This document shows, in pieces, positions 1-48,540 of a stretch of DNA of 48,540 bases. A program made the position numbers and the translations under genes. Numbering within the stretch: the first letter of the stretch is position 1; every line of letters begins with the position of its first letter. The notes below the pieces were generated by a model. That model did no database searches. It had not been told where the DNA came from and worked only from the letters and a program-made list of their open reading frames with translations. Source of the DNA: Gammaproteobacteria bacterium (lineage in GTDB: Bacteria; Pseudomonadota; Gammaproteobacteria; Pseudomonadales; Pseudomonadaceae); assembly GCA_018816095.1 (NCBI GenBank), contig JAHIWP010000052.1, forward strand, positions 1-48,540. The letters run 5' to 3'.

Positions 1-72
1 TGCGCCTGTAATGTGGAAAATGGCTGCCGCGAGGTGCTCGCGGCGGCTAAAAACACAGAAATAAGCGGGTGA
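1..72 (+). CDS. Possible 3' end of an unrecognised CDS
   Basis: From the first base the plus strand reads open for 23 codons and stops with TGA at 70-72 (end residues ...AAAKNTEISG). It would converge on the recA copy at 325-1368. I do not recognise the product, and a run this short can be open by chance. A perfect hairpin (GCCGCGAG-gtg-CTCGCGGC, about 27-45) lies inside it. If real, it belongs to the putative island. Sequence left of the window is needed to decide. Confidence 0.2.
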   Translation, partial: CACNVENGCREVLAAAKNTEISG

Positions 73-324
73 TCTGAGCGTTTTTGATCGATTTGCCGCT
101 TTTAAAATCGGCAGGGGCTGAAGTCAGCCAGAAATACACAGCTACTTCAGACCATCCCTAGCAGCCATGCTAGTTACAGAGCAGTACTTTCGCGAAACAG
201 AGACCTTCCAGAACATCCCTAAGCCCAAAAGAAAACCTGGCTTTAGCAGCCAGGGCTTCTAAGACGGACTGATGTTACCGGAATCTGCAATAGTTTTAGC
301 CAAGTTTCGCGGGACTACGAACTA
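73..324. other. Non-coding stretch downstream of the acquired recA
   Basis: I see no gene here. The stretch is rich in small inverted repeats: TGCCG...CGGCA near 95-115, CTGAAGT...ACTTCAG near 117-151, CTAGCA-gcca-TGCTAG near 158-173, and the recA terminator at 227-255. The octamer CATCCCTA occurs twice, near 152 and 214. In Pseudomonas the gene after recA is normally recX, and no recX-like reading is visible. This may be island DNA. Confidence 0.5.
227..255 (-). terminator. Rho-independent terminator of the acquired recA
   Basis: On the minus strand a 7-bp perfect stem (CCTGGCT / AGCCAGG, 5-nt loop) is followed by TTTTCTTTT. It lies about 70 nt after the stop of the full-length recA, so that gene ends its own transcript here. 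Confidence 0.75.
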
Positions 325-1368
325 TCAAATTTCGACTTCAGGCTCTTTTTCAGGCGCCAGGGCACCGGATTCAGCTTGCTTCTTTGGCATCATCTTCTCG
401 CGGATCATTCCTTCAATCTTGTCCATGGAGGCTTTGTTTTCCAACAGCCACTTCATGGTATTGGCCTTACCTTGGCCGATCTTATTGCCTTCAAAGGCAT
501 ACCAAGCACCTGATTTATCGATAAAATTATTTGCGACCGCCAGGTCTACAATTTCACCTGCCTTACTAATACCTTGACCGTAAATAATCTGGAACTCTGC
601 TTGTTTAAAAGGTGCTGCAACTTTGTTCTTTACAACTTTTACACGCGTCTCACTGCCTGTAACTTCGTCACCTTCCTTCACTGCACCGGTGCGACGGATA
701 TCCAGACGTACCGAGGCATAGAATTTCAGGGCGTTACCGCCAGTTGTAGTTTCAGGACTCCCAAACATAACACCTATCTTCATACGAATCTGGTTAATGA
801 AGATACACATAGTGTTCGAGTTTTTAAGGTTACCCGTAATCTTACGCATTGCCTGGCTCATCATGCGCGCGGCCAACCCGACGTGCATATCCCCAATTTC
901 ACCTTCGATTTCAGCTTTGGGTGTAAGAGCTGCCACTGAGTCGACAACAATAAGATTAATAGCGCCTGATCTAGTAAGGATATCCACGATCTCGAGCGCC
1001 TGCTCTCCGGTATCTGGCTGCGAGCACAGGAGATCATCAATATTAACGCCAAGCTTTGCTGCGTAGATTGGGTCAAGTGCGTGTTCGGCATCGATAAATG
1101 CACATGTCAGCCCTTGACGTTGCGCTTCAGCAATAACTGAGAGTGTTAGAGTCGTCTTACCCGAAGACTCAGGCCCGTAGATCTCTACAATACGACCGCG
1201 CGGCAAACCGCCTACGCCTAGAGCGATGTCCAGACCAAGAGAGCCGGTGGATATGACATCGATATCCATAGTGCGATCTGAACCCAGTCGCATAATGGAA
1301 CCCTTACCAAACTGCTTCTCAATCTGTGAGAGAGCCGCCTCTAACGCTTTGCTTTTTGCCTGATCCAT
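325..1368 (-). CDS. recA: Recombinase RecA, complete, apparently acquired copy
   Basis: This 347-residue RecA catalyses strand exchange and stimulates LexA self-cleavage. Seen in the sequence: Walker A GPESSGKT at 65-72, the catalytic Glu in DAEHALDP near 95, Walker B VVDSVAAL near 140-147, loop L1 ([16 protein letters not shown]), loop L2 ([19 protein letters not shown]) and an acidic tail. Nothing essential is missing. It is not the usual Pseudomonas RecA: it has [21 protein letters not shown] and [13 protein letters not shown], as in enterobacterial RecA, where Pseudomonas has [17 protein letters not shown] and GLQARLMSQALRK. A hand count gives 25/60 G+C at 541-600 against 36/60 in the neighbouring recA remnant at 1861-1920. 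The ATG has only a weak GAGTGG ribosome site, and no LexA box was found just upstream. Transcription may come from the old recA promoter. RecA identity is certain; foreign origin is strongly inferred. Confidence 0.95.
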
Positions 1369-1493
1369 TCTTATCGACCACTCGAATTAATAATTAATCG
1401 AATCTTACTGATTTGCTTAGGGCGTGCCCCTACGAGAGGAAAGGATACCTCCTAAGTGAACCAAATCTATGCTGCAACACCGAATACTGCATA
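1369..1493. other. Non-recA segment between the two recA genes (putative island end)
   Basis: Homology to native recA stops near 1494. From there to the acquired recA start the sequence is unrelated to recA. It holds two tandem copies of TACTGCA (1485-1491 and 1492-1498, the second crossing the junction), an orphan AGGAGG on the minus strand near 1447-1452 with no usable start after it, a small dyad (TAGGG-gcacg-CCCTA), and an AT-rich block at 1384-1404 that could hold a minus-strand -10 element. I infer the terminus of an integrated element. Neither an integrase gene nor the other end is in view. Confidence 0.5.
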
Positions 1494-1991
1494 CTGCAGG
1501 CCGACGTGCATATCGCCCATCTCGCCTTCGATTTCGGCTTTCGGCACCAGTGCCGCCACGGAGTCGATAACGATCACGTCGATGGCATTGGAACGCACCA
1601 GCATGTCGGTGATTTCCAGGGCTTGCTCACCGGTATCGGGCTGCGACACCAAGAGGTCATCAACATTCACACCCAGCTTGCCGGCGTATTCGGGGTCGAG
1701 CGCGTGCTCTGCATCGACGAACGCACAGGTGGCACCGAGCTTCTGCGCTTCGGCGATAACCGACAGGGTCAGGGTGGTTTTACCGGAAGACTCAGGGCCG
1801 TAAATTTCGACGATACGGCCTTTTGGCAGACCACCAATGCCCAGCGCGATATCCAGACCCAGCGAGCCAGTGGAGATAGCCGGAATGGCCTGGCGATCGT
1901 GATCGCCCATACGCATCACTGCGCCTTTGCCGAATTGCTTTTCAATCTGGCCTAAGGCAGCCGCCAAGGCGCGCTTCTTATTCTCGTCCAT
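1467..1991 (-). pseudogene. recA: Native recA, truncated after codon 166
   Basis: Residues 1-166 match Pseudomonas RecA almost exactly (start [20 protein letters not shown], Walker [17 protein letters not shown], Walker [21 protein letters not shown]). Homology then stops in loop L1. Eight unrelated codons (YAVFGVAA) lead to TAG, giving 174 residues instead of about 345. L2, the second half of the ATPase core and the C-terminal domain are absent. The promoter, start and reading frame are intact, so a fragment could still be made. The break falls right beside a 14-bp sequence (1501-1514) that also occurs unchanged in the acquired recA (878-891). The ATG at 1991 follows a GTGAGGACTTAA ribosome-site region. 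This is not a frameshift, because the missing half is nowhere in the window. Confidence 0.93.
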
Positions 1992-2038
1992 TTAAGTCCT
2001 CACGTAATCAAGAAGGGCCAGCTAGCGGCCACCAACAA

Positions 2039-2054
2039 CTGTATAAGTAGACAG
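2039..2054 (-). promoter_or_regulatory. LexA (SOS) box of the native recA promoter
   Basis: CTGTATAAGTAGACAG fits the gammaproteobacterial and Pseudomonas LexA operator CTG-N10-CAG. It lies 48 bp upstream of the truncated recA start and in the gap after pncC, where the recA operator is expected. As the acquired recA follows in the same direction with no clear terminator between, this box probably governs both. Confidence 0.85.
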
Positions 2055-2081
2055 TATTATTCCACAGGGCAAGTCACCCGC

Positions 2082-2594
2082 CTACCCCGGGCTTGGATTT
2101 TCTTTCGCCAACAGGCGCAACAGCCCAGCCAGAGCGGCCTCAACCGTTTGTCGGCGAACTTCACCACGGTCACCCGAGAACTGGCGGCGCACACTGAAAA
2201 TCTGTGCGCCATCGCCCCAGGCCAACCATACAGTGCCCACAGGTTTCTGCGGCGTGCCGCCATCGGGACCGGCCACACCGCTAACGGCCACGGCAAAACG
2301 CGCCCCGCTATTGGCCTGGGCCCCGCGCACCATGGCTTCGACAACCTCCTGACTCACCGCGCCAACGGTGGTGAACAGGCGTGCAGGCACCTCGAGCTGT
2401 CGGCTCTTTTGCTGATTGGAATAGGTCACGAAACCAGCCTCAAACCAGGCCGAACTGCCAGGAACCCGAGTAATGGCCTCAGCAATGCCGCCGCCGGTGC
2501 AGGACTCGGCCGTTGTCACCTGAGCCTTAGAAGCCAGCAGTTGCTCGCCTAACTCAGTCGCCAGGCGGGTCAGGGTTTGCTCATTCACAGTCAT
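2082..2594 (-). CDS. pncC: Nicotinamide-nucleotide amidase (CinA C-terminal family)
   Basis: The protein has 170 residues. PncC hydrolyses nicotinamide mononucleotide to nicotinate mononucleotide plus ammonia in pyridine nucleotide salvage. The family signature AESCTGG is at 29-35, with Ser31 the expected nucleophile, followed by VSGVAGPDGGTPQKPVGTVW. It is the stand-alone amidase: the N-terminal MoCF domain of full CinA is absent, as usual in Pseudomonas. The ATG at 2594 was chosen because CCGGAG lies 8 nt upstream and the length fits the family. It is divergent from mutS across 78 bp and lies directly upstream of recA. Confidence 0.93.
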   Translation of the reverse strand: MTVNEQTLTRLATELGEQLLASKAQVTTAESCTGGGIAEAITRVPGSSAWFEAGFVTYSNQQKSRQLEVPARLFTTVGAVSQEVVEAMVRGAQANSGARFAVAVSGVAGPDGGTPQKPVGTVWLAWGDGAQIFSVRRQFSGDRGEVRRQTVEAALAGLLRLLAKENPSPG

Positions 2595-2672
2595 CTGCAC
2601 TCCGGGGTTAAAGCCAGCCAGGCCGATACCGTACACTAGGCGCTTTTGCGATTCAGCCGGACAGTTAAAACG

Positions 2673-5246
2673 ATGAGCCAAAGCGACCTCAGTTCTCACA
2701 CGCCCATGATGCAACAGTACTGGAGACTGAAAAATCAGCACCCAGATCAACTGATGTTCTACCGCATGGGCGACTTCTACGAGATTTTCTACGAGGACGC
2801 AAAAAAGGCCGCCAAACTGCTGGATATTACCCTGACGGCCCGCGGCCAATCCGCGGGGCAGGCCATCCCCATGTGCGGGATTCCCTTCCACTCACTGGAG
2901 GGCTACCTGGCCAAGCTAGTCAAACTTGGCGAGTCCGTGGTGATCTGCGAGCAGGTAGGCGACCCGGCCACCAGCAAGGGGCCGGTAGAACGCCAGGTGG
3001 TGCGCATTATCACCCCCGGCACCATCAGTGATGAGGCGCTGCTTGATGAGCGGCGCGATAACCTGCTGGCCGCCGTACTGGGCGATGAGCGTCTGTTCGG
3101 TTTGGCCGTGCTGGACATCACCAGTGGCCGCTTTAGCGTGCTGGAGATCAAAGGCTGGGAGAACCTGCTGGCCGAACTTGAGCGCCTCAATCCGGTTGAG
3201 CTGCTGATCCCCGATGATTGGCCACAAAACCTGCCCGCCGAAAAGCGCCGGGGCGCAAAACGCCGTGCGCCGTGGGATTTCGAACGCGACACCGCGCACA
3301 AAAGCCTCTGCCAACAATTCGCCACCCAGGACCTCAAGGGCTTTGGTTGTGAAAACCTGACGCTGGCCATCGGCGCAGCGGGCTGTCTGCTGGCGTACGC
3401 CAAGGAAACTCAACGCACTGCCCTGCCGCACCTGCGCAGCCTGCGTCATGAGCGCCTGGACGATACAGTGATTCTCGACGGCGCCAGCCGGCGCAATCTT
3501 GAGCTAGATATCAACTTGGCCGGCGGGCGTGAAAACACCCTGCAGTCGGTCGTTGACCGCTGCCAGACCGCCATGGGCAGCCGCCTGCTGAGCCGCTGGC
3601 TAAACCGCCCGCTGCGCGACCAATCCATTCTCGAAGCGCGGCAGGAGTCGATCGCCTGCTTGCTGGAGCGCTATCGCTTCGAAACCCTGCAGCCGCAGCT
3701 CAAAGAAATCGGTGATCTAGAGCGTATTCTGGCGCGAATCGGCCTACGCAACGCCCGTCCACGTGACCTGGCGCGCCTGCGTGATGCCCTGGCCGCGTTA
3801 CCGACCCTGCAAATGGCCATGGCCAATCTAGAAGCGCCTCATTTGACCAGTCTGGCGACGAGCGTCAGCACCTACCCGGAACTGGCCGAGCTGCTGGCAA
3901 AAGCGATTATCGACAATCCGCCGGCGGTGATTCGCGATGGCGGCGTGCTGAAAACCGGCTACGACGCCGAACTGGACGAATTGCAGTCGCTCAGCGAAAA
4001 CGCCGGCCAGTACCTGATGGACCTGGAAACCCGCGAAAAAGCCCGCACCGGGTTGGCCAACCTCAAGGTCGGCTACAACCGTGTACACGGCTATTTTATC
4101 GAGCTACCGAGCAAACAGGCTGAATCTGCTCCGGCAGACTATATCCGCCGCCAGACCCTGAAAGGCGCTGAGCGCTTTATCACCCCCGAACTCAAAGAGT
4201 TCGAGGACAAAGCGCTATCGGCCAAGAGCCGCGCCCTGGCTCGCGAGAAATTACTCTACGACGAGTTGCTGGAGCGCCTGATCAGCCACCTCGGCCCGCT
4301 ACAGGACAGTGCTGCCGCTCTGGCCGAACTGGACGTACTGAGCAACCTGGCTGAGCGCGCGCTGAATCTGGATCTGAACCGCCCGCGCTTTGTCGATGAG
4401 CCGTGCATGCGCATCGATCAAGGTCGTCACCCGGTGGTTGAGCAAGTATTGACCACGCCGTTTGTGGCCAACGACCTGAGCCTGGACGATGACACGCGCA
4501 TGCTGATCATCACCGGACCGAACATGGGTGGTAAATCCACCTACATGCGCCAGACCGCACTGATCGTTTTGCTTGCGCACATCGGCAGCTTCGTCCCGGC
4601 AAAAAGCTGCGAGCTATCGCTGGTTGACCGTATCTTTACCCGTATCGGTTCGAGCGATGACCTGGCCGGTGGCCGCTCGACTTTTATGGTGGAAATGAGC
4701 GAAACCGCCAATATTCTGCATAACGCTACAGAGCGCAGCCTGGTATTGATGGACGAAGTCGGCCGCGGCACCAGCACCTTCGACGGCCTATCACTGGCCT
4801 GGGCGGCAGCTGAACAGCTGGCCAAGCTGCGCGCTTACACCCTGTTTGCCACCCATTACTTTGAACTAACCGTGCTGCCGGAAAGCCAGCCCATCGTGGC
4901 TAACGTGCACCTCAACGCCACCGAGCATAATGAGCGCATCGTATTCCTCCACCATGTACTGCCTGGCCCAGCCAGTCAGAGCTACGGCTTGGCCGTGGCA
5001 CAACTGGCGGGCGTACCGAATGAGGTCATCCTGCGCGCCCGCGAGCATCTGGCACGCTTGGAAACCACTAGTCTGCCGCATGAGTTACCCGCCACACAGC
5101 CAGGTCAGACTGCGGCACCGTTGCAGAGTGATATGTTCGCCAGCCTGCCGCATCCACTGCAGGAAGAATTGCGCAAGATCAATCCCGATGATCTGACTCC
5201 GCGCAAAGCGCTGGAACTGTTATATACATGGAAGACACGCTTCTAA
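2673..5246 (+). CDS. mutS: DNA mismatch repair protein MutS
   Basis: This 857-residue ATPase recognises mismatches and small loops and recruits MutL. Visible features: the mismatch-reading Phe-Tyr-Glu (GDFYEIF, F35-Y36-E37), connector and lever domains, Walker A GPNMGGKS near 614, the [11 protein letters not shown] Walker B and signature region, ATHYFELT, and a C-terminal QSDMFASL segment that may bind the beta clamp. The ATG at 2673 gives the length usual for Pseudomonas; an upstream in-frame TTG at 2646 is less likely. It stands alone, divergent from pncC, with a terminator-like hairpin just after its stop. Confidence 0.98.
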
Positions 5247-5252
5247 CGCTAT

Positions 5253-5285
5253 TGCGCGCGAACTGTTAGAATCGCGCGCATTTTT
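5253..5285 (+). terminator. Terminator-like hairpin after mutS
   Basis: TGCGCGCGA and TCGCGCGCA form a 9-bp perfect stem with a 10-nt loop, followed by TTTTT, 7 nt after the mutS stop. The loop contains TTAGAAT, which also resembles a -10 box, so an fdxA promoter could overlap it. Confidence 0.65.
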
Positions 5286-5384
5286 ACGACTGCCCGACTT
5301 AAAGCCTGAGCCGTGGCCACCACCCCCTAGCCGCTAAAGCCCGCATAGAACGGGGCAGGCTGGCGCCCGAGGAGAGAATCAGAC

Positions 5385-5708
5385 ATGACCTTCGTCGTTA
5401 CCGACAACTGCGTCAAATGCAAATACACCGACTGCGTAGAAGTCTGCCCGGTGGACTGCTTCTACGAAGGCCCGAACTTCCTGGTGATTCACCCGGATGA
5501 GTGCATCGACTGCGCACTGTGTGAGCCTGAGTGCCCCGCACAAGCGATTTTCTCTGAAGATGAAGTGCCGGAAGATCAGCAGGAGTACATCGAGCTGAAC
5601 GCCGATCTGGCGGAAATCTGGCCGAATATCACCGAGAAGAAAGAGTCCCTGCCGGACGCCGAAGAGTGGGATGGCGTGAAGGACAAGCTGCAATACCTAG
5701 AGCGCTAG
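5385..5708 (+). CDS. fdxA: Seven-iron ferredoxin FdxA ([3Fe-4S][4Fe-4S])
   Basis: This 107-residue soluble electron carrier has two cysteine clusters, [18 protein letters not shown] near 9-26 and [12 protein letters not shown] near 39-50. They match the Azotobacter FdI / Pseudomonas FdxA pattern that binds one 3Fe-4S and one 4Fe-4S centre. The C-terminal half is acidic and binds no cluster, as in the family. A strong GAGGAGAG precedes the ATG. It follows mutS by 138 bp and ends at its own terminator, so it is probably monocistronic. Its partner enzymes cannot be deduced here. Confidence 0.96.
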
Positions 5709-5728
5709 TACAGGCTCCTCGATTGCAC

Positions 5729-5753
5729 AAAAACCCGCCTTGCGCGGGTTTTT
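5729..5753 (+). terminator. fdxA rho-independent terminator
   Basis: AACCCGC-cttgc-GCGGGTT is followed by TTTTT, 20 nt after the fdxA stop. The upstream A-run makes it potentially bidirectional, and the convergent rsmZ ends about 15 bp away. Confidence 0.85.
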
Positions 5754-5767
5754 ACTTTTCTACAGGC

Positions 5768-5897
5768 AAAAAAAGGGGCGGTATTAACCGCCCACTCTTT
5801 TGTCCCTAGTCCCTGTATTTCCCAGCCCATCATCCTGATGAATCGCGCCTTGCGATGTCCTGATTGCCATCCTGACAACCTGTGCTTATCCGTCTGC
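5768..5897 (-). ncRNA. rsmZ: RsmZ, CsrA/RsmA-sequestering small RNA
   Basis: On the minus strand there is an RNA gene of about 130 nt with seven GGA motifs (GGATAAG, AGGATGG, AGGACATC, AGGATGATG, GGGAAAT, GGGACTA, GGGACAA), several in hairpin-like settings such as ATCAGGATGAT. It closes with a GGGCGGT-taat-ACCGCCC stem and seven Ts (5768-5793). A -10-like TAGTAT is at 5907-5912, placing the start near 5895-5900. Position between fdxA and rpoS and the upstream GacA box are those of rsmZ in other pseudomonads. RsmZ titrates RsmA and so lifts translational repression of secondary metabolism, exoproduct and biofilm genes. The 5' end is good to a few bases only. Confidence 0.9.
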
Positions 5898-5969
5898 GCA
5901 GGTGTAATACTAGCGATCTTTACCGAGCTAACAAGCGCCTGAAATGTAGCCGGCATCACCTGAACCTGC

Positions 5970-6015
5970 CAAATAAAAATATATAACTTATATAAATCAT
6001 ATAGTTATATTTTTA
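5970..6015. promoter_or_regulatory. AT-rich spacer between GacA box and rsmZ promoter
   Basis: Nearly 45 bases of almost pure A/T with short dyads (ATATAACTTATAT, ATATAGTTATAT) lie between the GacA site and the rsmZ start, in otherwise GC-rich DNA. In other pseudomonads this interval of rsm promoters binds MvaT/MvaU-type H-NS-like proteins or IHF. Which protein binds here is inference. Confidence 0.55.
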
Positions 6016-6060
6016 ACAGGCATCTGACCGACCAAGCCACGCACCAAACGCTTACGCAAC

Positions 6061-6080
6061 CTGTAAGCAATGGCTTACAG
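6061..6080. promoter_or_regulatory. GacA upstream activating sequence of rsmZ
   Basis: CTGTAAGC-aatg-GCTTACAG is a perfect 20-bp palindrome containing the GacA consensus TGTAAG-N6-CTTACA. Its centre is about 170 bp from the inferred rsmZ start, a spacing typical for the genus. It makes rsmZ a target of the GacS/GacA two-component system. Confidence 0.93.
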
Positions 6081-6163
6081 ATTCTCTCGTATAAGTGATC
6101 AAGAACACCATCCAGTACGGCGCAAATACACCGTAACTTGATGACTGCCCAGGATAGCGGCTC

Positions 6164-6190
6164 ATAAAAAACCCGGCAGAAGCCGGGTTG
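6164..6190 (-). terminator. rpoS rho-independent terminator
   Basis: On the minus strand AACCCGGC-ttct-GCCGGGTT runs straight into a T-run, about 18 nt after the rpoS stop. It separates rpoS from the rsmZ control region. Confidence 0.88.
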
Positions 6191-6207
6191 GATGTTCGTC
6201 ATCACGC

Positions 6208-7215
6208 TCACTGGAACAATGAGTCACTCGACAGGCCGTTCTTTTCCAAGATCTCGCGCAAGCGCTTAAGGGCTTCGACCTGAATCTGCCGAACGCGCTC
6301 GCGGGTCAAGCCGATCTCCTGCCCCACCTCCTCCAGCGTACAGCTTTCATGACCACGCAGACCGAAGCGGCGAATCACCACTTCACGCTGCTTATCGGTC
6401 AGATCCGAGAGCCATTGATCGATGCTCTGTGAGAGGTCTTCAACCTGCAATAACTCGCAAGGGTCGGTCGGACGATCATCCGTTAGGGTATCGAGTAGGG
6501 TTTTGTCCGAATCCTGGCCCAGCGACACATCCACCGAGGACACACGCTCGTTCAAGCCGAGCATGCGTTTGACTTCACCCACCGGCTTCTCCAGTAGGCT
6601 GGCAATTTCTTCTGCAGAAGGCTCGTGATCGAGTTTTTGGGTCAGTTCACGCGCAGCTCGCAGGTATACGTTGAGCTCTTTAACCACATGAATGGGTAAC
6701 CGAATAGTACGGGTTTGATTCATGATCGCCCGCTCGATGGTCTGGCGGATCCACCAGGTGGCATAGGTCGAAAAACGGAAACCGCGCTCTGGATCGAATT
6801 TCTCTACCGCGCGGATCAGACCGAGGTTGCCCTCTTCAATAAGGTCCAACAGGGACAGGCCACGGTTAACGTAACGGCGAGCAATCTTCACCACCAGGCG
6901 CAGGTTACTTTCGATCATGCGCTTGCGACCCGCGGGGTCGCCCTTCTGCGCCAAGCGCGCAAAGAACACTTCTTCTTCGGGCGTCAGCAGAGGCGAGAAG
7001 CCAATTTCGTTGAGGTACAGCTGAGTGGCGTCGAGCGCGCGGGTGTAATCAATATATTTGTGCTGTTTGCTGCTGGCGGTGGACGCCTTAGCGGTGCTGC
7101 GGGAAAGTGGCGCTAGCGCCTCGTTTGAGTCGTCGTCAAGGACAATAGCCGGCTCCATAAGGAGCACTTCATCATCAACATCAAACTCCGGCGCTTCTTT
7201 TTTATTGAGAGCCAT
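6208..7215 (-). CDS. rpoS: RNA polymerase sigma factor RpoS (sigma-38)
   Basis: This 335-residue sigma factor directs transcription in stationary phase and general stress. Seen: region 1.2 ([21 protein letters not shown]), region 2 with core and -10 contacts ([29 protein letters not shown]), region 3, and region 4 with its helix-turn-helix ([18 protein letters not shown]). The ATG at 7215 has AAGGAA upstream and gives the genus length. It lies 101 bp after nlpD; in this genus the main rpoS promoter usually lies within nlpD. It has its own terminator. The acidic N-terminus ([20 protein letters not shown]) is typical of Pseudomonas RpoS. Confidence 0.98.
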
Positions 7216-7316
7216 TTTTGTTATTCCTTGCTGAGTTCGACAGCAAGCCCTAGCGCACCAACTCCCTGGTTGCACCGGGCCCGTCCTCCTACGAGTGGGG
7301 ACAGGCTAGCGCAAGG

Positions 7317-8168
7317 TCAACGTTTAGGCAGATATTGCAGCGGATCTACAGGTTTACCTTGGCGGCGCACTTCAAAGTGAAGTTTGACCCGGTCGGTTCC
7401 TGTGGAACCCATTTCGGCAATTTTCTGCCCGGCCTTGACCTGTTGCCCCTCCTGCACCAACAGCCTGCGGTTATGACCGTAGGCGCTTACATAGGTATCG
7501 CTATGTTTGATGATTATCAACTCGCCGTAGCCCCGTAAACCACTCCCGGCGTAGACCACTGAACCATCAGACGCGGCCAAAACAGGCTGGCCTAATTCAC
7601 CACCTATATCAATGCCTTTATTCAAACTGCCGTTTGAGGAAAAACGTCCGATAACCGCACCATTCGATGGCCACAACCAACCCGATGCAGAGCGCTGCGT
7701 AGGCGGTAACGCACTGATGCTTGGCGCAGTCTTGACCGGGGCTGGCGCCTGGATTAGCGCAGGGTTGCTGCTAATCGGCGTGCTCGGCCGGCGGGCCGGC
7801 GCCACAACCACGGGCGTACTGGCCACCACTGGCGGGCGACTGGCAGGCTGCCCGTCAAAGCGAATAATCTGGCCAACTCGAATCAAATACGGCTGCGCAA
7901 TAGCATTACGCGCGGCCAGCGCCCTCCAGTCCCAGCCAAAACGGAAGGCAATGGAATACAGCGTATCGCCGCGCTTCACCTGGTATTGACCACTGCGAAC
8001 CGGCTGACGCTGCGGAGCCTGACTGGCTGTACGGTCAACCACTTTGACGCCACCGGGTGGCGGACTCGCACAGGCACTCAAAAGCACGCCCAGGACAAGG
8101 CCACTCAACAGGTGACGAGCACTGCTGGCGCGAATCGGCAATTGAATGGCTGTGAAACTCACCTGCAT
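7317..8168 (-). CDS. nlpD: Lipoprotein NlpD, LytM-domain amidase activator
   Basis: The protein has 283 residues. A signal peptide ends in lipobox LLSAC with Cys33. A LysM peptidoglycan-binding domain (YQVKRGDTLYSIAFRFGW...) covers about 62-105, followed by a Pro/Ala-rich linker and a C-terminal LytM/M23 domain. The zinc ligands of active LytM enzymes are not all kept (GIDIGG lacks the His; KLHFEVR has Lys in the first His place), which fits NlpD as a non-enzymatic activator of the cell-separation amidase AmiC. GAGGGAG sits very close to the ATG at 8168 and is better spaced for a GTG two codons later (8162), so either start is possible. Confidence 0.93.
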   Translation of the reverse strand: MQVSFTAIQLPIRASSARHLLSGLVLGVLLSACASPPPGGVKVVDRTASQAPQRQPVRSGQYQVKRGDTLYSIAFRFGWDWRALAARNAIAQPYLIRVGQIIRFDGQPASRPPVVASTPVVVAPARRPSTPISSNPALIQAPAPVKTAPSISALPPTQRSASGWLWPSNGAVIGRFSSNGSLNKGIDIGGELGQPVLAASDGSVVYAGSGLRGYGELIIIKHSDTYVSAYGHNRRLLVQEGQQVKAGQKIAEMGSTGTDRVKLHFEVRRQGKPVDPLQYLPKR

Positions 8169-8218
8169 CTCCCTCGGGTAAAACTGACTGCATTTAACAG
8201 GCGAGCATTGTGCCGCAA

Positions 8219-9157
8219 TTATGGGTTATCGCCAGCGCTTTGCGGGCTGCGCCCGGCCAACCACTCCAGCGCCAGCACCAGCATGATGCCGGCAATAGCC
8301 AAGGTAATGGCTAGAAGAAGCTGCGGGTCCTGCCCGCTAATTTCAGCGAAGCGCTCAGGCCAGAGGTTCGTTTGCAGCAGCGGCACCTGCTCGCCATGGC
8401 TGTCGGTGCGCCACGTCAGGGTTTCCTTCCAGGGCCAGATTTTGTTCAGTGAACCGACCATCAGCCCGGTGAGAAAAGCCAGAGTCAGGTCGCGCCAGCG
8501 AGTCAGAAGCCAGCGCAGAATACCGGCAAAGCTGACAATACCGACCAGACAACCACTGGCAAAAATCAGTAATACGGTGACATCCAGCCCTTTCACCGCC
8601 GTCAGCACAAAGCTGTACAAGCCCAGCAGAACCAGAATAAAACTGCCGGAAACGCCCGGCAGAATCATTGCGCAAATAGCGATAGCGCCAGCAAAAAACA
8701 GACTCAGCGGGTCACTCCCCAACTGCAGCGGCGACGCCACGGTAATCCAGTAGGCGAATGCCGCCCCCAACGCCAGACTGACAATCCGCGTCCAGTTCCA
8801 GTGCTGAATCTCGCGTACGACCAGATGAGTGGAAACCAAAATCAAGCCAAAGAAAAACGACCACACGGGGATCGGCTGCTCGACCAACAGGTAGGTAATC
8901 AACCGCGCAAGACTCAGCACGCTGGTCATGACGCCCAGCAGCAACACCAACAGAAAGGTCGCATTGGCGGTTTTCCAGGCCTCAACAATGCGCCCGCGCA
9001 GCAACAGGCCGAGCGCCACCGGTATGCTCGAAATCGAGCGCAGCAACTCGTCATAAATACCGGTAATAAAGGCTACGGTGCCGCCTGAAACACCGGGCAC
9101 TACGTCGGCCGCGCCCATGGCAATGCCTTTGGCGTAAAGCAGGAAATACTTCTTCAT
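8219..9157 (-). CDS. DUF368 polytopic membrane protein, probable polyprenyl-phosphate translocase
   Basis: The protein has 312 residues and about eight hydrophobic segments. The N-terminus carries the DUF368 signature AMGAADVVPGVSGGTVAFITG, and a second VPGVSGS-like motif (LPGVSGSFIL) lies mid-protein. DUF368 members (PopT) have been proposed to recycle undecaprenyl phosphate across the inner membrane. That role is taken from the family and not shown by this sequence. The ATG at 9157 has GGATGGA upstream; an in-frame TTG six codons earlier is less likely. The gene lies between pcm and nlpD, 24 bp and 50 bp from them, so it is in the stress operon. P. aeruginosa lacks a gene at this place. Confidence 0.85.
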   Translation of the reverse strand: MKKYFLLYAKGIAMGAADVVPGVSGGTVAFITGIYDELLRSISSIPVALGLLLRGRIVEAWKTANATFLLVLLLGVMTSVLSLARLITYLLVEQPIPVWSFFFGLILVSTHLVVREIQHWNWTRIVSLALGAAFAYWITVASPLQLGSDPLSLFFAGAIAICAMILPGVSGSFILVLLGLYSFVLTAVKGLDVTVLLIFASGCLVGIVSFAGILRWLLTRWRDLTLAFLTGLMVGSLNKIWPWKETLTWRTDSHGEQVPLLQTNLWPERFAEISGQDPQLLLAITLAIAGIMLVLALEWLAGRSPQSAGDNP

Positions 9158-9181
9158 GGGTCCATCCGCGAACAATCTAAG

Positions 9182-9859
9182 TCAGGCCAGGGGCCCGTTA
9201 AGCAAAGGCACAAAACGCACAGCATCGAGTACGTGTCGCGAGAAGCCGTCTTCTTCACGGATGATGATCATGAGTTCCTGCTCATCACCTGCACCAACTG
9301 GAATGACCAAGCGTCCGCCCGGAGCCAGCTGATCGAGCAAGGCTTGCGGCACATTGGCCGCCGCCGCCGTGACGATGATGCCGTTGTAAGGCCCGAGGGC
9401 ATTCCAACCTTCCCAGCCGTCCCCCCAGCGAAACACCACGTTGCGTAGGTTTAGCTGAAGCAGACGCTCCTTGGCCTTGTCCTGCAGATTCTGGATACGC
9501 TCGACACTGAACACCCGCTCGACCAGCTGAGCCAGAATCGCCGTCTGGTAGCCCGAACCCGTGCCGATTTCCAGCACCTTGTCCAAAGGGCCTGCGGCCA
9601 GCAGTAGCTCACTCATGCGTGCAACCATATACGGCTGCGAAATGGTCTGATTGCTGCCAATCGGCAGCGCCGTGTCCTCATACGCGCGATGCGCCAGGGC
9701 TTCATCTACAAACAGGTGACGCGGTGTGCGGCGAATAGCCTCCAGCACATGGGCGTTGGACAACCCCTCCTCGTAAAGACGCTGAATAAGGCGCTCGCGG
9801 GTGCGCTGCGAGGTCATGCCAATACCGCGGTGCAAGTCATCCTGTTCACGGAAGATCAC
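9182..9859 (-). CDS. pcm: Protein-L-isoaspartate O-methyltransferase
   Basis: This 225-residue enzyme uses S-adenosylmethionine to methylate isoaspartyl residues in aged proteins so that they can be repaired. The methyl-donor motif [10 protein letters not shown], the family segment [11 protein letters not shown] and the C-terminal VRFVPLLNG are present. I chose the GTG at 9859: a strong GGAGGGG lies 7 nt upstream and GTGA overlaps the surE stop by 4 nt, a coupling arrangement. A second start, ATG at 9817 ([10 protein letters not shown]), gives the 211-residue form listed for some species and has a poorer ribosome site. Confidence 0.93.
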
Positions 9860-10605
9860 AACAGCCCCTCCAACCAGGGTTGCAGGCTGCTGAACCCTTC
9901 TTGAAACGTACGATCCAGCTGTAACGGCGTGACCGAGACGTAGCCCTGCATCACCGCATGGAAATCCGTGCCAGGGCCACCGTCTTCAGCGTCACCGGCC
10001 ACCGAAATCCAGTAGCCCTCTTTACCACGCGGGTTGACCACCTTAACCGGCGCAGCAGCCCGCGCACGGTGCCCCAGACGCGTCAGCTGGATACCACGGA
10101 TGTGCTCCAGCGGCAGGTTGGGGATATTCACGTTAAGCACAGTGCGCGGCGGCAGGTCGAGCTGCTCGTGCGCCTCAACCAACTTGCGGGCGAAATACGC
10201 AGCCGTCGGCAGGTTATCCGGCAAACGTGAGAGCAAAGAAAAGGCAAACGCCGGACGCGCCAGGAAGCGCCCCTCCAGGGCAGCCGCTACCGTGCCGGAA
10301 TACAGCACGTCATCGCCCAGATTAGCCCCTAGGTTGATACCCGACACCACCAGATCCGCCACATGCGGCAGCAAGCCATTAAGGCCCAGGTGCACGCAAT
10401 CGGTGGGGGTACCGTTAAGGCTGATGTAGCCGTTGGGCAAGGTCGTCGGATGCAAAGGACGATCAAGGGTCAGCGAGCTGCTGGCACCGCTTTTGTCCTG
10501 ATCGGGAGCAATCACTGCGCACTCGGCGTAGTCCGCTAACGCTGCATGCAGCGCAGACAGGCCTGGCGCAGCAACGCCATCATCATTGGAAATCAGAATA
10601 CGCAT
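9856..10605 (-). CDS. surE: 5'/3'-nucleotidase SurE
   Basis: This 249-residue metal-dependent nucleotidase and survival protein dephosphorylates nucleoside monophosphates. Metal ligands appear in ISNDDG at 4-9 (Asp8, Asp9), in [13 protein letters not shown] near 38-48, and in [18 protein letters not shown] near 90-108. The start at 10605 opens directly into the SurE fold ([10 protein letters not shown]). The gene overlaps the end of truD by 13 nt and the start of pcm by 4 nt, so truD-surE-pcm are probably translated as a chain. Confidence 0.97.
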
Positions 10606-11651
10606 GGGTTGTCCGTCTGCCCTGCAGGCAACAGATCGACAAGCTCGCGCACCAAGACGGTGGCGAAGCATCCAGCCGGCAGGACGAATTCCAGTTGCAA
10701 AATGTCAGGCTCGGGATAATGCCACGACAGGCCGCCAATGGGGAGGCGCAGGATACGCCGCTCATGAGTCATGCCCGCTTCTGCCAACCAGTCGACCAAC
10801 ACAGCCTCGCGCGCTGCCAAGTGCAGCTCCAGTGCCTGGGCACTTCCTTCAGCCGCCGAAACACCGGCACCCCACAAAGGCCCGGTAGGGTGAAGATCAA
10901 GTATGGCCAAGCGTGGGTCGGCGCACTCAGCCTCACCGGCAGGGAAAAAACTGCGACTGTCGGTGAAGGCCAGTAAATCACCCAGCAATGCCTGATTCCA
11001 AGTACCGGCTTTGACCCGCTCAGCCAACACTTGATTGAACAGATAACTGCGCGCCGCCGAGAGTACCCGCGAGCGCACATTGCGCTTCTCCGGCAGGCTT
11101 TTACCCTGCGCAAAATGCCGGGCATGGGCAACATTACCGCCCTCATGACCGAAGCGCTGCAGACCGTAATAGTTGGGCACGCCTTGAGCGGCGATCTGAG
11201 TCAGGCGCTGATCCAGCGCTTCGCGGTCCGCAGCCAGCTGCGTCAAGCGCAGGGTAAAACCATTGGCCGCATGGGCACCGCGTTGCAGTTTGCGAGTATG
11301 GCGTATCTGCTTGAGGATGCTCAGGCTGGCATCTTCGGCAGCGCTCAGGTCGGGATTGGCCTTGCCCGGCAGGTGCAGGCTGAACCACTGTCGGGTCAGG
11401 GCCTGACGATCCTTGAGACCGGCATAGCTGATCAGTTTCAGCGGCACACCAGCGGCGCGGGCGATGCGTTTGGCGGCTTCCTCGGTGTTCAGCTCGCGCT
11501 TTTCGACCCACAGCCACAGGTGCTCACCCTCGCCGGCCAGCGGGATATCCAGCACCTCATCGACCTGAAAGTCTTCCGCCACGGCCTTGAGTACTGCCAT
11601 GCCGCAGGGCTCACCATGGGCGCGCGGGCCCAGCAATTGAAGTTCGTTCAT
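10593..11651 (-). CDS. truD: tRNA pseudouridine(13) synthase TruD
   Basis: This 352-residue enzyme isomerises U13 of tRNA-Glu to pseudouridine. The catalytic Asp is D81 in AGLKDRQA; the TruD signature NYYGLQRFG is near 155-163, followed by the family insertion domain. The ATG overlaps the ispF stop (ATGA) and the 3' end overlaps surE by 13 nt. Length is normal and no change is seen in key residues. Confidence 0.96.
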
Positions 11652-12121
11652 CGGGTGACCAACAGCGCGACCGCATGCACCGCAATGCCTTCTTCACGCC
11701 CGGTAAAACCCAGCTTCTCGGTCGTGGTGGCTTTGACGTTGACCTGATCCAGGCTCACCTGCAGGTCTTCGGCAATGCGTGCGCGCATGGTTTCGATATG
11801 TGGAGCCATCTTCGGCGCTTGAGCGACGATGGTGGCGTCGACATTGCCGACCTGCCAGCCCTTGGCGTGAATCAGCCCGAGCACATGGCGCAGCAAGGCG
11901 CGACTATCTGCCCCCTTGAAGGTCGGGTCAGTGTCGGGGAAGTGTTTGCCGATATCGCCCAGCGCCGCCGCGCCAAGCAAGGCATCACTCAACGCGTGCA
12001 GCAGCACGTCGCCGTCGGAATGGGCCAACAGGCCAAACTGATGGGGGATTTGCACGCCACCCAGGGTAATAAAAGAACCCTCGGTAAAGCGGTGCACGTC
12101 GTAGCCGTGGCCAATACGCAT
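11648..12121 (-). CDS. ispF: 2-C-methyl-D-erythritol 2,4-cyclodiphosphate synthase
   Basis: This 157-residue enzyme of the MEP isoprenoid pathway cyclises CDP-methylerythritol 2-phosphate with loss of CMP. Zinc ligands are Asp8 and His10 (GHGYDVH) and His42 (LLHALSD); the C-terminal [15 protein letters not shown] is typical. The ATG at 12121 is the family start ([10 protein letters not shown]). It is not preceded by a free ribosome site: the only AGGG lies in a perfect hairpin at 12130-12152. First gene of ispF-truD-surE-pcm. Its pathway partner ispD lies 3 kb away. Confidence 0.97.
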
Positions 12122-12129
12122 AAAGAACA

Positions 12130-12152
12130 ACGCCCTGAAAAAGTCAGGGCGT
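12130..12152 (-). promoter_or_regulatory. Perfect hairpin with U-tract directly before ispF
   Basis: On the minus strand ACGCCCTGA-cuuuu-UCAGGGCGU is followed by TTGTTCTTT and then the ispF ATG. A TAGAAT -10-like box lies just before it. It can be read as the fghA terminator, or as an element in the ispF leader that hides the AGGG ribosome site. Confidence 0.6.
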
Positions 12153-12187
12153 GATTCTAACTGAAAGCAGCAGGCAGAAGCCGGCTT

Positions 12188-12213
12188 GCTGGCGAAGCAC
12201 CTTACTCGCCAGC
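12188..12213. repeat. REP-like palindrome after fghA
   Basis: GCTGGCGA-N10-TCGCCAGC gives an 8-bp perfect stem just 3' of fghA. The flanking text (GCCGGCTTGCTGGCGAAGC) resembles the intergenic REP palindromes of Pseudomonas. One copy only in this window; family assignment is tentative. Confidence 0.4.
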
Positions 12214-12219
12214 GGGATC

Positions 12220-13065
12220 TCAGCCCAACAGCGCCTTGGCGTGATGACGCAGATGGTCATCAATAAAGCTGGCGATAAAGTAGTAGCTGTGGTCGTAACC
12301 GGGCTGCAAACGCAGGGTTAACGGATGCCCTGCCGCTTGCGCCGCGGCCTTGAGGGCATCCGGCTTGAGCTGGTTTTCCAGAAAATCATCGCGATCACCC
12401 TGATCAACCAGAATCGGTAGCTTTTCCGTGGCCTCGGCCAGCAAAGCGCAGGCATCCCATTCACGCCAACGCGAACGCTCATCACCCAGGTAGCGCGAGA
12501 ATGCCTTCTCACCCCAAGGACAGTTGCTCGGGTTGCTGATCGGCGCAAAGGCCGACAGCGACTGATAACGTCCCGGGTTACGCAGAGCGCACACCAATGC
12601 GCCATGCCCGCCCATGGAGTGACCGCTAATGCCGCGTTTATCGGATACCGGGAAGTTGGCTTCGATCAGCGCTGGCAGCTCCTGCACCACATAGTCGTAC
12701 ATGCGGTAATGCCGCGCCCAAGGCTCTTGGGTGGCGTTCAGGTAGAACCCCGCACCCGAACCAAAGTCCCAAGCCTTATCCGGATCATCCGGCACATCCG
12801 CGCCGCGCGGGCTGGTGTCCGGCGCTACGATGATCATCCCCAGCTCGGCCGCCAGCTTGTGCGCACCGGCCTTCTGCATAAAGTTCTCATCGGTGCAGGT
12901 CAACCCGCTCAGCCAATACAGCACCGGCAGCTTGCAGCCCTGCTCGGCCTGCGGCGGCAGGTACACGGCAAACACCATGTCGCAGCCCAGCACCGCCGAA
13001 CGATGGCGATAGCGTTTATGCCAGCCGCCGGCACTCTTCTGGCAGGAAATATTTTCCAAGGTCAT
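12220..13065 (-). CDS. fghA: S-formylglutathione hydrolase
   Basis: This 281-residue esterase hydrolyses S-formylglutathione to formate and glutathione, the second step of glutathione-dependent formaldehyde removal. The alpha/beta-hydrolase triad is visible: Ser150 in GHSMGG, an Asp in DQGDRDDF (224-227) and His259 in YDHSYYF. The ATG at 13065 starts [15 protein letters not shown]. It lies 40 bp downstream of frmA in the same direction, so both enzymes should come from one transcript. Confidence 0.96.
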
Positions 13066-13105
13066 AGGGCCTCCATTGGGCGGCAGTGAAAGCCGCCCAG
13101 CGCAA

Positions 13106-14236
<1,131 letters not shown>

Positions 14237-14272
14237 TCAACGGTGGCGAGAGTGTAGATCAGTGCTGCAAAG

Positions 14273-14302
14273 AGAATAATCCGCCAAAAAACAAAATATT
14301 CT
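14273..14302. promoter_or_regulatory. Candidate LysR-type operator between frmA and gfnR
   Basis: An interrupted dyad AGAATA-N18-TATTCT lies in the frmA/gfnR divergent gap. The interval is AT-rich and the spacing is wider than the usual T-N11-A motif. It is the clearest symmetry in the gap, but binding is not shown. Confidence 0.35.
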
Positions 14303-14343
14303 TGCTATACAGGGACAATCAAACCGCACCAAGGACACTCGCC

Positions 14344-15237
14344 ATGAATCGCTGGGAAGGCCTCGATGAATTTGTCGCCGTAGCCGAGTGCGGTCAGTTC
14401 ACCGCCGCCGCCGAACGCCTGAGCCTGTCGTCATCCCAGGTCAGCCGACAGATCGCCCGCCTGGAAGAGCGCCTACAAACCCGCCTGTTCTACCGCAGCA
14501 CCCGCCGTGTGGCGCTGACCGAGGCCGGGCAGACGTTCTTGCAGCATTGCCAGCGCCTGCAGGATGCCCGCGAAGAAGCCCTGCGCGCCGTCGGCGATTT
14601 AGGCAGCGAACCCAAAGGCCTGCTGCGCATGACCTGCGCAGTAGCCTATGGCGAACGCTTTATCGTGCCGCTGGTCACCGAATTTATGATCCAGCATCCG
14701 CAGTTGCGGGTGGATATCGAGCTGACGAACCGCACCCTCGACCTGCTGCACGACGGCCTGGACCTGGCTATCCGTCTGGGGCGCTTACAGGATTCGCGCC
14801 TGGTGGCTACGAGGCTGGCGTCGCGACAACTGTACCTGTGCGCGGCGCCCGACTATCTGCAGCGCTATGGCCGGCCACACTCGCTGTCCGAGCTGAGCCA
14901 ACATAATTGCCTAATCGGCAGTTCGGATATGTGGAGCTTTCAGACCAACGACCGGGATATCAGCATGCGGGTACAGGGCAACTGGCGCTGCAACAGCGGC
15001 CAGGCGGTGCTGGAAGCGGCGTTGCGCGGGGTGGGCTTGTGCCAACTGCCGGATTACTACGTGCTGGAGCATCTGCGCAACGGCGCACTGGTTTCACTGC
15101 TGGATAACCAGCAACCGCCGGACACCGCCGTATGGGCGATCTACCCCCAGCAACGGCACCTGTCGCCCAAAGTGCGGCGATTGGTGGACGTTCTTAAGCA
15201 GGGGCTCGGCGAGCGCCGCGAATACCGCAAGGACTGA
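14344..15237 (+). CDS. gfnR: LysR-type regulator of formaldehyde detoxification (GfnR-like)
   Basis: The protein has 297 residues: an N-terminal winged helix-turn-helix (FTAAAERLSLSSSQVSRQI, about 18-36), a linker helix, and a periplasmic-binding-protein-like effector domain. It is divergent from frmA-fghA as in P. aeruginosa, where the orthologue PA3630 is named GfnR and controls these genes; I transfer the name by synteny. The ATG at 14344 was chosen because the helix-turn-helix then begins near residue 18, as in the family. Its stop is one base from the stop of convergent ispD. Confidence 0.87.
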   Translation: MNRWEGLDEFVAVAECGQFTAAAERLSLSSSQVSRQIARLEERLQTRLFYRSTRRVALTEAGQTFLQHCQRLQDAREEALRAVGDLGSEPKGLLRMTCAVAYGERFIVPLVTEFMIQHPQLRVDIELTNRTLDLLHDGLDLAIRLGRLQDSRLVATRLASRQLYLCAAPDYLQRYGRPHSLSELSQHNCLIGSSDMWSFQTNDRDISMRVQGNWRCNSGQAVLEAALRGVGLCQLPDYYVLEHLRNGALVSLLDNQQPPDTAVWAIYPQQRHLSPKVRRLVDVLKQGLGERREYRKD

Positions 15238-15238
15238 G

Positions 15239-15949
15239 CTAGCAGCGCCCTTGCCAGAGCAGACTGAGGCCCTGCAGGTCTTCCGGGCGGGTGACTTTGA
15301 GGTTATCTGCACGGCCTTCAATCAGCCGCGGCGCCTGCCCCGCCCACTCCATAGCAGAGGCTTCATCGGTAATTGCCACACCGGCAATCAACGCATCAGC
15401 CAGCGCGCGCTGCAACTCACCCAAGCGGAACATCTGCGGGGTAAAGGCCTGCCAGATGGTCGAGCGATCAACTGTAGCCTGCACGCGACCATCGGCACCC
15501 GCGCGCTTAAGCGTGTCGCGGGCGGGCACAGCGAGCAACCCACCCACCGGGTCATTGGCCAACTCGCCGAGCAATAGGTCCAGATCACTCCGCGCCAAAT
15601 TCGGCCGCGCGGCATCATGCACCAATACCCAGTCTTGATCCTCAGCGCCCAATTCATTCAAGCGCAGCAAACCATTGAGTACTGAATCAGCACGCTCAGC
15701 ACCACCATCAGCCCGCTGAATACGCGGGTCACTGGCACAGGCCAGCGTTGGCCAATAGGGGTCTTCGGCCGCCAGACTGACCACCACACCGCGTAACTGT
15801 GGGTGCTCAAGGAAGCACGCCAGGGTATGTTCAATAATGCTTTTGCCGGCCAACTGCAGGTACTGCTTGGGCCGATCGGCACGCATCCGACTACCAATGC
15901 CAGCAGCCGGGATCAGCGCCCAGAAGGGGGGGAGTTCGTGGTTGTTCAT
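15239..15949 (-). CDS. ispD: 2-C-methyl-D-erythritol 4-phosphate cytidylyltransferase
   Basis: This 236-residue enzyme of the MEP pathway joins CTP and methylerythritol phosphate. The nucleotide-binding PAAGIGSRM with PKQY is near 14-29, VLVHDAARPN near 108-117, and ITDEASAME near 192-200. The ATG overlaps the ftsB stop by 4 nt, an arrangement common in gammaproteobacteria. It converges on gfnR with a single base between the stops, leaving no room for a separate terminator. Confidence 0.96.
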   Translation of the reverse strand: MNNHELPPFWALIPAAGIGSRMRADRPKQYLQLAGKSIIEHTLACFLEHPQLRGVVVSLAAEDPYWPTLACASDPRIQRADGGAERADSVLNGLLRLNELGAEDQDWVLVHDAARPNLARSDLDLLLGELANDPVGGLLAVPARDTLKRAGADGRVQATVDRSTIWQAFTPQMFRLGELQRALADALIAGVAITDEASAMEWAGQAPRLIEGRADNLKVTRPEDLQGLSLLWQGRC

Positions 15950-16227
15950 TCAGCCAACTGATAGAGGGTTTCACCCTCTTTGAGCATGCCCAACTCTTGT
16001 CGCGCACGCTCTTCGACGGTCTCCATACCACTTTTTAACTCCAGAACCTCAGCCTCGAGAATCCGGTTACGCTCTTGCAGCTGCTGGTTTTCACCTTGCT
16101 GGTCAGCGATTTGCTGCTGTAACTGGGCCACCTTCGCCAAGCTGCCATCACCCACCCACAGGCGATACTGCAGGCCTGCCAGCACGGCAATCAGCACGAT
16201 AAACACCCAGTAAAAATTATTGCGCAT
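15946..16227 (-). CDS. ftsB: Cell division protein FtsB
   Basis: This 93-residue bitopic protein of the FtsQLB divisome complex has a short cytoplasmic tip (MRNN), a membrane helix near 5-20 (FYWVFIVLIAVLAGLQY) and a periplasmic leucine-zipper coiled coil (about 28-70) that pairs with FtsL. GGAAGC lies before the ATG. It is coupled to ispD by a 4-nt overlap. Confidence 0.96.
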   Translation of the reverse strand: MRNNFYWVFIVLIAVLAGLQYRLWVGDGSLAKVAQLQQQIADQQGENQQLQERNRILEAEVLELKSGMETVEERARQELGMLKEGETLYQLAE

Positions 16228-16248
16228 AGCGAAAAAGCTTCCGAACGT

Positions 16249-16278
16249 AAAAAGGGGCGACTCGCGCCGCCCCCTTTT
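16249..16278 (-). terminator. Terminator between eno and ftsB
   Basis: On the minus strand GGGGCG and CGCCCC pair around an 8-nt loop and are followed by TTTTT. The mirrored T-run on the other strand makes it bidirectional in form. It lies about 130 nt after eno and 20 nt before ftsB, so ftsB-ispD needs a promoter inside or after it, or depends on read-through. Confidence 0.7.
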
Positions 16279-16411
16279 ACCATGCCTTGAGTGATCACTG
16301 AAAATATCGCGAGCGAAGACTAGTGCCGAACCCGCTCCCGGCGGGCAACGGCGTCAGCCACATCCATGTAGGCCACAAGGCGCAACGCTGTAACGTCAAG
16401 CACAGCGGTGT

Positions 16412-17770
<1,359 letters not shown>

Positions 17771-17846
17771 TTAATCCAGCGCACAACATGTACCGACTAT
17801 TCAGTCAGATTGTATACAAAGCGCACTTTACCGGAGAATTACCGTT

Positions 17847-21808
<3,962 letters not shown>

Positions 21809-22759
21809 TTAAGCGATGCCGTAGCTCATCAGGCGCTCATAACGACGCTTCAACAAAGCCTCGGTATCGAACGTCTTGAGCATGTCCAGCTGACCTAGCA
21901 ACGCCTGGCGTACTGATTCAGCGGCAGCCGCTGGATCAGCGTGCGCACCACCAAGCGGCTCGCCAATCACCTGGTCAACAATCCCCAGACCTTTCAGGCG
22001 CTCAGCGGTAATGCCCATCGCCTCAGCGGCATCCGGCGCCTTATCTGCAGTTTTCCACAGAATCGAGGCACAACCTTCCGGCGAGATCACCGAATAGGTG
22101 GAGTACTGCAGCATGTTCAGTTGGTCACACACGCCAATCGCCAAGGCACCACCGGAACCACCTTCACCAATTACGGTGGCAATGATCGGGGTTTTCAGGC
22201 GTGCCATGACACGTAGGTTCCAAGCAATCGCCTCGCTCTGGTTACGCTCTTCGGCGTCGATACCCGGGTAGGCGCCCGGCGTATCGATAAAGGTTAGAAT
22301 CGGCATTTTGAAGCGCTCAGCCATTTCCATCAGGCGACAGGCCTTGCGGTAGCCTTCTGGACGCGGCATGCCGAAGTTACGACGTACTTTTTCGCGCACT
22401 TCACGGCCTTTCTGGTGACCGATGACCATCACCGGCTCACCGTCCAGACGTGCAACGCCGCCCACCAGAGCAGCGTCATCAGAGAAATGGCGATCGCCAT
22501 GCAGCTCATCAAACTCAGTAAAGATGTGCTGCAAGTAATCCAGGGTATATGGACGGCGCGGATGACGCGCCAGCTTGGCGATTTGCCAGCTGCTCAGGTT
22601 GCCGAAAATAGTTTCGGTCAGCGAGCTGCTCTTGTCCTGTAGACGAGCGATTTCATCAGTGATGTTCAACGAGTTGTCGTTACCGACCAGGCGAAGCTCT
22701 TCGATCTTGGCTTGCAGGTCGGCGATCGGCTGTTCGAAATCGAGAAAGTTCGGGTTCAT
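21809..22759 (-). CDS. accA: Acetyl-CoA carboxylase carboxyltransferase subunit alpha
   Basis: This 316-residue subunit pairs with AccD to transfer carboxyl from biotin carboxyl carrier protein to acetyl-CoA, making malonyl-CoA. Family segments [26 protein letters not shown] and [13 protein letters not shown] are present. I chose the ATG at 22759 ([12 protein letters not shown]), the genus start, over the in-frame ATG two codons earlier. It follows dnaE by 168 bp; a TATAAG box near 22815 on the minus strand may be its promoter. Confidence 0.97.
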
Positions 22760-22927
22760 AGTCATCCGTCTTGCGTCGACGGCCAAGTGGCCGGGAGCTG
22801 TATCCGTTATCGCGCCCTACCTTATAGCAGCAGGCGCATTCAGGTCGACACCCGGTTCTGCACGAAATTTTTCAATACAGAACCCACTGGGTATCACGAC
22901 CAACCGGCGAAGCCTAGGCCTCGCAAA

Positions 22928-25900
22928 TCAGCGGTAGTGCAAAAAGACGTTGTCGCGGCCGAACTGGTCACGCAATGCTTGAATCAGACTGTCAGCCGGC
23001 TCGATTCGCCAGCCCTCGCCAAACTGCAATTGCGCCTTGGCATCGATGCCGCTGTAGTCGACTGTGATCGGACACGCGCCACGGTAGCGACCACACAACT
23101 CGGCCAACCAACGCAGGCGATCACCCTGCAAGGCGCTACTGGCGACTTTAATCCGCAAGCTGTCAGCCAAGCCAGTACGTGCCTCCTCCAGGCTCATCAC
23201 CCGCTTAGCGCGCAGCCGTAGGCCACCGGAGAAGTCGTCATTACTCACCTCCCCTTCAACCACCACCAAGGAATCGGTTTGCAGCAGCGCTTGTGCGGTG
23301 TTGAACGCCTCGGCAAACAACGAGGCTTCGATCCGCCCGGAGCGGTCATCGAGGGTGATGAAGCCCATTTTGTCGCCTTTTTTGTTCTTCATCACCCGCA
23401 GGTTAACCACCAGCCCGGCAATCGTCTGATCCCCTCGCGCAGGCTTAAGGTCGACGATGCGCTGACGGGCAAAACGCCGCACCTCACCTTCATATTCATC
23501 GATCGGGTGGCCAGTGAGGTACAGACCCAGGGTGTCTTTCTCGCCTTTAAGGCGCTCTTTCAGAGTTAGATCACGGGCCCGCAGATGATTGAGGTAGACA
23601 TCGGCCTCGGCATCAGCAAACACCCCGCCGAACAGGTCCATATGGCCACTGTCATGGCTACGCGCGGTTTGCTCGGCAGCCTGCACCGCCTCTTCCATCG
23701 CCGCCAGCAACACCGCACGGTTACGGTCGATGTTGGCTTTATAGGCTTTCAGCTCTTCATGGAAGTGCGGTCCCAGACGATCCAGCGCGCCGCTGCGAAT
23801 CAACGCTTCGAGGGTGCGTTTGTTGATGCGTTTAAGGTCAACCCGCGAGCAGAAGTCGAACAGGTCCTTGAACGGCCCGTCCTGACGCGCCTCGACAATG
23901 GCCTCCACTGGCCCTTCGCCGACGCCCTTGATCGCCCCGAGGCCGTAAACAATCCAGCCTTCGTTATTGACCGTGAACTTGTACTCAGAGATGTTCACAT
24001 CCGGCGCATCGAGGCGCAGCTTCATGCTGCGGCATTCCTCGATCAGGGTAACCACCTTGTCGGTGTTGTGCATATCCGCCGACAACACCGCCGCCATAAA
24101 GGCCGCTGAGTGGTGGGCCTTGAGCCAGGCCGTCTGATACGACAACAAGCCATAAGCGGCCGAGTGCGACTTGTTAAAGCCGTAACCGGCGAATTTTTCC
24201 ACCAGATCGAAGATGTTGCCCGCCAGGTTCGCGTCGATACCGTTATTGGCGCAACCCTCGATAAAGCCGCCGCGCTGTTTGGCCATCTCCTCAGGTTTTT
24301 TCTTACCCATGGCGCGGCGCAGCATGTCCGCACCGCCGAGGGTGTACCCGGCCATCACCTGAGCAATCTGCATCACCTGCTCTTGATACAGAATGATGCC
24401 GTAAGTTGGCTTGAGCACGGGCTCCAGGCCCGCGTACTGGTAGTCCTGATGCGGATAGGAAATCGGCTCACGACCGTGCTTACGGTTGATAAAGTCGTCC
24501 ACCATGCCCGACTGCAGCGGCCCCGGACGGAACAGGGCCACCAGGGCGATCATGTCTTCCAGACAGTCCGGCTTGAGCTTTTTGATCAGTTCCTTCATGC
24601 CACGCGATTCAAGCTGGAACACCGCGGTGGTTTCAGCTTTCTGCAGCATGCTGAACGTCGGTTTGTCGTCCAGCGGGATAAAGTCGATATTCAGGTCAGG
24701 CAGGCCCTGCTTGGCCTGCTCGCGGTTGATGGTTTCCATCGCCCATTTGATGATGGTCAGAGTACGCAGGCCGAGGAAGTCGAACTTCACCAGGCCGGCA
24801 GATTCCACGTCATCTTTATCGAACTGGGTGACCAGGCCACCGCCTTCGTCATCGCAGGCAATCGGCGAGAAGTCAGTCAGCTTGGTCGGCGCGATTACCA
24901 CACCACCCGCGTGCTTACCGGTACCGCGACAAATACCTTCGAGACGAAGCGACATCTCCCAGATCTCGCGGGCGTCCTCATCGACCTTGAGAAAGTCGCG
25001 CAGCGGCTCTTCCATCTCGTAGGCTTTTTCCAGAGTCATGCCGACTTCGAAGGGGATCATCTTCGACAGGCGATCTGCCAGGCCATAGGACTTACCCTGG
25101 GCCCGCGCCACGTCACGCACCACCGCCTTGGCCGCCATGGTGCCGAAGGTGATGATCTGGCTTACCGCGTTGCGACCGTATTTTTCGGCCACGTAGTCGA
25201 TCACCCGGTCACGACCGTCCATGCAAAAGTCGACGTCGAAGTCGGGCATGGAGACCCGTTCCGGGTTGAGAAAACGTTCGAACAGCAGGTCATAGGCCAG
25301 CGGGTCAAGGTCGGTGATCTTCTGCACATAGGCCACCAGCGAACCGGCACCCGACCCACGGCCAGGACCGACCGGCACGCCGTTATTCTTCGCCCACTTG
25401 ATGAAGTCCATTACGATCAGGAAGTAACCGGGGAAGCCCATCTGGATGATGATATCCAGCTCGAAATTCAACCGTTCAATGTAAACCTGGCGCTTTTCTT
25501 CATAGTTCGGTGTGGTGTCTTTCGGCCACAGCACCGCCAGGCGTTCCTCAAGCCCCTCGAAGGAAACCTGACGGAAGTACTCGTCCATGGTCAACCCAGC
25601 CGGTACGGGGAAGTCCGGCAGGAAGTACTTGCCCAGCTGAACCTCGATATTGCAGCGCTTGGCAATCTCGATGGTGTTTTCCAGCGCTTCCGGCAAATCA
25701 CTGAACAGCGCAGCCATTTCCTCCGGGCTCTTCAGGTACTGCTGGTCGGAATAGGTGCGCAGCCGGCGTGGGTCGTCCAGGCTGCGGCCCTCGCCAATAC
25801 ACACGCGAGTCTCGTGGGCGGCAAAATCATCTTCTTTGATAAAGCGCACATCATTGGTCGCCACCAGCGGCGCACCGAGCTTGTCGGCCAGCGCCACCGC

Positions 25901-26449
25901 CGCATGCACGTGCTCTTCATCGTTGACCCGGTTGGTGCGCTGCACTTCGAGATAGAAGCGCTCAGGAAATACCGCCATCCACTCCTGCAGCAAGGCCTCG
26001 GCGGTGGCCTGCTCGCCATCCAGCAGGGCATGACCAACCTCGCCTTCCTTGGCGCCGGACAACGCAATCAGCCCCTCGGCGGCGGCCTTGACCCAGTCGC
26101 GCTGAATGATCACCAGATCATTACTCTGCCCTTCACTCCAGCCCCGCGAGACCAGTTCGGTGAGGTTGCGATAACCCTTGGCGTTCATCGCCAACAGGGT
26201 CATGCGGCTCAGCGGGCCGTCTTCCTCGGCGCTGGCCAGCCAGATGTCAGCGCCGCAGATCGGCTTGATGCCGCCGCCCATGGCCGCCTTATAGAACTTC
26301 ACCAACGAGCACATATTGCTCATGTCGGTCACTGCTACGGCCGGCATGCCGGCAGCCGCCACCGACTTGATCAGTGGCTTGACCCGCACCAAGCCATCGA
26401 CCAGGGAAAACTCGGTATGCAAACGCAGGTGGACGAACGAGGCGGTCAT
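22928..26449 (-). CDS. dnaE: DNA polymerase III subunit alpha
   Basis: The 1173-residue replicative polymerase has an N-terminal PHP domain (FVHLRLHTEFSLVDGL; several metal-binding positions visible), the C-family palm with catalytic aspartates in PDFDVDF near 400 and KFDFLGL near 555, fingers, tandem helix-hairpin-helix, OB fold and C-terminal tau-binding region. The length equals that of P. aeruginosa DnaE. The ATG at 26449 follows a short leader that begins inside a terminator hairpin. Expected to work with the beta clamp and the epsilon proofreader, which are not in this window. Confidence 0.98.
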   Translation of the reverse strand: MTASFVHLRLHTEFSLVDGLVRVKPLIKSVAAAGMPAVAVTDMSNMCSLVKFYKAAMGGGIKPICGADIWLASAEEDGPLSRMTLLAMNAKGYRNLTELVSRGWSEGQSNDLVIIQRDWVKAAAEGLIALSGAKEGEVGHALLDGEQATAEALLQEWMAVFPERFYLEVQRTNRVNDEEHVHAAVALADKLGAPLVATNDVRFIKEDDFAAHETRVCIGEGRSLDDPRRLRTYSDQQYLKSPEEMAALFSDLPEALENTIEIAKRCNIEVQLGKYFLPDFPVPAGLTMDEYFRQVSFEGLEERLAVLWPKDTTPNYEEKRQVYIERLNFELDIIIQMGFPGYFLIVMDFIKWAKNNGVPVGPGRGSGAGSLVAYVQKITDLDPLAYDLLFERFLNPERVSMPDFDVDFCMDGRDRVIDYVAEKYGRNAVSQIITFGTMAAKAVVRDVARAQGKSYGLADRLSKMIPFEVGMTLEKAYEMEEPLRDFLKVDEDAREIWEMSLRLEGICRGTGKHAGGVVIAPTKLTDFSPIACDDEGGGLVTQFDKDDVESAGLVKFDFLGLRTLTIIKWAMETINREQAKQGLPDLNIDFIPLDDKPTFSMLQKAETTAVFQLESRGMKELIKKLKPDCLEDMIALVALFRPGPLQSGMVDDFINRKHGREPISYPHQDYQYAGLEPVLKPTYGIILYQEQVMQIAQVMAGYTLGGADMLRRAMGKKKPEEMAKQRGGFIEGCANNGIDANLAGNIFDLVEKFAGYGFNKSHSAAYGLLSYQTAWLKAHHSAAFMAAVLSADMHNTDKVVTLIEECRSMKLRLDAPDVNISEYKFTVNNEGWIVYGLGAIKGVGEGPVEAIVEARQDGPFKDLFDFCSRVDLKRINKRTLEALIRSGALDRLGPHFHEELKAYKANIDRNRAVLLAAMEEAVQAAEQTARSHDSGHMDLFGGVFADAEADVYLNHLRARDLTLKERLKGEKDTLGLYLTGHPIDEYEGEVRRFARQRIVDLKPARGDQTIAGLVVNLRVMKNKKGDKMGFITLDDRSGRIEASLFAEAFNTAQALLQTDSLVVVEGEVSNDDFSGGLRLRAKRVMSLEEARTGLADSLRIKVASSALQGDRLRWLAELCGRYRGACPITVDYSGIDAKAQLQFGEGWRIEPADSLIQALRDQFGRDNVFLHYR

Positions 26450-26460
26450 GGCAGTCCTAT

Positions 26461-26501
26461 ACAAAACACAAAAACGACAAGGCCCGGATTGTACCGGGCC
26501 T
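26461..26501 (-). terminator. Hairpin and T-rich tract between rnhB and dnaE
   Basis: AGGCCCGG-N6-CCGGGCCT is a perfect 8-bp stem; on the minus strand it is followed by TTGTCGTTTTTG. The minus-strand loop contains TACAAT, which could also be a -10 box for dnaE. Likely the end of the lpx-rnhB transcript. Confidence 0.65.
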
Positions 26502-26540
26502 AGGTGCAAACAGCAGCAAGCAGCATGGGTTAAGGCCAGC

Positions 26541-27137
26541 CTAGCTATCAAACAACGCCTTTACCGGGCCGAACGAGCGGCGATGGATCGGTGTTGGCCC
26601 CAGGCGACGTAACGCCTCAAGGTGCACCGGCGTGGGATAGCCCTTGTGCCCAGCAATCCCGTAGCCCGGGTATTGCTGATCAAGCTGCTGCATCTCGCGG
26701 TCACGGCTGACCTTGGCCAAGATCGAGGCGGCGGCAATGGCCGGCACCTGGCTATCACCTTTAACCACCGCAGCACTGGGTACTTGGAGCACGGGGCAGC
26801 GGTTACCGTCGATCAGCGCCAGTTTGGGCGTAACACTCAAGCCCTCGACCGCGCGCTGCATAGCCAGCATGGTGGCCTGCAAAATGTTCAGCTGATCGAT
26901 CTCTTCCACTTCCGCCCGGGCAATGCACCAGGCCAGGGCTTTCTCACGGATTTCATCGAAGAGTTTTTCCCGACGCGCCTCAGTTAGCTTCTTCGAGTCG
27001 TTGAGGCAAAGAATAGGCCGCGCCGGATCGAGAATCACCGCCGCGGTTACCACTGCGCCACAAAGCGGGCCACGGCCCACTTCATCGACCCCAGCGACCA
27101 GTTCTTGCACCAGGGTAAAATCCAGTCCCAATTGCAT
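26541..27137 (-). CDS. rnhB: Ribonuclease HII
   Basis: This 198-residue enzyme cuts RNA in RNA-DNA hybrids and starts removal of single ribonucleotides from DNA. The type 2 motif [13 protein letters not shown] (about 15-27) carries the Asp and Glu; further acidic residues appear in LNDSKKL and LIDGNRCP. The start shares one base with the lpxB stop (TGATG), so rnhB is translated with the lipid A operon. In P. aeruginosa a transporter gene lies between rnhB and dnaE; here it is absent. Confidence 0.96.
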
Positions 27138-28270
27138 CAGCCGCGGCCTGTCAGCTGCAGGACAGCCTGGGCAGCCTGGAGCGAAGCATCACGGCGCAGC
27201 GCGCGATGAATCACATCAAAGCCTTCAGTCTGTACTTCGCCGCCGTCCAGCAGCGGAGCAAGCAATTGCGCCAGCGCCTCAGGTGTCGCCGCATCCTGAA
27301 TCAATTCAGGCACCAACAAACGCTCAGCCAACAAATTCGGCAGCGAGATGTAAGCACTGCTCACCAGGCGTTTGAGGATGCGATAGGTCATCGGCGCGAC
27401 CTTGTAGGCCACCACCATGGGACGCTTGTACAGCAGCGCCTCAAGGGTCGCCGTACCGGAAGCAATTAACACCGCATCGCAAGCAGCCAGCGCCTCATGG
27501 GAGCGACCGTTGAGCAGCGTCAGCGGCAGATCACGGCCGACCAGCATGTGCTCAATCTGTGCACGGCGCTCCGGGCTGGAACAGGGCAAAACAAACTGAA
27601 TACCGGGGCGCAAGGTACGTAAACGTACCGCCGCATCAAGGAACAGACCGCCCAGGCGCGACACTTCACCGCCACGACTGCCCGGCATCAAGGCGACCAC
27701 CGGCTGATCACTGGCCAGGTTCAGCGCCTCACGTGCCGCCGCACGGTCCGCCTGCTGCGGAATGGTATCGGCCAACGGATGACCAACAAACCGTACTGGC
27801 ACCTGATGGTCTTGGTAGAACTGCGCCTCGAATGGAAACAGGGTCAGCATCAGGTCGCAGGCTTTACGAATTTTCAGCACGCGCTTCTGCCGCCAGGCCC
27901 ACACGGATGGGCTGACGTAATGTACGGTCTTGATTCCGGCCTGACGCAGCTTGAGTTCAAGCGTCAGGTTGAAATCCGGCGCATCAATGCCGATACACAC
28001 ATCCGGCTTGGCCGCGATCAAGGTATTGATCAGGCGTTTGCGCCGCGACAGCAATTCGGGAAGACGGCCCAGCACCTCGACCAACCCCATCACCGACAAG
28101 CGCTCCATCGGGAAATAAGAGTTCAGTCCCTGGACCTGCATCAGCGGCCCACCGACACCGATAAATTCGATTGCAGGGTACTGGGCTTTTAGCGCCTGCA
28201 TCAGCCCGGCACCAAGAATATCGCCAGACGCCTCGCCGGCGACCAGCGCGACACGCATCAGGTCAGTCAT
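27137..28270 (-). CDS. lpxB: Lipid-A-disaccharide synthase
   Basis: This 377-residue GT-B glycosyltransferase joins lipid X to UDP-diacylglucosamine at the membrane. Motifs: VAGEASGD near 9-16, [29 protein letters not shown] and [11 protein letters not shown]. It starts 3 bp after lpxA and overlaps rnhB by one base. Start [13 protein letters not shown] fits; a Met four codons in is an alternative. Confidence 0.97.
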
Positions 28271-28273
28271 AAA

Positions 28274-29050
28274 TTATCGGGTAATGCCGCGGCTCGAGGC
28301 CAGAATGGAGTCGCGGAAAATCGCGACCTCGGGGAATGCGCTTGCCGACTCGGCCAGCTCGCTCATCGCCTGGTCAACCGTGAGCCCCTGGCGATAGACA
28401 ATTTTGTAGGCGCGACGCAGAGCTGCAATAGCCTCAGGGCTAAAACCACGACGACGCATGCCTTCGAAGTTCATGCTGCGCGCTTCGGCCGGATTGCCGA
28501 ACACGGTGACAAACGCCGGCACATCCTTGCCAATCGCCGTGCCCATGCCGGAAAAGCTGTGCGCACCGATGCGGCAGAACTGATGCACCAGGGTGTAGCC
28601 AGACAGAATCGCCCAGTCATCGACCCATACATGCCCGGCCAACGCGGTGTTGTTGACCAAGATGCAATGGTTGCCGATCACGCTGTCATGGCCAATGTGG
28701 GCATAAGCCATGATCAGGTTGTGGTCGCCAAGGGTGGTTTCGCTGCGATCCTGCACGGTGCCGCGATGGATGGTGACACCCTCACGAATCACGTTGTGAT
28801 CGCCAATGACCAGACGAGTTGCCTCTCCCTGGTACTTGAGATCGGGAGTGTCTTCACCCACAGAGGAGAACTGGTAGATGCGGTTATGTTTACCGATCCG
28901 CGTCGGCCCCTTGAGGATCACATGGGGGCCGATCACTGTACCCTCGCCAATTTCTACATCGGCCCCGACTATCGACCAAGGGCCGACGACTACGTCGTCA
29001 GCCAGCTTGGCGCTGGGATCGATGATGGCGCGAGGGTCAATCAAACTCAT
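28274..29050 (-). CDS. lpxA: UDP-N-acetylglucosamine O-acyltransferase
   Basis: This 258-residue left-handed beta-helix trimer catalyses the first step of lipid A synthesis: transfer of a hydroxyacyl chain from acyl carrier protein to UDP-GlcNAc. Hexapeptide repeats run from about 10 to 190; the catalytic His is in [10 protein letters not shown] near 121; the alpha-helical C-terminus follows [10 protein letters not shown]. The ATG overlaps the fabZ stop (ATGA). In Pseudomonas LpxA prefers a 10-carbon chain; I did not work out the ruler residue. Confidence 0.97.
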
Positions 29051-29487
29051 AGTTTGCGTTCCGCACAGATGATTTCTGCCGAGCAGACTTCCTTGCCGTC
29101 GACACTGGCCTTGCACTCAAACTTCCAGATACTGCGCTTACTGCTCAGGTAGCGAGCCTCAAGGATAAGCTGATCACCCGGCACCACGGGCTGGCGAAAG
29201 CGTAGCTTGTCGGAGCCGACAAAGTAATACAGGGTGCCATCGGATGGCTTCAGATCCATCATCTTGAAGCCCAGAATACCGGCCGCTTGGGCCATGGCTT
29301 CGATGATCAACACGCCCGGCATAATCGGGTGCTCAGGAAAATGCCCGTTGAAGAACGGCTCATTGATGCTGACATTCTTGTAGGCGCGAATTCGCTTGCC
29401 TTCAATATCCAGCTCAGCCACACGGTCCACCAAAAGGAACGGATAGCGGTGCGGCAAGTATTCGCGAATCTGGTTGATGTCCATCAT
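29047..29487 (-). CDS. fabZ: 3-hydroxyacyl-ACP dehydratase FabZ
   Basis: This 146-residue hot-dog fold enzyme dehydrates hydroxyacyl-ACP in fatty acid elongation. The catalytic pair is His49 ([10 protein letters not shown]) and Glu63 ([10 protein letters not shown]). Placed between lpxD and lpxA as in most gammaproteobacteria, where it competes with LpxA and LpxD for hydroxyacyl-ACP. Overlaps lpxA by 4 nt and lies 48 bp after lpxD. Confidence 0.97.
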
Positions 29488-29535
29488 GTGCAGAGAAGCC
29501 TGTAAGAGAAAAAAGAGAAGCCGGTAAATACCGGC

Positions 29536-30594
29536 TCAGGCATCAGATGAAGTGTCAGCGGCAGAGGTCACGGCGGCCAGCTGCTTTTCCAACTGTTGCA
29601 GGCGTCGCGCCATGTCATCCAACTGACGAATCCGTGCCGCGCTCTTGCGCCATTCAGCCGCTGGCTGCATGGCAGTACCCGACGAATAGGAGCCGGGTTC
29701 GGTGATTGAGCGGGTGACCATGGTCATACCGGTGACGAACACGTTGTCGCACACCTCAATATGCCCAACCATGCCGACACCGCCGGCGATCATGCAGTTC
29801 TTGCCGATTTTAGTGCTGCCAGAAATCCCCGCACAGCCCGCCATGGCAGTGTTATCACCAATCTGCACGTTGTGCGCGATCATGATCTGATTATCCAGCT
29901 TGACCCCATTACCAATCAGCGTGTCCGACAACGCGCCACGGTCTACGGTGGTGTTGGCACCGATCTCGACATCATCGCCAATGGTGACGCCAGCGATCTG
30001 CGCGATTTTCTGCCAAACGCCCTTCTCGTTAGCAAAGCCGAAGCCCTCGCCACCGATCACTGCGCCGGATTGAATCACCACACGTTTGCCGATCCGCACA
30101 TCGTGATACAGCGTGACGCGCGGGGCTAACCAGCCGCCCTCACCGATCACCGAGCGCGCGCCGATAACACAGTGCGCACCGACGGTTACGCCAGCGGCAA
30201 TCTGCGCGCCACTCTCGATCACCGCATAAGCACCAATGCTCGCACTGGCATTGACCTGCGCGTCCGCCGCTACCACAGCGCTCGGATGAACACCCGACAC
30301 AGCCCGCGGTTTGCGATCAAACAGATGAGAGAGTTCGGCATACGCCAGGTAGGGATTGGCCACAACCAGCGCATTACCGGCATAGCCTTCGGCGTCGGCC
30401 GCAGTTAACAGCACCGCACCTGCCTGACAGCCCGAGAGAAACTTACGGTATTGCGCATTGGCGAGAAAGCTCAGCTGCTCAGGGCCTGCCTCCTGCAAAG
30501 TGGCCAAACCGCTGATCGGCTGGTCTTCGGCGCCACGCAAGGTGGCACCTAAGCGCTCGGCCAACTGGCCAAGGGAATAAACCGGCATGCTCAT
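29536..30594 (-). CDS. lpxD: UDP-3-O-acylglucosamine N-acyltransferase
   Basis: This 352-residue enzyme adds the N-linked hydroxyacyl chain in lipid A synthesis. An N-terminal uridine-binding domain is followed by a left-handed beta-helix of hexapeptide repeats (about 100-300) with the catalytic His in [12 protein letters not shown]. The C-terminal helix ([12 protein letters not shown]) is coiled. It starts two bases after the skp stop. A second Met two codons in is possible. Confidence 0.97.
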
Positions 30595-30596
30595 GA

Positions 30597-31100
30597 TCAG
30601 CGCAGCTTGTTCATGCGCTCGATAACCTGACGGGTGATGTCGAACTGAGGTTTGACATCAATCACCGCACCACGCTCCAGCACCAGGTCGAAGTTACCGG
30701 TTTTGATGACTTCTTCGACGGCTTTATCCAGGTTCGGCTTAAGCTTTTTCAGCATCTCGCGATCAGCCACCGCTTTGGACTCATTCAATTCCTTGGACTG
30801 GAACTGGAAGTCACGGGCTTTTTGCTTGAATTCAAGTTCCAGCCGCTCGCGCTCTGCGGTCTGCATTTTTTCACCGTCTTTGACCAGACGATCCTGAATG
30901 CGCTTGGCATCGCTTTCCAGGGTTTTCAGCTTGTTCAGCTGTGGGCCGAATTTCTTCTCAGCATCCACCGCATAACGCTTGGCCGCATCAGACTCCAGCA
31001 AAGCCATCTGATAGTTCAATACCGCGACTTTCATCTCGGCAAACGCCGGAGTCGCCAGCAGGGCAACGCTTAACAAAACCAGCTGAGTCAACTTACGCAC
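30597..31100 (-). CDS. skp: Periplasmic chaperone Skp (OmpH)
   Basis: This 167-residue chaperone holds unfolded outer-membrane proteins on their way to BamA. A signal peptide ([20 protein letters not shown]) ends near residue 21. The body is highly charged and helical (about 45-125), matching the tentacles of Skp. The start is GTG at 31100, with GGAG 8 nt upstream; no ATG fits the signal peptide. It lies 43 bp after bamA. Confidence 0.94.
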
Positions 31101-31143
31101 GGTGCAACTCCTGCAAAACTGTTGATATTCAATAATCTGACGC

Positions 31144-33492
31144 TTAGAACGTCTGACCGAGAGAGAACTGGAAAATCTGCGTATCGGCATCATCCGGCTT
31201 GATGATTGGCATGGCCAAACTAAAGCTCAACGGCCCCAGTGCGGTAATCCACGTCAGACCAACGCCCACCGAGCTGGCCAAGTTACCCGGATCAATGCTG
31301 CTGCAATCATCCTGGGAGCTGCCGCAATTGGTGTCAAACACGTTGCCCACGTCCCAGAACAGCGCGGTACGCAGGGAGCGCTGATCTTTCACGAACGGCA
31401 TTGGGAACAGCAATTCGGCGCCGCCTTGAATCAGCACATTACCGCCGAATGGCAGCGGATCTTGGTCCGGATCGAATGCTGTACCTGGGTTAGTACCTTT
31501 GCTCGGCGTGCTACGCGGCCCCAGGCTGCTGTCCTTGAAGCCACGCACGGAGTTGAAACCACCGGCGTAGTAGTTTTCATAAAACGGCAACTCGCTGGTC
31601 GAACCATAGCTTTCGCCATAACCCAACTGGCTATGCAGGCGCAGGGTATAGGTATCACTCAGCGGTTTGAAAATCTGCCCGCGGTAATCCACTTTGAAGA
31701 AGGACAGGTCGCTGCCCGGCACCGTCGTTTCAAACACCAAACTTTGTGAATGACCACGGTTAGCCAGCACGCCACGGTTCAGCGTCGACTCCGACCAGCC
31801 GACCGAAGCTTTAAGGTTCAGGTAGCTGTCACCTTCGGCTTCGATAAAGTCGAAAATTTCGTCAACGGTATAGATACCGGTGCCAATACTGTCGTTCTGT
31901 ACGGTTAAGCCATAGGTCAGACGCGAGGTGTCACTGATCGGATAACCAATACTGACGCCCGCACCGTAGCTGTCCACCGAGTAGCTGGACACATCGGTGT
32001 TCAGCTCGTCGTAATCCGTCTCACGGAAGAAGGCGTTGTAGCCCAGGCTAACGCCGTCTGGCGTCCAGTAAGGGTCCACAAAACCGAAGTTGTAGCTGCT
32101 CTGGTATTCGCTGCGGGTCAGGCCCACGCTGACCTTGTTACCGGTACCAAGGAAGTTGTTCTGGGTGATCGAACCACCCAGAATCAGGCCGGCGTTCTGG
32201 GCAAAACCGACGCTAGCGGTGATCGAGCCAGAGGCCTGCTCTTCAACGCTGTAGTTGACGTCAATCTGATCATCGGTGCCCGGCACTTGCGGGGTTTCGA
32301 CGTTAACTTCTTTGAAATAGCCCAAGCGTTCCAGACGGGTTTTCGATTGATCGATCAAATAGGTCGACGCCCAGCCGCCTTCCATCTGGCGCATTTCACG
32401 GCGCAACACATCATCTTCTGTCTTGGTGTTACCACGGAAGTTGATCCGGTTGACGTAGGCACGCTTGCCCGGGTCGACCACAAAGGTAATGGACACGGTG
32501 CCATCATCATGGGCTTCCGGCACACCATTGACGTTGGCGAAGGTATAGCCCTCGTTACCCAGACGACGGGTGATCAGTTCGGACGTGGTGGTCATCACTT
32601 TGCGCGAGAACACCTGGCCTTGCTGAACCAGCAACAAGGCGCGGACTTCTTCTTCCGGCACCTTCAATTCACCGCTGAGTTTGACCTCACCTACGGTGAA
32701 CTTCTCGCCTTCATCCACGTTGACCGTGACATAGACGTGCTTTTTGTCCGGGGTAATGGACACCTGAGTGGAGCTGATATCCATGTTGATATAGCCGCGA
32801 TCCAGATAATAGGAGCGCAGACGTTCCAAGTCGCCGGAGAGCTTTTCACGGGCGTACTTGTCGTCATTCTTGAAGAAGGACAGCCAGTTGGTGGTTTTCA
32901 ACTCAAACAGGCCGATCAGGTCTTCATCGGAGAAAACCGAGTTACCCACCACGTTGATGTGCTGAATGGCGGCAACTGAACCTTCGTTGATATTGATCTT
33001 CAGCGCCACGCGGTTACGCGGCTGCGGAATCACTTCGGCTTCGATTTCAGCAGAATAACGGCCCTGCGCCACATACTGACGCTGCAACTCATTACGCACG
33101 CCTTCGAGCGTGGCGCGCTGGAAAATCTCACCTTCAGCCAGGCCCGACTGATTCAAGCCTTTGAGCAAGTCTTCACTGCTGATGGCCTTGTTACCCTCGA
33201 TCTCGATGTCGGAAATCGACGGCCGCTCAACCACAGTAATGACCAGCACATCGCCATCACGGCCAAGCTGGATGTCCTGGAAGAAACCGGTTTTGAACAG
33301 TTCGCGAGTGGCTTCTACTAAGGCGCGGTCATCGGCTTGCGCGCCGACATTAAGCGGCAAGGCACCGAATACGCTACCCGCAGAGACGCGCTGCAAACCG
33401 GTGACCCGAATATCGGAGATGGTGAAGGACTCGGCGTGAACTTCGGTGATCATCAGTGCGGCAAGCACCGCAGGTAGCAGCAGACGTTTCAT
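31144..33492 (-). CDS. bamA: Outer-membrane protein assembly factor BamA
   Basis: The protein has 782 residues. It is the central Omp85 subunit of the BAM complex and inserts beta-barrels into the outer membrane. A signal peptide (MKRLLLPAVLAALMITEVHA) is followed by five POTRA repeats (about 22-420) and a 16-strand barrel containing the conserved VRGF motif (FNSVRGFKDSS) and ending in Phe. Two cysteines close together (CGSSQDDC) lie in a barrel loop. AAGGAC precedes the ATG at 33492. First gene of bamA-skp-lpxD-fabZ-lpxA-lpxB-rnhB. Confidence 0.98.
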   Translation of the reverse strand: MKRLLLPAVLAALMITEVHAESFTISDIRVTGLQRVSAGSVFGALPLNVGAQADDRALVEATRELFKTGFFQDIQLGRDGDVLVITVVERPSISDIEIEGNKAISSEDLLKGLNQSGLAEGEIFQRATLEGVRNELQRQYVAQGRYSAEIEAEVIPQPRNRVALKININEGSVAAIQHINVVGNSVFSDEDLIGLFELKTTNWLSFFKNDDKYAREKLSGDLERLRSYYLDRGYINMDISSTQVSITPDKKHVYVTVNVDEGEKFTVGEVKLSGELKVPEEEVRALLLVQQGQVFSRKVMTTTSELITRRLGNEGYTFANVNGVPEAHDDGTVSITFVVDPGKRAYVNRINFRGNTKTEDDVLRREMRQMEGGWASTYLIDQSKTRLERLGYFKEVNVETPQVPGTDDQIDVNYSVEEQASGSITASVGFAQNAGLILGGSITQNNFLGTGNKVSVGLTRSEYQSSYNFGFVDPYWTPDGVSLGYNAFFRETDYDELNTDVSSYSVDSYGAGVSIGYPISDTSRLTYGLTVQNDSIGTGIYTVDEIFDFIEAEGDSYLNLKASVGWSESTLNRGVLANRGHSQSLVFETTVPGSDLSFFKVDYRGQIFKPLSDTYTLRLHSQLGYGESYGSTSELPFYENYYAGGFNSVRGFKDSSLGPRSTPSKGTNPGTAFDPDQDPLPFGGNVLIQGGAELLFPMPFVKDQRSLRTALFWDVGNVFDTNCGSSQDDCSSIDPGNLASSVGVGLTWITALGPLSFSLAMPIIKPDDADTQIFQFSLGQTF

Positions 33493-33581
33493 GAAGTCCT
33501 TTCTTATATCAACTGACAATAAAAAATCTGCCGCTTAGGGCGACACTTTTTGTACATATCGAGAGCGTAATTCGGCGTTAG

Positions 33582-34934
33582 CTACAGACGACTCAAGTCA
33601 TTGATCAGGGCTAGCAACATAACCCCAACCACCAGACTGATACCGATCTGCATCCCCCAACCCTGTATCCGTTCCGACAGCGGACGCCCACGCACCCACT
33701 CGACCAGATAAAACAGCAGATGCCCCCCATCCAGCACAGGGATAGGCAGCAAATTAAGAACCCCCAGGCTAATGCTCAGGTAGGCGAGGAATTTCAGGAA
33801 ATCACTCAGCCCCGACTCAGCAGAAGCGCCCGCCACTTTAGCAATGGTTATCGGCCCGCTCAAGTTTTTTACCGAGAGCTCACCAAACAGCATTTTCTTC
33901 AGGGAATTAAGGGTTAGAACACTCATCGTCCAGGTGTTTTTCGCACCTTCGCCGATGGCTTCTAAAGGGCCGTAGCTGACTTCGCGTAACATCTCCGGCG
34001 GCCACTCGCCACCGGCTACGCCAGCGCCCAAATAACCACTCAGCGCCTCGCCTTCCCCGCGCGCGGCCAGGGTCAGCGGCACATTCAGCTGCTGACCTTG
34101 GCGTTCAACTCGCAGGGTGATTGTTTTACCTGGCAAACCCCGAACCTGATCGACCAACTGCTGCCAATCCGTCAAAGACTGCCCATCAAGCGCGAGCAGA
34201 CGATCGCCGACCTGCAAACCTGCAGCGGCGCCAGGCCCTTCAGAATCAAGCTGCGCCAGCACGGGCTGCAGCACCGGGCGCCATGGGCGAATACCCAGCG
34301 ACGCAATAGGATCAGGCTCATCAGCGCCACGCAACCAATTGTCCAGCACGATCTGCCGTGAACTGTCGACCGACGAACCGGGCTCGCGTACAGCAAGATC
34401 CAGGCGACCACTTTCACCCAAACGACTGACCAACTGCAGATTAACCGCCGCCCAGCCCGTAGTCGGCTGACCATCAATCGCGACGATCTCCTGCCCCGCC
34501 TGCAAACCGGCAACCTCAGCCAGGCTGCCCGACTCAACTGCACCGATAACCGGACGCACCTGTAGGCTGCCAAGCATGGCCACGACCCAGAAGAACAACA
34601 GCGCCAGAAGGAAGTTGGCGACGGGCCCGGCCGCAACAATGGCGATACGCTGCTTGACCGACTTGCGATTGAACGACTGATCGAGCAATTCCGGCGGTAC
34701 ATCACCTTCACGCTCATCGAGCATTTTCACGTAGCCGCCCAGCGGGATGGCGGCCACAACAAATTCGGTGCCGTGGCGGTCATGCCAGCGCAGCAGAGGG
34801 CTGCCAAAGCCCACCGAGAAACGCAGCACCTTAACCCCACAGCGGCGCGCGACCCAGAAGTGGCCATATTCATGAATAGTTACCAGCACCCCAAGCGCCA
34901 CCAGGGTGCCAACCAACATATAAAGCGCACTCAT
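33582..34934 (-). CDS. rseP: Site-2 protease RseP (MucP)
   Basis: This 450-residue inner-membrane zinc protease cleaves anti-sigma factors within the membrane (MucA in Pseudomonas, freeing AlgU). HEYGH is at 21-25; the second metal motif LLPIPVLDGGHL is near 395. Two PDZ domains lie between (about 110-300). The ATG at 34934 follows GGAGAA; the codon before it is an in-frame TTG. It is 21 bp after dxr and 89 bp upstream of bamA. The gap has a weak dyad followed by TTTTTT that could attenuate transcription. Confidence 0.96.
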   Translation of the reverse strand: MSALYMLVGTLVALGVLVTIHEYGHFWVARRCGVKVLRFSVGFGSPLLRWHDRHGTEFVVAAIPLGGYVKMLDEREGDVPPELLDQSFNRKSVKQRIAIVAAGPVANFLLALLFFWVVAMLGSLQVRPVIGAVESGSLAEVAGLQAGQEIVAIDGQPTTGWAAVNLQLVSRLGESGRLDLAVREPGSSVDSSRQIVLDNWLRGADEPDPIASLGIRPWRPVLQPVLAQLDSEGPGAAAGLQVGDRLLALDGQSLTDWQQLVDQVRGLPGKTITLRVERQGQQLNVPLTLAARGEGEALSGYLGAGVAGGEWPPEMLREVSYGPLEAIGEGAKNTWTMSVLTLNSLKKMLFGELSVKNLSGPITIAKVAGASAESGLSDFLKFLAYLSISLGVLNLLPIPVLDGGHLLFYLVEWVRGRPLSERIQGWGMQIGISLVVGVMLLALINDLSRL

Positions 34935-34955
34935 CAAACTTCTCCGCGTCGGAGC

Positions 34956-36140
34956 TTAGCGCCGACTCAGCCATTGCTCAGCCAGATCACGGGCGCGGCT
35001 ATCAGCCGCCAGCACCGCATCCAGACTCTCAACCGCCAGGGCGGGCTCAGTGTGCAAAACGTCTTCGATCATACGCGCGATCTCAGGAAAACGGATGCGC
35101 CGCTCAAGGAAAGCAGCCACAGCCACCTCGTTCACCGCATTCAACATGGCCGGCGCAGTACCGCCGGCTTGCGCCGCCTCACGCGCCAAGCGCAAGCAGG
35201 GGAAGCGCTGCTCATCCGGCGCCTGGAAGTCCAGGCGGGCGACGGCGAACAGATCCAGCGGCGCCACACCGGAGTCGATACGCTCCGGCCAGGCCAAGGC
35301 ATGAGTGATTGGCGTACGCATATCCGGATTGCCCAACTGGGCTAGTACCGAGCCATCCACATAGTCCACCAGCGAATGGATCACGCTTTGCGGGTGCACC
35401 ACCACCTCAATCTGCGCCGGTGTCGCGTCAAACAGCCAGCAGGCTTCGATCAGTTCAAGGCCTTTGTTCATCATGCTGGCCGAATCGACCGAAATCTTGC
35501 GCCCCATCGACCAGTTAGGGTGCGCACAGGCCTGCTCCGGCGTCACCGCATGCAATTGTTCCAGCGGCATTTCACGGAACGGTCCGCCCGACGCGGTCAA
35601 CAGGACACGTCGCACCCCGACCTGCTGCAGGCCACGGGAATAGTCGCCCGGCAGGCACTGAAAAATTGCGTTGTGCTCACTATCAATCGGCAGCAACACC
35701 GCACCACTGCGTTTGACCGCCTGCATGAACAAGGCACCGGACATTACCAGCGCTTCTTTATTGGCTAGCAGGACTTTCTTGCCCGCCTCCACTGCCGCCA
35801 ACGTCGGCGGCAAGCCGGCCGCCCCCACAATGGCCGCCATAACGGTATCCACGTCAGGATGGGCCGCCACCTGGCACAACCCTTCCGGGCCATGCAGCAC
35901 CTGAGTGGCCAGCCCGGCTGCACGCAATGTTGCTTGCAGCTGATCAGCCGCCAGCGCCTGCGGCACCACGGCAAAGCGCGGCCGATAAATCATGCACAGC
36001 GCCTCCAGCTCGGCCAGACGACTGAAACCGGACAACGCAAAGACTTGATAGCGCTCAGGGTGGCGCGCAATGACATCAAGGGTGCTCAGGCCGATCGAGC
36101 CCGTCGCCCCCAGCACCGTAACCTGCTGCAGATGACTCAC
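34956..36140 (-). CDS. dxr: 1-deoxy-D-xylulose 5-phosphate reductoisomerase
   Basis: This 394-residue NADPH enzyme makes methylerythritol 4-phosphate, the committed step of the MEP pathway that ispD and ispF continue elsewhere in the window. The NADPH motif [15 protein letters not shown] is near the start; [22 protein letters not shown] and [17 protein letters not shown] follow. The start is GTG at 36140, overlapping the cdsA stop as GTGA, with GGGGTG 6 nt upstream. A further upstream in-frame GTG (36164) would add residues with no family match. Confidence 0.95.
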
Positions 36141-36952
36141 AACGCACCCCAGCCCGCCAACCACAGCAATGCGGCGAATACCGGGATCGCTGCAGTCAGA
36201 CTGTCAATACGATCGAGCACACCGCCGTGACCTGGTAACAGATTGCTGCTGTCTTTAACCCCAGCCTGGCGCTTGAACATACTTTCAGTCAGGTCACCAA
36301 CCACCGAGATCAGCACCACCACAGCGGTACCCAGCAAGCCCAACAGCAGACTGGCAAACGACCAGTCGCGGTAAATCGCTACGCCCACACAGATCAGCAG
36401 CGTGGCCAACAAACCACCAAACACCCCCTCCCAGCTTTTGCCAGGACTGACCTGCGGGGCCAGCTTGCGCTTACCGAAACGACGCCCACTGAAGTAGGCA
36501 CCGATATCCGCGCCCCACACCAGCACCATCACCGCCAGAATCAGCCAGTTCGCTTCGGGCCACTGCTTGAACAGCACCAGCCCCTGCCAGGCTGGCAACA
36601 GAATCAGCAGGCCAATTATCAATTTGGCCGGCAGTCCAACCCAGTAGCGGCTACTGGCCGGATAACCGAGCACCAGAGCGGTCGCCAGCGCCCACCAGAT
36701 CAGCGCGCACAGCAACACCCAAGGCGCTAAAGCAGGCACCAGGTACAAGCCCAGCAGCAGCGCTGCAACCAACACCGCAAACGCCACACGCTGCACCTGT
36801 GCAGTCAACCCAGCCAGACGCGCCCATTCCCAGGCGCCGAGACTGACGACCGCACCGATAAACAGCGCAAACAGCGGGCCATCAAGCAGAAAGAATCCGC
36901 CCAGAGCGAATGGCAACAGCACCAACGCCGTGATAATTCGTTGCTTGAGCAT
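36137..36952 (-). CDS. cdsA: Phosphatidate cytidylyltransferase
   Basis: This 271-residue polytopic membrane enzyme makes CDP-diacylglycerol, the precursor of all phospholipid head groups. About eight hydrophobic helices are visible, and the C-terminal signature is complete ([19 protein letters not shown] then DRIDS). The start shares one base with the uppS stop, and the stop overlaps the dxr GTG by 4 nt, so uppS-cdsA-dxr are tightly coupled. Confidence 0.96.
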
Positions 36953-37707
36953 TAACTACGAGCCTCGGCAGCCACCTGATCGCTGGTTTTCCCAAAGCGA
37001 CGCTGGCGGCTTGCAAAATCGGCCAAGGCGTTGCGCATGGCGTCGTGTTTGAAATCCGGCCAGTACAGGTCGGAGAAATACAGCTCGGTGTAGGCCAACT
37101 GCCAGAGTAGGAAGTTACTGATACGGTGCTCGCCGCCCGTGCGAATGCACAGGTCAGGCAAGGGTAAATCGCCGGTCACCAAGCAGCTTTGCAGCAATTC
37201 TGGGGTGATGTCCTCCGCGCGCAAATGGCCGCCTTGAACTTCACGCGCCAGGCGCTGCGCAGCCTGGACGATATCCCACTGGCCACCATAGTTGGCCGCC
37301 ACCTGCAGGACGAAACGTTTATCACCGGCGGTTTGCGCCTCCGCCTCACGCATCGCAGCTTGCAGCTCAGGGTGAAAGCGCGAGCGATCACCAATAATGC
37401 GCAAGCTGATATCGTTGGCGTTGAGTTTTTTCGCCTCGCGACGCAGCGCACTGAGGAATAACTCCATCAGCGCACTGACCTCCTCCGCCGGGCGCTGCCA
37501 GTTTTCACTGGAGAAGGCAAACAGGGTCAGTACCTCGACGCCCGCCTCCGCGCACACTTCGATCACCGCACGCACTGCATCGACACCGGCTTTATGGCCA
37601 GCAACGCCGGGCAGAAAACGCTTCTTCGCCCAGCGATTATTACCGTCCATGATGATCGCCACATGCCGTGGCACGCCGGGCGGACTACCGTCTTTGGTCA
37701 TTTCCAT
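36952..37707 (-). CDS. uppS: Undecaprenyl diphosphate synthase
   Basis: This 251-residue cis-prenyltransferase extends farnesyl diphosphate to the C55 carrier for peptidoglycan and O-antigen. The catalytic Asp is D21 in IIMDGNNRWAKKR; FSSENWQRP and the product-binding RTGGEHRISNF are present. It lies 16 bp after frr. With dxr downstream and a DUF368 protein elsewhere in the window, three steps of carrier synthesis or recycling are nearby. Confidence 0.97.
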   Translation of the reverse strand: MEMTKDGSPPGVPRHVAIIMDGNNRWAKKRFLPGVAGHKAGVDAVRAVIEVCAEAGVEVLTLFAFSSENWQRPAEEVSALMELFLSALRREAKKLNANDISLRIIGDRSRFHPELQAAMREAEAQTAGDKRFVLQVAANYGGQWDIVQAAQRLAREVQGGHLRAEDITPELLQSCLVTGDLPLPDLCIRTGGEHRISNFLLWQLAYTELYFSDLYWPDFKHDAMRNALADFASRQRRFGKTSDQVAAEARS

Positions 37708-37723
37708 GACGATATCCTGGCCG

Positions 37724-38281
37724 TTAAACGGCCATCAGATCCGCTTCTTTCTGCTTCACTGCCACTTCGATTTCCGCCACGAACTTGTCCGTCAGCTTCT
37801 GAATCTCGTCGGCCGCACGGCGCTCTTCGTCTTCGCTGATTTCCTTCTCTTTGACCAAGTCTTTCAACTGGCTCAAGGCATCACGACGGATATTGCGCAC
37901 CGCAACACGGCCATCTTCAGCCGCATCACGCGCTTGCTTAGTGAAGCCCTTACGGGTTTCCTCGGTCAGCGCGGGCATGGAGATCAGCAGCAACTCGCCC
38001 AGGTTGGTCGGGTTAAAACCCAGGCCCGAGCTTTGGATTGCCTTGTCGACAGCGGCCAGCATATTGCGCTCGAACGCCACGACCTGCAGGGTACGGGCGT
38101 CCTTGACAGTGACGTTGGCCACCTGATTCAGCGGGGTGTCTGCACCGTAGTAAGGCACCATCACACCGCCGAGAATGCTCGGGTGGGCCTGGCCGGTACG
38201 GATGCGACTAAAGGCGTGAATCAGCGATTCCAGGCTCTTTTGCATACGTGCCTGAGCGTCTTTCTTGATCTCATTGATCAT
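37724..38281 (-). CDS. frr: Ribosome recycling factor
   Basis: This 185-residue factor splits post-termination ribosomes with EF-G. Start [13 protein letters not shown], the [10 protein letters not shown] segment and the C-terminal helix are those of the family. GAGGAAG lies before the ATG at 38281. It overlaps the end of pyrH by 11 nt. Confidence 0.97.
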
Positions 38282-39020
38282 GGGTATCTTCCTCAATCAG
38301 AGTGCCTTCAGCGCCGCCGACGACAACGTTCAGCAGAGCACCGGGCTTGTTCATATTGAAAACGCGCAGCGGCATAGCATGGTCGCGGCACAGACAAATA
38401 GCAGTCAAATCCATTACGCCCAGCTTGCGATCGAGCACCTCATCGTAGGTCAGGCGATCGAACTTCTCGGCATGCGGATCCTTGAAAGGATCGGCAGTGT
38501 ACACACCATCGACCTTGGTCGCCTTGAGCACGACGTCAGCATCGATCTCGATGGCACGCAGGCAGGCAGCCGAGTCAGTGGTGAAGAACGGATTACCAGT
38601 GCCAGCGGCGAAGATCACCACCTCACCGGTTTTCAGATGACGCAGCGCCTTGCGGCGATCGTAATGGTCAGTCACCCCAACCATGGAAATCGCCGACATG
38701 ACGATGGCCGGGATATTCGAACGCTCCAGCGCGTCGCGCATCGCCAAGGCGTTCATCACGGTGGCCAGCATACCCATGTGGTCGCCGGTTACCCGATCCA
38801 TGCCAGCTGCGCTGAGCGCCGCGCCACGGAACAAGTTGCCACCGCCGATCACCAAGCCGACCTGGACACCGATACCAACCAGCTGACCGACTTCCAGGGC
38901 CATGCGGTCAAGCACCTTCGGATCGATACCGAAGTCTTCCGACCCCATCAGGGCCTCGCCGCTAAGTTTGAGCAGAATGCGCTTGTAGCGCGGTTGACGA
39001 CCACTCATCTGCTGAGCCAT
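38271..39020 (-). CDS. pyrH: UMP kinase
   Basis: This 249-residue hexameric kinase phosphorylates UMP and is regulated by GTP and UTP in the family. KLSGEAL (about 18-24), [18 protein letters not shown] and KATKVDGVY are visible. The C-terminus runs four or five residues past the usual TLIEE end (adds DTHDQ), which creates the 11-nt overlap with frr. Confidence 0.97.
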
Positions 39021-39152
39021 TGCGAGTCTCTCCTGCGGCGTTTGAATTCTGCGCGAACCTTGAGTTCACGTTTAGTGGGCGCTTTGACAACCGCCCGGGT
39101 CATTGGTGCCAAAGCCCAACCACCCCACAGCGTAGCTGCCCCCTTAATTTGA

Positions 39153-39186
39153 CAAAGAGGCCGCGCGCGTTAGCGGGCAGCCTCTT
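39153..39186 (-). terminator. Probable terminator between tsf and pyrH
   Basis: AAGAGGC and GCCTCTT pair around a GC-rich inner loop; on the minus strand TTTGTC follows. The U-tract is short, so termination may be partial. It lies about 25 nt after the tsf stop. Confidence 0.5.
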
Positions 39187-39209
39187 CGGGGCGACAGTGA
39201 TTAACTGTC

Positions 39210-40073
39210 TTACTGCTTGCTGGCAGCCAGCTGGGCAGCAACTTCTTCAGCGAAGTTGTCGACCGGCTTCTCGATGCCTTCACCTACCTGGAAGCGGGTA
39301 AAGGAGACGATTTCAGCGCCGGCTTTCTTGGCCAGATCACCGACCTTGATTTCCGGGTTCTTAACGAAGGCCTGCTCAACCAGACTGGCTTCAGCGAGGA
39401 ACTTCTGGATACGGCCGCCAACCATCTTCTCGACGATTTCGGCTGGCTTGCCCTTGATCTTGTCTTCGTTGAGGCTCATGAACACGGCTTTTTCGCGCTC
39501 GATGGCTTCAACGGAAACTTCCGAAGGCAGCAGGAATTCTGGGTTGCTCGCCGCAACGTGCATAGCGATGTCTTTAGCCAGCTCAACAGAGCCGCCTTTC
39601 AGAACGACAGCAACACCGATCTTGTTACCGTGCAGGTAAGTACCGACCACGTCACCTTCAACGCGAACCAGACGACGAATGTTTACGTTCTCGCCAACTT
39701 TACCTACCAGAACCAGACGGTCGGCTTCACGCGCTTCGATCAGCGGAGCAGCATTGGTCAGCTTATCAGCAAATGCTTGCTCAACGCTGGCGGCTACGAA
39801 TGCCTTGAAGTCATCCTGCAGAGCCAGGAAGTCAGTCTGCGAGTTCACTTCCAACAGAACAGCAGCTTTGCCGTCTTCTTTGACCGCGATAGCGCCCTCA
39901 GCAGCCACGTTGCCGGCTTTCTTGGCAGCCTTGATCGCGCCGGAAGCACGCATGTCGTCGATGGCTTTTTCGATGTCGCCGCCAGCCTTGGTCAAGGCCT
40001 TCTTGCAATCCATCATGCCTTCGCCAGTACGCTCACGCAGTTCTTTTACCAACGCTGCAGTAATCTCTGCCAT
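39210..40073 (-). CDS. tsf: Elongation factor Ts
   Basis: This 287-residue nucleotide exchange factor for EF-Tu has the N-terminal UBA-like domain (LVKELRERTGEGMMDCKKAL) and the TDF motif (NSQTDFLA, about 76-83) that inserts into EF-Tu. The ATG at 40073 (MAEITAALVKEL) is the family start. It follows rpsB by 186 bp with a terminator or attenuator between them. Confidence 0.97.
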   Translation of the reverse strand: MAEITAALVKELRERTGEGMMDCKKALTKAGGDIEKAIDDMRASGAIKAAKKAGNVAAEGAIAVKEDGKAAVLLEVNSQTDFLALQDDFKAFVAASVEQAFADKLTNAAPLIEAREADRLVLVGKVGENVNIRRLVRVEGDVVGTYLHGNKIGVAVVLKGGSVELAKDIAMHVAASNPEFLLPSEVSVEAIEREKAVFMSLNEDKIKGKPAEIVEKMVGGRIQKFLAEASLVEQAFVKNPEIKVGDLAKKAGAEIVSFTRFQVGEGIEKPVDNFAEEVAAQLAASKQ

Positions 40074-40202
40074 TTCAAAATCCTCTGGATAGGTTGTTAA
40101 CCATTCCACCCGCCAAAACAAACGGGCGCTCAATTCTTAACGCATTGCCGACAATGGCTAGAAACAATTACAGCTGCACGTCGACAATGGTTTTAAAGGT
40201 GG

Positions 40203-40229
40203 CAAAAAGGGGGCCAAGCCCCCTTTTTG
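40203..40229 (-). terminator. Terminator/attenuator between rpsB and tsf
   Basis: AAAAAGGGGG-ccaag-CCCCCTTTTT is a strong, symmetric stem. It lies about 30 nt after the rpsB stop and before tsf, so it probably lowers tsf transcription relative to rpsB or is bypassed by a tsf promoter. Confidence 0.8.
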
Positions 40230-40259
40230 CGAACTAAGCAAACGCTAGACGCGCTCTAC

Positions 40260-41000
40260 TTAGCCTTCAACAGCTGCAGCCGGGGCTTGCTCGACGAATT
40301 CGTCGGTGCCGCCATTAGCGTTGTTGCGAGCACGGATCACGGCATCAGCCATGGCGCCCATGTACAGCTGGATGGCGCGAATGGCGTCATCGTTACCTGG
40401 GATGATGTAGTCAACGCCTTCCGGGCTGCTGTTGGTATCAACAACGCCAATAACTGGGATGCCCAGTTTGTTGGCTTCGGTGATAGCAATGCGCTCGTGG
40501 TCAACGTCGATTACGAACAGTGCGTCTGGCAGACCGCCCATGTCCTTGATACCACCCAGGCTGCGATCCAGCTTTTCCAGATCACGAGTGCGCATCAGCG
40601 CTTCTTTCTTGGTCAGCTTGGTGAAAGTACCGTCCTGGGACTGAACTTCCAGATCACGCAGACGCTTGATCGAGGCACGGATGGTTTTGTAGTTGGTCAG
40701 CATGCCGCCCAACCAGCGATGATCGACGTACGGCGAACCGCAACGCGCTGCTTCTTCAGCAACGATCTTGCCAGCGGAACGCTTGGTGCCGACGAACAGA
40801 ATCTTGTTTTTGCCCGAAGCCAGCTTCTCAACGAACGACAGTGCGTCATTGAACATTGGCAGGGTTTTTTCAAGGTTGATGATGTGGATCTTGTTACGCG
40901 CGCCGAAAATGTACTTGCCCATTTTCGGGTTCCAGTAACGGGTCTGGTGACCGAAGTGCACACCGGCCTTCAGCATATCGCGCATATTGACTTGGGACAT
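40260..41000 (-). CDS. rpsB: Small ribosomal subunit protein uS2
   Basis: This 246-residue ribosomal protein S2 starts [20 protein letters not shown], with [18 protein letters not shown] and WLGGMLTN. First gene of rpsB-tsf, divergent from map across 283 bp. In gammaproteobacteria S2 represses its own operon by binding the rpsB leader; a long leader is available here. Confidence 0.98.
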
Positions 41001-41150
41001 GATAGTTCCTTGATAAGTCGGGTTAGGCCTCCACGTATCCCGATTTCCAACCCGCGAACTTGTCGCTAGGCACCCAGGAAACCGTGTCGATACGTGTGTG
41101 GGTTTAGGCTCCCGGGTACACAGCCCGTAAAGCGGCGCGTTTTATATCAT
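41001..41150 (-). promoter_or_regulatory. rpsB promoter and long 5' leader, probable S2 autoregulation site
   Basis: The minus-strand sequence has an AT-rich TATGATATAAAA box near 41139-41150 in GC-rich DNA and then about 130 nt of non-coding leader with inverted segments (for example CGGGTT / AACCCG near 41018-41056). Length and position match the S2-responsive rpsB leader known in gammaproteobacteria. I did not derive a full fold. Confidence 0.45.
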
Positions 41151-41283
41151 AAAAGACGGCGCCAAGCCACACGCATTCGCAGAAAACCGCACCCAAGCAG
41201 CACGGCTCTTTACGTGCTGCTTATGGCTTGCGGCTGGTAGCTGCTAAGATAATGCCCTTTCTGTTCGCGCCCGAGAACCGCAC

Positions 41284-42066
41284 ATGACCGTCACCATCAA
41301 AACGCCCGACGAAATCGAGAAAATGCGCGTAGCCGGCCGCCTAGCTGCCGACGTGCTGGAAATGATTGGCGAGCACGTCAAGCCCGGTGTCACCACCGAA
41401 GCGCTCGACCGCATCTGCCATGACTATATTGTTAACGTGCAGCAGGCCATCCCTGCACCGCTCAACTATAAAGGCTTCCCCAAGTCGATCTGCACCTCGG
41501 TTAACCATGTGGTCTGCCATGGCATCCCCAATGACAAGCCGCTGAAAGAAGGTGATGTGATCAACATCGACATCACCGTGATCAAGGATGGCTACCACGG
41601 CGATACCAGCAAGATGTTTATGGTGGGTAAAGTGCCAGAGTGGGCTGAGCGTCTGGCCACAGTCACCCAGGAGTGCCTGTATAAAGGCATCGAACTGGTC
41701 AAGCCGGGCACCCGCCTGGGCGACATTGGCGAAGTGATCCAGAAGCATGCGGAGAAGAATGGTTTCTCGGTGGTGCGCGAATATTGCGGCCACGGCATTG
41801 GCGCGGTTTTCCACGAAGAGCCGCAAGTGCTGCACTACGGTCGCGCTGGCACCGGCATGGAGCTGGTAGAAGGCATGACCTTTACCATCGAACCGATGAT
41901 CAACCAGGGCCGTGCCGAAACCCGCACCCTAGGGGACGGCTGGACCGCGATCACCAAGGACCGCAAGCTGTCCGCCCAATGGGAGCACACCCTCCTGGTG
42001 ACCGCTAACGGCTACGAGATCTTCACCCTGCGCAGCGATGACACCATCCCGCGTACGTCGGCCTGA
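41284..42066 (+). CDS. map: Methionine aminopeptidase type I
   Basis: This 260-residue metal peptidase removes the N-terminal Met from nascent proteins. Metal ligands are placed in [39 protein letters not shown] and QWEHTLLVT, so the active site is complete. Divergent from rpsB and followed by glnD after 41 bp in the same direction. Confidence 0.97.
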
Positions 42067-42107
42067 GCCCTCACCGAGTCTGCTTTATAGATAGAAGGAA
42101 GGCCGCA

Positions 42108-44810
42108 ATGCCGCAGGTAGATCCAGAGTTGTTCGACCGCGGCCAGTTTCAAGCTGAACTGGCCCTCAAGACCAGCCCTATTGCGGCATTCAAAAAGGCT
42201 ATCCGCCACGCCCGCGAAGTGCTCGACGGGCGCTTCAAAAGCGGCCGCGATGTGCGCCGACTGATCGAAGACCGCGCCTGGTTTGTTGACCAGATCCTGC
42301 GCGAAGCCTGGCAGCGCCTACCCTGGAATGAAGACGCCGATATCGCCCTGCTGGCCGTCGGCGGTTATGGCCGTGGTGAACTGCACCCCTTCTCCGACAT
42401 CGACCTGCTGATCCTGCTCGATAACGCCGACCACGAAACCTTCCGCGAGCCGATTGAACGCTTCCTCACGTTGCTGTGGGACATCGGCCTGGAAGTCGGG
42501 CAAAGCGTGCGCAGTGTCGACGAGTGCGCCGAAGAAGCGCGTGCCGACCTGACGGTCATCACCAACCTGATGGAAAGCCGCACCATTGCCGGCCCGGAGC
42601 GCTTGCGCCAGCGCATGCAAAGCGTCACCAGCCCGGCAAAGATGTGGGCCAGCACAGACTTCTTTGTCGCCAAACGCGCCGAGCAGCGCGCCCGCCACGC
42701 CAAATACAACAACACCGAGTACAACCTGGAACCCAACGTCAAAGGCTCACCTGGCGGCCTGCGCGACATCCAGACCATTCTCTGGATGGCACGCCGGCAC
42801 TTCGGCATGCTTAATCTGCACGCCATGGTCGGCCAAGGCTTTTTGCTGGAAAGCGAATACGCACTGCTGGCCTCCAGCAAAGAGTTCCTCTGGAAGGTCC
42901 GCTACGCCCTGCACATGCTGGCAGGGCGCGCCGAAGACCGCCTGCTTTTCGACCACCAGGTCAAGGTGGCCGAGCTGCTGGGTTTTAAAGAGCCGGACAA
43001 CAAGCGCACCATCGAGCGCTTTATGCAGAAGTACTACCGCGTAGTAATGGCCATTGCCGAGCTGAGCGACCTGATCATCCAGCATTTCGACGAGCAGATT
43101 CTGCGTGCTGGCGAAGTCACCCAGGCCAACGCCCTCAACAGCCGCTTCCAAGTGCGCAACGGCTATATCGAAGCTGTGCACCCGGGCATCTTCAAGCGCA
43201 CGCCGTTCGCCATTATGGAAATTTTCGTGGTGATGGCGCAGAACCCGGAAATTGAAGGGATATGCGCCGACACCATCCGCTTGCTGCGCGACCATCGCTA
43301 CCTGATCGATGATGAGTTCCGTAACGACATCCGCAACACCAGCCTGTTTATCGAACTGTTCAAATGCAAAGAAGGCATCCATCGCAATCTGCGGCGGATG
43401 AACCGTTACGGCATTCTCGGCCTTTACCTGCCGGAATTCGGCCTGATTGTCGGGCAGATGCAGCACGACCTGTTCCACATCTACACGGTCGACGCGCACA
43501 CGCTTAACGTGATCAAACACCTGCGCAAGCTGACCAAACCTGGGGTTGCCGAGAAATTCCCCCTGGCCAGTGAACTGGTCGACAAGCTGCCCAAGCCGGA
43601 GCTGATTTACCTGGCCGGCATTTACCACGACATCGGCAAAGGCCGCGGCGGCGACCACTCGGAACTGGGCGCGGTTGATGCAGCCGCCTTCTGCGCGCGC
43701 CACCAACTGCCCAGCTGGGACTCCAAGCTGATTGCCTGGCTGGTGCAAAGCCACCTGAGCATGTCCACCACCGCACAACGCAAAGACCTCTCCGACCCGC
43801 AGGTGATCTCCGACTTTGCCCACCTGGTCGGCGACCAGACGCGCCTGGACTATCTCTACGTGCTGACCGTGGCCGACATCAACGCCACCAACCCGAGCCT
43901 GTGGAATTCCTGGCGCGCCAGCCTGCTGCGTCAGCTGTACACCGAAACCAAGCGCGCACTGAACCGCGGCCTGGAGAACCCACTGGACCGCGAAGAGCAA
44001 ATTCGTCTGACCCAAGGCACTGCCTTAGACATTCTGGTGCGCGGCGGCACCGATGCTGACGTAGCCGAGCAGCTGTGGGCACAGCTGGGCGATGACTATT
44101 TCTTGCGCCATACGGCCGAAGATGTGGCGTGGCATACGCTGGCGATCATTAGCCACCCCAATGACGGCAACCCACTGGTGCTGATCAAGGAAACCACCCA
44201 GCGCGAGTTTGAAGGCGGCACGCAAATCTTTATCTACGCCGAAGACCAGCATGATTTCTTTGCGGTAACCGTGGCGGCCATGGCCCAGCTCAACCTGAAC
44301 ATCCATGACGCGCGCATTCTCACGTCCACCAGCCAGTTCACCCTCGACACCTACATCGTGCTGGAAAGTGAAGGCGGCTCGATTGGCGACAACCCCGCGC
44401 GCATCAACGAAATTCGCCAAGGCCTGATCGACGCCCTGAAAAACCCCGACGACTACCCCAGCATCATTCAGCGCCGGGTGCCGCGCCAACTCAAGCACTT
44501 CGCCTTTGCCCCACAGGTGACCATCCACAACGACGCCAACCGCCCAGTCACCGTGCTTGAAGTGATTGCTCCAGACCGCCCCGGCCTGCTGGCGCGCATC
44601 GGGCGAATCTTCCTGGACTTCGACTTGTCGCTGCAGAACGCTAAGATCGCCACCTTGGGCGAACGGGTAGAAGACGTGTTCTTTATCACCGACGCGAACA
44701 ATCAGCCGCTCTCCGACCCAGAGCTGTGCGCCAACCTGCAGGCCACCATCGTGCGCAAGTTATCAGCCCCCAGCACCAGCGAAAACCAGCCGGCACAGCA
44801 CACCATTTGA
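42108..44810 (+). CDS. glnD: Bifunctional uridylyltransferase / uridylyl-removing enzyme GlnD
   Basis: This 900-residue nitrogen sensor adds UMP to PII when glutamine is low and removes it when glutamine is high. The nucleotidyltransferase motif [19 protein letters not shown] is near 85-103. The HD hydrolase domain ([16 protein letters not shown]) is near 505-520. Two C-terminal ACT domains (about 710-790 and 820-885) sense glutamine. GAAGGAAGG precedes the ATG. No catalytic residue is missing. The PII target gene is not in the window. Confidence 0.98.
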
Positions 44811-44818
44811 TACACCAA

Positions 44819-44853
44819 GCGCGCTAGGCCGGGATCAGCCTCGCCTAACGCGC
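44819..44853. terminator. Stem between convergent glnD and the chemoreceptor gene
   Basis: GCGCGCTAGGC and GCCTAACGCGC pair over 11 positions with one mismatch around a 13-nt loop, in the 51-bp gap between two convergent stops. There is no U-run on either strand, so intrinsic termination is uncertain. Confidence 0.35.
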
Positions 44854-44861
44854 CCTGCCGT

Positions 44862-46754
44862 TTAGATGCGGAAGCTGTCTACCAGCTGCTTGAGTCGACC
44901 GGCCTGCTGATCCAGTTCAGTACACGCCCGCAAACTGGCCTCCAGGTTGCGCACGCCGTCTTGGTTCAGCACGTTGATTTCGGTGATGTCCATATTGAGG
45001 TTTTCGACCACCGAGGTTTGCTCCTCGGTCGCGGTGGCCACCGACTGGTTCATGCCGTCAATCTCACCGATGCGCCGCGTCACGCTCTGCAGATTTTCCC
45101 CAGCCTGCTTGCCAATACGCACGCTGTCATCACTGAAACGACGGCTTTCGACCATGGTGTTGACTGCATCCTGAGCGCCTGCTTGCAGCTGCTCGATCAT
45201 CTGCTGGATTTCCTGCGCCGAACTCTGAGTGCGCTGCGCCAGGTTACGCACCTCATCCGCCACCACCGCAAAACCACGCCCAGCCTCGCCGGCGCGAGCG
45301 GCCTCAATGGCGGCGTTAAGGGCCAATAGGTTGGTCTGCTCGGAGATGCCCTTGATCACATCAAGGATCTGGCCGATGTCGTTGCTCTTCTGGCTCAGGG
45401 TTTCGATGTGCGCGCCAGCCGCCTCGATCTTGCTCGACAGATCACTCATCGCGCCCAGGGTTTTCTCGACCATTTGCTGGCTATTTTCGGCACCTTGGCG
45501 TGCACCGCTAGCCTGAGTGGAGGCATCGGCGGCGTTGCGCGCAATCTCTTGCGCAGCAGCGCCCAGCTCGTTGATCGCCGCCGCCACACTGTCGGTCCGC
45601 GCGGCCTGCTCGCTAGAGTTACTCATCGACGCATTGGACGCTGCCACCACAGTGCGCACGCGTTCATGCACCGCACTGGTGGTCGACGCCACTTCGCGGA
45701 TCGACTCGTGAATCCGCTCGACAAAGCGGTTGAATGCCACCGCCAGCTCACCGAATTCATCCAACGAGTTAACCTGCAAACGCTGGGTCAAATCGCCCTC
45801 ACCTTGGGCGATATCGCCCATGGCGCGACTCATCACATGCAGTGGCTGCAACAAAAAGCGAATCAACAGCCCGAGCAGCAGCAAGATCGCCGCGACGCCA
45901 ATCACCATCACCATCACCGCCGACAGGCGGAACTCCTGCAACGCGGCATAGGCCTTGTTCTTGTCGACTGACAGGCCGACATACCAGCGAACCCCTTGCA
46001 GACCTTGCACCGGGACAAAGGTGACAATACGCGCCGCACCATCGGCCGCCTGCACGTCTTGCAGGGCAGTACTGAGCATGGGCTTGCCGCCAGGAAAGAG
46101 ATTGTCCAAGCCTTTGAGCACCTGCTCGCGGTCAGAGTGAACCAACACAGTGCCGGTGTCATCGACCAGGAAGGCATAACCCAGCCCGCCAAGATCCAGC
46201 GAACTAAGGATATTGTCGATGGTTTCCAACTTCAGGTCGCCACCCACCACTCCCGCCAGTACGCCATTACGACGTACTGCACGGGTAATGGTGATCAACA
46301 AGCCATCACGCGGATCAGCCGCCAGGTAAGGCGCGGTCAGGCCGACACCAGAACCCGCCTGAGCCATTTTGTACCAAGGGCGCTGGCGTGGGTCATAGCC
46401 GGCCGGCAAGTCGCTGGCGGGGTATTGGGTATAGGTGCCGTCTGCTTCACCGAGGTAGGCGTATAAAAAGGAGGACGCAATACTGCGATGCTGAAGGCTG
46501 TTGCTGAGCGCGACAGCATCGCCGCTGTCCTCCACCGTCTCGCCGAGCGAGTCGAGCAGCAGAACGCGGCCATTCAGCCAGTGCTGAATATTGCCTGCCG
46601 AGACATTACCCATGTCACGCAGGTAGTTCTCAAGGTTCTCGCGGATGGCGTTACGTTGCATGTAGTCGTTGTACAAGGCGAATGAGGCAAAGGCCGCAAT
46701 CACCACCAACGACGCAGCCAACATGATCTTGTGGCTGAATTTTAGGTTGCGCAT
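44862..46754 (-). CDS. Methyl-accepting chemotaxis protein, dCache_1 amino-acid sensor type (PctA-like)
   Basis: This 630-residue inner-membrane chemoreceptor has TM1 at about 9-27, a periplasmic dCache_1 domain (about 30-275), TM2 at about 280-302, HAMP, and a signalling domain whose hairpin tip contains [20 protein letters not shown]. The ligand-binding domain keeps residues of the amino-acid dCache motif: DPRQRPWY (Arg, Trp, Tyr), a Tyr in TAPYLAAD and an Asp in VVGGDLKLE. It therefore probably senses amino acids like PctA/B/C of P. aeruginosa (inference). The start at 46754 ([11 protein letters not shown]) has GAGAG upstream. It sits between glnD and dapC, which are adjacent in P. aeruginosa. 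Confidence 0.92.
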
Positions 46755-47031
46755 TAATACTCTCGTTAAGCGGGTCAGCAATAGGCGTCCGGCTCTTTGT
46801 CCGGTAAGCCGACTATCGGCCCAGACCACAGGGGCTTTAGTTAAAAAGGCAGGTATCACTTACCCCAGGCAAGGCACAGCAGAGCGCCAGGCGATTGGTT
46901 CGCTTAGGCGCAGGCCGCAGCGGGACCAAGCCGGCGGGGGATTAGGCCGTAAATCAACCCCACAGAATTCTCTAAATGCGTCTTAACGTGCTAGTGTCGC
47001 GACCTTTTAAGCACTCCAGTAGCGATCCGTC
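46755..47031. other. Divergent intergenic region, mcp and dapC
   Basis: The 277-bp gap between two divergently transcribed genes must hold both promoters. No gene or repeat of note is seen. The last 60 bp before dapC are AT-richer, with TAGTGT near 46992 as a possible -10 element. Confidence 0.4.
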
Positions 47032-48234
47032 ATGAACCACGCCCTCGCCCACCTCCAGCCCTATCCCTTTGAGAAATTGCGCGCCCTGCTCGGCAGCGCC
47101 ACTGCGCCGACCGGCAAAACCCCAATTGCCCTGTCCATTGGCGAGCCCAAACACCGCTCGCCGGAATTTGTGGCCGCAGCGCTCAGCGCCAACCTTGACC
47201 AGCTCGCGGTGTACCCGACCACGCTGGGCATTCCGGCGCTGCGCGAAGCCATTGCCGCCTGGTGTAGCCGCCGATTCGGTTTGCCGGCCGGCGTGCTCGA
47301 TCCGGCGCGCCATATACTGCCGGTCAACGGCACGCGTGAGGCGCTGTTCGCCTTTACCCAGGCGGTGGTGCAACGTGATGTTGACGGCCTGGTAGTCAGC
47401 CCCAATCCGTTCTACCAAATCTATGAAGGCGCCGCCCTGCTCGCCGGCGCGCAGCCGCACTACCTGCCGTGCCTGGCAGAACATGGCTTCAACCCAGACT
47501 TCGACGCGGTCAGCGATGACGTCTGGCAGCGTTGCCAGATCCTCTTCCTCTGCTCACCCGGCAACCCGACGGGCGCGCTGATTCCGCTCGAAACACTGAA
47601 AAAGCTGATCGCCCTGGCCGATAAATTCGACTTCGTGATTGCCGCCGACGAGTGCTACAGCGAGCTGTACTTCGATGAGGGCAACCCGCCTGCCGGCCTG
47701 CTGACTGCCTGCGCCGCACTGGGCCGGCATGATTTTGCCCGCTGCGTGGTGTTCCACAGCCTGTCCAAGCGCTCCAACCTGCCAGGCCTGCGTTCGGGTT
47801 TTGTCGCCGGCGACGCCGACATTCTGAAATCTTTCTTGCTGTACCGTACCTACCACGGCTGCGCGATGCCGGTGCAAACCCAGCTGGCCAGCGTAGCCGC
47901 CTGGAGCGATGAAGAGCACGTTAAGGCCAACCGCGAGCTGTACCGCGAGAAGTTCGACGCGGTGCTGGCGATTCTTGACGACGTATTGGATGTACAGCGC
48001 CCGGATGGCGGCTTCTACCTATGGGCCAGAACGCCGATAGACGATGAAACATTTACCCGCGAGCTGTTTGCTCGCGAGCATGTCACCGTGGTGCCCGGCT
48101 CGTACCTGTCACGCAGCGTAGATGGCCATAATCCAGGCGCAAACCGCGTGCGTATGGCACTGGTCGCGCCACTGGCAGAGTGTGTGACAGCGGCAGAGCG
48201 TATTCGTGACTTTGTGAAGGGCCTCGACGCATGA
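47032..48234 (+). CDS. dapC: N-succinyldiaminopimelate aminotransferase
   Basis: This 400-residue fold-type I PLP aminotransferase acts in the succinylase branch of lysine and diaminopimelate synthesis. Start MNHALAHLQPYPFEKLRAL; the PLP lysine is in SLSKRSNLPGLRSG (Lys near 246); SPGNPTG and AADECYSE are cofactor contacts. The stop overlaps the next start by 4 nt (ATGA), showing that it was the first gene of a coupled pair whose second member is now broken. Confidence 0.95.
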   Translation: MNHALAHLQPYPFEKLRALLGSATAPTGKTPIALSIGEPKHRSPEFVAAALSANLDQLAVYPTTLGIPALREAIAAWCSRRFGLPAGVLDPARHILPVNGTREALFAFTQAVVQRDVDGLVVSPNPFYQIYEGAALLAGAQPHYLPCLAEHGFNPDFDAVSDDVWQRCQILFLCSPGNPTGALIPLETLKKLIALADKFDFVIAADECYSELYFDEGNPPAGLLTACAALGRHDFARCVVFHSLSKRSNLPGLRSGFVAGDADILKSFLLYRTYHGCAMPVQTQLASVAAWSDEEHVKANRELYREKFDAVLAILDDVLDVQRPDGGFYLWARTPIDDETFTRELFAREHVTVVPGSYLSRSVDGHNPGANRVRMALVAPLAECVTAAERIRDFVKGLDA

Positions 48235-48272
48235 GCAACACCCTGTTTGGCATCAAAGCCTGGGATGCATAA
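48231..48272 (+). pseudogene. 5' remnant of a Spx/ArsC-like reductase gene (yffB type)
   Basis: The ATG overlaps the dapC stop and the frame reads MSNTLFGIKAWDA then TAA. Pseudomonas YffB/ArsC-family proteins, encoded after dapC in several species, begin MSxTLFGIKACDTMKKA. The match is clear for ten residues and is lost where the active-site Cys should come (TGG instead of TGC, then unrelated bases). The rest of the roughly 115-codon gene is not in the window. I infer a breakpoint near 48261. Confidence 0.65.
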
Positions 48273-48313
48273 GCAAAAGCGGTAAAGACCTTTCGTATCA
48301 ATGGCTTGCGCAA

Positions 48314-48342
48314 TAAAAAGCGCCTCACAACTGGGCGCTTTT
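48314..48342. terminator. Bidirectional terminator after dapC
   Basis: AAAAGCGCC-N9-GGCGCTTTT, a 9-bp stem. The plus strand ends in TTTT and the minus strand continues TTTTTATT. It would stop dapC transcription from the left and any transcript from the right. Confidence 0.75.
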
Positions 48343-48446
48343 CGATACTTCCCGCCCCAATAAAATCAAACACTTACGGTTGTGTTTTGGGGAAGAAAGG
48401 TATCCGTCCGGCCAAACCATCTACCCAGCCCCGCAAGACCAGGACA

Positions 48447-48476
48447 TGGTGTGCACTTAAATTTAAGTGGACACCA
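48447..48476. repeat. 30-bp near-perfect palindrome at a probable IS end
   Basis: The arms TGGTGTGCACTTAAA and TTTAAGTGGACACCA differ at one pair only. It lies 26 bp before a transposase-like start. It could be two element ends abutting head to head, or a palindromic target site. Confidence 0.6.
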
Positions 48477-48502
48477 GTTCTAGCCTTTTAAGCGGGTATT
48501 TC

Positions 48503-48540
48503 ATGCAGCCAACACGCCGTTCCTATTCCAAGTCCTTCAA
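48503..48540 (+). mobile_element. 5' end of a probable insertion-sequence transposase/accessory gene
   Basis: The frame opens MQPTRRSYSKSF and runs off the window. A basic start followed by an RxYSxxFK pattern is usual for the helix-turn-helix protein of IS66 (TnpA) or IS3 (OrfA) elements. Twelve codons cannot decide the family. Confidence 0.5.

Follow-up and report, generated by a model that had tools for sequence, protein, structure and literature searches.

Mobile elements that split the recA gene of their host and bring a replacement copy with them (recA mobile elements, RMEs) were described for Vibrio in 2014-2015 (PMC4405046, PMC4334540), and for the RME of Vibrio cholerae excision, re-insertion into recA and the rescue of recA-minus Escherichia coli from UV have been published (PMC4405046). 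The strategy, called notable in the preliminary description of the locus studied here, is not supported as new, given these papers. Two further systems are of interest for comparison. Tn6283, one of the strand-biased circularizing integrative elements (SEs), inserts in bcp and itself carries a bcp homologue, for which its authors suggest a compensating role, drawing a parallel to the RME (PMC5991714). GInt elements (ginABCD), found in Pseudomonas, carry a four-gene recombination module including a small protein at one end, and according to their authors the target is probably not wholly inactivated by the insertion; the words recA, mutS and cinA were absent from the GInt paper in a search of its passages (PMC5385486). 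No Pseudomonas carrier of an element in recA was found in the open-licence literature, judged by the titles and passages of the matches listed; one candidate with the wording 'inserted into recA' (PMC12458937) was set aside, as it concerns RecA-fold domains and not the recA gene.

The window, by which we mean the entire 48,540-nt stretch of DNA that was analyzed, corresponds to contig C43 of a draft genome (3.53 Mb in 87 contigs, 87% complete). Very probably it contains one end, on the recA side, of an integrative element of the RME type that belongs to a Pseudomonas lineage of its own, splits the native recA and supplies a replacement. The native Pseudomonas gene is cut after codon 166 (window 1494-1500), leaving a 174-aa ORF (1467..1991, minus strand) that consists of native RecA residues 1-166 and an eight-residue, element-encoded tail (YAVFGVAA and a stop; 1467..1493, minus strand). 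After a spacer of 98 nt from the stop of this truncated ORF (1369..1466, minus strand), a complete replacement RecA of 347 aa follows in the same direction (recA_RME; 325..1368, minus strand; PF00154 with 470 bits, and PF21096). Upstream of the native half lies a cinA-like gene, named by sequence reading (2082..2591, minus strand, enclosed in a longer ORF at 2082..2891, minus strand), in the native mutS-cinA-recA order. The two RecA proteins are only 78% identical over their common 165 residues, and a simple duplication was therefore rejected; G+C over the initial 999 nt of the second recA is 47.6%, lower than that of the native half (58.8%) and of mutS (60.2%). The halved native gene with a full recA behind it, the dissimilarity of the two copies and the lower G+C of the second had all been noted from the sequence beforehand, and they stand. 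Nine further ORFs of the window that were scanned look like ordinary core genes.

The element runs off the start of the contig (1..1493 or 1..1494, minus strand, the boundary being open by one base), and the contig end itself (1..163) is probably insertion-sequence-associated DNA, as positions 43-161 share 78% identity with DNA adjacent to ISPpu21 of pTTS12. The other half of the native gene, which the preliminary description proposed to look for, was found in the same genome on contig C77: from base ~531 it encodes RecA from residue 165 on and is followed by recX. To its left lie ~530 bases of the opposite end of the element (the int end), with 27 codons in the reading frame of the native C-half and, on the opposite strand, the initial ~82 codons of the first integration gene, which stop at a repeat at the contig start. 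By sequence reading this repeat is IS30-like; three copies of 85% identity occur elsewhere in the same genome, and its 43-aa fragment is without a Pfam match. The portion of the element present in the source genome thus amounts to only ~1.5 kb and ~0.5 kb, and the element's recA is the sole intact recA found in this 87%-complete draft.

This arrangement recurs: the recA end was read in ten copies, six of them chromosomal (including the window) and four in recA genes of megaplasmids. Five other genomes of Pseudomonas or Stutzerimonas have recA split at the same codons, and each of the five encodes an N-half, a C-half and one full copy 91-93% identical to the recA_RME of the window, with no other intact RecA found. 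In all five, cinA adjoins the N-half and recX the C-half, so that the split loci are the chromosomal recA loci. The earlier proposal of an integrated element that splits recA and supplies its replacement is borne out by these genomes, in which the element's RecA is again the sole intact one found. Stutzerimonas chloritidismutans AW-1 has one additional weak RecA match (25.8 bits over 82 residues), which is not a half. A scan of 84,980 species genomes with six peptide patterns of the 620-aa gene of the integration module (see below), which detects close relatives only, returned five loci, all in Pseudomonas or Stutzerimonas, and among 298 genomes of the genus no other RecA was close to recA_RME (E=1.6e-225 for its own gene, 6.4e-167 for the next best).

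With a fragment of an int-end gene as the query, two Pseudomonas putida megaplasmids were found, and with the replacement RecA three plasmids at 90-91% identity; these elements sit in the plasmid's own recA. The Pseudomonas elements differ from the Vibrio RMEs in the host genus and in occurring also in plasmid-borne recA genes. The element on the YC-AE1 plasmid has both ends (~20 kb), with a 427-aa gene that appears frame-broken; on pNY11173-DIM the element is shrunk to ~4 kb, on pTTS12 it is without its recA, both being decayed, and for pKF715A only the recA end was found. Between the element of Pseudomonas frederiksbergensis SI8 and that of the YC-AE1 plasmid, identity is 99% over ~5.9 kb at the int end and 96% over 2 kb at the recA end. 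The replacement RecAs of the two do not differ in the columns used for the tree, and together this suggests that the element moved recently between a chromosome and a plasmid. The AW-1 and EF27 elements have 10.3 kb in common at 97.7-100%.

The seven bases CCTGCAG (1494..1500) are common to both native halves, and six of them, either CCTGCA or CTGCAG as the register is open by one base, are the crossover, covering the Leu-Gln codons of GLQAR; the element accordingly lies between the codons for Gly-Leu-Gln and those for Ala-Arg. At the recA end, (T/G)ATGCAGTAT immediately follows the Leu-Gln codon pair in 10/10 copies, and at the int end TACTGCTT(C/T)C(C/T) immediately precedes a Leu-Gln pair (9/9), spelled CTGCAG, TTGCAG or, in pNY11173-DIM, CTTCAG. 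The ends carry an inverted repeat, GCAGTA within the tail of the truncated RecA (1485..1490, minus strand) and TACTGC at the int end, just left of the other recA half on C77. The repeat is imperfect beyond 6 bp and shorter than the 9 bp of the terminal repeats of the RME of V. cholerae S24 (PMC4405046). If the register is shifted left by a single base, to CCTGCA, each repeat stands four bases from the six, and the place is that of the six-base overlap of the recA halves, TCTCCA, reported for Vibrio parahaemolyticus 090-96; the Vibrio insertions are at nt 494 (S24) and 491 (090-96) of recA, versus nt 492-498 for the common bases here (PMC4405046, PMC4334540). An empty site, GGCCTGCAGGCC, is found in the intact recA of the sister plasmids p60503-DIM, pNY11286-DIM and pRBL16, and this site is split in pNY11173-DIM and the plasmid of YC-AE1.

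Both ends could be compared in nine copies, pKF715A having one end only. The 6 bp are different at the two ends in six (SI8, Pseudomonas indica, 402, AW-1, EF27 and pNY11173-DIM) and identical in three (the window, YC-AE1 and pTTS12), counts that the choice of register leaves unchanged. For Pseudomonas chengduensis 402, an intact recA that matches the two halves of this strain at 99.2% and 99.8% reads CTGCAG, as does the recA end, while the int end reads TTGCAG; similarly, pNY11173-DIM has CTGCAG at the recA end, as in the empty site of its sister plasmids, and CTTCAG at the int end. These two comparisons indicate that the recA end retains the bases of the target and that the int end bears those of an earlier site. 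Read from the aligned ends, this end-specific difference is what a coupling sequence would leave and resembles that of SEs, which likewise have a 6-bp footprint at one junction; the footprint is on the int side here, whereas in SEs it is at attR, away from intA (PMC10214605).

Phylogenetic analysis (49 rows) placed the Pseudomonas RME RecAs, nine proteins with six different sequences, in one clade (support 100/98) that branches outside the native Pseudomonas RecA, beside the RecA of E. coli and of a Shewanella plasmid (89/85). The RecA of the window falls within this clade and does not group with native Pseudomonas RecA. In this respect the Pseudomonas copies differ from that of S24, which groups with Vibrio RecAs (PMC4405046). 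The RecAs of the other Pseudomonas elements are 90-93% identical to that of the window, and the closest non-RME proteins among those compared reach only ~77-80%. For the replacement, residues of enterobacterial type had been noted: its side of the tree agrees with this, but a recent capture from an enterobacterium was rejected as stated, with the nearest non-RME RecAs only 78-80% identical, and the clade appears to be an old, separate lineage rather than a recent acquisition. Among seven RME RecAs, dN/dS was 0.015-0.064 in the 20 pairs, out of 21, whose members are not identical (dS being saturated in pairs with the window), and judged by these ratios the replacement RecAs compared are under strong purifying selection.

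All ten replacement RecAs read GLAARMM at the target site and therefore lack the Leu-Gln codons; this includes the copy in G1063, a distantly related genome discussed below. Native RecAs have Leu-Gln in 48 of 49 genes (50 loci, one gene being counted twice because one of the five natives of family f141 is also among the class loci), with LQAR in 29/29 genus loci (those returned from 298 genomes), 15/16 class loci (the other reads LHARL) and 5/5 of family f141. It should be noted that these natives are the best matches returned and not a random sample. GLAAR also occurs in the RecA of E. coli and of the Shewanella plasmid, so that in the Pseudomonas clade it may be inherited and not selected as immunity. 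The G1063 replacement groups with the native RecAs of its own family (99/97) yet differs from them at this site, with GLAAR versus LQAR. Inherited or not, the predicted replacement proteins are without the target codons.

The native recA promoter in the window contains an exact LexA box of the form CTGT-N8-ACAG (CTGTCTACTTATACAG; 2039..2054, minus strand), which lies upstream of both the truncated recA and recA_RME. No LexA box with up to one mismatch was found in the 125 nt from the junction to recA_RME of the window, where there is one site with two mismatches. Throughout the copies read at the recA end, recA_RME lies 96-98 nt past the truncated native ORF and is co-oriented with it (9/10, pTTS12 being without the gene). 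Allowing one mismatch, a LexA box was present upstream of the native N-half in 6/6 chromosomal copies, upstream of the native half in 0/3 plasmid copies, and directly upstream of recA_RME in 0/9. We infer that in chromosomes recA_RME is driven by the SOS promoter of the host; plasmid recA targets do not have the LexA box, and such promoter capture is therefore not universal. The recA_RME of V. cholerae, by comparison, has been reported with a LexA box of its own (S24; PMC4405046), whereas none was seen here.

At the int end of the relatives, four genes of 582, 620, 179 and 427 aa lie in one direction, the set being the same in five chromosomal relatives (in EF27 the first gene only in part). 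The 427-aa protein shows the motifs R, HNFRHR and Y, and its match to Phage_integrase (25.5 bits) is just below the cut-off of 27.1, with XerD far below the cut-off. The 620-aa protein is without a Pfam or NCBIfam match; it contains ACR, HQFRR, GH and LYYA, which would be the motif order of a tyrosine recombinase, and plasmid relatives of its homologue in genome G939 (see below) are annotated as integrases in 13 of 16 records. Its assignment as a tyrosine recombinase rests on this motif reading and these distant relatives. Profile alignments with hhalign gave no link between the 427-aa recombinase and either the 620-aa or the 582-aa protein, PDB profile searches gave no convincing match, the 620-aa profile found no relatives in viral contigs, and the 582-aa profile, searched across the class, matched the source genome only (1/369).

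The overall layout, with the module as read in the relatives, is that of the Vibrio RMEs, with a full divergent recA at one end, here co-oriented with the target, and a recombinase gene near the other (PMC4405046, PMC4334540). A truncated RecA of 174 aa is present in both the Pseudomonas element and the RME of 090-96, and the genes at the int end are of 650, 674, 243 and 435 aa in the latter (all 090-96 sizes calculated from its gene table, and the int-end genes compared by size only). The module also resembles that of SEs (Tn6283/SE-6283, SE-6945) in having two tyrosine recombinases, one of them large, and two further genes, one of them small (PMC10214605, PMC9345347, PMC5991714), but the SE core order intA-tfp-intB-srap is not followed, as the ordinary recombinase comes last here. 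We read the Pseudomonas module as working like an SE and do not state it to be one. The genus and the four-gene module also made GInt a candidate identity, which was rejected because gene order and content differ: GInt has three recombinase-type genes followed by ginD (PMC5385486), whereas here recombinase motifs are found in genes 2 (by reading) and 4 (Pfam/NCBIfam) only, and the small gene is third. Relative to the published elements, the 6-bp differences between the ends, the target-free replacements, the position of recA_RME behind the host SOS promoter without a LexA box of its own and the ligA relative described below appear to be new here.

Taken as a mechanism, the recombinases would cut the element out as a circle and insert it from that form, and the 6-bp footprint of the previous target would stay at the int end. 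Insertion would kill the native recA, with the replacement read from the host's own SOS promoter and not itself able to serve as a target. Megaplasmid recA genes would offer a second landing site, on which the element could travel between hosts. Any loss that is not a precise excision would leave the host without RecA, so that such an element should be hard to delete. Engineered home-and-rescue gene drives, whose design includes a rescue copy, are nuclease-driven and made for insects, and we mention them by analogy only. Like the RMEs, they target an essential gene (PMC7968924).

For the copy in the window, there is an even chance that it is a fixed relic, that is, an RME that inserted once and is now dead, so that recA_RME is simply the recA of this host, retained because the native gene is broken. 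With the first integration gene broken at codon ~82 and the 620-aa gene not found in the draft, this copy may indeed be immobile, and mobility cannot be claimed for it; the regions of nine integrase-family matches in the source genome were compared with the 427-aa gene and gave no match. The probable insertion sequence at the other contig end and the decay of the related elements on pTTS12 and pNY11173-DIM are in keeping with a relic, although missing contigs may hold the rest of the element, and this explanation competes only with present mobility and not with the origin of the locus as an RME. We consider it unlikely that the second recA is fitness cargo that adds repair capacity and does not replace anything: the V. 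cholerae RME raised UV survival and the tolerance of ciprofloxacin and bleomycin in recA-minus E. coli (PMC4405046), but as this test host lacked recA the gain amounts to replacement, and in every copy read the native gene is split, with a recA co-oriented at the split point. Less probable still is a conventional phage or ICE that landed in recA and carries a recA by chance. Tyrosine recombinases at one end would suit it, and RecA-like genes are found on many large plasmids (1297 plasmid records, E up to 1e-5), but the same four integrase-proximal genes recur in the chromosomal relatives, recA_RME invariably occupies one position, at the opposite end and co-oriented with the target, and the YC-AE1 element, the one for which this was checked, is without an annotated phage structural or conjugation gene. 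An assembly or binning error that joined a foreign recA contig to the native gene, conceivable in a draft of this kind with the window at a contig end, is almost certainly not the explanation, given the matching other half in the same genome and the same junction as at 1494 in nine other copies from separate genomes and complete plasmids.

Distant relatives of the integration module may point to a broader distribution of this arrangement. Of the 395 genomes around genome G441 (family f141), 13 matched the 620-aa profile, and the loci of four were read. In G1063 a RecA C-half adjoins genes of 644 and 671 aa, 26% and 23-24% identical to their Pseudomonas counterparts, and a full RecA is encoded 50 kb from the C-half, at the start of the same contig; the RecA N-half was not found in this genome, where there are Ns at the junction. 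In G939 a module of 720, 662 and 174 aa (28-31% identical to Pseudomonas) adjoins the C-half of a different protein, a LigA fragment of 293 aa, and another contig of G939 encodes, after zipA, a 420-aa LigA N-half with a complete 654-aa LigA immediately behind it. The two halves match the intact LigA of G1063 at 24-397 (79%) and 396-683 (77%), versus only 25% identity for the complete LigA. The permease gene adjoining the C-half has a 72% identical counterpart a few genes past ligA in G964, and we infer that both G939 contigs belong to one element. At the zipA-ligA locus of G964 itself the only LigA is of the element type (66% identical to the G939 copy and 25% to the native LigA), and no native LigA was found in this genome; G964 and G714 also carry modules. 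No published case of a ligA-splitting element was among the matches listed in the literature search.

We read both the RMEs and the ligA arrangement as SE-like split-and-replace elements. More tentatively, and with slightly less than an even chance of being right, RMEs would be a branch of a wider SE-like class that splits a needed host gene and supplies a recombinase-proof replacement on the promoter of the host, the targets being recA (Vibrio, Pseudomonas and a genome of family f141), ligA (G939) and perhaps bcp (Tn6283), and this could end in the permanent replacement of a core gene, of which G964 would be an example. Should the ligA case prove right, to split and replace a needed gene would be a general way for an element to resist deletion and a route for the exchange of core genes between lineages; it is this relative that could change the picture, whereas the window itself extends a known strategy from Vibrio to the chromosomes and megaplasmids of Pseudomonas. 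The recA gene, a standard marker and recombination gene, can evidently be exchanged for a distant version by a mobile element, and recA-based trees and typing schemes can therefore mislead unnoticed. The system would also lend itself to clean tests, as laboratory strains would allow separate assays of the footprint, of the missing target and of the gene that is replaced.

Both junctions add short element-encoded sequences to the native reading frame. Seven of the eight int ends examined (EF27 not being among these) have an element ORF (MNSMALQR...LLPLQ) that continues in frame into the native C-half; the pNY11173-DIM remnant is without it. The variable sites of this ORF are distributed over the codon positions as 11, 6 and 10, giving no sign of selection at the protein level, and the ligA relative has no start other than TTG at this position, so that we claim no function for this leader. 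At the recA end, the tail added to the truncated RecA ends in Ala-Ala in all ten copies of the Pseudomonas lineage (five different sequences), with variable sites by codon position of 3, 3 and 5. The ssrA tag also ends in Ala-Ala, and the tail may, in a degron-like manner, lead to degradation of the truncated RecA fragment; the evidence for this add-on is mixed, as the tail of the ligA relative ends in CLVA and that of the G1063 RME would end in ILSSAD if its boundary is read correctly.

The cargo differs as well, with umuDC and a mutL-like gene in S24 (PMC4405046) and other genes in the Pseudomonas relatives. Behind recA_RME, the P. indica contig encodes a MalT-type regulator and proteins of the ferredoxin-reductase, GMC dehydrogenase, acyl-CoA ligase and OmpW types. 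The sizes and families of these genes fit an alk cluster for alkane degradation. A MerR-type regulator, assigned by reading, and lspA are among the ORFs that lie behind the module in strain 402.

In G939, one of the genomes with distant relatives of the integration module of the Pseudomonas recA mobile elements (RMEs), the split gene is ligA, divided into an N-half and a C-half (region L145:9402-12632 for the N-half with what follows it, region L128:6500-12171 for the C-half with its neighbours, both stretches of this genome): a complete, divergent LigA lies directly behind the N-half, and the C-half is adjoined by an RME-like integration module. Genome G964 encodes an element-type LigA (L146:8919-10886) at the position of the zipA–ligA locus; no match to a native LigA was found in this genome, the element type being the sole LigA detected. 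G964 also carries a four-gene module of 597, 707, 192, and 473 aa (L129:6673-12550), followed by a gene that reads as umuD-like, and a further four-gene module (784, 791, 173, and 457 aa) is found in genome G714 (L131:5554-12183).

Reduced element copies occur in the recA genes of two plasmids. The copy on pTTS12 (L055:19854-24977) lacks its recA, though the plasmid recA is still split; ISPpu21 is located near its recA end. On pNY11173-DIM the element has shrunk to ~4 kb (L057:20001-25113): what separates the two halves of the plasmid recA is an IS21-like helper gene together with the replacement recA (recA_RME). The contig end of the window (1-163) is probably IS-associated sequence, and matches DNA adjoining ISPpu21 on pTTS12 at 78% over a 120-column alignment.

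Among the non-RME RecAs in the tree, the one closest to those of the Pseudomonas RMEs (80%) is encoded on a Shewanella xiamenensis plasmid (L109:7977-9017) and is placed with 99/94 support on a long branch. The 12 kb of this plasmid that were examined carry no annotation of a split recA. Behind recA_RME, P. indica carries a gene set (L103:2633-19893) resembling the alk alkane-degradation cluster, a location that, over the length covered by the contig, puts these genes within the element.
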